Source: an uncultured Bacteroidota bacterium (GTDB lineage Bacteria; Bacteroidota; Bacteroidia; Flavobacteriales_D; Sanyastnellaceae). From it: 61,064 bases of DNA. This document shows positions 1 to 61,064 of the stretch, piece by piece. Numbering within the stretch: position 1 is the stretch's first letter; every line of letters begins with the position of its first letter. The stretch spans positions 1-61,064 of the forward strand of contig CAIZGX010000063.1 in NCBI GenBank assembly GCA_903932685.1. Direction: 5' to 3'. Both the position numbers and the translations under genes were made by a program. The notes under the pieces are model-generated. The model worked only from the letters and a program-made list of their open reading frames with translations. It did no database searches and was not told the DNA's origin.

Positions 1-1
1 G

Positions 2-352
2 GCTTACGATATGGAGAAATTTCATCCGCGTGTGCATCAGAAAATGGTCGCTTCGCGTCAAGCTATTATTTATGAATGTGTGTTCGAGAATATTGTAAAA
101 GGACAAAAAGACGGATTATACAGAAAGGAAATTAATCCGAATGTCTTAGCGAAATTATATGTGGGAAGAATGGAAGTGATGTTCGATCAGAATTTATTTC
201 CAGCGAAGGAGTATAAGGTGAGTGACATTTATATGGAATGGTTTTCCTACCACATTCACGGAATGGCCACAGTAAAAGGAATAGAGTTGCTGAATAAAAA
301 CATTCTCAACTCGACTTCTTCAACCAAGAAAAAAATAACCAAAAAGCAATAA
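2..352 (+). CDS. TetR/AcrR-type regulator, C-terminal part (5' end outside window)
   Basis: The reading frame is open from the first bases of the window and ends at 352, so only the C-terminal ligand-binding/dimerisation half is present. The helical sequence (residues such as YECVFENIVKGQKDGLYRKE and a late WFSYHIHGMAT) resembles the C-terminal half of TetR-family regulators in Bacteroidota. The DNA-binding helix-turn-helix would lie upstream and cannot be seen. It ends 8 bp before a TolC-type gene and the rest of an RND efflux operon. A regulator encoded first in the efflux operon it controls is a common arrangement, and here it is inference. The tail is rich in Lys/Ser/Thr. Confidence 0.6.
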   Translation, partial: AYDMEKFHPRVHQKMVASRQAIIYECVFENIVKGQKDGLYRKEINPNVLAKLYVGRMEVMFDQNLFPAKEYKVSDIYMEWFSYHIHGMATVKGIELLNKNILNSTSSTKKKITKKQ

Positions 353-360
353 TTCAATTC

Positions 361-1704
361 ATGATACAATTCAACATAAACAAAAAAATAACCGCCCTCT
401 TGTTGGTGGTGTTTGGTTTTGTTTCGCTTGGAGCCGCCCAGCAGGCACTCACTCTAGCTGCTGCGAAAGATTTCGCAGTGAAGAATGCCTTCCAGGTGAA
501 GAACAAGGGTTTCGATGCACAAACAGCGAAGCTTCAGACAGATGAACTGATTGCCATTGGTCTTCCGCAAATTAGCGGTTCAGTTCAATACCAGAATTTC
601 ATTGACCGTCCAACGAGTATTTTGCCGGGTGACTTTTTTGGAATGCCTGGACAGAACGTCGCAGTGCAATTCGGTGTTCCGCAAACATTGACCGCGGGCC
701 TGAATGCTTCGCAGTTGTTGTTCGACGGTTCATGGTTAGTGGGTTTGCAAGCATCAAAAGCATACGCTGCTTTGCAGAACAAGAACATCGTAAAGAGTGA
801 AATTGAAGTGAAGCGCGCAACGGAAGAAGCGTATCACTTAGCAGTTATTGCGCAAGAGAGCATTTCGCTTTTGACTGCTTCTCGCGATTTGCTAGCGGAA
901 ACGCTGGAGCATACGAAAGCCTTGAAGAACGAAGGTTTTGTAGAGACGCAAGACGTGGAACAGTTAACCCTTTCGTTGAACGAATTGGAAGCGCGCATTC
1001 GCGTTGCGCAGACACAAGCGCTCATTGCAAAGACGTTGTTGAAGTTCACCATTGGAATGAATGTAGACGAAGAAATTACGTTGGCCGACAACAGTAAAAC
1101 GATTTTAGATTCGTTCAATGCACAGTTGGTTCAATCGCCTTTCAATGCAGATGTGCTCATAGACAATCTAATTATTAAAGACGGTCTTGCACTGCAGAAA
1201 TTAAGTGTGAAAAATCAGCAAGCGCGCTTGCTTCCGAATTTGGCAGCGTTCTACAGTATTCAAAGACAAGCACAGCGTCAAGAATTTAATTTTTTAGATG
1301 GAAACCAGCCTTGGTATCCAACGCAATTGTGGGGATTATCCATGAACGTTCCTATTGTTTCAGGAGGTGCAAAATCGAAAAGCATTCAACGCGCAGGTGT
1401 TGAAGTGAAGCGCATGGAAGAGACCTTGGCTTTTTCAAACAATGCTGCGAAACTCGAATACCAAGTTGGAATGGCTGAATACATGAATGCCACGCAGAAT
1501 GTAGACTTGGCTATGCAATCGTTCGATCTTGCTTCAAGTATTTTAAATAAGACACAAATAAAATTCGATCAAGGAACTTCTTCAAGCTTTGAATTGTCTC
1601 GACAAACATCACAATTGTTGCAGGCGCAAGTTTCTTTAATTCAAGCGCGTTTAAGTTTAATGAACGCACAAACTCGACTTTCAAAATCGTTAAACGCATT
1701 ATAA
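361..1704 (+). CDS. TolC-family outer-membrane efflux channel
   Basis: This 447-residue protein has an N-terminal signal peptide (hydrophobic stretch ending near GAAQQ, about residue 28). Two long alpha-helical regions rich in Ala, Gln and Glu follow, as expected for the TolC/OEP fold, in which three subunits form one channel through the outer membrane and periplasm. The length is typical. It begins 8 bp after the TetR-like gene and is followed after 12 bp by the adaptor and then the RND pump, so the three parts of a tripartite exporter are encoded together. The substrate cannot be told from the sequence. Confidence 0.9.
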   Translation: MIQFNINKKITALLLVVFGFVSLGAAQQALTLAAAKDFAVKNAFQVKNKGFDAQTAKLQTDELIAIGLPQISGSVQYQNFIDRPTSILPGDFFGMPGQNVAVQFGVPQTLTAGLNASQLLFDGSWLVGLQASKAYAALQNKNIVKSEIEVKRATEEAYHLAVIAQESISLLTASRDLLAETLEHTKALKNEGFVETQDVEQLTLSLNELEARIRVAQTQALIAKTLLKFTIGMNVDEEITLADNSKTILDSFNAQLVQSPFNADVLIDNLIIKDGLALQKLSVKNQQARLLPNLAAFYSIQRQAQRQEFNFLDGNQPWYPTQLWGLSMNVPIVSGGAKSKSIQRAGVEVKRMEETLAFSNNAAKLEYQVGMAEYMNATQNVDLAMQSFDLASSILNKTQIKFDQGTSSSFELSRQTSQLLQAQVSLIQARLSLMNAQTRLSKSLNAL

Positions 1705-1716
1705 TACTCAAAGAAA

Positions 1717-2841
1717 ATGAAATCCATGTACATCTCTAAAATCGCAGCTTCACTAGGATTAGCTGCTGTGTTGTTGGCTTCTTGCGGTTCAAAAGACAAG
1801 GCAGCTGAATTGAACGATTTGAAAGCGAAGCGTTCTGAACTAGACGGAAAAATTTCAGCCTTGGAACAAGAGTTGGGAATTACCAATGCTGCGAAAGCAA
1901 GAAAGATAATAACCACCGATGTGGTAACTTCACCGTTCAAACATTGTGTTGAAATTCAAGGAACAGTAGATGCAGAAAACAACGTGGTTGTTGCTCCGCA
2001 AATTCCTGGATTGGTAACGAAGATTTATGTGCAAGAAGGCGACGCTGTTCAAGCAGGTCAGCTTCTGGCTGAAACAGATAACAGCGCTTATGCTGCTCAG
2101 ATTGCAGCTATGCAACCGCAGTTGGAATTGGCGCAAGATGTCTTCCTAAGACAACAACGTCTGTGGGATCAGAAGATCGGAAGTGAAGTGCAGTTCCTTC
2201 AAGCGAAGACACAAGTAGATGCAATGAGGAAGCAAATCAGTGCCATTCAAGCACAAATCGAATTAACAAAAGTGAAGTCACCCATTTCAGGAATTGTTGA
2301 TCACGTGGGTGCACGAGTTGGACAATTTGCAACCGCACAGAATCCTGATCCTTGTTTCCGAATCGTGAACTTGTCTTCATTGAAAGTGAAGTCTGAAGTT
2401 GCTGAAACCTATGCGAACAAAGTGAAGAAAGGAAACAAAGTGTTGTTGTACTTCCCGGACATCAGCACTGAAATTGAAGGAAGTATTTCCTTCATTGCGA
2501 AATTCATTAGCCCAATGTCTCGCACCTTCACGGCAGAAGCCACGTTGTCCGGTTCTAACGAAATGCTTCGTCCAAATATGGTGAGCGTAATGAAGATCGT
2601 TGACTATGAAAATCCAGCAGCGATTTTAGCTCCGTTGAATTTAATTCAAAACGAAAACAACTTGCAATTTGTATACGTTGCAGTGAATGAAAACGGTGTG
2701 TTAACTGCACGCAGAAGAGCGGTGACTGTTGGACAAGTGTATGCTGGAAACGCTGAATTGACAAGTGGTCTAAGCGTTGGCGATAAGTTAATCACCACGG
2801 GCTACGCAGAGTTAACCGAAGGAATGGCCATTGAATTATAA
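1717..2841 (+). CDS. RND efflux periplasmic adaptor (membrane fusion protein), lipoprotein
   Basis: The 374-residue protein begins with a lipoprotein signal (AAVLLASCGS, lipid on the Cys at about residue 23). A short coiled coil follows (LNDLKAKRSELDGKISALEQ), then the biotinyl-lipoyl-like beta hairpin halves (VVAPQIPGLVTKIYVQEGD and the later SPISGIVDHVGARVGQ) that flank an alpha-helical hairpin. This is the HlyD/AcrA domain order. It would bridge the inner-membrane pump at 2853-6242 and the TolC channel at 361-1704. Start and stop fit tightly between neighbours (12 bp and 11 bp gaps), which indicates one operon. Confidence 0.92.
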   Translation: MKSMYISKIAASLGLAAVLLASCGSKDKAAELNDLKAKRSELDGKISALEQELGITNAAKARKIITTDVVTSPFKHCVEIQGTVDAENNVVVAPQIPGLVTKIYVQEGDAVQAGQLLAETDNSAYAAQIAAMQPQLELAQDVFLRQQRLWDQKIGSEVQFLQAKTQVDAMRKQISAIQAQIELTKVKSPISGIVDHVGARVGQFATAQNPDPCFRIVNLSSLKVKSEVAETYANKVKKGNKVLLYFPDISTEIEGSISFIAKFISPMSRTFTAEATLSGSNEMLRPNMVSVMKIVDYENPAAILAPLNLIQNENNLQFVYVAVNENGVLTARRRAVTVGQVYAGNAELTSGLSVGDKLITTGYAELTEGMAIEL

Positions 2842-2852
2842 GACGCCGAATC

Positions 2853-5800
2853 ATGCTAGAAAAATTTAAAGAATTCAAACCCACCAGTTGGGCCATTGAC
2901 AATAAGACTACCATTTATTTGCTAACGATATTCATTACGTTAGCGGGTATTCTTACATATAGAAGTATTCCGAAGGAACAGTTTCCAGACATTGTTATTC
3001 CAACAATTTATGTGAGCACTGTTTACCCGGGTGCTGCTCCGAAAGACGTTGAGAATTTGGTTTCCAAAAACATTGAGAAACAAATTAAGTCCATTGCTGG
3101 AGTGAAGAAAGTAACCAGCACCAGCATTCAAGATTTCTCGAGTGTGGTGGTTGAATTCAACACGAACGTAGATGTTCCTGTTGCAAAACAAAAGGTAAAA
3201 GACGCAGTAGACAGAGCGAAGAAAGATCTTCCACAAGACCTTCCTGCCGATCCGAATGTTATGGAAGTTGAGTTTTCTGAAATGCCTATTTTGTTCGTGA
3301 ACATTGCGGGTAATTACAGCCTCGATGAATTGAAAAAGTACGCGGAAGAACTTCAAGATAAAATTGAAGGAATGAAAGAGATCACGCGTGTTGATATGGT
3401 TGGAGCTTTGGAGCGCGAGATTCAAGTGAACGTTGACATGTACAAAGCAGCGGCTGCGAAAATTAGCATAGGCGATATTGAACGTACACTGAATTACGAA
3501 AACTTAACCATCAGTGGTGGTAGTGTGGAACTCGACGATATGAAGCGTTCATTGAGCGTAAGCGGAGAGTTCAAAGACATTGAAGAGATTAAGAATTCAA
3601 TTATATCTGGACAAACGGGTGCTCACTTGTATTTGAAGGACATTGCGGAAGTTGTCGACGGACATAAGATTCAAGAAAGCTACGGTCGCTTGAACAACAA
3701 GAACGTTATTACGTTGAACGTGATCAAGCGTGGTGGAGAGAATTTGATTAACGCGTCCGACGAAATTCAGGAGATTATTGCTGAAATGAAAGCGAACAAA
3801 TTTCCAAAAGATTTGGAAGTTGTTGTTACCGGAGATCAGAGTAGAACCACGCGTATTACGCTGCACGATCTGATTAACACCATCATCATTGGATTCATTT
3901 TAGTTACCATTATTTTGATGTTCTTCATGGGTGCAACGAACGCTATTTTCGTTGGACTTTCTGTTCCGCTTTCCATGTTCATTGCGTTCTTGTTGTTGCC
4001 AGGATTGGACTTCACCATGAATATGATTGTCTTGTTCGCCTTCCTTCTTGGATTGGGAATTGTGGTAGACGATGCCATTGTTGTGGTTGAAAATACCCAC
4101 CGTATTTACGATAACGGAAAAGTTCCTATTAAGATCGCAGCGAAGAAAGCAGCTGGAGAAATTTTCCTTCCTGTCTTGTCTGGAACAGCAACTACGCTTG
4201 CACCCTTTGTTCCGCTAGCCTTCTGGGACGGCGTCATTGGAAAGTTCATGGGTTACCTTCCGATTACATTAATCATAACGCTAACAGCATCATTGATTGT
4301 AGCGTACATCATTAGTCCTGTTTTCGCAGTAGACTTCATGAAACCGCACAAAGAAAACAAAGGAGTAAACATCAAGAAATTGGGAATCACTTCAGTCATT
4401 TTCATTGTTGTTGGAATTCTATTTTACATTTCTGGAAATGTGGGAATGGGAAACTTCACCATGTTCATGTTGCTCATCTACATTTTCTATCGTTTCATTT
4501 TGAAGCGCATGATCGAGTATTTCCAGCACAAGACATGGCCTGGTGTTCAAGCCATTTATGCGAAATTCTTGGTGTGGGCATTGGCACGACCAAAGACCAT
4601 TTTGTTAAGCACGTTACTACTGTTGATTGTCTCTTTCATGGTTACTGGATTGCGCAAACCTGAAGTAGTTTTCTTCCCGAAGGGAGATCCGAATTTCGTT
4701 TATGTATACGCCAGTCTTCCAGTAGGAACGAAGCCTGAAGCAACAGACAGTGTTGCAAAAATTATTGAGAAACGCGTGTACAGTGTCTTGGGTGAAAACA
4801 ATCCGATTGTTGAATCTGTGATTACGAACGTGGCCATTGGCGCGAATGAATCTCGAGATGACCGAGCTCCTTATTCGCACAAGGCGAAAGTGGGAGTTGG
4901 TTTTGTTGAATTTTCGAAACGCGGAGGACAAAGCACGTTGGATTATTTGGAAAAAATTCGTGCTGCCGTGCAAGGAATTCCAGGGGTTGAAATTTCGGTA
5001 GACCAAGAGCAAAGTGGTCCGCCTACAGCGAAGCCTATTGCTGTGGAAATCACTGGTGAGAATTTCGAAGACTTGATTGCAGCGAGTGTGAATCTAAAAA
5101 ATTATTTAGATGCGCAGCAGATTCCAGGTGTTGAAGAACTGAAGAGTGATTTGCAGCGCAACAAGCCGGAGATTGTGATTGATATTGACCGTGAGCGCTT
5201 GAATCGCGAAGGGCTGTCGTTGGCACAAGTGGGAATGGAATTGCGTAAATCTATTTTCGGAATCGACAATCCATCGAACTTCCGCGACGAAGAAGATGAG
5301 TATCCAATTCAAATTCGTTTGCAAGAAGATCAACGCAATAACCTAGAGGAGGTTCGCAACATGGTCATGACGTTCCGCGACATGAACATGATGGGACAGG
5401 TTCGTCAAGTGCCTATTTCGGCATTCGCAGACGTGCATTACAGCAGCACATACGCGGGCATACGCAGAAAAGATCAGAAGCGCATAGTTACCTTGGGTTC
5501 AAACGTTATAACCGGGTTCAATCCGAATCAAGTGGTTGCAGCCATTGAACAAAAAGTAGCTGATTTCGATAATTTACCGAAAGGAGTTACGGTGAAAATG
5601 GGTGGTGAGAAAGAGCAACAGCAAGAGACTGCAAGTTTCTTGGGAATGGCCGGATTGATTGCGATTGGCTTGATCGTATTGATTTTGATTACACAATTCA
5701 ATTCAATTGGAAGAACGTTGATTATTCTATCTGAAATTATTTTCAGTGTCATCGGCGTTTTACTTGGATTGGCCATTTTCGACATGTCAATCAGTATTGT

Positions 5801-6242
5801 CATGACAGGTGTTGGAATTGTAGCCCTTGCCGGAATTGTTGTCCGGAACGGAATTTTGTTGGTTGAATTCACCGACATTCTTCGCGAGCGTGGAAGCAAT
5901 TTGCAAGAGGCTATTGTTGAAGCAGGACGTGTGCGTATGACTCCAGTATTGTTAACGGCTACTGCCACCATTTTAGGTATGATACCGTTGGCAATCGGAT
6001 TCAACATTGACTTCGTAACCATGTTTACTGAATTGGATCCGAAGATTTATTTCGGAGGCGACAGTGTAGCGTTCTGGGGACCGTTGGCATGGACAATCGT
6101 ATTCGGATTAAGTTTCGCAACATTCATCACATTAATAGTCGTTCCTGTCATGTATCAAATGAGCGAAAACACAAAATCGCGCATGAAGAGAATTTTTGGC
6201 AAGAAAAATGAAGAAGCTGAGTCGCAGGAGGCTGCACTCTAG
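2853..6242 (+). CDS. RND multidrug/solute efflux permease (AcrB/HAE1 type)
   Basis: This 1129-residue inner-membrane pump has the RND duplicated plan: TM1 near residue 20-40, a large periplasmic domain, a TM2-6 block and a second half of the same form. TM4 carries the proton-relay acidic pair in GIVVDDAIVVVEN. It is longer than AcrB because of an additional hydrophobic segment around residues 505-570 (ITSVIFIVVGILFYISG and a second helix) between the two halves; such an insertion occurs in Bacteroidota pumps. It closes the operon with TolC and the adaptor, and a hairpin plus terminator follow the stop. Confidence 0.95.
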   Translation: MLEKFKEFKPTSWAIDNKTTIYLLTIFITLAGILTYRSIPKEQFPDIVIPTIYVSTVYPGAAPKDVENLVSKNIEKQIKSIAGVKKVTSTSIQDFSSVVVEFNTNVDVPVAKQKVKDAVDRAKKDLPQDLPADPNVMEVEFSEMPILFVNIAGNYSLDELKKYAEELQDKIEGMKEITRVDMVGALEREIQVNVDMYKAAAAKISIGDIERTLNYENLTISGGSVELDDMKRSLSVSGEFKDIEEIKNSIISGQTGAHLYLKDIAEVVDGHKIQESYGRLNNKNVITLNVIKRGGENLINASDEIQEIIAEMKANKFPKDLEVVVTGDQSRTTRITLHDLINTIIIGFILVTIILMFFMGATNAIFVGLSVPLSMFIAFLLLPGLDFTMNMIVLFAFLLGLGIVVDDAIVVVENTHRIYDNGKVPIKIAAKKAAGEIFLPVLSGTATTLAPFVPLAFWDGVIGKFMGYLPITLIITLTASLIVAYIISPVFAVDFMKPHKENKGVNIKKLGITSVIFIVVGILFYISGNVGMGNFTMFMLLIYIFYRFILKRMIEYFQHKTWPGVQAIYAKFLVWALARPKTILLSTLLLLIVSFMVTGLRKPEVVFFPKGDPNFVYVYASLPVGTKPEATDSVAKIIEKRVYSVLGENNPIVESVITNVAIGANESRDDRAPYSHKAKVGVGFVEFSKRGGQSTLDYLEKIRAAVQGIPGVEISVDQEQSGPPTAKPIAVEITGENFEDLIAASVNLKNYLDAQQIPGVEELKSDLQRNKPEIVIDIDRERLNREGLSLAQVGMELRKSIFGIDNPSNFRDEEDEYPIQIRLQEDQRNNLEEVRNMVMTFRDMNMMGQVRQVPISAFADVHYSSTYAGIRRKDQKRIVTLGSNVITGFNPNQVVAAIEQKVADFDNLPKGVTVKMGGEKEQQQETASFLGMAGLIAIGLIVLILITQFNSIGRTLIILSEIIFSVIGVLLGLAIFDMSISIVMTGVGIVALAGIVVRNGILLVEFTDILRERGSNLQEAIVEAGRVRMTPVLLTATATILGMIPLAIGFNIDFVTMFTELDPKIYFGGDSVAFWGPLAWTIVFGLSFATFITLIVVPVMYQMSENTKSRMKRIFGKKNEEAESQEAAL

Positions 6243-6244
6243 TA

Positions 6245-6262
6245 TCCTGAAGTTCTTCAGGA
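6245..6262 (+). other. Hairpin directly after the RND stop codon
   Basis: TCCTGAA (6245-6251) and TTCAGGA (6256-6262) form a 7-bp stem with a 4-nt loop, beginning 2 nt after the stop. A short T run follows. It may protect the 3' end of the mRNA or act with the stronger terminator 20 bp downstream. Confidence 0.55.
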
Positions 6263-6283
6263 GTTTTGGTTAAGGTTTAGGGG

Positions 6284-6314
6284 AAAGTCCTCGGCAACGG
6301 TCGGGGACTTTTTC
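6284..6314 (+). terminator. Rho-independent terminator of the efflux operon
   Basis: AAAGTCC (6284-6290) pairs with GGACTTT (6305-6311), and the T run TTTTT follows at once. The position, about 40 bp after the RND stop and before a long gene-free stretch, fits a transcription terminator. Confidence 0.8.
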
Positions 6315-6339
6315 TTTCACGCAAGTTCTTTTTCATCCT

Positions 6340-6645
6340 TCTTAGAAGTTAATCCCCGAAGGTTTAAAGAGCCCCAAAGGGCGACATGTGAAATGTCCCC
6401 AGTGAAGCTAGGGGATAAAAGTTTAGATTAAATCTGATTTTAATAACCAGGGGTTCCAATTATGAAATAGGAATTACGCAGTAGGAACAACGAAGTTCTA
6501 ACAACGAAGTTCCTCGGGGGCATTTCGAATGCCGCTCGATAAACGAGCTCGATTTCTATTGGGGCATGCTCCAATTTTAATTTCAGAAATCGTCGAAGAC
6601 ATTCGCCGAAGGCATTCGTTGCTTTGCAACATTCGTGCTTAGCAC
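6340..6645. repeat. Intergenic array of short hairpins (ATTC-linked at its right end)
   Basis: This stretch carries no credible gene but many small inverted repeats. Clear ones are GGCATT-TCG-AATGCC (6519-6533), GCTCG-ATAAA-CGAGC (6534-6548), a near-palindrome at 6558-6575, then GTC-GAA-GAC (6592-6600), GCC-GAA-GGC (6605-6613), GTTGC-TTT-GCAAC (6618-6630) and GTGC-TTA-GCAC (6635-6645). The last four are each separated by ATTC. AACAACGAAGTT also appears twice around 6487-6512. The stems differ in sequence but keep their pairing, so the structure rather than the sequence is repeated. Confidence 0.7.
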
Positions 6646-6646
6646 A

Positions 6647-6683
6647 TCTTCCCCTCTCTTCCCTTTTCTTCCCCTCTCTTACC
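6647..6683. repeat. Polypyrimidine repeat, single copy
   Basis: This 37-bp C/T-only stretch, apart from one A near its end, matches the outer end of the right repeat of the four-helix-bundle cassette (12270-12306) at 33 of 37 positions and ends at the same CTCTTACC boundary. It is followed by a similar flank (TACAAAAGCAC against TATAAAGCAC). It lies directly between a hairpin array and the -7 box of the CPBP gene. Confidence 0.75.
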
Positions 6684-6696
6684 TACAAAAGCACCT

Positions 6697-6704
6697 TATC
6701 TTTG
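6697..6704 (+). promoter_or_regulatory. -7 promoter element TATCTTTG of the CPBP protease gene
   Basis: TATCTTTG matches the Bacteroidota -7 consensus TAnnTTTG. It ends exactly 4 nt before the ATG at 6709, so transcription is expected to begin at or next to the start codon. Confidence 0.65.
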
Positions 6705-6708
6705 TCGT

Positions 6709-7626
6709 ATGTTTAATTTTCTTTCATCAAAGAACCAAGCTTTATTAGCTTTAGCATGGTTCGGTTTCATCTACATGCTCGGCCAGTTGTTCTTCATCGG
6801 AGGATTGTATGTGTATTGTGGAAGTGAAGAAGCGGTGAATACGGTGTTGGCGAATTCGAAACTTGATCAGCAAGTCTTTTTATTTGTTTTAACAATGAAT
6901 GCGCTCATTCAGTTGGGCGTTGGATTTGTGCCGTTGCTTATTGCACAGAAGTGGTTGACGAAAGTGGAGTGGACATCTTTTAAATGGAAAGGCGGAAAAG
7001 CCACCTTGTTGGGATTGGTGGTAATGGGTATAGGCATTCCCTTCATTTATTATTTTTCAGCGAAGGTTGAATCGCTCTTGCCTTCGTGGATGGTAGAGAA
7101 CGCCATGGAAGATGACAGCAATGCGTTTTACCAGCAGTTGGGAGCCTTGTCGAAGGTTCATCCGTTAGTGGTTTTACTTTCTACCGTCATCATTGCCCCG
7201 TTAACCGAAGAACTTATGTTCCGTGGACTTATTCAGGGTGTCATGAAGAGCTGGACCAACTCGAAGCATTGGGCCGTTTGGATATCGGCTATTTTATTTG
7301 CCGCCATTCACTTTCATGTCGCGGGTTTCTTGCCGCGAATGTTATTGGGCGCTTTAATGGGCTATTTCGTGTTATATTCCGGAAGCATTTGGACAGCTGT
7401 GCTCATGCATCTTTCGTTCAACGCGTTCAGTCTCGGACTTACTATTTTCCCATTCGCCGGAGAGCTATTCATGTACCTCATCAACGGTTGGTTTTTCCCA
7501 GCGGTAAGTTTGTGGTTGGTAATAAGTGTTTGGGTTTGGGGGAAGGGGAGAGTTGTGAAAAGTCAAGGCGCCGTTAACCAGGAGTCATCCTTTGAATTCA
7601 ACACTACGAATGAAGTCGATAATTGA
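6709..7626 (+). CDS. CPBP-family intramembrane metalloprotease
   Basis: This 305-residue, strongly hydrophobic protein has about eight membrane segments. It contains the CPBP (Abi/Rce1-like) motifs: the Glu pair in TEELMFRG (Glu167-Glu168), an HFHVAGF His motif in a later helix, and LMHLSFNAF at the third motif. These residues form the active site in this family of intramembrane proteases. The substrate is unknown; roles in CAAX-type processing or bacteriocin self-immunity are known for relatives. The last 42 nt overlap, tail to tail, the end of the HprK-like gene, so the polar C-terminal tail is encoded antisense to that gene. Confidence 0.9.
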   Translation: MFNFLSSKNQALLALAWFGFIYMLGQLFFIGGLYVYCGSEEAVNTVLANSKLDQQVFLFVLTMNALIQLGVGFVPLLIAQKWLTKVEWTSFKWKGGKATLLGLVVMGIGIPFIYYFSAKVESLLPSWMVENAMEDDSNAFYQQLGALSKVHPLVVLLSTVIIAPLTEELMFRGLIQGVMKSWTNSKHWAVWISAILFAAIHFHVAGFLPRMLLGALMGYFVLYSGSIWTAVLMHLSFNAFSLGLTIFPFAGELFMYLINGWFFPAVSLWLVISVWVWGKGRVVKSQGAVNQESSFEFNTTNEVDN

Positions 7627-8472
7627 GGGTGTGGGAACAACGCCTAATTTATAAGTTCTGGTATGTTGCGTAATTCTTTCGAGTTGCGTAATCAAGTGCT
7701 CGGTATTTTTTTTATCGTAATTATGTTGAAAGCAAAAAGCCTTCAGTTGCGACAAGGCATGCCCACCCGTTAATTTTTCCGCAGAATTCTTCTTCGCATG
7801 AAAAGGGAAATAGAACTTGGAGACTTGCGCTTGCTTATTCAAATCGGCATACGGCATGGGCGTGTTGTACATGAAGTATTCTCCGTTTACCTCGCGCACA
7901 ATCAAACGGTCATCGTTCACAATGTGCGCGCCTTCCTCTTCCCAGATTTTTGCCATATTTCTTTTTGCAACTCCGGAAAATCCACTGAAGATTCTCCCTG
8001 TTTCCCCATCCCAAATCCCAGATGCGTGAATCATAAAGGCATTGCTGTTCAGTGTAAGGTAATAGAGTAAAAGAGCACCTAAAGGATAAGAAAGTGGTGA
8101 GAAAAACGAGTTTTCGTTTTGATTCAAAACATGCGAATAAACCCGCCATTCAGTTGATGCATCATTTAAAAAAGCAACCTGTTGAATTTCTTCAATTTTA
8201 TTCGGATTGAAAATTATAAAAGCTCTTTCTTTTTTTGTTTGAACCACTTGCCAGAGCCTTTGCTTATCTAAGATAGCATCGAAAATAACGTCTCCTTCGT
8301 AAGTTGATTTTTCCGGTAGCCCAGCGTGACAAATAACGTTTGCGTCGTATTTTTCTTCTTCTTCCAATTGAAGAAAATTAGCATAGCCCTCTTCGAAAAA
8401 GATTGGATAATTTTCATCGGAAGAAATCTTCACGAAATAGTCAGCAACGGTCAATACAAAATTCTGATTCAT
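7585..8472 (-). CDS. HprK-like kinase-related protein with a degenerate P-loop
   Basis: This 295-residue protein resembles the HPr-kinase-related proteins that are encoded next to PqqD-like proteins. A hydrophobic/His stretch (NAFMIHASGIWDG) is followed by a P-loop-like segment (GFSGVAKRNMA, residues about 168-178) and an acidic NDDR motif. In the canonical loop (GxSGxGKS/T) the last Gly and the Ser/Thr are conserved; here they are Ala and Arg, so phosphate binding may be weak or lost. The gene begins 2 bp after the PqqD-like stop and they are probably one operon. No precursor peptide, radical SAM enzyme or exosortase is nearby. The function is unknown. Confidence 0.6.
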   Translation of the reverse strand: MNQNFVLTVADYFVKISSDENYPIFFEEGYANFLQLEEEEKYDANVICHAGLPEKSTYEGDVIFDAILDKQRLWQVVQTKKERAFIIFNPNKIEEIQQVAFLNDASTEWRVYSHVLNQNENSFFSPLSYPLGALLLYYLTLNSNAFMIHASGIWDGETGRIFSGFSGVAKRNMAKIWEEEGAHIVNDDRLIVREVNGEYFMYNTPMPYADLNKQAQVSKFYFPFHAKKNSAEKLTGGHALSQLKAFCFQHNYDKKNTEHLITQLERITQHTRTYKLGVVPTPSIIDFIRSVEFKG

Positions 8473-8474
8473 AA

Positions 8475-8732
8475 TTAATCGTTCAAAATGAAAATGGAAC
8501 GGTCTTTCAGAAATTCTTCAACATCAGCTTGCGCAACAGTTGAGGCAACCTCATACTCCGAAAATATTTTTTCAGTCAGCGTTTCTTTGGTAACTCCTTC
8601 TTGAATTTTATTCAAATTGAAAATTTCTGTCATTCGGGCCCCGCAGCTGTGTATGGGCACTAAGACCAATTCGTCATCTACTGCGAGGGTTACGAAATTT
8701 GATTTTGCTGTCGCAATTTCGTTTAGGTTCAT
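8475..8732 (-). CDS. PqqD-family small protein
   Basis: An 85-residue protein with the PqqD fold pattern: an N-terminal beta part (SNFVTLAVDDELVLVPIHS), then a helical, acidic C-terminal half ending in EEFLKDRSIFIL. PqqD proteins act as peptide chaperones or recognition elements in RiPP and related pathways. I chose the ATG at 8732 because the fold begins there and a -7 box (TAAATTTG) lies 17 nt upstream on this strand; an upstream TTG at 8810 would overlap the divergent permease gene. It is translated just before the HprK-like gene. Confidence 0.65.
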   Translation of the reverse strand: MNLNEIATAKSNFVTLAVDDELVLVPIHSCGARMTEIFNLNKIQEGVTKETLTEKIFSEYEVASTVAQADVEEFLKDRSIFILND

Positions 8733-8749
8733 TTCATTTTGATTTTCAA

Positions 8750-8757
8750 CAAATTTA
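8750..8757 (-). promoter_or_regulatory. -7 element TAAATTTG of the PqqD-like/HprK-like operon
   Basis: The reverse strand reads TAAATTTG, a perfect match to TAnnTTTG, 17 nt upstream of the chosen ATG at 8732. It lies back to back with the permease promoter at 8778. Confidence 0.55.
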
Positions 8758-8777
8758 AGTGTTTCATTTTCACACAC

Positions 8778-8785
8778 TACCTTTA
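8778..8785 (+). promoter_or_regulatory. -7 element TACCTTTA of the permease gene
   Basis: TACCTTTA matches TAnnTTTG at 7 of 8 positions overall and ends exactly 4 nt before the ATG at 8790. Confidence 0.5.
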
Positions 8786-8789
8786 CTCT

Positions 8790-10040
8790 ATGAAATTCCT
8801 CCTCCTTCAACTTAAAGAAGCCTTCGCCTTCGCCACACAGTCGCTGGTGGTGAATAAATTGCGGACGGTGCTTTCGTTGTTCGGAGTGACGATTGGAATT
8901 TTCTCGATCATTTTTGTGTTGAGTATCGTGGACAGCATGGAAGCCGATATGAAGGAAGGGTTGTCTGTTATGGGTTCCGATTTATTATTCATTCAGAAGT
9001 GGCCCATGGGCCCGGAGAAGGATGGGGGTGAATACGAGTGGTGGAAATACTGGCAGCGCAGACAACCGAGTAAAGAAGATTTGAATCTACTGAAAGCCGA
9101 TTTGAAATCGTTCTCAGTAGCAACCATTCAAGTGCGCGCTTCAAAAACCATTGAACACGAAAACAATTCACTCGAAGGCGTTGGGTTCCTCGGAGTGGGA
9201 TATGATTACATTCAAGCCATTGATTTAAAAATTGATAAAGGACGATACTTTTCGCAAATGGAATGCGAGGGTGGAAGACCTGTTGCACTCATAGGCTACT
9301 CGCTGGCCGAACAATTGTTCGGTGCGGAATATCCGGTTGGACAAGACATAAAAATTCAAGGGCAAAAAGCAGAAGTCATTGGTGTGATGGAGAAAGAGGG
9401 TTCTTCACTCTTCGGCGGCGAACGTGATCTTTCAGTATACGTTCCTTACGAATATGCTCAACGATTTGTAGGAGATGTCGATGATGTGACAATCTTGATT
9501 AAAGCGAAAAAAGATGTTGATGTAGATGTTTTGAAAGGCGATGTAATGTCCGTCTTCCGAGGTATTCGAGGTATTCGTCCGACGGAAGACAACGACTTCA
9601 GCGTCATCGATTCCAGCATGATTAGTGACATGGTGAACAGCATTGTGGGCGTATTCAATGTGGCTGGAATGTTCATTGGAATCTTCGCCATTCTTGTTGG
9701 CGCCTTCAGTATTGCAAACATCATGTTCGTCTCGGTGAAAGAACGTACGAACATCATTGGTATTCAAAAAGCACTCGGAGCAAAACGCTATTTTATTCTT
9801 TCACAATTCTTGTTTGAATCGATGCTTCTCTGTCTTGTCGGAGGAATAATGGGATTGCTCTTGGTGTGGGGTGTTCTTTCGTTGTTGAACGGCGCAACCG
9901 ATTTTCATTTCTTCCTTCCTTTCAGTCGTATCATGTTAGGGATCACCGTTTCGTTGGTGGTTGGCATTGTAGCGGGGTTCATTCCTGCGTTACGTGCCGC
10001 GAATCTAAAACCCGTGGATGCCATCCGTTCCGGGGGTTAG
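8790..10040 (+). CDS. ABC transporter permease, MacB/FtsX type
   Basis: This 416-residue protein has one N-terminal membrane helix (TVLSLFGVTIGIFSIIFVLS), a periplasmic MacB-like domain of about 230 residues, and three C-terminal helices typical of the FtsX domain, ending in GFIPALRAANLKPVDAIR. This is the lolCE/MacB permease plan, which uses an ATPase encoded elsewhere to move or release substrates at the periplasmic side. No ATPase gene is adjacent. The longer reading frame beginning at 8739 would place the promoter inside the gene, so 8790 is preferred. It overlaps the next gene tail to tail by 4 bp. Confidence 0.9.
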   Translation: MKFLLLQLKEAFAFATQSLVVNKLRTVLSLFGVTIGIFSIIFVLSIVDSMEADMKEGLSVMGSDLLFIQKWPMGPEKDGGEYEWWKYWQRRQPSKEDLNLLKADLKSFSVATIQVRASKTIEHENNSLEGVGFLGVGYDYIQAIDLKIDKGRYFSQMECEGGRPVALIGYSLAEQLFGAEYPVGQDIKIQGQKAEVIGVMEKEGSSLFGGERDLSVYVPYEYAQRFVGDVDDVTILIKAKKDVDVDVLKGDVMSVFRGIRGIRPTEDNDFSVIDSSMISDMVNSIVGVFNVAGMFIGIFAILVGAFSIANIMFVSVKERTNIIGIQKALGAKRYFILSQFLFESMLLCLVGGIMGLLLVWGVLSLLNGATDFHFFLPFSRIMLGITVSLVVGIVAGFIPALRAANLKPVDAIRSGG

Positions 10041-10777
10041 AAGCCGAAGGTGAGTCCGAATTGAATGATTTGGCGATTGGTTTTGGTGGTGCCGGTGGTG
10101 TAAACAAGATCGGTGTTGTTTTGAATCTTTACCGTTTCTGGAATGACGTATTGCGCTTTGCCGCCTTGGATATTTTCATAGCGAATGTCGAACCAGATGT
10201 GTTTAGCATTTTTCGCACGGAAGCGGAATCCGAGTGCGTATCCGTATAAAAGTGATGTGCTGCTTTGCTGAACTTTTGCTTCTTCAACAGATGAAAAACC
10301 ACCGCTGTTTTGTACGGAAATATCGGTCTTCGTAGAAAAAGTTTCCACTCCGGCTAGTCCTTCTGCATAAGGCTGAAAGATTCCGTTAAACGGACGAAAG
10401 CGAAGCAATCCTTGGTAACGGTAGTTGTTGTGCCTCACGCGATACGTACCGTTGTTGTAGACTGAATCTCCCAATACATTTGTTCCGGCGTAAACGGCAA
10501 TGTCTTGGTCTAACGCTCCCATTTGATTCCAGGAAAATTGAACTCCCCAGTCGAAGGGAGATTGTTTTATCGGATGAGAAAAAGTGCCTGAAAGTCCCGC
10601 AGGATTTCCATTGTAATGATCGGCATATTCGCCAACCGGTTGCACCCCTTGAATAGCGAAGCCTATTGTGGCGCTGCGAGGATTGCGGCTAGAGTAGCTT
10701 TTTTCTTGCGCGAAACTTGCGAGCGCAATTAACGCGAATGAAAACAGGAGGAGCTTTTTCATAATGTTTTTTTTCAT
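10037..10777 (-). CDS. Predicted outer-membrane beta-barrel protein
   Basis: A protein of about 246 residues with a signal peptide (KKLLLFSFALIALASFAQ) and alternating-polarity strands that end in an aromatic residue (QFGLTFGF), as in small outer-membrane barrels. I do not recognise the family; the sequence resembles the generic PorT/OmpW-like barrels of Bacteroidota. An upstream TTG is open, but the first ATG is at 10777 and a second ATG is at 10762. It is transcribed divergently from rfbD, and its stop shares 4 bp with that of the permease gene. Confidence 0.65.
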   Translation of the reverse strand: MKKNIMKKLLLFSFALIALASFAQEKSYSSRNPRSATIGFAIQGVQPVGEYADHYNGNPAGLSGTFSHPIKQSPFDWGVQFSWNQMGALDQDIAVYAGTNVLGDSVYNNGTYRVRHNNYRYQGLLRFRPFNGIFQPYAEGLAGVETFSTKTDISVQNSGGFSSVEEAKVQQSSTSLLYGYALGFRFRAKNAKHIWFDIRYENIQGGKAQYVIPETVKIQNNTDLVYTTGTTKTNRQIIQFGLTFGF

Positions 10778-10816
10778 GCCATTCAAAAGTTATACCCAAA
10801 CAAAGTTAAGTCGTTT

Positions 10817-10824
10817 TACCTTCG
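10817..10824 (+). promoter_or_regulatory. -7 element TACCTTCG upstream of rfbD
   Basis: TACCTTCG is one base from the TAnnTTTG consensus and ends 6 nt before the ATG at 10831, which predicts a very short leader or none. Confidence 0.45.
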
Positions 10825-10830
10825 TAGAAT

Positions 10831-11661
10831 ATGGCGAACGCATCTATTTGGATATTGGGAAAAACGGGTCAGCTGGCGCAATGCTTCGAAGATTCGTTTA
10901 TGGGGGAAACAGCAGCAAGCATTCGCTTCTTCGGACGCGATGAAATCGATTTCGAAAATGATCTTTTTGAACAGCTTTCAGAGTTAAATGAAATTCCAGA
11001 TGTCATTGTCAATACCGTTGCCTACACTGCAGTAGACAAAGCCGAATCGGAAGAAGAACTCGCGCATCGCGTGAATGCGGAAGCCGTGAGCGAGCTCACC
11101 GATTTCTGTTCGCTGCACGACATTGTGCTGATTCATTTTTCAACCGACTATGTTTTTAATGGAGAAAAAAGCTCTCCCTATACCGAAGGTGATGAATGCA
11201 ATCCGCTTGGTGTATACGGAAGAACCAAACGCGAGGGAGAGCTGGCAGTGTTGGAATGTGAGACGGGTATTGTCATTCGCTTAAGTTGGCTGTATTCCAA
11301 CTACGGAAAAAACTTTTACCTCACTATGAAAAACGCCATGGCTTCCGATCCATCGCGTGAACTCCGGGTGGTGAACGATCAAATGGGTTGTCCAACCGAC
11401 GCATCCGACGTCGCGAATTCAGTTTCAACATACACCCTAAACTGCTTAAACGAAAAAACCGAATGGACGTTCGGTCTCTTTCATTTCACCGGGAATGAAG
11501 TTATTTCGTGGTACGATTTCGCCGTGCGGATTAAGAATGAATTTGGTTATTCGAATACAATAATTCCGATTGCGACCAGCGAGTATCTTACTCCTGCCCG
11601 AAGGCCAGCCTATTCCGTTCTTGGTTCGGTTCGAAAGCTTTTTTCTGGTAAGAGAAGTTAA
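10831..11661 (+). CDS. rfbD: dTDP-4-dehydrorhamnose reductase, C-terminus shortened
   Basis: The 276-residue protein has the RmlD/RfbD signatures: the NAD(P)-binding GKTGQLAQ at residues 11-18, the STDYVFNG active-site region, the YGRTKREGE Tyr-Lys pair, and RRPAYSVL near the end. It reduces dTDP-4-keto-rhamnose in dTDP-L-rhamnose synthesis. Family members normally continue roughly 25-30 residues after the RPxxSxL motif; here only nine residues follow, and the last four codons plus the stop lie inside the polypurine repeat at 11647. The other rml genes are not in the window. The loss probably followed insertion of the repeat cassette, and activity is uncertain. Confidence 0.88.
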   Translation: MANASIWILGKTGQLAQCFEDSFMGETAASIRFFGRDEIDFENDLFEQLSELNEIPDVIVNTVAYTAVDKAESEEELAHRVNAEAVSELTDFCSLHDIVLIHFSTDYVFNGEKSSPYTEGDECNPLGVYGRTKREGELAVLECETGIVIRLSWLYSNYGKNFYLTMKNAMASDPSRELRVVNDQMGCPTDASDVANSVSTYTLNCLNEKTEWTFGLFHFTGNEVISWYDFAVRIKNEFGYSNTIIPIATSEYLTPARRPAYSVLGSVRKLFSGKRS

Positions 11662-11730
11662 GAAAGGGGAAGAGAGGGGAAGATTTTGTTGAAAGGTAAG
11701 AGAGGTTAAGATTGGGGAAGAGGGGGTAAG
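11647..11730. repeat. Left inverted repeat (polypurine) of the four-helix-bundle cassette
   Basis: The strand shown is almost entirely A/G with interspersed T. Its first 37 bp (11647-11683) match the reverse complement of 12270-12306 at 35 of 37 positions. An inner block AAAGGTAAGAGAGGTTAAGA (11692-11711) matches 12245-12264 reversed at 20 of 20. The repeat begins inside the last codons of rfbD. Confidence 0.85.
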
Positions 11731-11741
11731 ATTGTGCAGCC

Positions 11742-12089
11742 TTATTCGAGCTTGGATTTGATAGTGAGTATTGATTTGTTGAGCATGAAATGGACATGAC
11801 GACATTTATTTTCGAGCGATGTTATTTTGTCTTCAGCAGCATAATTCATTTTCTTGATAAGGTGTAACCAGTAGAGAGTTTCTTTACATTCTTTGAATGA
11901 AATGTACTGTTTATTTAAGAAATCTTTTTGTGAAATTGCCCCCTGTGCTTCTGCTAGATTAGCACCTATTGAAGTTCCACTACGTGCAATTTGTTTTGAA
12001 AGAACAAACTCTTTTTTCTGAATTAGTTCATTCGAAAGTTTTAGTATTCCTATTGCAAGCTCTGTAGCAACTTCATTTATATATGCCAT
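11742..12089 (-). CDS. Four-helix-bundle protein (23S rRNA intervening-sequence protein family)
   Basis: This 115-residue protein matches the S23/four-helix-bundle pattern: KKEFVLSKQIARSGTSIGAN followed by EAQGAISQKDFLNK and a YWLHLIKK helix. Relatives occur inside intervening sequences of 23S rRNA genes, as free-standing genes in Bacteroidota, and as the Avd accessory of diversity-generating retroelements. No rRNA, reverse transcriptase or variable repeat is nearby, so this is the free-standing type. I chose the ATG at 12089 because the family fold begins there; the frame is open to 12152. It sits between inverted repeats. Confidence 0.8.
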   Translation of the reverse strand: MAYINEVATELAIGILKLSNELIQKKEFVLSKQIARSGTSIGANLAEAQGAISQKDFLNKQYISFKECKETLYWLHLIKKMNYAAEDKITSLENKCRHVHFMLNKSILTIKSKLE

Positions 12090-12214
12090 TTGTTTTTCTT
12101 CAAAATTCGAAATCAAAATTTCAAATTGCAAGAAACACATATGCCATAACATTTTCTTAAATCTTTCAAAACACCTTTAAAACCTATCTTTCATCGCAAC
12201 ATAACCACATACAT

Positions 12215-12306
12215 TCTTCCCATCTCTTCCCTTTTCTTCTCTTTTCTTAACCTCTCTTACCTTTTAATCTCTTCCCTTCTCTTCCCCTTTCTTAACCTCT
12301 CTTACC
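12215..12306. repeat. Right inverted repeat (polypyrimidine) of the four-helix-bundle cassette
   Basis: This C/T-rich stretch mirrors 11647-11730. The outer 37 bp match at 35 of 37 and an inner 20-bp block matches exactly. It ends with CTTACC at the stop codon of ogt, which is at 12306-12308. Confidence 0.85.
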
Positions 12307-12842
12307 TATAAAGCACTCTCTAAATTCAGCAGCGACTCCTTCCGCGCAATGCCACCGGCGAATCCAGTAAGGCTTCCATTCTTCCCAATAACGCGATGAC
12401 AAGGAACAATAATCGCAAGTGGATTTTTCCCAATGGCTTGTCCAACCGCGCGAATGGCTTTTTTATTTCCATATTGAAGAGAAACCCACTCGTAGCTTTT
12501 TGTTTCTGAAAATTCAATTTGAAGTAGAATTTCCCAAATCTTTTTTTGGAATTCAGTTCCAGAAGGAAGTAACGGTAAATCGAAGCTCTGACGGGTATTC
12601 GCGAAGTATTCGTGTAGTTGTTGCTTAGCGGTTTCTAAGATGTCACACGAATTTTGTTCTTTCAATTCTTCTTCTGCAAAATCAACTCGTGTGATGTTTT
12701 TTCCATCGGAAAACAAATGCAAATAACCGATTTTGAATTGGTGGCTGATTTGAAATCGGGTCGAATAATTATTCGCCCCGATGAAATTATTGATACAATT
12801 TTTTTTCAAAAATAAATTGATTAACAGATTCCGAAAGGCCAT
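12306..12842 (-). CDS. ogt: Methylated-DNA--protein-cysteine methyltransferase
   Basis: A protein of about 178 residues with the suicide active site PCHRVIG and the following GSLTGFAGG, preceded by the DNA-binding helix region (AIRAVGQAIGKNP). It removes alkyl groups from O6-alkylguanine by transfer to its own Cys. The start is uncertain: the ATG at 12842 lies 56 nt inside nadD, a TTG at 12863 is also possible, and the recognisable domain begins near YSTRFQISHQF. It is the last gene of the yicC-gmk-nadD operon. Its stop codon overlaps the right cassette repeat, but the C-terminus looks complete. Confidence 0.88.
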   Translation of the reverse strand: MAFRNLLINLFLKKNCINNFIGANNYSTRFQISHQFKIGYLHLFSDGKNITRVDFAEEELKEQNSCDILETAKQQLHEYFANTRQSFDLPLLPSGTEFQKKIWEILLQIEFSETKSYEWVSLQYGNKKAIRAVGQAIGKNPLAIIVPCHRVIGKNGSLTGFAGGIARKESLLNLESAL

Positions 12843-13371
12843 CAGATTTTCCAGAAATCGCAATGTTTTCTCTTATTATCGTTGAAGAAACAGCAAGTAG
12901 TTGAAAAGCAATAAACTCAAACTGTTGCGGAAATTTCTTGATCCATTCATTCGAAGAAATCTCTTGTTCGGTTTCTCTTGAGCAAACCAAGAACGTCACA
13001 CTTTGAATGAGCTCTTCGTATTTGTACCACGCTGAAAGCTGATTCACCACATCTGTTCCGCAGAGGATGTGAAAGTTGAAGGAAGGATATTCTTCTTTCA
13101 GTTTGCGAATGGTGTGAATCGTATACGAAGGAGTTGGCATGTCGAATTCGATCGTACAGATTTTAATCTTGCTTTCGTTTTGAAGAGCCAGTGAAACCAT
13201 GTGCGCTCTGTCGTTGGCAGAGGCCAAGGTGTTGAGCGATTTCAAAGGATTGTGCGGACTAACCACGAGCCACACTTCGTCGCATGTATTCGATTGAAGC
13301 GCTGCATGCGCCATAGCGAGGTGTCCGTTATGAACAGGATTGAAAGATCCGAATAGAAGCGCTATGTTCAT
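12787..13371 (-). CDS. nadD: Nicotinate-nucleotide adenylyltransferase
   Basis: The 194-residue protein has the nucleotidyltransferase motif GSFNPVHNGH at residues 8-17 and a C-terminal SSTIIRENI (the ISSTxIR motif). It adenylates nicotinate mononucleotide in NAD synthesis. Length and motifs are normal. It overlaps gmk by 4 bp (ATGA), indicating translational coupling, and the following ogt frame begins inside it. Confidence 0.95.
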   Translation of the reverse strand: MNIALLFGSFNPVHNGHLAMAHAALQSNTCDEVWLVVSPHNPLKSLNTLASANDRAHMVSLALQNESKIKICTIEFDMPTPSYTIHTIRKLKEEYPSFNFHILCGTDVVNQLSAWYKYEELIQSVTFLVCSRETEQEISSNEWIKKFPQQFEFIAFQLLAVSSTIIRENIAISGKSDGLSESVNQFIFEKKLYQ

Positions 13372-13952
13372 TCAGCAAGGAAATCGTTAACCAACTTCAT
13401 GGCTTCGGCTTTTGCGACATCTAGATTGTCGTTCACCAAACGCACATCGAATTTGTCTGCATAGGTCAATTCCAATCCAGCTTTCGAAACACGTTGTTGA
13501 ATTTTTTCTTCCGATTCTGTCGATCTATTTATCAAACGATCCATCAACGCTTCAACACTTGGCGGCTGAACAAAGACAGCCAAGGCATGGTGATGGAAAA
13601 TTTCTTTCAGGTGAAGTCCACCTACCACATCAACATCGAAGATGACATGTTTTCCGGCTTTCCAAATGCGTTCCACCTCGCTTTTGAGTGTTCCGTATTT
13701 CGTTCCGGCATAGACTTCTTCCCACTCAACGAATTCGTTTTTGTCTATCTTATTTTGAAATTCTTCGTTCGACAAAAAGTGATAATCTTTTCCATCTACT
13801 TCTTCTCCACGTTTTTCGCGAGAAGTAGCACTAACGCTGAACGCCAACATGAGCGCGGGCTCTGAGAGTAAATATCTTACGAGCGTTGTCTTACCCGCGC
13901 CACTCGGAGCAGAGAAAATAATGGCTTTTCCGGTTACTTGACTAGAGAACAT
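13368..13952 (-). CDS. gmk: Guanylate kinase
   Basis: The 194-residue protein has the P-loop SAPSGAGKTT at residues 14-23 and the GMP-binding region (SREKRGEEVDGKDYHFL, then EWEEVYAGTKYGT). It phosphorylates GMP to GDP. It overlaps yicC by 11 bp and nadD by 4 bp. The yicC-gmk pairing is widespread in bacteria. Confidence 0.97.
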   Translation of the reverse strand: MFSSQVTGKAIIFSAPSGAGKTTLVRYLLSEPALMLAFSVSATSREKRGEEVDGKDYHFLSNEEFQNKIDKNEFVEWEEVYAGTKYGTLKSEVERIWKAGKHVIFDVDVVGGLHLKEIFHHHALAVFVQPPSVEALMDRLINRSTESEEKIQQRVSKAGLELTYADKFDVRLVNDNLDVAKAEAMKLVNDFLAE

Positions 13953-14811
13953 TGTTGATTTGCTCTTTTATTTTTTCCAGTTCGTCCTTCATCTCTACAA
14001 CCATACGCTGCATCATAGCATCGTTGGCTTTCGAGCCAATGGTGTTCACCTCTCTTCCAATTTCTTGAGAAATGAATCCGAGCTTTCTTCCTTGTGCACC
14101 ACCGTTTAATTCTTCGTTAAACATTTCGCAGTTCGAAAGCAAACGTTGCAATTCTTCCGACACATCAAGCTTTTCCAAATAGTAAATCAACTCTTGCTCG
14201 AATCGGTTTTCGTCAATTCTTTCCTTCCCCACCAACTCATCTAATTGCGCTTTAATGCGCTCTCGGGTTTTTTCCTTTCGCTCTTCAATAGGCGCAATAA
14301 GGTCTTCACGCAAACGAAGAATATTCGCAATGCGCATTTCGAATTCTTTTTGAAGCTTCGCGCCTTCGGTTTGTCTGTAATTTTCGAATTGATCAAACGC
14401 TTGTTTAACCAGTTCAGCAATGCTGTTCCATTCGTCTTCCGTAGGCTCTGCCTGATCGAACTTCATGACTTCGGGCATGCGCATCAGGGTGGCCAAGATA
14501 TCGGCTGAACCCAGGTCTTTTCCTTCCTTCCATGAAGTTAATTCATTGTAATACTGATTCATTAAATCGGTGTCGAGGTGCATGCGTTTTTCGCCGCTGT
14601 TGTTTTCAATATAAATTGAAACCTCTGACTTTCCGCGAACCACGAGCTCTCCGTACATTGAACGCAATTCCAGCTCTTTATCTCGATACACACTCGGAAC
14701 GCGAACGCTTAAGTCTAGTCCTTTGCTGTTGAGCGAGCGCACTTCAGCGGAGAACTTTTTGGTTTCTTTCTGAAGTTCGGCTTTACCATAGCCGGTCATA
14801 GATCTTAACAT
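13942..14811 (-). CDS. yicC: YicC-family endoribonuclease
   Basis: The 289-residue protein starts with the YicC N-terminal signature MLRSMTGYGKAE and ends with the conserved DUF1732 region (FISQEIGREVNTIGSKAND). YicC proteins are RNases involved in stress and sRNA turnover in Escherichia coli and Bacillus. It is the first gene of the operon with gmk, nadD and ogt. A -7 box TATCTTTG lies 17 nt upstream. Confidence 0.93.
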   Translation of the reverse strand: MLRSMTGYGKAELQKETKKFSAEVRSLNSKGLDLSVRVPSVYRDKELELRSMYGELVVRGKSEVSIYIENNSGEKRMHLDTDLMNQYYNELTSWKEGKDLGSADILATLMRMPEVMKFDQAEPTEDEWNSIAELVKQAFDQFENYRQTEGAKLQKEFEMRIANILRLREDLIAPIEERKEKTRERIKAQLDELVGKERIDENRFEQELIYYLEKLDVSEELQRLLSNCEMFNEELNGGAQGRKLGFISQEIGREVNTIGSKANDAMMQRMVVEMKDELEKIKEQINNVL

Positions 14812-14828
14812 GTGTGCAATTTTGCATG

Positions 14829-14836
14829 CAAAGATA
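14829..14836 (-). promoter_or_regulatory. -7 element TATCTTTG of the yicC-gmk-nadD-ogt operon
   Basis: The reverse strand reads TATCTTTG, a perfect -7 consensus, 17 nt before the yicC ATG. The hemH promoter lies about 35 bp away on the other strand. Confidence 0.6.
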
Positions 14837-14892
14837 CAACATTGAACATTGGAGGTTGAAGAATGTTGTTTTCCTTTGCATACGAAATGAAA

Positions 14893-15912
14893 ATGAAAAA
14901 GACCGCTATCCTTCTCGTGAACTTGGGTTCACCCGACGCGCCAACCCCTGGTGCTGTTTACAGATATTTAACAGAATTCTTAAATGACCCTCGCGTTATT
15001 GATGTGGCTGCTATTGGAAGAGTCATTTTGGTGAATGGAATCATTGTTCCTTTCCGTCATAGAAAAAGTGCTGCGATCTACAAGAAGCTTTGGACCGAAA
15101 ACGGTTCGCCGTTGATTCATTATGGAAAGAGAAATAGGGAGCAGCTGCAAGCGCGTTTTGATGAAAACGAAACGAAAGTTTTCTTGGCTATGCGCTATCA
15201 AGTTCCGAGTATAGACAACGCCCTTCGCGAGATTGAAGAGTGGGGAGCAGAGAAGATTGTGGTGTTGCCCATGTTCCCGCAATATGCATCTGCCACAACC
15301 GGAAGTGTGCATGAAAAAGTGATGAACATTGTTTCGAAGTGGTGGAGCATTCCGGAAGTTGTTTTGATTTCTCAGTTTTACGACGAGCCCTTGTACATTC
15401 AAGGATATGTAGACAATGCAAAGCAATTCGACTTGAAGGAATACGATCGTGTGCTGTTCAGTTTTCACGGATTGCCTGAACGTCAGTTAGACAAATTGTA
15501 CGACGATAACAAATGTCGCAATCACAGTTGCGAGCATGAGATTAATGAGGAGAATCACATGTGTTACAAGGCGACGTGTTATGCTACCGCTCGCGCTATT
15601 GCAGCGGGAGTAGGACTTTCTGAAAGTGAATACACGGTGTGTTTTCAGAGCCGCTTAGGCAAAGGATGGATTGAACCTTTTTCAGACGACATCATTAAGG
15701 AATTGGGAGACAAAGGAGCGAAAAAGCTCTTGGTATTTTCTCCCGCTTTCGTTGCAGATTGTTTGGAAACAACCATTGAAATTGGAGACGAATACCAAGA
15801 GCTTTTTGAAGAACACGGCGGCGAAAAAGTCCAGCTTGTTCCAAGTTTAAACGACTCGGAGGTCTGGATTGATGCGCTTGTTAGTATTTCAAAACCTTAC
15901 CTGTCTGCTTAG
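14893..15912 (+). CDS. hemH: Ferrochelatase
   Basis: This protein of about 340 residues inserts Fe(II) into protoporphyrin IX in haem synthesis. It has the N-terminal LLVNLGSPDAP, the active-site FSFHGLPERQ with its His, and a late Glu-rich metal region (CLETTIEIGDEYQELF). A Cys cluster (CRNHSC ... MCYKATC) lies in the middle. ATGs at 14887 and 14893 are both plausible; an upstream frame to 14863 contains a likely -7 box (TTCCTTTG) and is rejected. The stop lies 32 bp inside the convergent T9SS gene. Confidence 0.95.
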   Translation: MKKTAILLVNLGSPDAPTPGAVYRYLTEFLNDPRVIDVAAIGRVILVNGIIVPFRHRKSAAIYKKLWTENGSPLIHYGKRNREQLQARFDENETKVFLAMRYQVPSIDNALREIEEWGAEKIVVLPMFPQYASATTGSVHEKVMNIVSKWWSIPEVVLISQFYDEPLYIQGYVDNAKQFDLKEYDRVLFSFHGLPERQLDKLYDDNKCRNHSCEHEINEENHMCYKATCYATARAIAAGVGLSESEYTVCFQSRLGKGWIEPFSDDIIKELGDKGAKKLLVFSPAFVADCLETTIEIGDEYQELFEEHGGEKVQLVPSLNDSEVWIDALVSISKPYLSA

Positions 15913-18631
15913 CCCCATTCACGTATACTGAAAGAAGATAAGTTCCTGTAGCAAGTGATTCGGTGTTGATCGTTGTCTGATTTACCCCCATTCCTTCAGA
16001 TAGTTTTCTTCCAGTTAAATCGTGGATTTCGTAATTGAATTTTCCTTCCACTTTCAACGTCAATTCATTCTGCATCGGATTCGGATAGGCTTGCACATTG
16101 AACGCATTTTCTTCACCCACGAATTCAAGCCAGTCGTTGAAGTTGTAAGTGGTGTTCGTGATAATGGCCGGATTCCAATCGAAGAAGATGTAAGCGGTAT
16201 TCGTGATTTCACTGAACAATTCGTTTCCAATGTTTTCGCGAATGCGGAAAGTTAAATGCCCTTGGCTCAACTCTTGATTTTCGCTGCTATCTGGTAGCCA
16301 GATGTTGTTGAATTCAAATCGAAGAATACCGTTCCCTAAGTTCACCACATTCATATCGTGTGTAGTGTTTAATAGTTGGAAGGTAGACCAGTCTAATTCT
16401 GCATCTAGTGTATCGATGATGAAGATGTTTTGCGCCGGCGCTGTTCCGGTGTTTTGAAAACGAATGGTGTATTCAAGTTCATCGTCTACGTACCAGTCAA
16501 TTGTGCTTTCTTGGAAAGCAGTACCATTGTCTGCATGAAATGATTTTTTGAAAACTGTTTTGTCATTCGGATCGTAACTGTTTCCTAAAATTTGAAGTAA
16601 ACCTCCACTGTTGTTTCCTTCGTAACAGTCGGTGCCGTTTGATGATGTTATGGTTGAAGTGAACATATGTTGTTCACCATTAATTAATCCAGACGGCAGC
16701 GTGAAGCTGAGGTAGTCAGTAGTATTGAAAGATGTTTGCGTTGAGTTAATGGTCCATGTGATGGAATTGCCATTGATGATGTAGTTCGGATTTAGAATGG
16801 ACCATGTGTTCAATGTTACGTTGGCAGGCCAGTTCAAGGTAAGGGTATACGGCGTCGCACCCGGACCGTAATTCCCCCAGTTCAATCGAATGGTAGCATT
16901 CTGTCCTTGGTAATAGCCAATCCATGGTGTTATCGTTGTCCATAAATCTGAACAAGGCGTTACGTTACCTGCGCAATATACCGGGATGGCCAGCGGCTGA
17001 GTAATGTAGGTCATGGAACCTACGATTGTGAAAACATTGTTAGCGTTGGGCATAGAATAAGTGTTGTTCGTTAACCAACTAGAGCTTACAGTTGCCATAG
17101 CTACACTCGTTACACCGTAGATAGATCCGCAATAACTGAAGTATCCGCTTGAATCTGAATACACGGTAACACTTGCTGAATTCGTTGTTGTCCAACCAAG
17201 GGTGATCGGCGCTCCCATCAAAGGCGCTTCACCCACGTTTTGAATGCCATTTCCGTTCGCATCGCAGAAGATGTAACCGCTGTAGCACAAGTATGGATAA
17301 GGATTGAAGTTCGCGCATTGAATCGGAATGCTATTGAGCATTTGTGATCCTCCTGCTTGACAATCCAACCCCATAACGTCAATCACAGGATAAGAAGTCG
17401 TGTACCCCATATTGGCGAGGTAATTTGGGTTAATGGATACAGTGAGTGAATCGCCTGAGAATCCTTGAAGATTTGCATTGTAGTATCCACCAGTATTTGT
17501 AGTGACTGTTGTAAAACTTCCGTTCTCTAAATTGGTTACGGTTACAGGTGCGTTTGAAAGGACGTATTCTCCACTCTCATAAACTCCGTTATTGTTCCCA
17601 TCGCAAAAAACGTATCCTCCAGTGCATAACACTCCGGAAGCGACTTGGAAGGTATCGCATAAGCTCAATATACAACCGTCGTTGAAGGTTGCATTCAAAC
17701 AAGCCTGAACGGCGTTTACTCCGAAGCTACTTGTCAAGTATGCATTTGACTGAGTAGAAATTTGCCCTGATCCTATCGGTTGTCCATTTAGACCTAACGG
17801 CGTAATGGTCCATTCGAAACTTGAAATACTGCTGTTCGATGTTGTGGAAAACGCCATGCCGTTGTTCGGTAGATACGTTTGTACAATACTTGTTGAGCAA
17901 GGTGGCGTGTCAATGCAATTTAATACAATGGAAATGGTGTAGATTCCGCTTCCCGGTGTATAAAATTCGTTGTATGAACTGGCATTCATGTAGTACCCAT
18001 TAGCCGCTAGCCACAGAGAATCCAATTCAATTTGAATTTGTCCAGGTTGCATTCCGAAAATGGTTGTCACTCCAGCGGTATTAAGTGAAATGCTCTGAGT
18101 GCTTAAAAAAGTAAGATTACTTACAGTTGCATTTAACGGAGTGGAAATACTCTGCTCGTTCGTTCCGTCGCCATCACAGTCAATTCCTACAAAAGTGTAA
18201 ACTTGAAAGCAGGGAATTACGTTGACGTAAACAACATTTTCTACAACTCCCACAATATTAGGTCCAGTAAGAATAGTCGTTACCGCATACGTACCCGGAA
18301 CGGGGAAGTAATGAAACGCTTGAGGCGATGTTTGAATGACAGTCCCCGCCGTTGATGTTCCGCCATTATAGGTAGCCGTTGTACCGTCTCCCCAATCAAC
18401 ATTCGCCACGAATTGAAATCCAGTAAAGTTCGTACCGTTAATTACCTGAACAATCTCTCCCGGTCCGCTGCTAGAAGTTGGAGCTGTAAGGGCAGAGAAT
18501 GACATATAAACAGTCTCGTTACACATACCGCTGACAACTTGATTGTTTTGCGGGGTTAATCCGGTAATTTGAAATTGAGCGAAAGTGCTAAAGGAAGCGA
18601 GGCTAACAATAAGTGCAAATAGGTAACGCAT
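15881..18631 (-). CDS. Large secreted T9SS protein with PKD-like and SdrB-like modules
   Basis: This 916-residue protein has a signal peptide (MRYLFALIVSLASFSTFAQ). A PKD-like module follows (DWGDGTTATYNGG ... FPVPGTYAVT), then two to three CnaB/SdrB-like modules that begin GYVFCDGNNNGVYE or GYIFCDANGNG. Next come a conserved DPNDKTV-type domain with an LEYTIRFQNTGTAPA core seen in many T9SS proteins, and the type A sorting domain (YPNPMQNELTLK ... GTYLLSVYVNGAK). It is probably a cell-surface adhesin or matrix protein. The start at 18631 is chosen for the signal peptide; the frame extends to 18775 inside the TonB gene. A -7-like TAACTTTA lies upstream at 18655-18662. Confidence 0.85.
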   Translation of the reverse strand: MRYLFALIVSLASFSTFAQFQITGLTPQNNQVVSGMCNETVYMSFSALTAPTSSSGPGEIVQVINGTNFTGFQFVANVDWGDGTTATYNGGTSTAGTVIQTSPQAFHYFPVPGTYAVTTILTGPNIVGVVENVVYVNVIPCFQVYTFVGIDCDGDGTNEQSISTPLNATVSNLTFLSTQSISLNTAGVTTIFGMQPGQIQIELDSLWLAANGYYMNASSYNEFYTPGSGIYTISIVLNCIDTPPCSTSIVQTYLPNNGMAFSTTSNSSISSFEWTITPLGLNGQPIGSGQISTQSNAYLTSSFGVNAVQACLNATFNDGCILSLCDTFQVASGVLCTGGYVFCDGNNNGVYESGEYVLSNAPVTVTNLENGSFTTVTTNTGGYYNANLQGFSGDSLTVSINPNYLANMGYTTSYPVIDVMGLDCQAGGSQMLNSIPIQCANFNPYPYLCYSGYIFCDANGNGIQNVGEAPLMGAPITLGWTTTNSASVTVYSDSSGYFSYCGSIYGVTSVAMATVSSSWLTNNTYSMPNANNVFTIVGSMTYITQPLAIPVYCAGNVTPCSDLWTTITPWIGYYQGQNATIRLNWGNYGPGATPYTLTLNWPANVTLNTWSILNPNYIINGNSITWTINSTQTSFNTTDYLSFTLPSGLINGEQHMFTSTITSSNGTDCYEGNNSGGLLQILGNSYDPNDKTVFKKSFHADNGTAFQESTIDWYVDDELEYTIRFQNTGTAPAQNIFIIDTLDAELDWSTFQLLNTTHDMNVVNLGNGILRFEFNNIWLPDSSENQELSQGHLTFRIRENIGNELFSEITNTAYIFFDWNPAIITNTTYNFNDWLEFVGEENAFNVQAYPNPMQNELTLKVEGKFNYEIHDLTGRKLSEGMGVNQTTINTESLATGTYLLSVYVNGAKQTGKVLKY

Positions 18632-18659
18632 GGTTGAATGGTTTTTTGAAAGACTAAAG

Positions 18660-20912
18660 TTATTCCGTTTTGGTTGCCTGACCAATTCTCCAACGCAAAC
18701 CCACGTAGTAATTCGCACCGAACATAGGGCCGTATACTTGCGAGGCATCGAAGAATTCCGACGAAGGATTTTCACTCAGATGAATAGGATGATGAATCAT
18801 GTATCCCGTTAGGTTTTCGCCACCAGCATAGAATTCCAAATTCGCTTTTGCGAAGAACGAAACTTGTGCATTCAAAGTCCAATAAGCAGGACTATAAATA
18901 TTGCTTGCAACAACGTAATCCGATTGATTGGCCAAACGCTGAGAACCGAGCCAGCGCGCGGTGAAATCGAAATTCCATTTTTGCGATTTAGCATTTTCCT
19001 TTGTGGCGTAAGCGAGGTTAATGAATACGCGATGCTTGGCAACAAGCGGACGTTCTTTCAAGCCAGCGGTGTAGGTCGTTTGCGCATCGAGCCAACGATA
19101 TGCCAATCGAATTTCACTTCGTTTAATGGGACTGAAGGTGAAGTCGGTTTGAACGGCATTTGCGAAGCTTTTTCCAGATAAATTGTACAATGAAAATGTT
19201 CCCGCTGTTTCGTAGTCTGCGACCAATTGATTTTGGAAATTCGTGTGAAAAGCATCAATCGTGAAAGTCGCTGTACGGTGAAACAACTTCGTGTTGTGAA
19301 CCAATACTATTCCACTGTTCACAGCTTCTTCCATTTGAAAACCGAATGGATATTCGGTCGTGGCATTCGGTGGCAAATTCCACGTTCTATTTCCCGCAAG
19401 GGCAGAAAGATGATCGACTACCATTTGTGGAGAGCGGTATGCTTTTCCGGAACTAATCTTCACACTTGTTTTCTCAGTGATGGAATAACGCGCGTGAATG
19501 CGAGGCGTAAGAATCAATCCGTATAAATTGTTTTCATCTGCACGCATACCGGCAACGATTTGTAACCTCTCCGTTGGATTCGCATTCAGCTCACCGAATA
19601 CACCGTAGGTGGTTTCAACACGATTCAAATTTCCAATGAATGAAGTAAGCGATTCGCGGTAGTCGTCTGCTTTAGCAGATAGACCTGCGGTAATGTTATA
19701 ACCTTCAGCCATTTCATTGGCGAATAATAAATTTATTCGAGCGCTCTTTTGTATGCCTTCATAATAGCGATATCCGTATTGCGCGACCTGCTTGTTGTAG
19801 CCAATGTTAATCTGACTTCCTAAACTTTTGTGTCCGTGTTCATCGAACATGTATCCAGTCTTCGCAGTGAATTCAGCATGTTCTGTTTGTGAGTTGGAAA
19901 TCCAAGGCGTGAACGGTACGACTCCTTGGTTGCGGTAGTAATTGATTTGTCCGCTCTCGGTGTTGAATTGTCCATAAGAGAATCCGTATTCACCGCGCAA
20001 TCCTTTTGCTCCTGTGTATTGCCAAGCGTTGCGGAGCAAGTAGTTTTTGAAAAGCGGATTGTCTAGAAATCCATCGCTGTTCGTGTCGTATAACTTCTGT
20101 GAACTTGAACCGTGCGCTTGCAATTGATAGTTCCATTTTTCACCAATGGCCTGATTCGAAAGGATGTTCGTTTCGTAGCGTCCTGCCGAACTCGCATACA
20201 TGTTCAGGAACAAATTTTCTTTCATGGTAGCCGCTTTGTGCGCCACGTTTATTTGTCCAGTAACGCCTTCATATCCGTGCACCACAGATCCTGCGCCTTT
20301 CGCAATGGAGATGGAATTGATCCACGGGCCAGGAAGGAAACTTAATCCCAATGTGCTTGAAATTCCGCGCACAGCGGGCATGTTATCGAAAAGAATTTGC
20401 GTGTATTTTCCATCTAAACCCAACATTTTAATTTGTCGCGTTCCTGTTATTCCATCGGTGAACGACGCATCTACCGAACCGTTGGTTTCGAAGCTTTCCG
20501 AAAGGCTGCAGCATGCGGCTTTGCACAATTCTTTTTCATTCATGACTTGAAACGTTTGCGGATCTTTTCCGTTGATGTGCGTTCCTCCGTCGTGCTCGTC
20601 AATGTGAATGGTTCCGAGTGTGCTGTTTTCGCGCAGATTGAATTTCACTTCTCTGATTGTACCCAATCCCGGGTCAATAAAAAGCGAATCGCTGTAGTGA
20701 CCGGTGGAAGTGATCATGAGCCATTTCGCTTCTTTCGGAATACCTATGGAGAATTCCCCTTCCTCATTCGTAACAGTTCCGAGTTGTGTGCCTTTGTAAT
20801 AGACCAACGCGTACGCGGGGTTTCCTTCGTCGTCTAAGACAACACCTTTGACCTGCGCTTGGCCAATATTCCAAATTGAAATACTGGCTATTAATGCAAT
20901 AATGTATTTCAT
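18660..20912 (-). CDS. TonB-dependent receptor, metal-operon type
   Basis: The 750-residue outer-membrane receptor starts with a signal peptide and a carboxypeptidase-regulatory-like domain (VKGVVLDDEGNPAYALVYYK). The plug domain (MLGLDGKYTQILFDNMPAVRG) and a 22-strand-type barrel follow. Before the plug is an unusual Cys cluster (ELCKAACCSLSESFETN), which I associate with receptors encoded beside heavy-metal-associated-domain proteins. It follows the HMA gene by 3 bp. Together with the HYC_CC_PP-like gene this suggests copper or another soft metal as cargo or signal; that is inference. Confidence 0.9.
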   Translation of the reverse strand: MKYIIALIASISIWNIGQAQVKGVVLDDEGNPAYALVYYKGTQLGTVTNEEGEFSIGIPKEAKWLMITSTGHYSDSLFIDPGLGTIREVKFNLRENSTLGTIHIDEHDGGTHINGKDPQTFQVMNEKELCKAACCSLSESFETNGSVDASFTDGITGTRQIKMLGLDGKYTQILFDNMPAVRGISSTLGLSFLPGPWINSISIAKGAGSVVHGYEGVTGQINVAHKAATMKENLFLNMYASSAGRYETNILSNQAIGEKWNYQLQAHGSSSQKLYDTNSDGFLDNPLFKNYLLRNAWQYTGAKGLRGEYGFSYGQFNTESGQINYYRNQGVVPFTPWISNSQTEHAEFTAKTGYMFDEHGHKSLGSQINIGYNKQVAQYGYRYYEGIQKSARINLLFANEMAEGYNITAGLSAKADDYRESLTSFIGNLNRVETTYGVFGELNANPTERLQIVAGMRADENNLYGLILTPRIHARYSITEKTSVKISSGKAYRSPQMVVDHLSALAGNRTWNLPPNATTEYPFGFQMEEAVNSGIVLVHNTKLFHRTATFTIDAFHTNFQNQLVADYETAGTFSLYNLSGKSFANAVQTDFTFSPIKRSEIRLAYRWLDAQTTYTAGLKERPLVAKHRVFINLAYATKENAKSQKWNFDFTARWLGSQRLANQSDYVVASNIYSPAYWTLNAQVSFFAKANLEFYAGGENLTGYMIHHPIHLSENPSSEFFDASQVYGPMFGANYYVGLRWRIGQATKTE

Positions 20913-20915
20913 GGT

Positions 20916-21257
20916 TTAAGGATGTTGTTCCATGCTTCTGTACTTGCAACAGCCATGCACGCGATCGTATTGCGCATCGGTTGCGTTCGATTTCTCGGTG
21001 TCGTATCCGGCGGCATTGATCAGCGAATGAATTTTATCAAGCGTAATCTTCGTCGGATTAAAAGTAATTTCTAATCGATGCGTGGTCAGGTTATAATCAT
21101 GAGCGACTACTCCTTTCACATCAACTGCTTTTTCAATGGTGGTTTCGCACATACCGCACGCACCGGCTACCCAGAAATTTGCAGTTGTGTTTTTTGTTTT
21201 TTGCGCAAACGCGCTGAATGAAAGCATGCATAAAGCAAGCATGAATATGTTTTTCAT
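20916..21257 (-). CDS. Secreted heavy-metal-associated (HMA) domain protein
   Basis: This 113-residue protein has a signal peptide (KNIFMLALCMLSFSAFAQ) and one HMA domain. The metal-binding motif is GACGMCETTIEKAV (CxxC) and the fold continues through a LEITFNPTKITLDKI strand-helix. A Cys-Cys pair lies near the C-terminus (GCCKYRS). HMA domains carry Cu(I) or similar metals; this one would act in the periplasm. The start at 21257 is chosen for the signal peptide; the upstream frame is read-through of the hairpin array at 21292-21494. It is co-directional with and 3 bp from the TonB receptor. Confidence 0.88.
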   Translation of the reverse strand: MKNIFMLALCMLSFSAFAQKTKNTTANFWVAGACGMCETTIEKAVDVKGVVAHDYNLTTHRLEITFNPTKITLDKIHSLINAAGYDTEKSNATDAQYDRVHGCCKYRSMEQHP

Positions 21258-21291
21258 TTTTGAGAAGATTATTGAATAATTACATTTCTTT

Positions 21292-21494
21292 TCCGCTTTG
21301 CGGACTAATCCTGAAAGGATGTATCCACTAGGTGGACTAATCCCGTTGGGATACATCCGCTTTGCGGACTAATCCTGAAAGGACCAATCCCGGAGGGACA
21401 TATCCACTTTGTGGACCAATCCCGTTGGGATACATCCGCTTTGCGGACTAATCCTGAAAGGATGTATCCACTTTGTGGATTAATCCCTTTGGGA
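21292..21494. repeat. Array of 13 triloop hairpins with a 16-bp period
   Basis: Thirteen short palindromes, each with a 4-6-bp stem and a 3-nt loop, follow one another at 16-bp centre-to-centre spacing, with a single 15-bp step. Four stem types alternate: TCCGC/GCGGA (loop TTT), ATCCT/AGGAT (loop GAA), TCCAC/GTGGA (loop TAG or TTT) and ATCCC/GGGAT (loop GTT, GGA or TTT). Linkers are about 3-4 nt (CTA, GTA, ACA, CCA). Both stem arms change together. The array occupies the space between the HYC_CC_PP-like and HMA genes and also supplies the last codons of the former. Confidence 0.92.
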
Positions 21495-21879
21495 CTTTCC
21501 TGCAACAGAAAAGAGAATACCGCTCAAAGATTAAGGGTACATGTGATGTAGGTTGAGCATTTGCCGATTGACACTTCCCTTCAATATAAAATAAAAAATA
21601 AGTAGGCTGAGGAGTAGAAGCAATTAATTGCGGGACAGAAGGAGATGCGCATTGCTCGTGTTCACTTTCGTATTGAAGTGCAACAAGCACATCTTCCGAG
21701 CAGTCTTCGGAATGGCAACATCCCTTGTGATCAGAGTGAGAATCGTCGTGATGATCGTCACCGAATTCGAAGAAATGAATGGCTTGTAATTTCCCACAAC
21801 AGAAGTGCAGCTTGGCTTCCAGACCGAAAGACATTAAGCTGTATAGGCCCAAGATAAATATCAGGGTGAGCTTGCGCAT
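21448..21879 (-). CDS. Small secreted His/Cys-rich protein, HYC_CC_PP-like
   Basis: The 143-residue protein has a signal peptide (RKLTLIFILGLYSLMSFGLE). A KLHFCCGKLQAI segment follows, then a His/Asp/Cys-rich stretch (DDHHDDSHSDHKGCCHSEDC) that looks like a metal-binding site. It resembles the HYC_CC_PP proteins that accompany HMA proteins and TonB receptors in Bacteroidota; that family name is a tentative recognition. The last 15 or so residues (VPKGLIHKVDTSFQD) are translated from the hairpin array, so the native end was probably altered. The -7 box lies 4 nt before the ATG. Confidence 0.65.
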   Translation of the reverse strand: MRKLTLIFILGLYSLMSFGLEAKLHFCCGKLQAIHFFEFGDDHHDDSHSDHKGCCHSEDCSEDVLVALQYESEHEQCASPSVPQLIASTPQPTYFLFYIEGKCQSANAQPTSHVPLIFERYSLFCCRKVPKGLIHKVDTSFQD

Positions 21880-21883
21880 ATTT

Positions 21884-21891
21884 CAAAGGTA
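21884..21891 (-). promoter_or_regulatory. -7 element TACCTTTG of the HYC_CC_PP-HMA-TonB operon
   Basis: The reverse strand reads TACCTTTG, a perfect consensus match, ending exactly 4 nt before the ATG at 21879. It lies back to back with the aldehyde dehydrogenase promoter. Confidence 0.7.
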
Positions 21892-21919
21892 AAACATTTT
21901 TTCATGTATTTCGACGTTG

Positions 21920-21927
21920 TACCTTTG
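21920..21927 (+). promoter_or_regulatory. -7 element TACCTTTG of the aldehyde dehydrogenase gene
   Basis: TACCTTTG lies 21 nt before the ATG at 21949. It falls inside the longer reading frame that begins at 21904, which argues against that upstream start. Confidence 0.65.
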
Positions 21928-21948
21928 CAATCTAAAATAAAAGAATCA

Positions 21949-23493
21949 ATGAGCAATTCTATGGATATGTCAGATGTTCTGATCAAATTGGGAATTCAAG
22001 CGGAAAATCTTGGAACCAGCACAGGACAAAACTTTTTCTCGAACGGAGATTTAATCACGTCGTATTCTCCAGTAGATGGAGAAGAGATCGCGAAGGTGCA
22101 AACCACAACGAAAGATGATTATGAGAAGGTGGTGACCACTGCCTTGGAAGCATACAAGACATGGCGCCTAATGCCTGCTCCAAAGCGTGGCGAAATTGTT
22201 CGTCAGTTTGGAAATCGCCTTCGCGATTACAAACAAGAGCTTGGCATGTTGGTGAGTTATGAAATGGGAAAAAGCTTGCAAGAAGGTTTGGGTGAAGTGC
22301 AAGAGATGATCGACATCTGCGATTTCGCAGTTGGATTGTCTCGTCAGCTTTATGGTTTAACCATGCACAGCGAGCGTCCAGGTCACCGCATGTATGAGCA
22401 ATGGCATCCGCTTGGTGTTGTTGGAATTATTTCAGCTTTCAACTTCCCGGTTGCAGTATGGGCTTGGAACAGCGCATTGGCGTGGATTTGCGGAGACGTT
22501 TGTATTTGGAAAGGCTCTGAGAAAGCGCCGCTTTGCGCTATTGCTTGTCAAAATATCTGGAACGAAATCGCTGCAGAGAATCACCTTCCGGAAGGAATTT
22601 CAGCCATCGTTTCTGGCGATGTGAAAGTAGGAGAGATGATGACTGTTGACAATCGCATTCCACTAATCTCTGCAACAGGAAGCACCCGTATGGGTCGCAT
22701 TGTTGGAGCGAAAGTGGCAGAGCGTTTTGGAAAGTCGTTGTTAGAGTTAGGCGGAAACAATGCGATTATTGTTACTGAAAATGCCGATCTTAAAATGACC
22801 ATCATTGGTGCGGTTTTCGGTGCAGTGGGAACTGCCGGTCAGCGTTGCACTTCAACACGTCGCTTAATTATTCATGAAAGTGTTTACAACGAAGTGAAAG
22901 AGAAGTTGGTTACGGCTTACGGACAGATTCGCATTGGAGATCCATTGGATTCGAACAACCACGTTGGACCGTTGATCGACACGCTTGCTGTTGATACTTA
23001 CTTGAAGGCTATTGAGAAAGCGAAGTCTGAAGGTGCGAACTTCATTGTTGAAGGTGGCGTTGTAACCGGAGAAGGATTTGAGAGCGGATGCTACGTGAAG
23101 CCGTGTATTGCGGAAGTGAAGGACAGCAGCTTGGAAATTGTGCAGCACGAAACGTTTGCTCCTATTTTATACATTATGAAGTACAAAGAATTGGACGAGG
23201 CTATTGCTATGCAGAACGGCGTTGTTCAAGGATTGTCGAGTGCAATTATGACTACGAACATGCGTGAAGCAGAGCGCTTCTTAAGTTGCGAAGGTTCAGA
23301 TTGCGGTATTGCGAATGTGAACATTGGAACCAGCGGTGCTGAGATTGGTGGTGCATTTGGTGGAGAGAAAGAGACGGGTGGTGGTCGTGAGAGTGGATCT
23401 GATGCGTGGAGAAATTATATGCGCAGACAAACCAATACCATTAACTATTCTACCTCGTTGCCATTGGCTCAAGGAATTAAATTCGATTTCTAA
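21949..23493 (+). CDS. Aldehyde dehydrogenase, ALDH7 type (L-piperidine-6-carboxylate / alpha-aminoadipate semialdehyde dehydrogenase)
   Basis: This 514-residue enzyme has the ALDH motifs ELGGNNA (general base Glu) and GTAGQRCTSTRR (catalytic Cys300). Its C-terminal signature GGAFGGEKETGGGRESGSDA is the pattern of the antiquitin/ALDH7 branch. Those enzymes oxidise alpha-aminoadipic semialdehyde in lysine breakdown. The substrate assignment rests on this family signature. The start at 21949 is supported by the promoter. The stop overlaps the start of the next gene by 1 nt (TAATG), so the two are translationally coupled. Confidence 0.93.
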   Translation: MSNSMDMSDVLIKLGIQAENLGTSTGQNFFSNGDLITSYSPVDGEEIAKVQTTTKDDYEKVVTTALEAYKTWRLMPAPKRGEIVRQFGNRLRDYKQELGMLVSYEMGKSLQEGLGEVQEMIDICDFAVGLSRQLYGLTMHSERPGHRMYEQWHPLGVVGIISAFNFPVAVWAWNSALAWICGDVCIWKGSEKAPLCAIACQNIWNEIAAENHLPEGISAIVSGDVKVGEMMTVDNRIPLISATGSTRMGRIVGAKVAERFGKSLLELGGNNAIIVTENADLKMTIIGAVFGAVGTAGQRCTSTRRLIIHESVYNEVKEKLVTAYGQIRIGDPLDSNNHVGPLIDTLAVDTYLKAIEKAKSEGANFIVEGGVVTGEGFESGCYVKPCIAEVKDSSLEIVQHETFAPILYIMKYKELDEAIAMQNGVVQGLSSAIMTTNMREAERFLSCEGSDCGIANVNIGTSGAEIGGAFGGEKETGGGRESGSDAWRNYMRRQTNTINYSTSLPLAQGIKFDF

Positions 23494-24668
23494 TGAAGAC
23501 TTGGATGCTCTTGTTTTTCGCGGCTTTCAGCGGAATTGTTTTCTCACAATCGCATTTGATTGTGTTTAAAGTTGAAGAAAAAAGCATCCCTTGTCGCATT
23601 GAATTAAAGACCGATGTTCAGTGGGAAATAGTGAATGGCGCAGAGCGTATTCCAATTGATATTAAATGGGGAAAAGACTCGACGTTCAAGTCGAGTCTTC
23701 CTCTTTTCAACACCTACTTCGAAGGAAAAAAGGAGAAAGGAATTCTAACAGGCGAGTGGGTTGATCCGACCCGCACCGGCGATTATCGCATTCCATTTCA
23801 AATCATAGGAAACAAGGTACGTGAGTTCGACACGAAGGTTCATGTACCTGTTCACGCGAAGTACAAAATTGTTTTTGAAGACGATACTGTTCCGGCCATT
23901 TTAGATATGGCTGCTGTGCGAGAAGAGTTCGTGGTTTATGGAACGGTATTGACTGAAACCGGCGATTACCGCTATCTTCAGGGGGAACCGTTTGAGAACA
24001 ATCGCTTTTATTTATCGGCCTTTGACGGAACGCATTTGTTCTATTTAGCCGGTCAGTTGATAGATAACAAGATTCAAGGAATCTTCATGAGTGGAAAGCA
24101 TTACCTAGCCAAATTCACAGGAGAAGCCGACGCTAATTTTGAATTGCGTAAGGCCGATGAGTTGACGTGGATGAAGAATCCGAAGGAGACGCTTGAACTG
24201 AAACTAAGTGCGGACACAAAAACCGAACGTTCGTTCGGTGAGAGAGATTGGAAGGGGAAAGTGACCTTGGTTCAGATCATGGGAACGTGGTGTCCGAATT
24301 GTACCGACGAATCGCGATTCGTGAAGTCAATGTATGAAAAGTACCATGCGCAAGGATTGGAAGTCGTTCCGGTTTCATTCGAACGTGGAACCGATAAGCA
24401 AGTCGCGTTTACACGCATTAATTCTCAAGCGAAGCAAATGGCTTTGCCATATCCTGTTTACCTCGGCAGTGGTGCTGATTCGCCGCAGAAAGCTGCTGCA
24501 ATAGTGTTTGCGCAATTGAATCACGTGATGTCTTTCCCAACATTGATTTTAATTGGAAAAGATGGAAAGGTGAAAAAGGTTTGGACGGGATTCTATGGTC
24601 CGGGAACAGGAGTGCATCATTCTGAGCACACAAAGGAGATTGAAAACGCTTTGTTGAAGGAGTTCTAA
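23493..24668 (+). CDS. Secreted TlpA-like thioredoxin-fold protein
   Basis: The 391-residue protein has a signal peptide (WMLLFFAAFSGIVFSQ), an N-terminal beta-rich domain of about 200 residues, and a C-terminal TlpA/ResA thioredoxin domain with the redox motif GTWCPNC. The cis-Pro region (SFPTLILIGKDGKV) is also present. Such proteins reduce or exchange disulfides in the periplasm, often for cytochrome or envelope protein maturation. Here the partner is unknown. Translation is coupled to the ALDH7 gene, and no other redox genes are next to it. Confidence 0.88.
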   Translation: MKTWMLLFFAAFSGIVFSQSHLIVFKVEEKSIPCRIELKTDVQWEIVNGAERIPIDIKWGKDSTFKSSLPLFNTYFEGKKEKGILTGEWVDPTRTGDYRIPFQIIGNKVREFDTKVHVPVHAKYKIVFEDDTVPAILDMAAVREEFVVYGTVLTETGDYRYLQGEPFENNRFYLSAFDGTHLFYLAGQLIDNKIQGIFMSGKHYLAKFTGEADANFELRKADELTWMKNPKETLELKLSADTKTERSFGERDWKGKVTLVQIMGTWCPNCTDESRFVKSMYEKYHAQGLEVVPVSFERGTDKQVAFTRINSQAKQMALPYPVYLGSGADSPQKAAAIVFAQLNHVMSFPTLILIGKDGKVKKVWTGFYGPGTGVHHSEHTKEIENALLKEF

Positions 24669-24733
24669 CGAGATTCTTCGAAAGGTCCTACGGAAGGTCT
24701 TGGAAGCACCTTTGTAAAACAATCTTTGATTTA

Positions 24734-25759
24734 TCAATCTTGTATCAGAAATAATTTCTTCAAAGATTCTCCATTAGAATTGGAGCATTCAACGAAGTAC
24801 ATGCCGTTGGTCCAGTCGGAGCAAGGGATGTGAGTGGTACGATCTTGAGAGGATTCCGAGTAGATAAGTCTTCCGTCTAGAGCGAAAATCTTACACGTGA
24901 ATGTGGGTGAAAGAAAAGGGTTTTCAACGTTGAAAACATTGTTCGCCGGATTTGGATAACAGTTGATTTCTTGAGCGGTTTCTTCTTCCACACCGATAGT
25001 GTTTTGCTGATAAACGCGAATGTAGTCTACGCTCATTTCAGCTGGGAATACAGTAGATGCATTCGGACTTCCAGGCCAGTTTCCACCTACAGCAAGATTT
25101 AAGATGAAAAAGAAATCGTTGTGAAATTCTTCAGTCCCGCCGGTATTATTTAAGATGTTTTGCGTGTAGTAGATATTTCCATCTACATAAAAACGAATGG
25201 AATTGGTATTCCAAATAATGGAATAAACATGATATTCTTCAACGTTCGTGTAGTATTGACCACCGACGTATACGTGTCCGTTGTTGTTGTAGTGAACGGT
25301 GCCATTGATGTAGGCGTTGTTGTTCACGTGTTCCATAATGTCAATTTCGCCACATTGCGGCCAACTAACGGAACCAATGTTTTGTCCGAGCATCCAGAAT
25401 GCCGGCCAAAGACCCTGTCCGGCAGGAGCTTTTAATCGCCCTTCTACCTTTCCATATTGAAAAGAAAATTTATCTTTCGTAACCAGCCTAGCAGAAGAAT
25501 AGTTGCTGGTGTTAATGACTTGCTGTTTGGCAAGGATATGAAGCTCGCTGTTGCTAACGAAGCTGTTGTTGGTGCTGGCAGTGTAGTATTGAAGTTCGTT
25601 GTTTCCCCAACCCCAATCGCCTGTGCCTAATTCATGCGTCCATTTGGTATTGTCAATGGTTGTTCCATTGAATTCATCGGACCAGATGAGATTCCATGTT
25701 TGCCCTTGCGCGTGGCCGAAGCCACACGCAAAGACGAACAATAGAAATCTAAACTTCAT
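24734..25759 (-). CDS. Secreted GH16 beta-glucanase with T9SS sorting domain
   Basis: This 341-residue enzyme has a signal peptide and a GH16 catalytic domain: LIWSDEFNGT at the start, FWMLGQNIG, and the catalytic CGEIDIMEH (Glu138, Asp140, Glu143). The beta-bulge form ExDxxE is that of laminarinase-type members, which cut beta-1,3-glucans. The last 80 or so residues form a T9SS type A sorting domain (CYPNPANNVFNVEN ... NGMYFVECSNSNGESLK), so it is exported to the surface or medium. Its start overlaps the stop of the preceding repeat protein by 1 nt, so both are in one operon. Confidence 0.94.
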   Translation of the reverse strand: MKFRFLLFVFACGFGHAQGQTWNLIWSDEFNGTTIDNTKWTHELGTGDWGWGNNELQYYTASTNNSFVSNSELHILAKQQVINTSNYSSARLVTKDKFSFQYGKVEGRLKAPAGQGLWPAFWMLGQNIGSVSWPQCGEIDIMEHVNNNAYINGTVHYNNNGHVYVGGQYYTNVEEYHVYSIIWNTNSIRFYVDGNIYYTQNILNNTGGTEEFHNDFFFILNLAVGGNWPGSPNASTVFPAEMSVDYIRVYQQNTIGVEEETAQEINCYPNPANNVFNVENPFLSPTFTCKIFALDGRLIYSESSQDRTTHIPCSDWTNGMYFVECSNSNGESLKKLFLIQD

Positions 25760-28700
25760 TAGTTAATAATAACGGTCTCGCGAACGCTATTGTAGTTGTT
25801 TGAAACTCTGATTTGGTAAGCACCTTTAGAAAGGTTTTCCAAATTGATTTCAGTGTTTGATTGGAACACTTTCATGTCTTGAACTTTTCTTCCAGAAAGA
25901 TCGAATACTTCAACGTTATATGGAAGAGCCAAGTTGCTGTTGATACGAACCATTCCGTTTGAAGGGTTCGGATAAACTGAAAGAGTGTTTGAATTTTCGT
26001 TTACGAAATCAATACACAATTCACAACTTTCCCAACATACAGCAGGAAGAGTTTCAGCATCAATAGCAGTAATCACACGATTGGTAAATCCATTATTTGT
26101 GACAGTACAAGTAGAACCCGCAATAAGATTCTCTTGTCCAAGCCATGAATCGAATGCAAATTTGTATTCGTATGTACCAGGAATCAATGGAATGGTTAGT
26201 TCCCATTTGTTATCTCCGTTAGCATCTGACATTGGCGCACAACCTCCACACCAGTTATTGAACGTACCGTTCACTTCTGGAGTGGTGAAAGAACCAAGGT
26301 ATTGCGACATGTCTACTTGGAAGGTAACGTCAACAGGAGTTGCAGTTCCACCACAATCTACGCAGCTAGCCCAACATACAACAGGAAGAACAATATCTGC
26401 AGTTACATTTAAAATACGGTTAGTGAATGCACCGTCTGTGATGGTACAAACATCGCCAGGAGTTAATTGCTCAGAACCAGCCCAAGAATCGTAAGCGTAT
26501 TTGAATTCATAAGTTCCTTCTTCGAGAACAGTAGTTCCTTCCCAGATATTGTCTCCATTAGCATCGGTCATAACAAAACATCCACCACACCAGTTGTTGA
26601 ATGTTCCATTAATTTCTGGAGTAGTGAATCCAGTTACGTTTTGCATATCCACTTGGAAAGTTACCGAATGGCTTACAGGAGCTATTCCGCAGCTAGAGCA
26701 GCTAGCCCAACATACTGCAGGAAGAACTACATCAGCGGTTAAGTTTAGAAGACGGTTGGTGTATCCGTTATTTGTTACAGTACAAGTAGAGCCAGGAGTT
26801 AAGTTTTCTTGACCGGTCCATGCATCATGAGCGAATTTGTATTCGTAGGTTCCTCCCAAAAGTGGTAGGGTAACTTCCCAAATGTTGTCGCCGTTTGCAT
26901 CGCTCATCGCGTTACAGTTACCGCACCATCCGTTGAACGTACCGTTTACTTCAGGAGTAGTGAACGTACCAGCGTATTGTGTCATGTCTACTTGGAAGGT
27001 AACATTGTATGTTTGAGGGTAAGTACAAGAACCGTCGTCTTCTGTAGCTGCTGCGTTGTAGTTCAAAGCAGTTGGATCAGTACAACCGGCAATAATTACT
27101 GGAGTATAGCAATTCAATTCAATATTGTCAACCAATAAAGTACCACCTGCACCAAGGAATGCTCCAGCAGCCATGTTGAAATGCATGCGGAAGTTAGAAG
27201 CAGCTGCTACGTTGTTGAACGTGTATGTGTAGTGTGTCCAAGTGTTTTCATTTAGACCTGCGTTTTGAATATCGAAGGTATTTGTAACACCGGTACCTGG
27301 GAATTCAGTTTGAAGGTGCAAAGCAGTTCCAACAAGAGCGCCAACAGATTTAACGTCGAATTCAAGTTGTACCGTTGTGTTTGCGTTGTAGTTAACCGCG
27401 TTGTTTAGGTATTGGAAGATATACGCTCTTCCAATAGCTGTTGCTGTGTTAGATCCGCTTAAACGAAGGGCTCCTGTAGCGTCCCAAGTCATGCTCGCTT
27501 CTGGAAGCGTTGCATCTGCAACAGTAGACCAGTTTGAAAGTGAACTAGCATCATCGAAAGCAAGGGTCAATAAATCGCAAGGATCAAGAACAATCCCACT
27601 ACAAGTAGAACATTTTCCGTAGGTGTCGTTTGTTGTTGTACCTACTACAATTTGTCTGTTCGCGAAGTTTACACCGTCTGTAACAGGAGCACAAGTTCCA
27701 CCGTTTTGAACATCGTCTACAAGGTTTTCTTGTGAAGCCCAGTTGTCTACCATGTACTTGTACTCAACGTTTCCAGCAGGAAGGTTAAGGGTAACATTGA
27801 AGAATCCGTCAGCGTTAGCATCTGTAAGAAGGTTATAGGTTTCTGCTCCGCACCATCCGCACCATGGACCAGTGATGTATACATTGGTGAAAGGATCAGT
27901 ACAGTTCATTTCAACGTTGAAGTTTGTTGCGTACAAGCAAGAACCGTTATTAGTTCCTGCAGCTGGATCGTAGTTAACAGCGTTCATGTCTGTGCAGCCA
28001 GGTGCTGTAGAACAAGCATTGCAACTTCCCCAACATACGGCAGTTAAAGTGGTATTTGCTGAAAGGCTTAACACACGATTGGTGTTTGCACCCATTGTCA
28101 TCGTACAAGAAGAACCAGGAGTAAGATTTTCTTGACCGGTCCAAGCATCGTGAGCGAATTTGTATTCGTAGTTTCCAGCAGGTAGGTTAAGCGTTACTTC
28201 CCAAATATCATCGCCGTTTGCATCGCTCATAGCGTTGCAGTTACCGCACCATCCGTTGAATGTTCCGTTTACTTCAGGAGTTGTGAAATTTCCAGCGTAT
28301 TGTGACATATCTACTTTGAAGGTAACGTCATATGTAGTAGGTAAAACATTACAAGCCGTGCAACTTCCCCAACAAACAGTAGCTAAAGTGGTATTAGCTG
28401 TTAGGCTTAACGTACGATTGGTGTTTGCACCTGTGGTCATAGTGCAAGAAGATCCAGGAGTTAGGTTCTCTTGTCCGGTCCAGCTATCGTGAGCGAATTT
28501 GTATTCGTAGTTTCCCGCAGGTAGGTTAAGCGTTACTTCCCAAATATCATCGCCGTTTGCGTCGCTCATCGCGTTACAGTTACCGCACCAATTGTTAAAA
28601 GTTCCGTTTACTTCAGGAGTTGTGAAATTTCCAGCGTACAAGGACATGTCTACTTTAAAGGTAACATCATATGTAGTTGGTAATACATTGCAAGCCGTGC

Positions 28701-29064
28701 AACTTCCCCAACAAACAGTAGCAACAGTGGTAGGACCGGTTACAGCAAGTGTACGATTTGTATATGGACCAACAGTTATGGTACAAGAACTTCCTGGAGT
28801 CAGGTTCTCTTGTCCAGCCCAGTTGTCGTAGGCAAATTTGTATTCGTAGTTTCCGGCAGGTATGTCGAAAGTCACTTCCCAGATGCCGTCTGCGTTAGCG
28901 TCTGTCATAGGGTGACAATTCCCACACCATCCGTCGAATGAACCATTAACAGTTGGTGTTGTGAATCCCGTTACGTTTTGCATGTCAACCGAAAAGGTGA
29001 CATTAAAAGCTTCTGCTCCGAGATTGGTTGTTAACAGCAAAAGAAGTAGGTAAATCTTTTTCAT
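25759..29064 (-). CDS. Secreted modular glycan-binding-type protein, seven Cys-rich repeats, T9SS domain
   Basis: The 1101-residue protein has a signal peptide and then seven modules of roughly 105 residues. Six are canonical (VTFxVDM ... TTPEVNGTFNxWCGNC ... DANGDxIWEVT ... YEYKFAxDxW ... LTPGSSC ... VCWGSCxAC) and one, the fourth, is divergent. The module resembles the glycogen/starch-binding beta-sandwich seen in many flavobacterial surface proteins. Two GCTDxxAxNY linkers surround module four and a beta-jelly-roll domain of about 170 residues (residues about 490-660, with LEFDVKSVGAL). A type A sorting domain ends the protein. It is translationally coupled to GH16, so a beta-glucan ligand is likely; that is inference. 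Confidence 0.85.
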   Translation of the reverse strand: MKKIYLLLLLLTTNLGAEAFNVTFSVDMQNVTGFTTPTVNGSFDGWCGNCHPMTDANADGIWEVTFDIPAGNYEYKFAYDNWAGQENLTPGSSCTITVGPYTNRTLAVTGPTTVATVCWGSCTACNVLPTTYDVTFKVDMSLYAGNFTTPEVNGTFNNWCGNCNAMSDANGDDIWEVTLNLPAGNYEYKFAHDSWTGQENLTPGSSCTMTTGANTNRTLSLTANTTLATVCWGSCTACNVLPTTYDVTFKVDMSQYAGNFTTPEVNGTFNGWCGNCNAMSDANGDDIWEVTLNLPAGNYEYKFAHDAWTGQENLTPGSSCTMTMGANTNRVLSLSANTTLTAVCWGSCNACSTAPGCTDMNAVNYDPAAGTNNGSCLYATNFNVEMNCTDPFTNVYITGPWCGWCGAETYNLLTDANADGFFNVTLNLPAGNVEYKYMVDNWASQENLVDDVQNGGTCAPVTDGVNFANRQIVVGTTTNDTYGKCSTCSGIVLDPCDLLTLAFDDASSLSNWSTVADATLPEASMTWDATGALRLSGSNTATAIGRAYIFQYLNNAVNYNANTTVQLEFDVKSVGALVGTALHLQTEFPGTGVTNTFDIQNAGLNENTWTHYTYTFNNVAAASNFRMHFNMAAGAFLGAGGTLLVDNIELNCYTPVIIAGCTDPTALNYNAAATEDDGSCTYPQTYNVTFQVDMTQYAGTFTTPEVNGTFNGWCGNCNAMSDANGDNIWEVTLPLLGGTYEYKFAHDAWTGQENLTPGSTCTVTNNGYTNRLLNLTADVVLPAVCWASCSSCGIAPVSHSVTFQVDMQNVTGFTTPEINGTFNNWCGGCFVMTDANGDNIWEGTTVLEEGTYEFKYAYDSWAGSEQLTPGDVCTITDGAFTNRILNVTADIVLPVVCWASCVDCGGTATPVDVTFQVDMSQYLGSFTTPEVNGTFNNWCGGCAPMSDANGDNKWELTIPLIPGTYEYKFAFDSWLGQENLIAGSTCTVTNNGFTNRVITAIDAETLPAVCWESCELCIDFVNENSNTLSVYPNPSNGMVRINSNLALPYNVEVFDLSGRKVQDMKVFQSNTEINLENLSKGAYQIRVSNNYNSVRETVIIN

Positions 29065-29088
29065 ATTATATAATTATTATTTTTAAGG

Positions 29089-29096
29089 TTAGCACG
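29089..29096 (+). other. Inside the divergent intergenic region between the repeat protein and regulator (29065-29200)
   Basis: The 136-bp A+T-rich region holds the operon promoter on the minus strand (29095-29123) and, for the regulator on the plus strand, the -7-like CAAATTTG at 29189-29196. No further gene is visible. Confidence 0.3.
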
Positions 29097-29123
29097 AATA
29101 TATAGTAATTGTACATTAGACAA
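29095..29123 (-). promoter_or_regulatory. Promoter with an overlapping palindrome, repeat-protein/GH16 operon
   Basis: On the reverse strand TTG (29123-29121) and TATATTCG (29102-29095) are separated by 18 nt, the Bacteroidota -33/-7 layout. The -33 box is the first half of an imperfect palindrome TTGTC-TAATG-TACAA (29109-29123). The same sequence block lies in front of the paralogous gene at 30941-30969. The palindrome is a candidate operator. Confidence 0.6.
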
Positions 29124-29188
29124 GAACTATTTTATAAAAAAACTTTGGTTTTTACAAAAAGTCCTAACGATTGTCATTTATTTTGGCT

Positions 29189-29196
29189 CAAATTTG
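29189..29196 (+). promoter_or_regulatory. -7-like element CAAATTTG of the Nudix-type regulator
   Basis: CAAATTTG differs from TAnnTTTG only at the first base and ends exactly 4 nt before the ATG at 29201. Confidence 0.45.
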
Positions 29197-29200
29197 TGAA

Positions 29201-29944
29201 ATGGCTATTTCAAAGAAAATTTCAAAGACGAGAATTGAGCAGGACGATATTTATTCGATTCCTATTGACGAGTTTTTCAAGTCGGCTTTTTCTGTTGACT
29301 GTGTCATTTTCGGTTACCACGAAAGAGAACTAAAGGTGTTGCTCATTCAAAGAGGAACCGATCCTTTCCAAGATTATTGGGCACTTCCGGGTGACTTGGT
29401 ATATCCTTATGAAGACTTAGACGATTCGGCAAAACGTGTATTAAACGACCTCACTTCTTTGTCGGACGTGTCCATGAGACAAGTACACACCTTCGGAAAA
29501 GTAAATAGACATCCGTTAGGACGAGTTATTACTGTAGGGTATATAGCGCTGGTTGAATTGATGGACATTAATCCGCTTCCTTCAAAATGGGCGAAGCAGA
29601 CCAAGTGGCACAGCATTAAGCGAATGCCGAAATTGGCTTTCGATCACAAAGAGATTTTGAACGAAAGTTTTCGAGCGTTGAAAGATATTATAGTAGCAGA
29701 GCCCCTTTGGAGTAAGGTTCTTCCAGAAAAATTTACCCTCACCGAATTCCAGGCAATTTTCGAAACAATATTGCAAAGAGAATTCGATAAGGGTAATTTC
29801 AGAAAGAAGATCAACGGATTGAAATTCTTAAAACGCTTGGACGAATCTCAACAAAATGTGCGTCACCGTCCGTCTAGCTTATACCGCTTCGACGCGAAAC
29901 TGTTTAAACAGTATCGCGACAAAGGGTTTGTTTTAGAATTCTAA
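29201..29944 (+). CDS. Nudix-domain transcriptional regulator (NrtR/AraR-like)
   Basis: This 247-residue protein has an N-terminal Nudix fold (VDCVIFGYHERELKVLLIQRG, then DYWALPGDLVYPYEDLD) and a C-terminal winged-helix region (FTLTEFQAIFETILQREFDK, followed by FRKKINGLKFLKRL). In an active Nudix box the Gly is followed by REXXEE; here the corresponding stretch reads KRVLNDLT, so hydrolysis is not expected. Regulators of this type control sugar catabolism in Bacteroidota. It lies between two glycan-binding-type genes and before a glycosidase operon, so it is the obvious candidate local regulator. The start at 29201 is chosen for the promoter spacing. Confidence 0.85.
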   Translation: MAISKKISKTRIEQDDIYSIPIDEFFKSAFSVDCVIFGYHERELKVLLIQRGTDPFQDYWALPGDLVYPYEDLDDSAKRVLNDLTSLSDVSMRQVHTFGKVNRHPLGRVITVGYIALVELMDINPLPSKWAKQTKWHSIKRMPKLAFDHKEILNESFRALKDIIVAEPLWSKVLPEKFTLTEFQAIFETILQREFDKGNFRKKINGLKFLKRLDESQQNVRHRPSSLYRFDAKLFKQYRDKGFVLEF

Positions 29945-29951
29945 TTTTCTT

Positions 29952-30926
29952 TTACAACTTCACGAAACGCTGTGTGCTTGCGCCTTTTGCGCTTACTACC
30001 TGCACGTGATAAATTCCTGATGGAAGTGATTCTGTGTTCACTTGAACAGTGTTGTTCAAGGCAACCAATGGAAGTTCAATTCTTTTTCCTGTGTTATCCA
30101 AGATAGAAATTGATTTCACCATGTTTGTACTTTGCACCATGAATGAATTTTGAACGGGGTTTGGGTAGATTGAAAACCCTTCAGCAGTCTCTTCGTTCAC
30201 ATTAATTCCTTCGCAGCTGATGCAACTTCCGTAACAAACAGTGTCCATGACCAGTGTTCCGGTTACGTCCAACGTTCTGTTCGTGAAACCAGAATTTGTT
30301 ACTGTGCATGGATCACCTGCGGTAAGCGCTTCAGAGCCTGCCCAAGTGTCGTATGCGTATTTGTATTCGTATATCCCCGTGTTTAATGGAATAGTCAATT
30401 CCCAAATATTGTCTCCATTGGCATCGCTCATAGGCGCACAACCACCGCACCAGTTGTTGAATGTTCCGTTCACCTCAGGAGTGATGAATGTTGTTCCACT
30501 GGCACTCATATCAACAACAAACATAATATTGTAAGGGCCAGATGATACTCCACAAGCTTCGCAACTTCCCCAACACACAACAGGCAATGAATCGGCAACA
30601 GATACATTCAAGACACGATTGGTATAAATGCCAGTCGTCATGGTGCAAGAACTTCCTGGAACCAACGTCTCCTGTCCAGCCCAATTATCGAATGAATATT
30701 TGTATTCATAAGTTCCTGGCGCTAAAGAGATAGTTAAATCCCAAACACCATCGGCGTTGGCATCGCTCATAGGCGCGCAGTTTCCGCACCAAGCATTGAA
30801 GATACCATTGACTTCAGGAGTTGTGAATCCTGTGACACCGTTCATGTCAACTTGAAAGGTCACATCAACTTGAGCAGCAGCACTCAAGGAAAAAATTGAA
30901 AGGATTGCAAATAGAATTTTTTTCAT
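29952..30926 (-). CDS. Secreted two-repeat glycan-binding-type protein with T9SS domain
   Basis: The 324-residue protein is a short paralogue of the 1101-residue protein. It has a signal peptide (KKILFAILSIFSLSAAAQ) and two of the same Cys-rich modules (VTFQVDMNGVTGFTTPEVNG ... NAWCGNC and a second beginning IMFVVDMSASGTTF). A type A sorting domain follows (IYPNPVQNSFMVQSTN ... LPSGIYHVQVVSAKG). The stop lies 7 bp from that of the convergent regulator gene. Its promoter and palindrome match those of the 1101-residue gene, so the two are probably controlled together. Confidence 0.85.
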   Translation of the reverse strand: MKKILFAILSIFSLSAAAQVDVTFQVDMNGVTGFTTPEVNGIFNAWCGNCAPMSDANADGVWDLTISLAPGTYEYKYSFDNWAGQETLVPGSSCTMTTGIYTNRVLNVSVADSLPVVCWGSCEACGVSSGPYNIMFVVDMSASGTTFITPEVNGTFNNWCGGCAPMSDANGDNIWELTIPLNTGIYEYKYAYDTWAGSEALTAGDPCTVTNSGFTNRTLDVTGTLVMDTVCYGSCISCEGINVNEETAEGFSIYPNPVQNSFMVQSTNMVKSISILDNTGKRIELPLVALNNTVQVNTESLPSGIYHVQVVSAKGASTQRFVKL

Positions 30927-30940
30927 GGTCTAGTTTTTTG

Positions 30941-30969
30941 CTAATTTAGAGAAATTGTACTTTATACAA
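30941..30969 (-). promoter_or_regulatory. Promoter with perfect TTGTA-N5-TACAA palindrome
   Basis: On the reverse strand TTG (30969-30967) and TAAATTAG (30948-30941) are 18 nt apart. The -33 box is the first three bases of a perfect inverted repeat, TTGTA-TAAAG-TACAA (30955-30969). Aligned with 29095-29123, the bases TTGT-TAA-GTACAATT are shared at identical spacing. It is a candidate operator for the regulator at 29201. Confidence 0.65.
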
Positions 30970-31061
30970 AAAGGTTTTAATACATTTGTTTTTATTGTAT
31001 TAATGTTTTATGATTTCTTGTGTACTTTGCCGACAATTCCTTCAACTGAAACGAATTTAAA

Positions 31062-32408
31062 ATGAAAAACAATAGTCCTCTACACTTGTTCATATTCTTG
31101 GCGCTTTTCTTCAGTGCTGCAGCGGTAAGTGCTCAGGCGATTCCGGTTTCATTGGTGCAAGATGAAGCCGGGGTTTGGCATATGTCGAGAAACGGAAAGG
31201 CCTATGAGGTGCGCGGAGCAGGAGGAAATGTTCAACTCGATAAATTGGTTGAAATAGGCGGAAACTCTATTCGCACCTGGAGTACTGATAATGCTCAGGA
31301 GATTTTAGACGAGGCTTATTCAAAAGGACTAACAGTGATGTTAGGACTGTGGGTGCAACATGAACGTCACGGTTTCGATTATAACGACGAAAAGAAAGTG
31401 GCTGCCCAGCTGGAAGGATTCAAAAAAGTTATTCTTCAATTCAAAGATCATCCGGCTTTACTCATGTGGGGCATCGGAAACGAAGTGGATCTGTTTTACA
31501 CCAACACGCGCGTTTGGGCTGCCATAAATGATATTGCGAAATTCATTCATTCTGTAGACCCGAACCACCCGACTTCAACTGTTACAGCAGGTTTGGATGA
31601 CAAGGAAGTGAAGTTGATTCTGCGCGACGCTCCGGAAATTGATGTTTATTGCGTGAATACATACGGGGATATTGCCGGTGTGAGAAAGAACATCAGAAGC
31701 TTCGGATGGGAGGGTCCTTATATGATTACCGAGTGGGGACCTAACGGACATTGGGAAGTAGCAAAAACAAAATGGGGCGCTCCGGTGGAACAAAGCAGTT
31801 CAGAAAAAGCGAAATCATACAGAGAACGTTTGTCGAACGAGATTGAAGCTGATAAAAATTATTGCATTGGTTCCTATGTATTCTTATGGGGACACAAGCA
31901 AGAGACCACTTCAACATGGTACGGTTTATTTTCTGCTGAAGGAAATGCTTCTGAAGCAGTTGAAGTTCTTCAAGACATTTGGAAGCCAGGAACTGTAAAA
32001 AACAGAACGCCCGTTTTAGATTCTGTTTTGGTGAACGGAAAAAAGAAAGGCGAATACATTGCCTTAACAGCTGATGAAATCTACGAAGTCAGTGCTTTCG
32101 TGAAAGATGCCGATGGCGATTTATTGAAATCGGCCTGGGTCATAGTTCCTGAGAGCCGGGACATTAAATCGGGTGGAGATGCGGAAAGCGCGCCGACACC
32201 TATTCCCGGACTATTCAAAAAGAAAACATCAACAAGCGCTAAGTTTTTTGCGCCCTCTGCAGAAGGGGCTTACCGATTGTTTTTTGAGACGGTAGATGGA
32301 AATGGGCACTACGCATATACCAACGTTCCGTTTTATGTGATGCCAAGAAAAGAAGGACAAGCACCGAAGCGCGCAGTCTCTTTCAAACCAATCGAATTTC
32401 AACCATAA
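31062..32408 (+). CDS. Secreted clan GH-A (GH2-type TIM-barrel) glycoside hydrolase
   Basis: This 448-residue protein has a signal peptide (LFIFLALFFSAAAVSAQ) and a TIM-barrel like that of GH2-type enzymes. The acid/base lies in WGIGNEVD (Glu141) and the nucleophile in ITEWGPNG (Glu224), about 80 residues apart. A C-terminal domain of about 130 residues (VYEVSAFVKDADGD) resembles an Ig-like module. GH2 sandwich domains are absent, so the exact family is uncertain; beta-glucan cleavage is inferred from the neighbours. It heads a tight seven-gene run to 41425 and its stop overlaps the next ATG by 1 nt. Confidence 0.78.
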   Translation: MKNNSPLHLFIFLALFFSAAAVSAQAIPVSLVQDEAGVWHMSRNGKAYEVRGAGGNVQLDKLVEIGGNSIRTWSTDNAQEILDEAYSKGLTVMLGLWVQHERHGFDYNDEKKVAAQLEGFKKVILQFKDHPALLMWGIGNEVDLFYTNTRVWAAINDIAKFIHSVDPNHPTSTVTAGLDDKEVKLILRDAPEIDVYCVNTYGDIAGVRKNIRSFGWEGPYMITEWGPNGHWEVAKTKWGAPVEQSSSEKAKSYRERLSNEIEADKNYCIGSYVFLWGHKQETTSTWYGLFSAEGNASEAVEVLQDIWKPGTVKNRTPVLDSVLVNGKKKGEYIALTADEIYEVSAFVKDADGDLLKSAWVIVPESRDIKSGGDAESAPTPIPGLFKKKTSTSAKFFAPSAEGAYRLFFETVDGNGHYAYTNVPFYVMPRKEGQAPKRAVSFKPIEFQP

Positions 32409-34360
32409 TGCGAATGAAGTCTAATTTTAAATATCTGCTTTCTCTTTTAGCACTTCTATTTCTGGTTGAAGGAAATGTTGCGTTTGGACAGGTAGACAAC
32501 CTTACCTCTTCATACGGACTTTATCCGAAGAAGGATTCTCTAACCCCAGGAAAGATAAGTGTTTCAGGGTTCTATCGTTTTTTTGGAACCTATACGAAGC
32601 AGAATAGACCTTATCAAAGAACAATACCTATCGACACCCTACTTCCACGAAGTTTTTTTATTGGTGATGATGAGCAGCTTCCCAATTTGTTGGTGAATGT
32701 TGCCGGTCAGTTTTCAGATAAATCAAGTTGGGGATTCGATTTAAGAATGTTCCAATTTTTAAATGGAGTCATTAATCCTTCTTACGGCGCGCAAGTGGCC
32801 GACTCACTTCGTCCGAGTATTCAGAAACCTCTGGGAACAGTTGCGCTAGGTGGAAATTTGGGAACCATGTTGGGAATGAATTTGTACGGTAATTTCAAAA
32901 CGAAATACGGACAATGGGGCGTGCGCGTCGGTGGTATTCAATGGTTAAGTATTTCTGATTTGACGTTTGGTTCTTTCCGCGGATACAATCGTTTTATGTT
33001 GTTTGAAAGAAACCCGTGGGATCCTATGGGAAACAGCGCGGCTTCCAGATATCAGCAATACTTCGATCAAGGAAGTATAGATCAAGATTCGCGTTGGGGT
33101 AACCGTGCCTTCCAAGGCGCAGTGATTGAAGGAAAAGAATTGCCTAAGAATTTTTATCTCTTGGGTATGGTTGGAAAGAGTGAAATCAACGGTGGTTTTT
33201 CTGTCGTTCCAAACTATTCCTACGGTGGTAAATTGTTGCACAAAGGAAAGAAGAATGGATTCCTTGCGCTTAATACGTTCAACAGTGTTAACTACACAGA
33301 TAGCCTTGCACGTGAGGCCTTTGGACTAAATGTAATTACTCTTGAAGGGGTGACCAATATCAAAGGTCATACACTTAAAGCGGAAATGGGGGTAGGTAAA
33401 TATTACAGCCCTAGACATCAGGGAAAATGGGGTGAGGCACTTCAATTGCGCTGGTCTACCCCGGTTATTGGCAGAAGACCAATCTTGGAAGTTCACGCTT
33501 TTCGTTTAAGTCCGAGAGTCGTTAACAACACTGCAATTTTTTGGAATACAGCAACGCAGGAATATGCAGCAAATGAGATTCCAGCAGGAGGTGTTGGAAG
33601 TTCTTCTCTATTGCAGCCATTCGGAAGTTCTATGATTCGTTTGGGTCAAATGACTAACAACCGTCAAGGTTTGAACATGAATGTTCAGTGGGGAACGAAG
33701 AAATTTAAATTTAGCGGAGGAATGGGTGCTTCGTCAGAATTAGAAGCTGCAGCGGCAATCATCACATACGGACATCCCGTAAACAGCGTAACGCGCTCTC
33801 GTTTCTGGCGTTGGCAGTATCCTGCGAATGTTGGTCCTTATGGAAGATATTCAGACATATACAGAGACACCTATGAATCTGTTCAACTATCAGATGACAG
33901 CTCTGGAGTCGTAGTAAATAAGAAGCATTTCAACGTGGCTGAAGCACAAATGAAATATCAAGGAAAAATTGGATCGCATAAAGTGTTTTTGTTTTCGTTG
34001 TTACAAATGCAAAGTGCTGGAAGAAAATTCTCGCCCATTGTTGTAACCAACGAGAAAGCATACGTTCGTCAATACTCTTCCGAATTGGAAATATACTATG
34101 AGCTTACGTCAACGGTTATGCTGAACGGTTACATTGGATATGAAAGAACCATTGCGAATTACTTGACGAACATCGACGAGGTTTCAAGAAGGCCTAGAAA
34201 CCAATACGGAAAGGGTTATGGTTTGGGTGTAGATGTTGAATTGGGAAGAAATACAAGACTTTATTTACGTCACCGTTGGTTCTCTTTCGAAGACAAAAGT
34301 TTCTCGTTAGATCATTTCAATGGAAGAGAGTTAGTGGTTGAATTAAAAGCGTTTTTTTAA
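32408..34360 (+). CDS. Predicted outer-membrane beta-barrel protein, not TonB-dependent (650 aa)
   Basis: The protein has a signal peptide (LLSLLALLFLVEGNVAFGQ) and long alternating strands with many Gly/Tyr/Asn turns. It ends in a terminal Phe after VVELKAFF, the pattern for insertion by the BAM machinery. No plug domain, TonB box or carboxypeptidase-like domain is seen. I do not recognise a family. It is locked into the glycosidase operon by 1-nt stop/start overlaps on both sides, so a role in passing or binding oligosaccharides at the outer membrane is inferred. Confidence 0.7.
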   Translation: MRMKSNFKYLLSLLALLFLVEGNVAFGQVDNLTSSYGLYPKKDSLTPGKISVSGFYRFFGTYTKQNRPYQRTIPIDTLLPRSFFIGDDEQLPNLLVNVAGQFSDKSSWGFDLRMFQFLNGVINPSYGAQVADSLRPSIQKPLGTVALGGNLGTMLGMNLYGNFKTKYGQWGVRVGGIQWLSISDLTFGSFRGYNRFMLFERNPWDPMGNSAASRYQQYFDQGSIDQDSRWGNRAFQGAVIEGKELPKNFYLLGMVGKSEINGGFSVVPNYSYGGKLLHKGKKNGFLALNTFNSVNYTDSLAREAFGLNVITLEGVTNIKGHTLKAEMGVGKYYSPRHQGKWGEALQLRWSTPVIGRRPILEVHAFRLSPRVVNNTAIFWNTATQEYAANEIPAGGVGSSSLLQPFGSSMIRLGQMTNNRQGLNMNVQWGTKKFKFSGGMGASSELEAAAAIITYGHPVNSVTRSRFWRWQYPANVGPYGRYSDIYRDTYESVQLSDDSSGVVVNKKHFNVAEAQMKYQGKIGSHKVFLFSLLQMQSAGRKFSPIVVTNEKAYVRQYSSELEIYYELTSTVMLNGYIGYERTIANYLTNIDEVSRRPRNQYGKGYGLGVDVELGRNTRLYLRHRWFSFEDKSFSLDHFNGRELVVELKAFF

Positions 34361-36084
34361 TGAAAAATAAATTACACATCGTAGTTGGAATTGCTGCCTT
34401 ATTGGTAGCTCAGTTTGTTTCAGCTCAAGAAAAAGATTTGCGCAAGGTGGTCTTCACAGGCGCTGCACGAGGACTCTATTACGGAGACAGAATGGGTCAG
34501 GAGGTAGAAGATTCCATCACCATTCCACGAATGAATAGCGGTCACACTTTAGTTGATTTAGGAATGAATATTCGTCCGAATAGAAACACCGAAATCCAAG
34601 GTATGGTGCGTGTGCGCAACGACTACGGTGGATTTTGGGGATCTGGGGTTAGCTTCGACATTCGTCAGTTGTACATCAAAGGTGTTGCCGGAGGAGTGGT
34701 GCGTTACCAATTGGGTGACATAAACTACAAGCTTTCACCTTACACGCTTTCGAATACACAACAAGAAATTATTACGCAAGGTCCTGTTGTGTTTCAACAA
34801 CAGACGCGCTTAATGAATTACGATAATTTCTATGCGGCAGATAGTTCATGGAGACAGCAAGGTGCAGCAGCAGAATTCGGATTGCAGTTTTCGAAGTTTG
34901 TGAAGGAGTTGCAATTTCATACGGTTGCAACGCGTGTGAGAACAACAGATTTTGGAAACATTAACGATCGCTTATTTGCAGGATACAACGTGAATTTGGT
35001 TCAAAGTAACTTCCTTGAAGTTGGAGTGAATCACGTTACACTTTTCGATATTGAAGGAACTTCTAGAAATTTAAGCACCTTCCACAACCCAGTAACCACG
35101 GGTACTTTATTGTTGAAGAAAGATTTTTCTAATTGGAAAATGAAAGTGAATGTTGAAGCAGGAACGTCAAAAACATACTACGAGAAATTTGAAGGCTCAC
35201 CGGAGACAAACGGAAAAATTTTCGATGCTAAATGGATAGGCACTAACACTTCGAAAGGATTAAGTGTTGAAGCTGGATGGAAATATGTTAGCTCTGATTT
35301 CCGCAGTCCAGGTGCTCAAACGAAGCGGGTGAATTACAATTACCAACCATCATCTTTCGGAAGAATCACGAATGATCAAGTGGTAAGAAATCTTACTGCC
35401 TTCGATTTAATGCGCGAGTCTAACGCATACAATCGTCAGCTTTCTTCCAACTTAATGTTGATTCAACCGAAGTACGACAACATCACACCATACGGAACTG
35501 CCACTCCGAACAGACAAGGATTAACGGTGAGCGCGAAGTATATAATTCCTTCAAAAATTCTTGAAGTGTTCACGACCCAATTGATGTTACAAGAGACACG
35601 CGGCGAAGGAACATTTGTTCCAAGAAAGTTCATGCGTTCAGAAGTGAAAGCAGTTGCTCACGTAAATCAGCGTTTTGGAAGAAGTGATAAATTGTTCGAC
35701 GTGACGATTCGTTTCAGGAACGACAATACTTCTCGCGAAGCAGAAGAAAATGTTCGTGCAGTAGAACTTTCAACACAAATTTTCTCGGTTGGAATGGAAT
35801 ACGAATTCTGGGAGAACTGGGATTTGATGTTGGGTGTTCAGCAAATCAAATTCAATGGGTTCGACTACACCGCTGTTCGCAACAACTTCTCTGAAATCTA
35901 TAACTTCAAAGAATATCAAACAGATGGAAATGAATACATGCAAGCGGCTGGTGTTCGTTACCGTTTTTCAGACAAGTCAAGTTTATCTGTGAACCTTTCG
36001 AACTTCAAGAATACCGATGCTTTCGATGCAACACAGAATTACAACATTCGTCAATTTATGTTACTTTATCAAATGAATTTTTAA
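34360..36084 (+). CDS. Predicted outer-membrane beta-barrel protein, not TonB-dependent (574 aa)
   Basis: The protein has a signal peptide (VVGIAALLVAQFVSAQ) and a strand-rich body ending in LLYQMNF with terminal Phe. Like its upstream neighbour it has no plug or TonB box. The middle carries repeated strand pairs such as FWENWDLMLGVQQIKFNGF. Its start overlaps the preceding stop by 1 nt and a lipoprotein gene follows after 1 bp. A porin or polysaccharide-binding barrel is plausible; no family is recognised. Confidence 0.68.
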   Translation: MKNKLHIVVGIAALLVAQFVSAQEKDLRKVVFTGAARGLYYGDRMGQEVEDSITIPRMNSGHTLVDLGMNIRPNRNTEIQGMVRVRNDYGGFWGSGVSFDIRQLYIKGVAGGVVRYQLGDINYKLSPYTLSNTQQEIITQGPVVFQQQTRLMNYDNFYAADSSWRQQGAAAEFGLQFSKFVKELQFHTVATRVRTTDFGNINDRLFAGYNVNLVQSNFLEVGVNHVTLFDIEGTSRNLSTFHNPVTTGTLLLKKDFSNWKMKVNVEAGTSKTYYEKFEGSPETNGKIFDAKWIGTNTSKGLSVEAGWKYVSSDFRSPGAQTKRVNYNYQPSSFGRITNDQVVRNLTAFDLMRESNAYNRQLSSNLMLIQPKYDNITPYGTATPNRQGLTVSAKYIIPSKILEVFTTQLMLQETRGEGTFVPRKFMRSEVKAVAHVNQRFGRSDKLFDVTIRFRNDNTSREAEENVRAVELSTQIFSVGMEYEFWENWDLMLGVQQIKFNGFDYTAVRNNFSEIYNFKEYQTDGNEYMQAAGVRYRFSDKSSLSVNLSNFKNTDAFDATQNYNIRQFMLLYQMNF

Positions 36085-36085
36085 T

Positions 36086-37084
36086 ATGAAAAAGTCTATT
36101 TATTTCTTACTCTTTGCTTCTGTGCTTTACACATCGTGTAAGGTAGACGATGAATTCGAAGGGCCATCATTGGTTGATTTATACGGTGAATTCACCTTGG
36201 TAACGCCGTTGGATATTACCAACAGAGACGTGAATTTTTCAACCGGAGAAACCACAACGTTTACTGCGTCGTTTTCGAAAAACGTGAATTGGAAGGTTGA
36301 AGTGAAGGGTCTGCAGTCTGGCGCTATCAAGCGTTTTGAAGGATTTTCAAACGTCATAGACGCAACGAATGCAACATGGAATGGAACAACAACGGATCTT
36401 CCGATGTTCCGTGCTGAAGATTGCGCTGTTCAACTTTCAATAGAGAATGTTGCAGATACTTTGCACGATACGCTAACGGTAGTTGGTTCGAAAGTTTATC
36501 AAGGTTTCGTTGCGGCGGATTTCGAAAACGGATGGAACAGCGGTTGGAACACCTACGTTCAAAGTGGCGCGAACATGAGCTTCGCAGTTCAAACCAATAA
36601 CAATGCGGCTCAAGGTGGACGTTACTATGAAATGGCGGGCGCCGTTTCATGGGATTGGTTGATTGGCTTGGTGAACATGCCAGGAAGCGCATATGGTTCA
36701 ACTTACTATCCTTTGACAAGCAATCCGTCTAATTTGTATTTCAACACCATGTTGTACAAGCCAGCGGGTATTGACAATGGTTTGGTGTTGTTCCAAATTA
36801 AGGAAGACGACAACCAAGATGGAATGTATTCTACCGGATCTGAAGACATGTATTCCATTCAAGTGAGTTTAACGGCAAACGGATGGTCTAAGATTTCGCA
36901 GCGTTACGATAACATTCCAACCTTAGTGAATGGCGCTGCTTCAGGTCCAATTGGAAACGGATTGCACGAGCCGAATAAAATTATTGAAGTGTCTATTTTG
37001 TTCTTGGCAAATCCAACTTCTGGATATTCTAAGACATGGTTAGACTACATCATATTCACAGAAGGGTCTGCCTTAGAGCCTTAA
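36086..37084 (+). CDS. Surface-type lipoprotein, probable glycan-binding protein
   Basis: The 332-residue lipoprotein has the lipobox LYTSC (Cys18) followed by acidic residues (KVDDEFEGP), the pattern often linked to surface display in Bacteroidota. An N-terminal Ig-like part (about residues 35-130) precedes a beta-jelly-roll-like domain (FVAADFENGWNSGWNTY ... LDYIIFTEG). The layout resembles surface glycan-binding proteins of polysaccharide loci. It sits between the barrel genes and the CBM9-like lipoprotein. The ligand is inferred to be beta-glucan from context. Confidence 0.65.
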   Translation: MKKSIYFLLFASVLYTSCKVDDEFEGPSLVDLYGEFTLVTPLDITNRDVNFSTGETTTFTASFSKNVNWKVEVKGLQSGAIKRFEGFSNVIDATNATWNGTTTDLPMFRAEDCAVQLSIENVADTLHDTLTVVGSKVYQGFVAADFENGWNSGWNTYVQSGANMSFAVQTNNNAAQGGRYYEMAGAVSWDWLIGLVNMPGSAYGSTYYPLTSNPSNLYFNTMLYKPAGIDNGLVLFQIKEDDNQDGMYSTGSEDMYSIQVSLTANGWSKISQRYDNIPTLVNGAASGPIGNGLHEPNKIIEVSILFLANPTSGYSKTWLDYIIFTEGSALEP

Positions 37085-37093
37085 TTTTTCACT

Positions 37094-38317
37094 ATGAAAT
37101 ACGCATTTTGGTCTGTACTTCTTTTATTCACGAGCTGCGTTACCGTTAAGGAACTTGCGCTTTATGAAAATGAAGTGATCGTGGAAGAAACGAAGGATGT
37201 CAATGGATTTCAGTTGACTGAAATCTTCAACGACGACATCACTTCTGAGATTTGGTTCACGCCAAGTCCGGCTTGTCTTGCTGTTACTTCAGAGCGCAAA
37301 GAAGTGTACTCGGGAACAGGTGCCATGAAATTTACATGGAACAAACAAGCTGGCGGATGTCCTTGGTTGGGTCTTGGAATTGGCTGGGCAAATTGGAGTG
37401 GCAAAGATTTAGGATCAATCGAAAATAGCGCAGCAATTACATTCAAGGTAAAAACGCAGGAGGGATCTATGAAGGGATTGCCTTGGGCAATGGCGTTGGA
37501 AGACTACGCTGGAACACAAGCCTGGATAGGTGTTACAAGCGGTTATGTGGAAGGTGGAATAGTAGATACTTCTTGGAGAACAGTTACAATCCCCTTAGTA
37601 GATTTTCAATTTGAAGGTTGGAATTTAGATGGTGGAACGGTGAAGCAAATGCTAATTCAATTCGAATCGAATGGAACGGTGTTCGTAGACGAGTTCAAGA
37701 TTATTCCATTCAAACCGAAAGAACCGAACACACTTGTTGTGACAAAGTCTTACGGTTGGGTGAACGACGGATTCATTGAAGGTGGCCAGTATGTAGCACA
37801 AGCGAACATGGACGGTTCAGTGATCTACTTAAATTGGAACGAAAAAGAATTGTACATCGGCGGTGAAATTGAAGACGTTTCTCCGTGTAGAAATATGCAA
37901 TCGGGAAGAGACATTTGGAACGGCGATGCAATTGAAATTGCCTTCTCTTCAGAAACCGGAATCAGCGACAAGCGCATGATGTTTTACGAAGGCGATCGTC
38001 ACATTGGAATTAAGATGGGCGGAAATTTCGACGTGTACGATTGGTCGCGTGAGAAGAATATTAAAGCGCAAATTTCTGTGAAGCCGCTTCAAAATAAATA
38101 TGTTTTCGAATGTGTGATTCCTTGGTCTGAATTAGGTGTTTCGCCTTGGAAAAATAATTCAACTTACAACATTGATTTTGCCATTGACCAGTCTACAAGT
38201 CAGGATACACGAGACTTTCAGAGACGATGGAATTCGGTGAACAACGAGAATTTCAACACGAATCCTTCGTTGTGGGGTAAGTTGAAAGTAGAACTTCCAA
38301 TTATTTCTTTAGAATGA
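37094..38317 (+). CDS. Lipoprotein with two carbohydrate-binding-type domains (second CBM9-like)
   Basis: This 407-residue protein has a lipobox (LLLFTSC, Cys15). A first beta-sandwich (residues about 45-210; MKFTWNKQAGGCPWLGLGI ... GTVFVDEFKIIPF) resembles CBM11-type domains. The second (residues about 225-400) has the CBM9 pattern of paired aromatic residues (YLNWNEKELYIGG ... DIWNGDAIEIAF). It lies directly before the GH3 gene and overlaps it by 4 bp. A sugar-capture or chaperone role for the outer surface is inferred. Confidence 0.72.
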   Translation: MKYAFWSVLLLFTSCVTVKELALYENEVIVEETKDVNGFQLTEIFNDDITSEIWFTPSPACLAVTSERKEVYSGTGAMKFTWNKQAGGCPWLGLGIGWANWSGKDLGSIENSAAITFKVKTQEGSMKGLPWAMALEDYAGTQAWIGVTSGYVEGGIVDTSWRTVTIPLVDFQFEGWNLDGGTVKQMLIQFESNGTVFVDEFKIIPFKPKEPNTLVVTKSYGWVNDGFIEGGQYVAQANMDGSVIYLNWNEKELYIGGEIEDVSPCRNMQSGRDIWNGDAIEIAFSSETGISDKRMMFYEGDRHIGIKMGGNFDVYDWSREKNIKAQISVKPLQNKYVFECVIPWSELGVSPWKNNSTYNIDFAIDQSTSQDTRDFQRRWNSVNNENFNTNPSLWGKLKVELPIISLE

Positions 38318-40593
38318 AAATGACTTCAAAAAATATTTTTCAATCGGTTTTCATTCTTGCTTTTTTAGCAATGAATGTTTCATGTACTTCACAGAAGTCT
38401 GCCACAAAAGACAAAAAGCTTATTGGAATGTACGAGTACTACATTTCCAAAATGACCATTGAGGAAAAGGTAGGACAAATGACACAATTGAATTTAGATG
38501 TCGTTTGTGAAGGGGAAGTGTACAAGTTGGTGGAGCCGCATCATTTGGATTCAGCAAAGCTTCACACGGCTTTGGTTGATTACCACGTGGGTTCAATTCT
38601 GAACTGTGGTGGACATGCCTACCCGCGCGAGCAGTGGCATGAAATCATTGGTGGCATTCAAAAAGTAGCAACCACAGAAACAAATTTGAAGATTCCAATT
38701 CTTTATGGAATAGATGCCATTCACGGAGCGAATTATGTAACAGGCTCAACGCTGTTTCCACAGCAGTTGGCGCAAGCTGCAACCTTCAATCCGAGTCTAA
38801 CCGAAGAGGGAGGAAGAATTACGGCTTATGAAACACGTGCTGCTGGTATTCCTTGGAACTTCTCTCCGGTATTGGATGTTGGAAGAAATAAAAACTGGTC
38901 ACGTTTTTTCGAAACATTCGGTGAAGATCCTTATGTATGTAGTGTTTTCGGAAGTGCGTTGGTTCGTGGCTATCAAGGTGACCGTCCTTGGGTAGACGAG
39001 TTTCACGTTGCGGCTTGCATGAAGCACTTCTTGGGTTACAGCGGAACACGCACCGGATTCGATCGCACACCGGCAATTATTTCAGACATTGAATTGCGTG
39101 AAATTTATCGTCCATCTTTCCAGGCTGCTATCAATACAGGAGCATTGACTGTCATGATTAACAGCGGAGAAATTAACGGAATTCCTGTTCACGCGAATCC
39201 GAAAATCTTAATCGATTTGTTGCGCACTGAAATGGGCTTCAAAGGACTTGCTGTTACCGATTGGGAAGACATTATTAAGTTGGTGAAGAACCACCGCGTT
39301 GCAGTTGATTTGAAAGAAGCAACCTACTTGGCTGTTATGGCGGGAATAGACATGTGCATGGTTCCGAACGACTATGACTTCACTAAGTATTTAATTGAAT
39401 TGGTGAAGGAAGGAAGAATTTCTGAAGAGCGTTTGGACGTGAGCGTGAGAAGAATTTTGGAAACGAAGAATAAGTTGGGATTGTTCGAGAACGCCATGCC
39501 ACCAAGCATTGCAGCGTTTCCTGAATTTGCTTCAGAGAAACACAAGGCTGCGGCATTGCACACGGCAGAAGAAAGTATTACGCTTCTTGAAAACAAAAAC
39601 AACATTCTTCCTTTTAAGAAAGACGCGAAGATTTTTGTAACAGGTCCGGCTGCGAATTCGATGACCTTGTTGAATGGTGCTTGGACACGCACATGGCAGG
39701 GAACCGATGCGCAATTCGATGATGCTACGAAGAATACAATTTATGAAGCGCTTCTAAGTAAGAATAAGAATGTTACGTTCAATGAAGTTTGTGGTTTAGA
39801 GTCCATGAACAAAATGAATGGTAATCCGCTGGAGATGGCGATGAATGCCGACGTTATTGTGGTTTGTGTGGGTGAATTACCAAGCACTGAATTACCTGGA
39901 AACATTTACGATTTAGAACTTCCGAAGGCGCAGCAAGAGTATGTGAAGATGCTTCAGTCTACAATGAAACCTGTTGTGTTGGTGTTGGTTGAAAATAGAC
40001 CGCGGATTGTTCGCGATATAGTTGACGGATGTTCTGCGGTTGTGATGGCTTATCAGCCGGGCGATTTCGGAGGAGATGCGTTGGCGAATATTTTATATGG
40101 CGATGTTAATCCGAGTGGAAAGCTTCCATTCACGTATCCGAAGTTCCAAGTTGGAACTTCAACGTATGATCACAAATTCACCGAGACTTTCGATAAAGAT
40201 TTTGGTAACAAGGCCTTCCAACCACAATGGGAATTCGGTTATGGATTGTCGTATTCCAATGTGCAATACGAGAATTTACAGGTGAGTTATGAAAGCGAAG
40301 ATATGGGCGGAGAAATATTCATTCGCCTAGATGTTGTAAACCCGAGCGAACGTTCGGTTAAGGAGAGTGTGTTGGTTTTTGCAACGGATGAAGTGGCATC
40401 CATTACCCCTTCCGTAAAAAAATTAAAAGCCTTTCAAAAAGTTGAATTGGCGCCGAAGCAGAAGCGCACCGTTGAGTTTTCTATTTCGAAAGAAGATTTG
40501 AAATTCATTGGAAAAGATGCGCAACCGATTTTCGAATCGGGAGCTTTCCAGTTTCATGTGGGTTCGTTAACACAGAGATTAATTATTCAATAA
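38314..40593 (+). CDS. GH3 beta-glucosidase, lipoprotein
   Basis: The 759-residue protein has a lipoprotein signal (FLAMNVSC) and the GH3 plan: an N-terminal TIM-barrel with nucleophile Asp316 in GLAVTDWEDI, the alpha/beta sandwich (ITLLENKNNILPF ... VVCVGELPSTE), and a fibronectin-III-like C-terminal domain (FGYGLSYSNVQYENL ... GAFQFHVGS). BglX-type members release glucose from beta-linked glucans and cellodextrins. It would finish the digestion begun by the GH16 and TIM-barrel enzymes. It is translationally coupled (4-bp overlap) to the CBM9-like gene. Confidence 0.94.
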   Translation: MKMTSKNIFQSVFILAFLAMNVSCTSQKSATKDKKLIGMYEYYISKMTIEEKVGQMTQLNLDVVCEGEVYKLVEPHHLDSAKLHTALVDYHVGSILNCGGHAYPREQWHEIIGGIQKVATTETNLKIPILYGIDAIHGANYVTGSTLFPQQLAQAATFNPSLTEEGGRITAYETRAAGIPWNFSPVLDVGRNKNWSRFFETFGEDPYVCSVFGSALVRGYQGDRPWVDEFHVAACMKHFLGYSGTRTGFDRTPAIISDIELREIYRPSFQAAINTGALTVMINSGEINGIPVHANPKILIDLLRTEMGFKGLAVTDWEDIIKLVKNHRVAVDLKEATYLAVMAGIDMCMVPNDYDFTKYLIELVKEGRISEERLDVSVRRILETKNKLGLFENAMPPSIAAFPEFASEKHKAAALHTAEESITLLENKNNILPFKKDAKIFVTGPAANSMTLLNGAWTRTWQGTDAQFDDATKNTIYEALLSKNKNVTFNEVCGLESMNKMNGNPLEMAMNADVIVVCVGELPSTELPGNIYDLELPKAQQEYVKMLQSTMKPVVLVLVENRPRIVRDIVDGCSAVVMAYQPGDFGGDALANILYGDVNPSGKLPFTYPKFQVGTSTYDHKFTETFDKDFGNKAFQPQWEFGYGLSYSNVQYENLQVSYESEDMGGEIFIRLDVVNPSERSVKESVLVFATDEVASITPSVKKLKAFQKVELAPKQKRTVEFSISKEDLKFIGKDAQPIFESGAFQFHVGSLTQRLIIQ

Positions 40594-40594
40594 G

Positions 40595-41425
40595 ATGAAA
40601 AGATATTTGTTGTTTTTAGTGCTTGCTTCATTAACGTTGATTACGTGTAAGCAGTCTAATCCGGAAGATGTATTGGGTCGTCAGGGCGATGTTGTAGATT
40701 TCGCTGGACGCAAGTGGGACATTAAGTACAGCAACACGCCTGTTGGTCCTGGTCCAAACAACTTCTCTCGTCTATACGACGATGTGTGGGTAGATGAAAA
40801 CGGATATTTGCATTTAACCATTGCGAAGCACGGTGATACATGGTATTCTTCTGAAGTGGTTGGACAAGACAACTTAGGATACGGAACCTATATTTTCACC
40901 ATTCAAGCAGACCCGATGTCGTTCTCTGAAAACGTTGTTTTCGGATTGTTTACTTGGGACAACAACACTTTGCTTACAGATGGAAACAGTGAAGTAGATA
41001 TCGAATTTTCGAAGTGGGGAGATGCAACTGCTGAAGAGCCAACAACTTTTTCTGTTCAGCCTGTAAGCTTTGGAACTTTTTATCCGGAAAGAACACGTGA
41101 ACGTTTTATTGATCCAGACGTTTTGAAGGGTGTTACAACGCATATGTTTAATTGGACGGATACGTTGATCACTTGGTACAGTTATGCGGGTGAGGACTAC
41201 GAAAATGCTACGCCAATTGCAACGTGGTCGTTCAACTTGAACAATCCTCCACGTGTGAAGCAAGACGGCAATCAAACGTCTCAACCCATTGTTATTCCTG
41301 CTCCAGGAGCAACCACTAATTGTCGCATGAATTTCTGGACATTACCGTTTTCTGCCATTGGTCCAAACAATGGATTGACGCACGAAGTGGTGATTCGCGA
41401 TTTCAAATACATACCTATGCAATGA
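40595..41425 (+). CDS. GH16-like lipoprotein hydrolase
   Basis: The 276-residue lipoprotein has the lipobox LITC (Cys18). Its fold is GH16-like with the catalytic motif SEVDIEF (Glu133, Asp135, Glu137), in the regular-strand ExDxE form typical of lichenase- and carrageenase-type members. It therefore differs from the ExDxxE enzyme at 24734 and may have another linkage preference. The C-terminal strand (HEVVIRDFKYIP) completes the sandwich. It is the last gene of the glycosidase run. Confidence 0.82.
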   Translation: MKRYLLFLVLASLTLITCKQSNPEDVLGRQGDVVDFAGRKWDIKYSNTPVGPGPNNFSRLYDDVWVDENGYLHLTIAKHGDTWYSSEVVGQDNLGYGTYIFTIQADPMSFSENVVFGLFTWDNNTLLTDGNSEVDIEFSKWGDATAEEPTTFSVQPVSFGTFYPERTRERFIDPDVLKGVTTHMFNWTDTLITWYSYAGEDYENATPIATWSFNLNNPPRVKQDGNQTSQPIVIPAPGATTNCRMNFWTLPFSAIGPNNGLTHEVVIRDFKYIPMQ

Positions 41426-41431
41426 TTGCTG

Positions 41432-41439
41432 TAAATTCG
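41432..41439 (+). promoter_or_regulatory. -7 element TAAATTCG of gmhA
   Basis: TAAATTCG is one base from TAnnTTTG, lies in the 18-bp gap after the GH16-like gene, and ends exactly 4 nt before the gmhA ATG. It indicates that gmhA has its own promoter. Confidence 0.5.
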
Positions 41440-41443
41440 CAGC

Positions 41444-42010
41444 ATGATCGTTCAGAAACATTTTGAAGAAGCGCATCAGTTGCTTTCGCAATTGTTGGCT
41501 TCGCCTGACTTTTTAACTTCCGTAAACAACAGTGCTCAGTGCATGTCTTCCCAATTAAAGATGGGCAAGAAAATCATGTCGTGCGGTAACGGTGGAAGCA
41601 TGTGCGATGCCATGCATTTTGCCGAAGAGCTTTCAGGAAGATACCGCGACAACCGTCCTGCCATTGCCGCCATAAGTATTTCAGACCCTTCGCACATGTC
41701 GTGTGTTGGAAATGATTACGGTTACGACTTTGTTTTTTCGCGCATGGTGGAAGCAATAGGAAATGAAGGTGACGTTTTGTTGGCCATTTCAACCAGCGGT
41801 AACTCTGCAAATGTTATTAAGGCCGCTGAAGCGGCTAAAGCGAAGGGGATGAAAGTTATTGCCCTGACGGGAAAAGACGGCGGTAAACTAGCTCCCCTGT
41901 GCGATTTCGAAGTGCGTGTTCCATGGATGAGCTACGCGGATCGCATTCAAGAAATTCACATTAAAGTCATTCATAGTTTTATAGACTTCATTGAAAGAAA
42001 TATTGACTAA
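41444..42010 (+). CDS. gmhA: Sedoheptulose-7-phosphate isomerase
   Basis: The 188-residue SIS-domain protein has the GmhA motifs [20 protein letters not shown] and [12 protein letters not shown], and a C-terminal [14 protein letters not shown] region. It makes D-glycero-D-manno-heptose 7-phosphate, the first step of the ADP-heptose pathway for lipopolysaccharide core. Length and motifs are complete. It is followed after 8 bp by phnA, but the functional link is not evident. Confidence 0.94.
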
Positions 42011-42018
42011 CTAAAGAA

Positions 42019-42597
42019 ATGACAACAGAACAAAAGTTAAATGCGCGTGGCAACGGAAGTTGCGAATTGTGCGAATCGAAGGAAAGTTTATCGGTTTACG
42101 AAGTTCCTCCGCATTCAGACGGGAATGAAGACGAAAGCATTTTAGTTTGTGAAGTATGCAAAGCTCAGTTGGAAAAACGCGTCGCGTTAGATGCGAATCA
42201 TTGGGGTTGTTTAAATACTAGCATGTGGAGTGAAGTACCTGCTGTGAAGGTTGTTTCATGGAGAATGCTGAATCGTTTGAAAACAAACTCATGGGCTGCA
42301 GATGCCATTGACATGATGTATTTGGAAGAAGATCAATTGACGTGGGCGCGCGCTGCAGGGGACGAAGAGGATTCGGGTGAAATTCAATTTCACAAAGATT
42401 CGAACGGAACCATTTTGCAAAGTGGAGATACTGTGACGTTAATTAAAACATTGGAAGTAAAAGGCTCTCAAGTGAAGGCGAATGTGGGTGTTGCGGTAAG
42501 GAACATTCGTTTGGTTCACGACAACGTTGAGCAGATTGAAGGAAAGGTAGACGGACAACAAATTGTTATTCTAACGAAGTTCGTGAAGAAGTCTTAA
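42019..42597 (+). CDS. phnA: PhnA-family zinc-ribbon protein
   Basis: The 192-residue protein has an N-terminal zinc ribbon (GSCELCESKE and VCEVCKAQL, two CxxC pairs) and a C-terminal SH3-like PhnA domain (KDSNGTILQSGDTVTLIKTL). PhnA proteins lie near phosphonate genes in some bacteria, but their biochemical role is unclear and no phosphonate genes are present here. Two strong hairpins follow the stop. Confidence 0.88.
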   Translation: MTTEQKLNARGNGSCELCESKESLSVYEVPPHSDGNEDESILVCEVCKAQLEKRVALDANHWGCLNTSMWSEVPAVKVVSWRMLNRLKTNSWAADAIDMMYLEEDQLTWARAAGDEEDSGEIQFHKDSNGTILQSGDTVTLIKTLEVKGSQVKANVGVAVRNIRLVHDNVEQIEGKVDGQQIVILTKFVKKS

Positions 42598-42620
42598 GGA
42601 AGTTATTTCAATAGAATATA

Positions 42621-42653
42621 TTCTGAAACGGTTGTTTAGAGAGGGTTTCAGAA
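42621..42653 (+). other. Long hairpin after phnA
   Basis: TTCTGAAAC (42621-42629) pairs with GTTTCAGAA (42645-42653) across a 15-nt loop. It has no T run and precedes the true terminator by a few bases. Confidence 0.6.
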
Positions 42654-42657
42654 AGAT

Positions 42658-42695
42658 AAGCAAGAAGGTTATGGCATATGACTTTCTTGCTTTTT
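42658..42695 (+). terminator. Rho-independent terminator after phnA
   Basis: AAGCAAGAA (42658-42666) pairs with TTCTTGCTT (42684-42692), and the run of T continues to 42695. It separates gmhA-phnA from yifB. Confidence 0.82.
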
Positions 42696-42729
42696 CGTTT
42701 AATTGAAATGTCATTTGCAAGAAAAAATT

Positions 42730-44265
42730 ATGCTTGCAAAAACATTTGGCAGCGCGGTTCACGGTGTGAATGCTTATTTGATTACCATTGAAGTTCATGC
42801 CGACAAAGGCACGTTGGTGAATATGGTTGGACTTCCGGATACCTCTGTAAAGGAAGCGCAGCAGCGCATTCGTGCGGCCTTCACAAATTCGGGAATGAAG
42901 AACCCCATTCGGAATTACACCATTAATATGGCTCCCGCAGATATTCGAAAAGAAGGAACGGCGTATGACTTGCCGCTCGCACTCGGTCTTTTAGCCGCAA
43001 CGGAACAAATCCCGAATGAAGCCCTTTCGAAATACATCATCATGGGTGAGTTGTCGTTAGACGGAAGTATTCGTCCGATAAAGGGTGTTCTGCCCATGGC
43101 TATTCAAGCGAAGCGCGATGGATTTGAAGGGATTATTGTCCCCATTGAAAACGCCCCTGAATGTTCGGTGGTAGATGGATTGAAAATTTATGGATCTCCG
43201 TGTATTTTAGACGTTGTAAATTTTTTCAAGGGTGAAGGAAAGTTGGAAGAATTTCCATTCGAGAAAGAAAAATTTCAGTCGTTGCAGACGCAACATTTTG
43301 CGTTGGATTTCACCGATGTGAAAGGACAAGAAAACATTAAGCGCGCGTTTGAAATTGCGGCTTCAGGCGGACACAACCTTATTCTCATTGGTCCGCCAGG
43401 CGCGGGAAAGACGATGCTAGCGAAACGACTTCCATCTATACTTCCACCGTTGTCTTTAGACGAAGCGTTGGAGACCACGAAGATTCATAGCGTTGCAGGA
43501 AGGTTGAAAAAACACGATGCCTTAATCGTGAATCGTCCGTTTAGAAGTCCCCATCACACAATCTCTGACGTCGCGCTCGTCGGGGGCGGATCTTACCCTC
43601 AGCCGGGTGAAATTTCGTTGGCGCACAACGGTGTTTTATTCTTGGATGAATTGCCTGAATTCAAACGCACGGTATTAGAGGTTATGCGACAGCCGTTGGA
43701 AGATCGAAACGTCACTATTTCGCGCAGTAAGTTCAGTGTTGAGTATCCCGCGAGCTTCATGTTGGTGGCCTCAATGAACCCCTGTCCATGTGGCTATTTC
43801 AATCATCCGGAAAAAGAATGCACGTGTGGATCGGGCGTTGTGCAGCGGTATTTGAGCAAGGTGAGTGGACCGTTGTTAGACCGTATTGATTTGCATGTTG
43901 AAGTGACGCCGGTTCCGTTCGCGCGTTTGCATGAGCAGCGCTCGGGTGAACCGAGTGTAGGTATTCGCGAGCGTGTTACTCGCGCAAGAGATTTACAGTC
44001 GGAGAGATTCAATGAGAGTAAAACGAATTACAACGCGCAAATGAATACGCAGGAGTTGAAGTCGCATTGCGCCTTAGACGAAGCCAGTTCAGAGTTGTTG
44101 AAGTTGGCCATGAATAAGCTTCAGCTTTCAGCGAGAGCTTATGAACGAATTCTGAAAGTTGCTCGTACGATAGCCGACTTAGCAGCTTCAGAAAAAATTC
44201 AAAGCGAACACATTTCAGAAGCTATTCAGTATAGAAGTTTAGATCGAGAGAATTGGGGAGGGTGA
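42730..44265 (+). CDS. yifB: YifB-family Mg-chelatase-like AAA+ ATPase (ComM type)
   Basis: The 511-residue protein has the N-terminal YifB/Lon-like domain (KTFGSAVHGVNAYLITIEV), a Walker A motif GPPGAGKT beginning at residue 221, Walker B (LFLDELPEF), and the C-terminal Cys-rich ...NPCPCGYF...CTC segment. Proteins of this family, including ComM, are helicases that help integrate incoming DNA by branch migration. Start chosen at 42730; the longer frame begins before the likely promoter. Its last 66 bp (44200-44265) occur again at 47437-47502. Confidence 0.92.
   Translation: MLAKTFGSAVHGVNAYLITIEVHADKGTLVNMVGLPDTSVKEAQQRIRAAFTNSGMKNPIRNYTINMAPADIRKEGTAYDLPLALGLLAATEQIPNEALSKYIIMGELSLDGSIRPIKGVLPMAIQAKRDGFEGIIVPIENAPECSVVDGLKIYGSPCILDVVNFFKGEGKLEEFPFEKEKFQSLQTQHFALDFTDVKGQENIKRAFEIAASGGHNLILIGPPGAGKTMLAKRLPSILPPLSLDEALETTKIHSVAGRLKKHDALIVNRPFRSPHHTISDVALVGGGSYPQPGEISLAHNGVLFLDELPEFKRTVLEVMRQPLEDRNVTISRSKFSVEYPASFMLVASMNPCPCGYFNHPEKECTCGSGVVQRYLSKVSGPLLDRIDLHVEVTPVPFARLHEQRSGEPSVGIRERVTRARDLQSERFNESKTNYNAQMNTQELKSHCALDEASSELLKLAMNKLQLSARAYERILKVARTIADLAASEKIQSEHISEAIQYRSLDRENWGG
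44200..44265 (+). repeat. Direct repeat, left copy (3' end of yifB)
   Basis: These 66 bp end with the yifB stop codon and match 47437-47502 at 63 of 66 positions. The three differences all fall in third codon positions and are silent (His, Ala, Asp codons). Homology stops exactly at the stop codon. Confidence 0.93.
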
Positions 44266-44272
44266 GGTGTAA

Positions 44273-44983
44273 TCAAAGCACAATTCCTAAACTGAAGGTA
44301 TAAGCGAAGTTTGTTAATCTGTTTGCATGGTACCAAGTCTTTTCTTTATAAGTTATTTCTTCGAATTTTGGTCCCACATAGGTGTTAACTGAAAATAAGA
44401 ATTCGTTATTAAAATATATTTTATCAGAGAGAAATATCCTTTTCCCTCCTGAAATAGTTAAAGAAGGAATTGTGAAGTCAAGGGCGTCTACTTGTCCACT
44501 AATGGTTTGATAGTCTGTATCTAAATAGGTATAATCTAATGGCGGAGCCGAAACCTTATTAAGGGTTGCGCTAAAACCGAAGTAGCTCCCCGCGGGTGAT
44601 GCATTCGAATTAATAAAATGTCGAAATCCGAATGAAAATATTTTGTAGTCGATATTTTTAAATGAAGATGTAATGGTGTGGTATCTATAACTGGCGTCTA
44701 TTTCAGGACCTACATTTCTTACATCAACCCTTAAAGTTTTGGATTCAAAATCTGTAAAGAACTCGTTTTTTCTGTTCAGTTTTATCGATAATTGAACCTT
44801 GGGCATCGCCGTCAAATACGTCATACCACGCATTCTCTTCTCTTTATCATATCCAATTCTATAACCGTAACTGCAAATATTTGCACCCACTTGTAATCGA
44901 ATTATTGAGGACGTTGGATGAGTCTGACCCTGATGAATATTGGATAATATCAGGAAAAGAAACAGTGTGAAATAATGTTTCAT
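44273..44983 (-). CDS. Secreted beta-barrel-type protein of the island
   Basis: The 236-residue protein has a signal peptide (FTLFLFLILSNIHQGQ) and alternating strands ending NFAYTFSLGIVL, as in small outer-membrane barrels. No family recognised. The start overlaps the stop of the M48 gene by 1 nt (TAATG), so the two work or at least are made together. The composition is A+T-rich like its partner and unlike yifB. Confidence 0.65.
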   Translation of the reverse strand: MKHYFTLFLFLILSNIHQGQTHPTSSIIRLQVGANICSYGYRIGYDKEKRMRGMTYLTAMPKVQLSIKLNRKNEFFTDFESKTLRVDVRNVGPEIDASYRYHTITSSFKNIDYKIFSFGFRHFINSNASPAGSYFGFSATLNKVSAPPLDYTYLDTDYQTISGQVDALDFTIPSLTISGGKRIFLSDKIYFNNEFLFSVNTYVGPKFEEITYKEKTWYHANRLTNFAYTFSLGIVL

Positions 44984-47373
44984 TATTTGTAATTTATGGT
45001 TTGATAAATTAGGTCTTTAAAGTAATGGGTTGTGTCATAAATATTTTGTTTTCCCGGAATGGTAGCGCTGTTGTGCCAAACCATTGTTCCATTTTCAAGA
45101 TTGTAGACATAATAAAAATAAGTATTGCTAAAATGCTGGGAATGGATTTGCGGAATGAGCGCAGGCAAAATAACAGGAGAGAGTATAGCTCCCCCAGCTA
45201 AATACCAGATACTGCTCAGTCCGCCTTTTGATGTTTTTATTTTTGAAGCTCCAGGAAATATGACATACTTGCAGTGGTATTTATCTAATACAGGTCTGTG
45301 ATAATCTGTTGTTAAGGCGAGCATATTTACCTCGTTGTTCACGTGCCTTTTAATTTCGAGAAACCAATCATTCATTGCTGCGAAATCGTTGAATTTATCG
45401 GTGTCTTCGACATGCATTAAAGGCCAAGCCAACGATTGATGATATACATTTTGCCTGTTAAGCTCCTCATCGAAAAAGTTTGTGAATTTCTGCTGTTGAA
45501 TGTCAATATTCTTGATGGTATATTCTGAGCGGTTCATTTTCAAGTCTATGTACCAAGGATCTACGATGAGTAGTGAATCTAAGCCCATTTTAAATCCTAC
45601 TCGTTCATACTTATCTTGTTTATTATCGAAGATTTTATTCCAATCTTCTTGGCTATTTAGCTGCTCACTATAAATTTTTCCAATAGAGTCAAATCTTGTC
45701 TCTAAGATTTTTTCATTGATTCCTTCTAGCGCCATAAAGCTGTAATGCTCTAGCCAGTTTGGAATTTCTTCAAGGTTATCGATGATTACGATGGACTCAT
45801 CTCTTGTTTTTTCTTCTCGATTTGTTCTTAAACTTTGATACTTGCTATCTGAAATTGCATCGTCGTTCTTTGTTGTATCTGCAGAACTGTTTGTCGATGT
45901 TGCGGAACCTAAGTCTTCATCTTTTTTCTTTTTGGCTTGAATAATTTTCGTTTTCAATGCACTGTATTCGATATTCATTTTCTTTTGAATAAGGGCACTG
46001 CTGTAGTTCTTTTTTTCTAGCAACTCCTTATAAGTGGTTTTATTTTTTGTTTGATACAACCCTATAAAATCATTCAGAACAGCAGTCATAAATGGGTTTT
46101 TATATTTTTGCTCAACGTCATAAAGCTCTCTGAAAACAATTAGTCCAAATTGAGAATCATCTGTGTCTTTTATGAAATAAGACATTCGTTGCATTTCTGA
46201 ATAATGCTTTTTTGGGTTTAAATTGGCTTTTGAATTTGCGTTGTTGATTTTATAGGCGTATGCTCCGTAAAGTGATTTTGCAAAAGCCTCTTCCAAAAAT
46301 TGATTGTTTGGATATTTTTGAAGTAAGACGTTGCTGAGATAGAGACTGCTCGTGTAATCTCCTTCTACCAGATGAAGAAAAACAATTTCGAATCTACAGA
46401 GATGCATTGTTTTTTCAAATATTTCTTTAGAAACAATGAAATTTTTCCCTCCCTCTGCATTAAGTGTGGATTCAACCAGCGCTTTTCTTCTGTTTTGAAT
46501 ATTCGGATGGGTGCTCTCGGAATCATCCGTTATATCTGTATTGTAGGGTATAGCTTTTGTTGAGTCGCGCACAACCCATCGTGGAATTTTCAAATGTTCT
46601 GTTTCAAATAATTCGAAATTGAATTTATTATCTGTAAAAGGTATAAAACTCAGTTGTAAAACGTCCATTGCTGTAATAGCTCCTGTGGCTTTGTATCCCG
46701 CCTTTATGGCTCTATCAAAACCGACAGAATCCGCTTCAGATTCTTGTTTTCGAGAATAGCTTGAAATTTGTTGAGATCGGCTGGTAGTCTCTGATTTGTT
46801 CTCATAAGTAGTTTTTTGCTTGCTCGATTCATTTAATACGGATTTGATAATATGATTACCCGCGACATGCTGAATTTCATGCGCAATGATAAATGCCAAC
46901 TGAGACTCTGTTTCCAATTGCGCTAATAATCCAACACTCACAAATACATATCCTTGTTGTGTGGCGTAAGCATTTACTTCGGTGCTTTTGAGCAAATAAA
47001 TTTGAACTTTTGATCTTAGCTCCGGCTCGTCTTTCAGCACTACATCTAGGATCTGATTGAGATAAGAAGTAATTTCATTGCTGAATATAATCTGTCCACT
47101 TCGCAGTAAGTAATCTATTTCGTAATAGCTGTTGTTTAGAAAATGATTGACGTTGTTTTTTTCCGAAGAAGTTTTAAATTTCAGATTGGCCGCGGAAATT
47201 TGGGCGTCATTTATTTTCTTAAATGTTGGCTCTAATACGCCTTTAGGTATTTCTTGATACGTTGATAATGGATGGAATTTATCTAAGTACTCTTGTGCGC
47301 TACAAGAATTTGGCTTTATGTAAAGGAATGCTGAGCAAATCAATAAAGCGTTGAAACGAATTATAAATCTCAT
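44983..47373 (-). CDS. M48-family zinc metallopeptidase with long C-terminal region
   Basis: The 796-residue protein has a signal peptide and an M48 catalytic domain: HEIQH at residues 165-169 and the downstream ESEADSVGF with the third zinc ligand. The domain is followed by about 500 residues with little recognisable fold, including a Ser/Thr-rich stretch near residue 500. M48 proteins of the BepA type work on outer-membrane protein folding; the coupling to a barrel gene would suit that, but this is inference. The A+T-rich composition and lack of the local promoter pattern fit foreign origin. Confidence 0.8.
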   Translation of the reverse strand: MRFIIRFNALLICSAFLYIKPNSCSAQEYLDKFHPLSTYQEIPKGVLEPTFKKINDAQISAANLKFKTSSEKNNVNHFLNNSYYEIDYLLRSGQIIFSNEITSYLNQILDVVLKDEPELRSKVQIYLLKSTEVNAYATQQGYVFVSVGLLAQLETESQLAFIIAHEIQHVAGNHIIKSVLNESSKQKTTYENKSETTSRSQQISSYSRKQESEADSVGFDRAIKAGYKATGAITAMDVLQLSFIPFTDNKFNFELFETEHLKIPRWVVRDSTKAIPYNTDITDDSESTHPNIQNRRKALVESTLNAEGGKNFIVSKEIFEKTMHLCRFEIVFLHLVEGDYTSSLYLSNVLLQKYPNNQFLEEAFAKSLYGAYAYKINNANSKANLNPKKHYSEMQRMSYFIKDTDDSQFGLIVFRELYDVEQKYKNPFMTAVLNDFIGLYQTKNKTTYKELLEKKNYSSALIQKKMNIEYSALKTKIIQAKKKKDEDLGSATSTNSSADTTKNDDAISDSKYQSLRTNREEKTRDESIVIIDNLEEIPNWLEHYSFMALEGINEKILETRFDSIGKIYSEQLNSQEDWNKIFDNKQDKYERVGFKMGLDSLLIVDPWYIDLKMNRSEYTIKNIDIQQQKFTNFFDEELNRQNVYHQSLAWPLMHVEDTDKFNDFAAMNDWFLEIKRHVNNEVNMLALTTDYHRPVLDKYHCKYVIFPGASKIKTSKGGLSSIWYLAGGAILSPVILPALIPQIHSQHFSNTYFYYVYNLENGTMVWHNSATIPGKQNIYDTTHYFKDLIYQTINYK

Positions 47374-47436
47374 TTGGATTATTTATCCGATAAATATAAT
47401 AAAATATTAACGGCAATAAATTGCATTTGCTGTTTG

Positions 47437-47502
47437 CAAAGCGAACATATTTCAGAAGCGATTCAGTATAGAAGTTTAGACCGAGAGAATTGGGGAGGGT
47501 GA
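47437..47502 (+). repeat. Direct repeat, right copy (remnant of yifB 3' end)
   Basis: This copy matches 44200-44265 at 63 of 66 positions, including the stop codon, but has no reading frame upstream of it. It is followed after 20 bp by the ATG of the next gene, so before the insertion yifB probably lay directly upstream of 47523. Confidence 0.93.
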
Positions 47503-47510
47503 AAATCCCC

Positions 47511-47518
47511 TATTTTTA
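47511..47518 (+). promoter_or_regulatory. -7-like element TATTTTTA of the BNR/PKD gene
   Basis: TATTTTTA matches TAnnTTTG except for the last base and ends exactly 4 nt before the ATG at 47523. It begins 8 bp after the right yifB remnant. Confidence 0.42.
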
Positions 47519-47522
47519 TTCC

Positions 47523-50500
47523 ATGAAAAGATTAGTACTCCTTTTTGTTTTTGCATCGCAATTGTTGATTGCAAATGCGCAAGTTCACTTCGCAAAGAAC
47601 TTTCAAAACGATCCGAAGTTACCTGAATGGGCGAAGCTCATGTATGACGATAGCACTGACCCGTTAGTCGTGAAAGCCGCCTATGAAGGGTATTTCAGCG
47701 AGCATACCTTTGAGAAGACTGTCCACACACAATACTACAAGCGTTGGGTAAGCACCAACCAAGCACGGTTTTTTTCCGATCGAAATGAAACAATGAATTC
47801 AGAAGATCGCGGAAGTGGAATATGGAATTACTGCGGTCCGAAAGTGCATTTCACTTCAGACGGAAGCCTTACCCCGATTAGCGAACACGCGAACGTGTAT
47901 TGTCACGACAGAAGCGCTGTTGACAACAATACACTTTATTGCGGAACAGAGTCTGGAGGTGTTTATAAAAGCACAGACGCAGGAACCACGTGGGAATTCG
48001 TGACAAAGAATTTAATTGTCGGAGGAGTGAGCGCAGTGCGTTGTCATCCAACCGATATCAATACCGTTCTTTTCAGCGGAAACAATGAAATTTACAAATC
48101 CATTGACGGTGGAGTTACTTGGAATATCACAGGAGGTTCTTCCTTCGAGGCCTTAAACATTAACGTTTGGGAATTTCTTTTCCATCCCCTTCAACCCAAC
48201 ATTGTATTCGCGGCAACAAATTTAGGTTTATACAGATCTACCGATACAGGCGATACTTGGACAGAAATTCTTCCCAATGAATGCATGACCGTTTCTTTCA
48301 AACCGAATGATTATTCGGTTGTGTACACGGTTCATTTCGAACCCTCAGTTGGCATAGCGAAATTTTACAAGAGTACCGACACTGGAGTTACATTCACCAT
48401 GAGCGATAACGGTTGGTTTACAGAGAACGCAGGTTTTACAAATGTTGAATTGTCGGGCGGACATATGGCAGTGACCGAAGCCGATCCGAATAGAATTTAT
48501 GTGGCGCTCGCCGGTTACGGAACCTACAACACCAATGTTGAATTGAATGGTTGGATAGGCTTGTACGTGAGTTACGACGGAGGCGATTCTTGGGTGAATA
48601 ATCACGGAAATATTGGTACACCTTACAATGTGGACACTCATCCAAACCTCATGAACTTCTCTGCAGACGATGGGACCTACACACAAATTCATTACAACAC
48701 CACCTTGGTGGCTTCGCAGATTAATCCTGATAAAGTTTTAATCGGAGGATTGAATGTTTGGCTCACAGAAGATGCGGGAGCAACGTTCGATGGAGTTGCC
48801 GGATACATTGGTGGACTTCCAAATTATCATGTCGATCAGCAAGAATTCAGAATATACAAAGACAGTCCAACAACCGAAACCATCTGGTGCAGCAACGACG
48901 GAGGAATAAATGTTTCAACGGATTTTATGCAAACCTTCGATGCCAAGAACTACGGCATTATGGCTGTAAATCTTTGGGGATATGATCAAGGCTGGAACGA
49001 GGACATTATGGTTGGAGGTCGCTACCACAACGGGAATATGGGTTATTACGAAGCTTACGGGTCGGGCAATTTCTTGGCGCTAGGTGGAGGCGAAGCAGCG
49101 ACCGGATATGTGAATTATTCAGACGAGAATAAAGTAAGTTTTTCTGATATTGGAGGAAGAGTGTTGCCCGATGCTTTAACTGGAACTCCAACCGGATTCA
49201 ATGTGAGTTTGTTTCCGAATGAAAGTTATTGGTTCAATGAAAGTTCGCGCATACTTTTCGATTCGCATTATTACAATGTGGCTTGGTTAGGAAAAGAGAA
49301 TAAAATTTACAAGAGCACAAACGGAGGTCAGTCTTGGTCGCTTCAATATACATTCGGAACGACGACAACGAATAACGTTATTTGGATTGAACAGTCATAC
49401 ACCAATGCCGACGTGCTTTATGCGCAGCAGCGAATAAGCGGTACTATGAAGCTTTGGCGTACGTTGGATGGAGGTCTTACTTGGAATCAAGTGGCTTTGC
49501 CGTTGAATCAAAACAATATGGTTTTTACCTTAGGAAATACTCCGCAAGAGTTTTGGTTGGGATATACCAATGCTAATAATTCTCAGAAAGTGTATTACAC
49601 CAACGACGGTGGAGTGAATTATCAAAACTGGTCGGGCACTGCCATTGGCTCAGATCGTATTTGGTCTATGTGTGCGCAGTTGGGCACGAATGCGGGTGTA
49701 TACATTGCGTTATTGCACGGAAGAGTGCTTTACAGAAATGCAAGTATGATCGAATGGATGGAATACAGCAGCGGACTTCCAGCGGGCACGGAGCCGATTC
49801 GAATAGTTCCATTCTACAGAGACAACAAATTGCGTTTAGCGACATGGAATTTGGGAGTTTATGAAGCACCACTTTTTGAGGCGTCTTCTTTGCTAGTCGA
49901 TTTCGCCGGTGAACGCGGAACGTTTGTTTGTCCGGGCGAAACCATTCACTTCGTAGACCACAGCGTGGCTTCAGCCAACGCAACCTACCTCTGGAGTTTC
50001 CCAGGTGCAACGCCCTCAACGAGCACTGAAAAATATCCGACCGTTGTATACGGGGCAGCTGGCGTATTTGATGTAACCTTGGAAGTGACTGATAATGGAA
50101 TTACCGCCTCGAAGACTAAACAGGCTTATGTCCAATCTACCTTGCCTAACAATGAGTGTGTTTTCGAGCCTTTCGAGACTGGAGCTATACCAACCGAATG
50201 GTCGTTCGGTCACAGTACTGGCGGTGGAGATGTCTTCGCAATTACTGATGAATGCAGCGCGTATGGTTTCGGGACTCATTCAGTTACTTTTCCGAATTAC
50301 TGGGTAGATGTAGTTGGAAATAGAGATGAGCTAATAATTGAAAAGCAAATTACTTTTTGGAGCAGTGGAACATGGGTAATGGATTTCGATGTGGCGTATG
50401 CAGAGTACGGCGGCCAATACACAGATACGTTGGCAGTTTTAATAAGCACAGACTGTGGGGATTCTTGGACTGAAATGTATGTAAAAGGCGGACAAACATT

Positions 50501-50936
50501 GGCAACTGCGCCAAATACATCTGAATTTTTTGTTCCTACGTTGGACCAATGGCGTTCAGAGGAAATTTTCCTTCAGCAATATGTGTGGGAAGATGCTGAA
50601 GTGCTTATTGCGTTTCAAAACCGAGGACATTGGGGAAATAATTTTTACATAGACAATGTTACAGTGTGCACCGTGAATTCAGTTGAAGAAAATGTCTTGG
50701 AGGAAATAAAGTTCTTCCCAAATCCGACATCAAATGTTAGCACGCTCGCGTTCAAACGAGCAGTGGAAATTGAAAAGATTACGGTAACCGATTTATCAGG
50801 AAGAATTCAGAATATCCCTTCAACCAAGACTTCAAACCAAATCGATTTTAATTTCAGTTCGTTAGCGAACGGGGTTTATGTTATTCAAGTTGAAACCAAT
50901 TTCGGAATGGTGGTGAAGCGATTGGAGAAGCTTTAA
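47523..50936 (+). CDS. Secreted BNR/sortilin-like T9SS protein with PKD domain
   Basis: This 1137-residue protein has a signal peptide (LVLLFVFASQLLIANAQ). A beta-propeller region with repeated BNR/VPS10-like motifs follows (YKSTDAGTTWEF, YKSIDGGVTWN, YRSTDTGDTWTE, YKSTNGGQSWSL). Next are a PKD domain (about residue 820; LWSFPGATPSTS ... YGAAGVFDVTLEVTDNG), a jelly-roll module, and a type A sorting domain (FFPNPTSNVSTLAF ... NGVYVIQVETNFG). Surface adhesin or protein-binding roles are likely; the catalytic residues of sialidases are not evident. The start at 47523 is chosen for the signal peptide. Confidence 0.86.
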   Translation: MKRLVLLFVFASQLLIANAQVHFAKNFQNDPKLPEWAKLMYDDSTDPLVVKAAYEGYFSEHTFEKTVHTQYYKRWVSTNQARFFSDRNETMNSEDRGSGIWNYCGPKVHFTSDGSLTPISEHANVYCHDRSAVDNNTLYCGTESGGVYKSTDAGTTWEFVTKNLIVGGVSAVRCHPTDINTVLFSGNNEIYKSIDGGVTWNITGGSSFEALNINVWEFLFHPLQPNIVFAATNLGLYRSTDTGDTWTEILPNECMTVSFKPNDYSVVYTVHFEPSVGIAKFYKSTDTGVTFTMSDNGWFTENAGFTNVELSGGHMAVTEADPNRIYVALAGYGTYNTNVELNGWIGLYVSYDGGDSWVNNHGNIGTPYNVDTHPNLMNFSADDGTYTQIHYNTTLVASQINPDKVLIGGLNVWLTEDAGATFDGVAGYIGGLPNYHVDQQEFRIYKDSPTTETIWCSNDGGINVSTDFMQTFDAKNYGIMAVNLWGYDQGWNEDIMVGGRYHNGNMGYYEAYGSGNFLALGGGEAATGYVNYSDENKVSFSDIGGRVLPDALTGTPTGFNVSLFPNESYWFNESSRILFDSHYYNVAWLGKENKIYKSTNGGQSWSLQYTFGTTTTNNVIWIEQSYTNADVLYAQQRISGTMKLWRTLDGGLTWNQVALPLNQNNMVFTLGNTPQEFWLGYTNANNSQKVYYTNDGGVNYQNWSGTAIGSDRIWSMCAQLGTNAGVYIALLHGRVLYRNASMIEWMEYSSGLPAGTEPIRIVPFYRDNKLRLATWNLGVYEAPLFEASSLLVDFAGERGTFVCPGETIHFVDHSVASANATYLWSFPGATPSTSTEKYPTVVYGAAGVFDVTLEVTDNGITASKTKQAYVQSTLPNNECVFEPFETGAIPTEWSFGHSTGGGDVFAITDECSAYGFGTHSVTFPNYWVDVVGNRDELIIEKQITFWSSGTWVMDFDVAYAEYGGQYTDTLAVLISTDCGDSWTEMYVKGGQTLATAPNTSEFFVPTLDQWRSEEIFLQQYVWEDAEVLIAFQNRGHWGNNFYIDNVTVCTVNSVEENVLEEIKFFPNPTSNVSTLAFKRAVEIEKITVTDLSGRIQNIPSTKTSNQIDFNFSSLANGVYVIQVETNFGMVVKRLEKL

Positions 50937-51964
50937 TGAAACTCCGGATTATTCACAAACTCCATATCCGTTAACGTTTTCATGAAGGCAACAAGGTCTT
51001 CCATTTCTTGCTGAGTCATTCTTCCCTTTACCGCGAAAGATAAGTTGGGATCTAGGTTAGCGCTGTAGCGGAAGCCCGTGTTGTAATGCTGAACACATTC
51101 CAACAAGGTTTGAAATCTTCCGTCGTGCATAAACGGCGCGGTCAATTCAACATTTCGAAGTGATGGCGTTTTGAATTTCCCTTTATCACTCGCGTTCAAG
51201 GTAATCATATATCTTCCCTCATCGACAGGTATACTGTCCAGTCCCGTGTTCCGAAATTCGAAATCGCTGAACGTAGATCCCATCGAATGGCAGTGAACAC
51301 AGTCACCTTTTTCCATGTCTTCAAACAACGCTTTCCCATTCAATTCTTGAGCCGTAAGGAGCGCTTCTCCTCGCATGTACTGATCGTATTTCGAATTACC
51401 AGAAATAAGCGTTCGTTCGAATTGCGCAATGGCGCGCATGATGTTTTGTGAAGACACTTCAGCAATGCCAAATGCAGCTTTGAAGAGATCTGGATATTCC
51501 GCGGTTGCATTTAATTTCGCCACAACGTTCGCCATGGTTTCATGCATTTCAATGGGGTTAGTTATGGGCCCCATAACCTGACTTTCCAATCCGTTCGCTC
51601 CACCGTCCCAAAAGAATTTCGTTTGCCATCCGAGGTTAATCAAGGGCATTGCATTTCGGGTTCCTGCAATCCCATCTATGCCGGTGCTGAACTGATTCGG
51701 GTCGGTGAACCCAAAATCTTGTAGGTGACAACTCGCGCAGCTTTGCGTGTTATTTGCAGATAGAATAGGGTCATAGAACAGACGCTTTCCAAGCGCGATT
51801 CCTTCAACCGTTAGCGGATTGTTAGAAGGAATGTTCATAGGAGGAAGTCCTTCCGGAATGACAAGTGTATACGGCGTTGCAGCAGGTATTTCGTCTTCAC
51901 CTTTGTCGCATGCAACAAAGAGAAGAGGAGCAATAAAAATGAATGCAACGATTATTTTTTTCAT
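50933..51964 (-). CDS. Di-haem cytochrome c peroxidase-like protein, MbnH-type
   Basis: The 343-residue lipoprotein (signal FIAPLLFVAC) has two haem-binding motifs, CASCH and CVHCH, in the di-haem peroxidase fold (LGKRLFYDPILSANNTQSC). Its start overlaps the end of the MbnP-like gene by 4 bp. In methanotrophs the MbnH partner of MbnP is a di-haem enzyme that oxidises a Trp of MbnP to kynurenine, creating a copper site. Context makes the same role here likely, but a conventional cytochrome c peroxidase is the alternative. The tail overlaps the convergent BNR gene by 4 bp. Confidence 0.85.
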   Translation of the reverse strand: MKKIIVAFIFIAPLLFVACDKGEDEIPAATPYTLVIPEGLPPMNIPSNNPLTVEGIALGKRLFYDPILSANNTQSCASCHLQDFGFTDPNQFSTGIDGIAGTRNAMPLINLGWQTKFFWDGGANGLESQVMGPITNPIEMHETMANVVAKLNATAEYPDLFKAAFGIAEVSSQNIMRAIAQFERTLISGNSKYDQYMRGEALLTAQELNGKALFEDMEKGDCVHCHSMGSTFSDFEFRNTGLDSIPVDEGRYMITLNASDKGKFKTPSLRNVELTAPFMHDGRFQTLLECVQHYNTGFRYSANLDPNLSFAVKGRMTQQEMEDLVAFMKTLTDMEFVNNPEFH

Positions 51965-52710
51965 TCTTGTAAGAAGACAAATGCGCTTGCCGAAAATGCG
52001 TTTGGAAAATTCGCACGAAGCGTATTGATCCAAGGAATATCTGAAGTGGAAATACTCTGGTGGTTGTTGTTCCCTGTGAATGCAATTGTGTTCGGATTGC
52101 TATACAATTTATTCAAATCGAATTGAAGATTAATGACAGAAGCACTGCGGTCTGCATGAAGTTCAATGGGTAACGAAATGGGCACTAAAGCGCGATCTGT
52201 CCCGTAGTGATAAATAAGCGGTTGCTCTGTTCCAGAAGTACTAGAGGTGAAATACCCTTCATGCTTGAAGAAAATGTATCCGGTGTTCCAAGTCCAAATC
52301 ATGCCGTACATCGGGTCTAAATCTCCTGCCTGATCTCCTGAGTGGTTGTGCAGCGAATCGACACCTAAATTGAATTCTAATGAAGTGTAATGTCCATCCG
52401 GAATAATAACATCTCCCAGTTCCAACGAAGAAGGAACCGCCTGATCAATAAGTTCATGCGCATACAATTCAACCCGCTCTCCGTTTTCGTTTACAAGCTT
52501 CATGTGTGAAATATAGTATTTCAGCATGTATGCATTGTATGCTTCTCCAGCAGCGTTGGTGTAAGTGCTGTCCAAATGGAATGCGTCTGTTCCGATGAGG
52601 TTAGTAATGTTTACGCGATTATAGGATTTGCATTTTGTCCCAAGGTCTTTGCGACAGGAGGAAATAGTAATCGTGCAAAGGGTAATCAGAAGAAGTGCAA
52701 ATTGTTTCAT
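51961..52710 (-). CDS. MbnP-family lipoprotein
   Basis: The 249-residue lipoprotein has the lipobox TISSC (Cys19). The MbnP pattern is clear: a FNLGVDSLHNHSGDQAGDLDP segment (in two pieces, SLHNHSGD and AGDLDP), MYGMIWTWNTGYIFFKHEG with Trp residues, then a middle His/Asp-rich part. MbnP binds copper after a Trp-to-kynurenine change made by MbnH. It is the first gene of a two-gene operon with the di-haem protein. The -7 box lies 4 nt before the ATG. Confidence 0.85.
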   Translation of the reverse strand: MKQFALLLITLCTITISSCRKDLGTKCKSYNRVNITNLIGTDAFHLDSTYTNAAGEAYNAYMLKYYISHMKLVNENGERVELYAHELIDQAVPSSLELGDVIIPDGHYTSLEFNLGVDSLHNHSGDQAGDLDPMYGMIWTWNTGYIFFKHEGYFTSSTSGTEQPLIYHYGTDRALVPISLPIELHADRSASVINLQFDLNKLYSNPNTIAFTGNNNHQSISTSDIPWINTLRANFPNAFSASAFVFLQE

Positions 52711-52714
52711 TTCT

Positions 52715-52722
52715 CAAAAATA
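52715..52722 (-). promoter_or_regulatory. -7 element TATTTTTG of the MbnP-MbnH operon
   Basis: The reverse strand reads TATTTTTG, a perfect TAnnTTTG match, ending exactly 4 nt before the ATG at 52710. Confidence 0.6.
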
Positions 52723-52769
52723 AGATGAATTGTGTTCTACAGCTTTTTTATAACGAGATTTGCACCAAT

Positions 52770-52842
52770 GCCCCCGTAGTTTAACAGGATAAAACGGCCG
52801 TTTCCTAAACAGCTAATCCGTGTTCGAGTCACGGCGGGGGTA
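52770..52842 (+). tRNA. tRNA-Arg (anticodon CCU)
   Basis: The cloverleaf folds with an acceptor stem GCCCCCG/CGGGGGT (one G-U pair), a D arm GTTT...AAAC, an anticodon stem-loop GCCGT-TTCCTAA-ACAGC with anticodon CCT, and a T arm CCGTG-TTCGAGT-CACGG. The anticodon stem has one C-A mismatch in its middle. No CCA is encoded. Confidence 0.88.
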
Positions 52843-52997
52843 TTTTCTTTCTTAACGTTGCAAACACATTGCTATAACGCTGGGTTTTCATACAGAACAT
52901 TGAATTAACAAGTGGTAGGGTGTAATTGACGTAATGTTTATTTTCAGTTAATTTCTTAATAGCAAGATGTGTGGTGATTTGCATAAAAATCATTCAC

Positions 52998-55900
52998 ATG
53001 AAAAAGTCTTTATTGGGGTTACTTCTATTAGTATGCTCTTTATCTCTTCAATCTCAAGTTCGTATCACGGAAGTGATGTCGAGCGGCGGCACATCTGATT
53101 GGTTCGAATTGACGAATTACGGAAGCACAGCTATTGATATTACTGGTTGGAAGGTTGACGATAATTCGTTCAATTTTGCAACGTCTGTTTTGTTGAATGG
53201 AGTCACATCCATTGCTCCGAATGAGCGAGTAATGTTTTGTGAAAACGCTAATGCTGCTTATGCTGCGACCTTCAGAACTTTCTGGGGTTTGGCTGCAGAT
53301 GTGCAAGTAGGAACTTATACAGGTAGCGGAATTGGTCTTTCTTCTTCGGGAGATGGTGTGATTGTTTTTAATGCGAGTGGAACAGAAATTTGGCGAGTAA
53401 GCTTCGGCGCAGCAACAGCAGGATCTTCTTTTTATTGGGGTTATGATATTGCAGGTAATTTCGATCCAATGTATGTAGGTGCTGCCAATGTTGGATTGGT
53501 GAGTGTATTGGGAACAATTCAAAGTCAAGTAACTGTTAACAGTGCCGATGTCGCAATGAATGTTGGTTCTCCAAGAACATCTATTCAACCCGTGAATCCA
53601 GTCTCAGGATGTATTGATGCTACTGCTTGTAACTACAATTCTACAGCCACTACGAGTGACAATTCTTGCACATACGGTCAAACGTATTACTTAGACCAAG
53701 ATGCAGATGGATATGGTACTTCAGGTACTTCAACTGTTAGTTGTACTGCTGTTGCTGGTTATGTTTTATCAAATACAGATTGCAACGATGAGGTTGCTGC
53801 TATTTCTCCTGGAGCTTCTGAGAATTGTTTGAATCTATTAGACGACAATTGTGACGGGTTGGTAAATGTGGGTTGTCCGAATGCAGAAGTGAGTATTGCT
53901 TCAGCATCTAATTTCATTCAAGTAAACGAAGACGCAGGCATGGTTTCAATTCCTGTATCTGTGACTAACGCAAACGCATTACCGATCAATGTTCATTTTG
54001 AACTTTCTGTTTATTCCAATGCTACTGTTGGTTCTGATTTTACTTGGACAGACTCTTTAGTCATTGAACCACTGACAAACGGAGTAGTGAATCATTCGGT
54101 TTCAATTATTGATGATTCGGTGATTGAAAATGCGGAACGTGTTATTGTAAGAATTCTTTCTTCGAGTAATGGCGTTGTTCATGCTTCAAATAACTACCGA
54201 ATCATTTTCATAAAAGACAATGAGGTGAATAATATTCCTTCAACAAATGAATTGAATTTGAATTTGCTTTCAAGTTTTTCTAATGGAGCTTCTGTTGTTA
54301 ACTCTGCTGAAATCGTCGCCCATTGCAGATTAACACAACGCTTGTTCATTGCGAACAGCATTGCTGCAAAGATGGATATTGTTGATTTTGCAAATCCTGC
54401 TTCTCCGGTTTTGATTTCATCAATTGATATGACTCCGTATGGTAACATTAACTCTATTGCGGTTCATGACGGAATTATTGCAGTGGCCGTTGAGAATTCG
54501 AATGCGCAAGAAAATGGAAAGATTGTTTTCTTCGACCCAGACGGAGTATTCGTAAATGAAGTGCCAACCGGCGCCATGCCCGATATGATTACTTTTTCGA
54601 AGGACTATTCGAAAGTGATAACAGCGAATGAAGGAGAGCCGAGTTCTGATTATTCAGTTGACCCAGAAGGATCAATTACTGTTGTAGACATTAGTGGAGG
54701 TATTGCGAATTTGACAAATGGAAATGCAATACAAATTCCGCTAACCCAATTTAATGGTCAAGAGATAGCTCTTCGCGCGCAAGGCATTCGAATCTTCACT
54801 ACTTCTGCAAGTGTTGCTCAAGATTTAGAGCCCGAGTATGTGGCTGTTTCAGACGACAACACCAAAGCATACATTACATTGCAAGAGAACAATGCCATTT
54901 TGGTTGTTGACTTGTTGACGAACACCATTGAGTCTATACGCGCTTTAGGATTTGCAGATTACTCTGAAGGTTCTGGAAACTCGTTGGATGCTTCCGATCA
55001 GAGCGGTGCAATATTGAACACATCTGGAATTCCTATTCGCGGAGTATACATGCCAGATGCAATTTCTTATTCAACCATCAATGGAAATGGATATGTATTC
55101 ATGGCGAATGAAGGTGATTCACGTGAGTTTGGTTCTGTAGTAGATGCAAACAGAATTTCTTCTTCTACGTTTAACAACCTTGATCCTGTTGCATTCCCAC
55201 AAGCGGCTATTTTAAGAAACAATAAATTCTTAGGAAGACTAAGCGCATTGAAGTATTCAGGCGATACAGACGGAGATGGTGATTATGATGAACTTCATGT
55301 AATGGGCTCTCGCTCATTCACCATTCGCAACGCAGCAACCAATGAATTGGTTTTCGATTCAAAAGATTTGTTTGAAAAAATTACTGCAAATTCAACTTTA
55401 ACCGCTGCTTTCTTCAACGCTTCAAATACCACTGGCGCTGCTGTTTCTAAGAATAGAAGTGACGATAAAGGCCCTGAGCCGGAAGGAGTAACGGTTGCTG
55501 AAATCGATGGAATACACTACGCATTTATTGCATTGGAACGTGTAGGTGGATGTATGGTTTTCAATGTTGAAAATCCGAATGCTCCTGTTTTCGTGACATA
55601 TGCGAATAATAGAACGTTAAATGGAAGCGGACCTGATTTAGGTGCTGAAGGAATTATTTTCATCTCGGCAGAGGATTCTCCAAACGGACAAGCCATTGTT
55701 ATTTTGGCGAATGAAGTGAGTAGCACGTTATCGATTTTTGCTGCGAATACTTGTGCTTCCCTTTCAGCTTCAGTTGTAGCACCTACAACAACAACGGCTT
55801 GTCAAGGAGAGGCTATTGAATTAACTGCTACTACTGCAGCAAATGTGACTTCACAATGGTACAAAGACGAACAAGCAATTGGAATGATGAATCAAAACTC

Positions 55901-57263
55901 ATTGAATGTTACCGAGTCGGGTGTTTATCATTTGGAAGTAACGAACAGTCAGTTTCAATGTAGCCATTCATACAACGACATTGCAGTTACAATTTATGCA
56001 CTTCCGAAACTAACAGCTCCTGCTGATCTAGCGGTATGTTTCGGAAGTGAAATTCAGTTGCAAGCCCAAGGTGCTGACAATATCCTTTGGAATGGTAATC
56101 TGGCCAACGGTTCTATTCTGACTCCTGCAACTTCAGGTACCTATACGGCTGTTGGAGTCAATGAATACGGTTGCGAGTCTTCAGTACAGTGGAATGTTCA
56201 GGTAAACGAAGTACCTACGGTCTATGCAGGTGAAGATATCACTGTTTGCGAAGGTTCTTATGTAGAGTTTGCTGGTGCTGGAGCTATTGACTATGTGTGG
56301 AGCAATGGAGTTTCAGATACTTATGGAACATTATTGTTTGCATCAGAGGAAATAACTGTTACTGGAACCAATGCCTTCGGTTGTTCAGATACAGACACAT
56401 TGCAAGCAACTGTTTTACCAAATCAGAACTTCTATGAAGACATGGATATGGATGGGTATGGAAATACTTCGACTTTGCTTAGCACTTGTATTCAACCGGT
56501 TGGATATATCACTGTAGCAGGCGATTGCAACGACATGAATGCTGCAGTGAACGAAGGAATGATGGAATTGTGTAATGATGTTGACGACAATTGTAACAAT
56601 CTTGTTGATGACGGTTTGGATTTTGCGAACTACTACTTCGACAATGATGGAGATACGTTCGGTAATACAACGGATGCAGTATTTTCTTGCGAGCAACCGA
56701 ACGGTTATGTCCTTAGCGGTGGAGATTGCAATGATAACGCATTTGGAGTTTATCCAGGTTCTGCTGAATTCTGTAACGGAACTGATGACGATTGCGACGG
56801 AGCCATTGATAACGGGTTGGTGTTCTTAAGTTATTACGGAGATGCAGACGGTGATACCTACGGTGACATAAACAACAGTGAAAGTTTCTGTTCTGACCCG
56901 GGTAGCCCTTTCGTAACAAACGATACAGACTGCGACGATACGAATGCGCAAGTAAATCCGGGTGCTACGGAAATATGGGAAAATGGAATTGACGACGATT
57001 GCAATCCGAATACGAGTGATGTTAGCGTTGAAGAGTTAAGTGCAATGGACTTTAACGTATTCCCGAATCCGGTTCAAAATGTATTGACAATCGTGAGTCA
57101 AGGAAATGACTTGGATGCCATTCATATTTACAATGCCGTTGGTACTTTAATAAGCACATTGAATCCTATGGGATCAGTTGCAACATTAGATATCTCTGAT
57201 TGGTCTGCTGGTTATTACGTTGTTCGAATTGGACAAACCAGTAAGACAATTGTAAAGTTATAA
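52998..57263 (+). CDS. Multidomain secreted T9SS protein (lamin-tail, MopE-type repeats, choice-of-anchor I)
   Basis: This 1421-residue protein begins with a signal peptide and a lamin-tail-like domain (ITEVMSSGGTSDWFELTNYG). A MopE-type metal-binding repeat follows (YYLDQDADGYGTSG ... DCNDEVAAISPG), then a Calx-beta-like domain (residues about 300-420) and a large choice-of-anchor-I-type beta-propeller with GEPSSDYSVDPEGSI and EPEGVTVAEIDG. Two Ig-like modules come next, three more MopE-type repeats (for example DDDCDGAIDNG), and a type A sorting domain (VFPNPVQNVLTIVS). Such Asp/Asn-rich repeats usually bind calcium. The start at 52998 is chosen for the signal peptide. Confidence 0.85.
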   Translation: MKKSLLGLLLLVCSLSLQSQVRITEVMSSGGTSDWFELTNYGSTAIDITGWKVDDNSFNFATSVLLNGVTSIAPNERVMFCENANAAYAATFRTFWGLAADVQVGTYTGSGIGLSSSGDGVIVFNASGTEIWRVSFGAATAGSSFYWGYDIAGNFDPMYVGAANVGLVSVLGTIQSQVTVNSADVAMNVGSPRTSIQPVNPVSGCIDATACNYNSTATTSDNSCTYGQTYYLDQDADGYGTSGTSTVSCTAVAGYVLSNTDCNDEVAAISPGASENCLNLLDDNCDGLVNVGCPNAEVSIASASNFIQVNEDAGMVSIPVSVTNANALPINVHFELSVYSNATVGSDFTWTDSLVIEPLTNGVVNHSVSIIDDSVIENAERVIVRILSSSNGVVHASNNYRIIFIKDNEVNNIPSTNELNLNLLSSFSNGASVVNSAEIVAHCRLTQRLFIANSIAAKMDIVDFANPASPVLISSIDMTPYGNINSIAVHDGIIAVAVENSNAQENGKIVFFDPDGVFVNEVPTGAMPDMITFSKDYSKVITANEGEPSSDYSVDPEGSITVVDISGGIANLTNGNAIQIPLTQFNGQEIALRAQGIRIFTTSASVAQDLEPEYVAVSDDNTKAYITLQENNAILVVDLLTNTIESIRALGFADYSEGSGNSLDASDQSGAILNTSGIPIRGVYMPDAISYSTINGNGYVFMANEGDSREFGSVVDANRISSSTFNNLDPVAFPQAAILRNNKFLGRLSALKYSGDTDGDGDYDELHVMGSRSFTIRNAATNELVFDSKDLFEKITANSTLTAAFFNASNTTGAAVSKNRSDDKGPEPEGVTVAEIDGIHYAFIALERVGGCMVFNVENPNAPVFVTYANNRTLNGSGPDLGAEGIIFISAEDSPNGQAIVILANEVSSTLSIFAANTCASLSASVVAPTTTTACQGEAIELTATTAANVTSQWYKDEQAIGMMNQNSLNVTESGVYHLEVTNSQFQCSHSYNDIAVTIYALPKLTAPADLAVCFGSEIQLQAQGADNILWNGNLANGSILTPATSGTYTAVGVNEYGCESSVQWNVQVNEVPTVYAGEDITVCEGSYVEFAGAGAIDYVWSNGVSDTYGTLLFASEEITVTGTNAFGCSDTDTLQATVLPNQNFYEDMDMDGYGNTSTLLSTCIQPVGYITVAGDCNDMNAAVNEGMMELCNDVDDNCNNLVDDGLDFANYYFDNDGDTFGNTTDAVFSCEQPNGYVLSGGDCNDNAFGVYPGSAEFCNGTDDDCDGAIDNGLVFLSYYGDADGDTYGDINNSESFCSDPGSPFVTNDTDCDDTNAQVNPGATEIWENGIDDDCNPNTSDVSVEELSAMDFNVFPNPVQNVLTIVSQGNDLDAIHIYNAVGTLISTLNPMGSVATLDISDWSAGYYVVRIGQTSKTIVKL

Positions 57264-57283
57264 CTTGGAAATTATTTCTTGAG

Positions 57284-57308
57284 CAGCCCCTTTCGAGGGG
57301 CTGTTTTC
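57284..57308 (+). terminator. Rho-independent terminator after the multidomain gene
   Basis: CAGCCCC (57284-57290) and GGGGCTG (57297-57303) form a 7-bp G+C-rich stem with a 6-nt loop, followed by TTTTC. Confidence 0.85.
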
Positions 57309-57414
57309 ATTTAACAATTTCCTTACACAAACGCGAATAGATTGAGCAATTCGTAATATTCGATTAATATGATTTTTTCTTTGCATTCATATTCTTGCAG
57401 AAGATTTTTAGGTA

Positions 57415-58257
57415 ATGAAGACATTAAAATTTCTTGCAGTAATTATTGCTGTCTTATTGGGTTTTAGAGGTTTCACTCAAGACGGCTTGGAAGGAATTGT
57501 TGTGGAGAAATTTTATGTCTCAACCAAAGCGGATAACGCAGGAAAATTATACAGCGGAGATCTTCCTGAAGGAAGTGTGACCTACAGAATTTACGTCGAC
57601 TTAAAACCGGGATTTCGCTTTCAAGCTGCTTATGGTTCTCCACAACATCCATTGGTGATTGAGTCAACTGAAAATTTCTACAACCATTTGGAAGACGGAA
57701 ATACGCATCCGAACATTATTCCAGAACGCACATACAAAAAGAACATCACATTATTAGATTCTTGGCTCTCTGCTGGTGCGTGTGCCGAGGGTCACTTGGG
57801 CATATTGAAAGAATACGACGACACCATAAGTGATAAGTTTATTGGTTTTGAAAAAGGTTATTTCAAAGGCAAAAAGAAATCTGTTCCACTCTATGACGTA
57901 GACGGTATGAAACGTTCTGCTGTTTTGCCTGTTCCGACTTTTTTTCAAATGGATTTCTTATCGAAGGTTATCGGAACCACAACTTCTGAGAAAAGAATTC
58001 ACAGTGATAACGGCGCATGGGCGGCTTTAGGAAAGGGCGCTGTAGGTGCCGATTCATTGTCAACGAACTGTGTGCTTATTGCTCAGCTTACTACAGAGGG
58101 TGAATTATCATTTGAGTTGAATTTGCTCATTGGAGCACCGAATGGTAGCTCTCAGAAGTACGTCGCCCGCAATCCAATTACGGAAGAAAGTGAATGGACG
58201 CATCCCGAATTGATATTCAATTCAAACAGTAAAAAAAATAAATCAAAGAAAAAATAA
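57415..58257 (+). CDS. Secreted protein of unknown family, basic C-terminal tail
   Basis: The 280-residue protein has a signal peptide (LAVIIAVLLGFRGFTQ) and begins DGLEGIVVEKFYVS, almost identical to the next gene (GLEGIVVEKYYVS). Both share GSVTYRxYxxLxPGxxxxxxxGSPQH in the first 100 residues. This one lacks a sorting domain and ends in a Lys-rich tail (KKNKSKKK). I recognise no domain. It stands 5 bp before its paralogue and before a TonB receptor, so a surface complex or substrate pathway is suggested. Confidence 0.7.
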   Translation: MKTLKFLAVIIAVLLGFRGFTQDGLEGIVVEKFYVSTKADNAGKLYSGDLPEGSVTYRIYVDLKPGFRFQAAYGSPQHPLVIESTENFYNHLEDGNTHPNIIPERTYKKNITLLDSWLSAGACAEGHLGILKEYDDTISDKFIGFEKGYFKGKKKSVPLYDVDGMKRSAVLPVPTFFQMDFLSKVIGTTTSEKRIHSDNGAWAALGKGAVGADSLSTNCVLIAQLTTEGELSFELNLLIGAPNGSSQKYVARNPITEESEWTHPELIFNSNSKKNKSKKK

Positions 58258-58262
58258 ATCAA

Positions 58263-59348
58263 ATGAAAAAAGGATTACTCTTTATCTCAGCTCTTCTCGC
58301 TTCGACTATCGCATTTTCACAAGTGGGCTTAGAAGGAATTGTGGTTGAAAAATACTACGTTTCAGATGCTGCTGATAGCACAGATGCAGGGGACAACGGC
58401 GCCATGTATCCGCTGCACCTAGGTTCTGTTACGTATAGAGTTTACGCCAATTTATTACCAGGTTATAAGGTTATCCAATTGTTTGGGTCTCCACAGCACA
58501 CTATGAATGTGAATACGACTACGGCGTTTTACAACGATCCGAATTATGGTTTCAAAGTGTACCAAGGTACTAGCGTGAACAACACCAAAAAGAATACAAC
58601 CCTAATCGATTCTTACTTCACCATTGGCGGTGTTGCGAACGGTTTGTGCGGGGTCTTAAAAACAGAAGATACCGACGGAACCATTGGAAACAATCAAGGT
58701 ATTTTGGCGAACAACGATGCGTTGGCTGGATTACCTATTACGGGAATTGATGGGGTTGACGGATTAATGCCAGGCACTCCAATTCTTCCGAACGTTTTGG
58801 GTATTACGACTGAATTAGATATTTTCGATCAAAGCGTTGGAAACGATTTCACAACCAACGGCGCTGCCATTGCTGCATTGGGCGGAATGGAAGGAGTAAC
58901 TCCTTCAAACCATGTTTTATTGGGACAGTTCACAACAGACGGTGTTTTCAGTTTTCGATTGAATTTGCAATTGTCGACACCAGTGGCTGGCGAGAGTCAA
59001 ATTTTTGTAGCTGACTCAGCATTAACGGGCGAGTTTGTCGATTCAACTTTGATCTATACTTCTCTTCCTCCAGTTATTGATTTAGTTGAAGCGAACGGAG
59101 TTGTTTCTGACGTTGATTTTTCTGCCTATCCAAATCCTTGCGACAATCAATTGACAATAGTTCAGTCAAACAACCAAGTGGATAAAGTATCAATGAGATT
59201 AATGGATCTTACTGGTCGTGTTGTAATGAACGATGTTTATTGGAGTTCAAAGCGCACGATAGACACTACGAATCTTCCTAGTGGATTTTACACGGTCATG
59301 CTTGAAAGAAAAGGTCAGATTCATTCTGTGAAATTCGTTAAGAAATAA
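58263..59348 (+). CDS. Secreted paralogue of the preceding protein, with T9SS domain
   Basis: The 361-residue protein has a signal peptide (GLLFISALLASTIAFSQ) and the same family domain of about 260 residues, with VLLGQFTTDGVFSFRLNLQL matching VLIAQLTTEGELSFELNLLI in its neighbour. A type A sorting domain (YPNPCDNQLTIVQSNN ... LPSGFYTVMLERKG) is added, so this copy is displayed or secreted by T9SS while the sister gene product may stay in the periplasm. A TonB receptor begins 19 bp after its stop. Confidence 0.78.
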   Translation: MKKGLLFISALLASTIAFSQVGLEGIVVEKYYVSDAADSTDAGDNGAMYPLHLGSVTYRVYANLLPGYKVIQLFGSPQHTMNVNTTTAFYNDPNYGFKVYQGTSVNNTKKNTTLIDSYFTIGGVANGLCGVLKTEDTDGTIGNNQGILANNDALAGLPITGIDGVDGLMPGTPILPNVLGITTELDIFDQSVGNDFTTNGAAIAALGGMEGVTPSNHVLLGQFTTDGVFSFRLNLQLSTPVAGESQIFVADSALTGEFVDSTLIYTSLPPVIDLVEANGVVSDVDFSAYPNPCDNQLTIVQSNNQVDKVSMRLMDLTGRVVMNDVYWSSKRTIDTTNLPSGFYTVMLERKGQIHSVKFVKK

Positions 59349-59367
59349 AATTAGAAAGCTGTTGTCA

Positions 59368-61064
59368 TGAAAAACTTCTTCGCGGTACTTTTTCTTGTGA
59401 TTGTTTCTCACACCATTTCTGCACAAGGAACTTTGCGCGGAAAGGTGACCGATGAGAAAGGTGAATCTATGTTTGGAGTAATTGTTCGTGCCATAGAGAA
59501 CGAAGCAATCATTGCTCAAACCGATTTCGAAGGAACATTTTCGTTGAAGTTTCCTGACAACAAGCAATACACATTGAATTTCATCATTGTTGGATACGAG
59601 AAGTTAGAGGAGAAAATTCAGCTCAAGGATAACGCCGTCTTATCTAAGGAGTTCACCTTAATAAATTCTTCCAACGTAATCAAAGGAATGGATGTAGTTG
59701 CCAAGCGTGTAAAGGCGAATGACGGCTACATGGAAAAAATGAAAATGAATTCTGCAACTACGTTGGATTTCATTTCAGCTGAGGTGATGAAGAAGACAGG
59801 TGATGCGAGTGTCGTGAATGCAATTGCTCGTGTTTCGGGAGTTTCAACGAATGGAGGCTTAATTACAGTGCGTGGTATTGGTGACCGTTATGTTCGCACA
59901 ACCTTGAATGGTTCTCGTATACCAACGTTAGATCCTTTGACGAATAACATTAAACTCGATATTTTCCCTTCGAGTTTGGTAGACAACATTGTTATTACCA
60001 AGACCCAGAGTGCCGATTTACCAGGCGATTGGGCGGGTGCATACATATCTGTTGAAACAAAAGATTATCCAGATAAGTTAACCGTGAACATTGAATCGCA
60101 GTTCGGTTACAATGCGCAAACGACTTTTCAGAATGTTATTTCTTCAGACCGAAGCAGTACCGATTGGTTGGGATTTGATAATGGCCTTCGAATAAGGGAT
60201 ACAGACAGAATTGTAACCCCGAATTTAGATCCTTCCACGTATCAGCAAATGGTAGCTTTAGGATTAGGAGATTATTTCGCGCAGCAAGGTATTCAGGGTT
60301 GGAATGATGGTGAAGCGCAAGGTGATACTTATTTCAGATTGGGACTTGTACAGCTGGGTCTTTTATCTCCAGCACAATTCAATGATCCTACTGCTTTTGC
60401 GAATGCCCGCGCGCAATACAATTCCACATACAAACCCCAAGCTTTTGATTTGATTAATCCGAACGGAACCGATTATAACAACGGGTTCAGTAACAATTGG
60501 AATACGAAGTTTCGCAGAGCGCCAATTAATTTTTCTCAGAGCTTCAGCGTTGGAGATCAGAAATCATTGTTCGGAAAAGAGTTGGGTTTCATTTTCGGAT
60601 TTAAGTATGGCTCTGCGGTGCGCTATGATCCAAATGGAATATCACAACGCGTGGGAGCTGAGTCTCTAGGCTATATATTAGAAAGACAAGACAGTACAAA
60701 AATTAGTCGTGAAACTAATTCAATAAGTGCGTTGATTAACGTTGCGTATAAATTGAATAAGAACAACAAAATTTCTCTTCTTTTTATGCCAAATATCATT
60801 GGTAACAACGACGTGGCCAGTTTTGAAGAGATGCCTGAGGGAGTCGTTAATCAAGAGTCTGCAGTCTCAAAGAACATATTTTACGAGCAGCGAAAGCAAT
60901 TGATTTATCAGTACTCTTCCCAACACTATATTCCCTCGCTTAAATTGAAGTTAGATGTGAATGCATCATACACAGACGGAAGCAGTATTGCGCCCGATTT
61001 TAAGGCCACTCAATACTTGCGCTTTTTAGATTACAATACTGTAACCGGTTACGAGTTTGCACCC
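59368..61064 (+). CDS. TonB-dependent receptor, N-terminal part (3' end outside window)
   Basis: The reading frame is open from the ATG at 59368 to the window end (about 565 residues). It has a signal peptide (FFAVLFLVIVSHTISAQ), a carboxypeptidase-like domain (GTLRGKVTDEKGESMFGVIV), the plug (SVVNAIARVSGVSTNGGLITVRGIGDRY), and the first barrel strands. The GDRYVRTTLNGSRIP plug motif fits the receptors that carry larger substrates. Spacing (19 bp) suggests an operon with the two preceding paralogues. Confidence 0.9.

What the first reader, a model, noticed from the sequence alone, without database searches (positions are those of the whole stretch)
11647..12306. Four-helix-bundle gene inside long inverted polypurine/polypyrimidine repeats: a possible small mobile cassette
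Seen directly: outer 37 bp match in inverted orientation at 35 of 37, and an inner 20-bp block is identical. The repeats enclose only an S23-type gene. A related single copy at 6647-6683 shares the outer boundary. Established: S23 proteins are linked to intervening sequences and to Avd of retroelements. Inference: the unit is a non-autonomous element whose ends can fold into a long hairpin or triplex-forming tract, with the protein possibly acting on its own ends or RNA.
Basis: partly seen in the sequence, partly recalled or inferred. Interest (0 to 1): 0.75.

Follow-up and report, generated by a model that had tools for sequence, protein, structure and literature searches.

The report
S23 genes inside inverted short-repeat arrays
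A small four-helix-bundle protein gene of unknown function (S23) sits, in many different bacteria, between two mirror-image arrays of a short repeat that is also scattered through the genome, which suggests that this protein and these unexplained repeats belong to one mobile-element-like system.

Summary
In detail: window 11647-12306 is an S23 (PF05635) gene between inverted 10-bp-period arrays. It is not a local oddity. In this uncultured Flavobacteriales genus 27 of 29 S23 genes have inverted flanks scoring 20 or more, against 0.4% of 3000 random windows, and each S23 clade has its own repeat motif. Outside the genus 42 of 69 usable S23 loci from many phyla score 15 or more, against 1 of 135 shifted windows; 36 of those 42 have a 7-nt period. 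Copies without S23 are scattered genome-wide, many as short two-armed elements. Two gaps in the window gain or lose S23 units among congeners, and two S23 units are flipped in place. Best reading: S23 is the protein partner of a REP/RAYT-like repeat system. Protein-repeat binding and the chemistry of mobility are inferred. Copy number follows S23 presence only partly. No paper found states the link (open-access text only).

The parts
11647..11736 (-). left (S23-downstream) array, unit TCTT(A/C)(A/C)C(C/T)TC read on the minus strand
11742..12089 (-). S23 / four-helix-bundle gene, 115 aa
   Evidence: 2rld E 4.9e-21
12090..12211 (-). leader between the upstream array and the start codon
12212..12306 (+). 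right (S23-upstream) array, same unit on the plus strand
6647..6683 (+). solo array of the same unit; its gap (6318-6695) is the place of an S23 gene of another clade in congener G004
6486..6512 (-). short stretch of the GAACTnCGTTGTT unit (motif of another S23 clade)
6590..6635 (-). short stretch of the CGAATG unit (motif of another S23 clade)
10831..11661 (+). rmlD, convergent neighbour whose stop lies in the left array
12306..12863 (-). ogt, convergent neighbour whose stop abuts the right array

Best explanation
S23 genes outside rRNA are the protein-coding member of a widespread class of small repeat elements: [short-repeat array] - S23 - [same array inverted]. The S23 protein (relatives with solved structures are pentamers of four-helix bundles) most likely recognises its own clade's repeat unit, probably as single-stranded DNA, as RNA or as the arm hairpin, and thereby promotes keeping and spreading of the element and of its non-coding relatives (solo arrays and two-armed elements without S23), much as RAYT proteins are thought to do for REP sequences. 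Shown: architecture, clade-specific motifs, dispersal, site-to-site presence/absence and in-place inversion. Inferred: protein-repeat binding, the part of S23 in spreading, and all of the chemistry.
For: Genus: 27 of 29 S23 flank pairs score >=20 inverted vs 0.4% of 3000 control windows; 28 of 29 exceed the control 99th percentile. The clade-by-motif table is near-diagonal, and strictly sense-upstream/antisense-downstream for five of the eleven motifs. The same locus with a different S23 clade has a different motif: CGAATG/CGAGGG, AAGGT/AAGAT, GAACTnCGTTGT/TAATTGGAAA. Outside the genus 42 of 69 >=15 vs 1 of 135 shifted windows; direct orientation 4 of 69; 36 of 42 with period 7, 14 or 21 and 41 of 42 purine-rich sense arms. 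One heptamer-type motif in 49 genomes: the 10 genomes whose sampled S23 gene carries it have 8-275 matches, the other 39 a median of 0. S23 is absent from 39 of 40 fetched dispersed copies; many are two-armed with S23-type polarity. S23 gain or loss at rmlD-ogt and AcrB-CPBP and two in-place inversions. The motif of the window's S23 clade is most abundant in the two genomes that have that clade (93 and 62 matches, others 0-36). The one genus genome without S23 (G007) has 0, 1 and 0 matches for three motifs.
Against: 27 of 69 outside-genus loci do not reach 15. Copy number follows S23 presence only partly: AAGAT arrays are abundant in G006 (104) and G005 (77), where no S23 of that type was found, AAGGT arrays are most abundant in G000 (41), which has none of that type, and 10 of 39 genomes without the motif at the sampled S23 gene still have >=8 matches. 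In one of the ten positive genomes (G079) 5 of the 8 matches are the S23 flanks themselves. Polarity is mixed for six of eleven genus motifs, and 7 of 29 genus flank pairs also score >=20 in direct orientation. The two arms of one element are not more alike than arms of different elements, and interiors of the non-coding elements are mostly unrelated. No target-site duplication. S23 has no known catalytic activity (recalled). The rmlD-ogt comparison is a replacement (723 bp against 51 bp), not a clean insertion.
Confidence: 0.52

Rival explanations
1. S23 is a host regulator: it binds arrays in transcripts (or DNA) across the genome and autoregulates its own gene through the flanking arrays; the arrays spread by ordinary recombination and slippage and nothing is mobile.
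For: The purine-rich sense arm in 41 of 42 outside-genus cases suggests strand-specific recognition; TAACTGA heptamers in a Beggiatoaceae genome lie mostly just upstream of start codons and were proposed to bind a translational regulator (PMC4679880, abstract, passages and section 17).
Against: Presence or absence of whole S23 units at the same site and in-place flips; many dispersed copies are two-armed elements rather than single sites.
Confidence: 0.2
2. The arrays are recombination-prone intergenic landing pads, and S23 genes are one of several passengers.
For: Other accessory genes lie near arrays: a beta-lactamase-family gene (L017), ORF6N and YhcG-type nuclease genes (L027), and a gene of about 420 aa (no Pfam match for the G004 copy) in the rmlD-ogt gap of G004 and G005:C76. 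Breakpoints between genomes fall at arrays (L024 against L076).
Against: Insertion into one direct array would not give inverted arms; each S23 clade of the genus has its own motif; the same architecture with unrelated motifs occurs in many phyla.
Confidence: 0.13
3. The repeats are REP sequences moved by RAYT (Y1 transposase) genes.
For: RAYT-type genes exist in 4 of 9 genus genomes.
Against: The 6 RAYT-type genes are not inside such arrays (best inverted score 18.5, next to a different C-rich repeat); 4 genomes with the window's array have no such gene.
Confidence: 0.04
4. S23 works as in diversity-generating retroelements (Avd-like), with a reverse transcriptase in trans copying the hairpin RNA.
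For: PF05635 proteins resemble Avd (PMC10053308, passage); the unit folds into a strong RNA hairpin.
Against: No RVT_1 hit in any of 9 genus genomes, while the same search rings in 3 of 14 control genomes.
Confidence: 0.05

Closest known systems
23S rRNA intervening sequences (IVS) with an S23 ORF, e.g. Coxiella burnetii
   Same: S23 gene enclosed by inverted ends that form a long stem (28-bp stem in Coxiella); called a selfish element there, and mobility has been suggested (PMC4990558, abstract in the listing and passages).
   Different: Not in rRNA; ends are tandem arrays of a short unit that differs between S23 clades; many dispersed copies without the gene.
REP sequences and RAYT (REP-associated Y1 transposase)
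   Same: One small gene flanked by inverted copies of a short repeat that is also scattered through intergenic DNA, lineage-specific (general description recalled; papers seen only as a search listing).
   Different: The protein is S23, unrelated to HUH Y1 transposases; the repeats are tandem arrays.
TAACTGA heptamer repeats of Beggiatoaceae, Cyanobacteria and Bacteroidetes; cyanobacterial STRR
   Same: Same kind of repeat; the S23 genes of Mastigocoleus (L214) and a Saprospiraceae MAG (L197) have exactly this heptamer (TCAGTTA) beside them.
   Different: PMC4679880 names S1, Csp and CsrA as candidate binders and does not mention S23 (0 occurrences; section 17). STRR is recalled.
MITEs / terminal-inverted-repeat transposons
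   Same: Short non-coding copies with inverted ends plus a rarer coding copy.
   Different: No transposase in the unit, no target-site duplication seen, ends are repeat arrays, interiors mostly unrelated.
Avd of diversity-generating retroelements
   Same: Homology of PF05635 and Avd according to PMC10053308 (passage).
   Different: No reverse transcriptase found in the genus.

Membership tests
S23 / PF05635 protein family | curated HMM score | tested here: met
   92.1 bits vs 33.8; TIGR02436 97.1 vs 24
S23 / PF05635 protein family | pentamer of four-helix bundles | not testable with these tools
   sequence relative 2rld has 5 chains; Xcc0516 described as five four-helix bundles (title in the reference list of PMC3936711)
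23S rRNA IVS | located inside an rRNA gene | tested here: not met
   the only Rfam hit in the window is a tRNA; no rRNA hit in 20 other S23 loci tested
23S rRNA IVS | inverted ends forming a long stem around the S23 ORF | tested here: met
   predicted fold, z -10.7
23S rRNA IVS | excision by RNase III | not testable with these tools
   needs RNA
REP/RAYT | Y1 HUH transposase encoded between the repeats | tested here: not met
   only S23 lies between the arms; the genus's 6 Y1_Tnp genes are not in such arrays
REP/RAYT | many intergenic copies, lineage-specific | tested here: met
   8 of 9 genus genomes, 0 of 51 other family and order genomes; intergenic place not counted systematically
DGR (Avd) | reverse transcriptase | tested here: not met
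   0 of 9 genomes
MITE / TIR transposon | target-site duplication | tested here: not met
   20 elements, shared word left/right 4.15 own vs 4.08 cross
MITE / TIR transposon | cognate transposase in the genome | not tested
   no transposase family other than PF01797 was searched

The most novel reading that the evidence does not exclude
S23 elements are a separate class of mobile element, found across many phyla, that needs no known recombinase: a ring-shaped pentameric nucleic-acid-binding protein reads about five tandem repeat units (median arm 33 nt, about five heptamers) and drives copying of arm pairs into new places, bracketing unrelated DNA; 23S rRNA IVSs and the unexplained heptamer arrays of cyanobacteria, Beggiatoaceae, Bacteroidota and Clostridia are its products.
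Probability: 0.3. Interest if true: 0.95.

Novelty: new variant of a known kind. Interest (0 to 1): 0.85.

Why it matters
S23/IVP is a large family described as functionally uncharacterized (PMC11270868 passage) apart from its Avd relatives, and short tandem intergenic repeats such as TAACTGA have no known partner protein (PMC4679880 offers only candidates). A cross-phylum link between the two gives each the other's missing half and makes both testable: which protein should bind which repeat follows from the flanks of its gene. If mobility is confirmed, it would add an element class without a recognised recombinase and could explain how S23 genes come to sit in rRNA genes, operons and cas loci (the last from PMC3936711).

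Tried and rejected
Rejected: RAYT origin; reverse-transcriptase partner; coincidence of S23 genes with any intergenic repeat (controls); transposon with target-site duplication. Arm-by-arm co-evolution within one element was tested and not found (p 0.58 and 0.65). A strict one-to-one match of S23 clade presence and array copy number was tested with AAGGT and AAGAT and not found.

Led nowhere: paper searches for S23 together with repeats (no paper; nothing relevant listed except the Coxiella IVS paper; brought the TAACTGA paper); one search found only that same paper. All 10 paper searches are spent, and subscription journals are not covered.

Dropped rows and choices: 4 of the 80 loci had too little flank and 7 belong to the genus, leaving 69. 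For one search I gave 50 of 73 outside-genus loci (the 10 with the motif and 40 others chosen by hand); 49 were held. Two of the ten positives (L194, L209) have the same arms and may be close relatives. The 20 elements were picked because both arms matched the pattern in the capped listing; the 20 because only one arm did; the score limit of 14 was set after seeing the scores. The mini-hairpin test used fetched loci only. The genus S23 genes are partly orthologues, so the 29 are not independent.

I lowered the main confidence from 0.55 to 0.52 for the first.

Full report
What is there. The window is contig C63 of a 2.37-Mb genome; records of its congeners are titled Flavobacteriales bacterium, two of them Chryseobacterium gleum. 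At 11647-12306, between the convergent genes rmlD and ogt, lies one S23 gene (11742-12089, minus) between two inverted arrays of a 10-bp unit, TCTT(A/C)(A/C)C(C/T)TC on one strand. As RNA the unit folds with z -10.7.

The repeat is scattered. The end sequence has 66 matches with up to two mismatches in the genome, control 0. A pattern of the unit is found in 8 of 60 genomes, all in the genus (8 of 9), and in 0 of 51 others of the family and order. The two genomes with an S23 of the window's clade, G000 and G006, have the most matches: 93 and 62, against 0-36 in the other seven.

Every S23 clade of the genus has its own repeat. The genus has 29 PF05635 hits in 8 of 9 genomes, 28 over the cut-off. 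Scored by local alignment of the upstream flank with the reverse complement of the downstream flank, 27 of 29 reach 20 and 28 of 29 pass the 99th percentile of 3000 random windows from the same loci, of which 0.4% reach 20; in direct orientation 7 of 29 reach 20. The exceptions are G004C19 (7.0), whose downstream array runs in direct orientation, and G006C15 (14.0). The motifs are GGTAAGAG, AAGTAAGT, CGAATG, CGAGGG, ATTGAT, AAGGT, AAGAT, GAACTnCGTTGT, TAATTGGAAA, GATGAC and GAATGAG. Five of the eleven (GGTAAGAG, CGAATG, CGAGGG, GAACTnCGTTGT, TAATTGGAAA) read only sense upstream and only antisense downstream within 400 bp, leaving aside the fragment G008C40's two stray GGTAAGAG hits; the other six are mixed to various degrees. 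Several motifs alternate with self-complementary spacers that vary in a compensating way: for AAGGT the outer spacer pair is complementary in 96% of 27 distinct spacers against 37% expected from the columns.

The pairing follows the protein, not the place. Three loci shared by congeners carry different S23 clades with different motifs: CGAATG or CGAGGG (L158, L160 against L155, L156), AAGGT or AAGAT (L164 against L166, L169), GAACTnCGTTGT or TAATTGGAAA (L170, L041, L172 against L167). Conversely, two paralogues of clade A at different loci of the window genome (86% identical) share their motif, as do the two GATGAC-type genes of G004.

Movement. At rmlD-ogt, G000 has S23-A; G004 has an S23 of another clade with GAATGAG arrays plus a 418-aa gene without Pfam match; G005:C76 has a relative of that gene with arrays of two types; in G005:C115 and G006:C13 the two genes abut. 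In G006 a 51-bp stretch stands for window 11616-12338, 723 bp, so this is replacement rather than clean insertion. The gap that holds the 6647-6683 copy is, in G004, the home of an S23 in GATGAC arrays. In two cases the S23 unit is inverted while both flanks are colinear (L164 against L169; L039 against L152).

Beyond the genus. A scan of genome contigs kept the best 80 of 350 related stretches. Of 69 usable loci outside the genus, 42 have inverted flank scores of at least 15 and 33 of at least 20; windows shifted within the same loci give 1 of 135 and 0 of 135; the direct orientation gives 4 and 3 of 69; pairing flanks of different loci gives 4.6% and 2.0% of 1481. By record title the 42 include Bacteroidales and Prevotella, Clostridia, Selenomonadales, Rickettsiales, Desulfobacteraceae, Syntrophaceae, Spirochaetaceae and Victivallales, and Zarconia, a cyanobacterium (recalled). 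In 36 of 42 the best period of the upstream arm is 7, 14 or 21 (14% in shuffles); the upstream arm is purine-rich on the sense strand in 41 of 42 (18 of 27 in the genus); the median arm is 33 nt, about five heptamers. Of 20 S23 loci of the same family and order, 8 reach 20, two of these also in direct orientation.

Dispersed copies elsewhere. One heptamer-type pattern was counted in 49 genomes. The 10 whose sampled S23 gene carries it have 48, 275, 112, 96, 23, 8, 141, 19, 19 and 65 matches; without the S23 flanks themselves (1-6 matches each) the range is 3-269. The other 39 have a median of 0 and 23 have none, but 10 have 8 or more. Only one S23 gene per genome was looked at, so some of these ten may have another with the motif. 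Twenty copies picked because both arms matched are elements of 66-279 bp with inverted arrays at both ends, plus one of 430 bp that is an S23 gene; interiors are mostly unrelated, though about half share a sub-terminal stretch. Of 20 copies in one genome where only one arm matched, 12 have a weaker inverted partner on the side expected from the S23 polarity and 1 on the other side. S23 is present in 2 of 70 loci fetched around the pattern.

What it most likely does. The simplest reading that covers clade-specific motifs, dispersal and same-site changes is a protein-repeat pair: S23 recognises its own unit and helps the element and its non-coding relatives to persist and spread. It resembles REP/RAYT in layout but not in protein, and IVS in protein and stem but not in place. 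No reverse transcriptase was found in the genus, so an Avd-type route is unlikely there. Solved relatives are pentamers (2rld has five chains; Xcc0516, reference title in PMC3936711); a ring reading about five tandem units is my speculation from the median arm length.

Against it. Copy number does not simply follow S23 presence. Arms of one element are not matched to each other beyond the family level. No target-site duplication. 27 of 69 outside-genus S23 genes lack the feature at this sensitivity; some of these sit behind tRNA genes, three with a Gut-1 RNA. No biochemistry is shown.

Print. Searches listed no paper that I could see to link S23 genes with flanking short-repeat arrays; most listed papers were seen only as titles and abstract beginnings. 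Passages were seen of PMC4990558, PMC3936711, PMC11270868, PMC10053308, PMC8700078, PMC5524665, PMC10910872 and PMC11637426; abstract, outline, passages and section 17 of PMC4679880. The library holds open-access papers only. I file the finding as a new variant (IVS-like S23 elements outside rRNA that work like REP/RAYT) and keep the bolder reading as the novel case.

Noticed in passing
L027 (G000:C53) 1972-2066, minus: The N-terminal signal-peptide-like stretch of a Laminin_G_3-domain protein (MKNRITSFLPSLPFSSPLLTSLFPLL...) is encoded by a TCTTACC-type array: a repeat array apparently read as a secretion signal.
   Followed up: partly
L218, L228, L246 (also L202, L247, L260): Some S23 genes without arrays, in Clostridia by record title, lie downstream of tRNA genes; in three of the 20 loci scanned a Gut-1 RNA (RF01706) lies between tRNA and S23. 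Gut-1 may be an RNA partner or leader of this S23 group.
   Followed up: no
window 21300-21491: A 32-bp tandem array with mini-hairpins (GGACTAATCC...GGATGTATCC) near two minus-strand genes; looks like another array family without a known S23 partner.
   Followed up: no
L214 and L197: Mastigocoleus and Saprospiraceae S23 genes have TCAGTTA arrays beside them, the reverse complement of the TAACTGA repeat of PMC4679880.
   Followed up: partly
L119 (G001:C30) 4600-4715: The ogt reading frame appears to run on through a CGAGGG array, adding a repeat-encoded tail (read from the sequence).
   Followed up: no
window 12787-13952: A nadD-like (cytidylyltransferase-family) gene and a guanylate kinase gene lie next to the S23 site; in Flavobacterium columnare a four helix bundle gene lies between guanylate kinase and nadD (table in PMC5524665; Pfam).
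   Followed up: no
L205, L215, L225: S23 units with CAATTAA-like arms sit tightly between two genes with similar flanks in all three Desulfobacterota-type records; a good place to look for empty sites.
   Followed up: no
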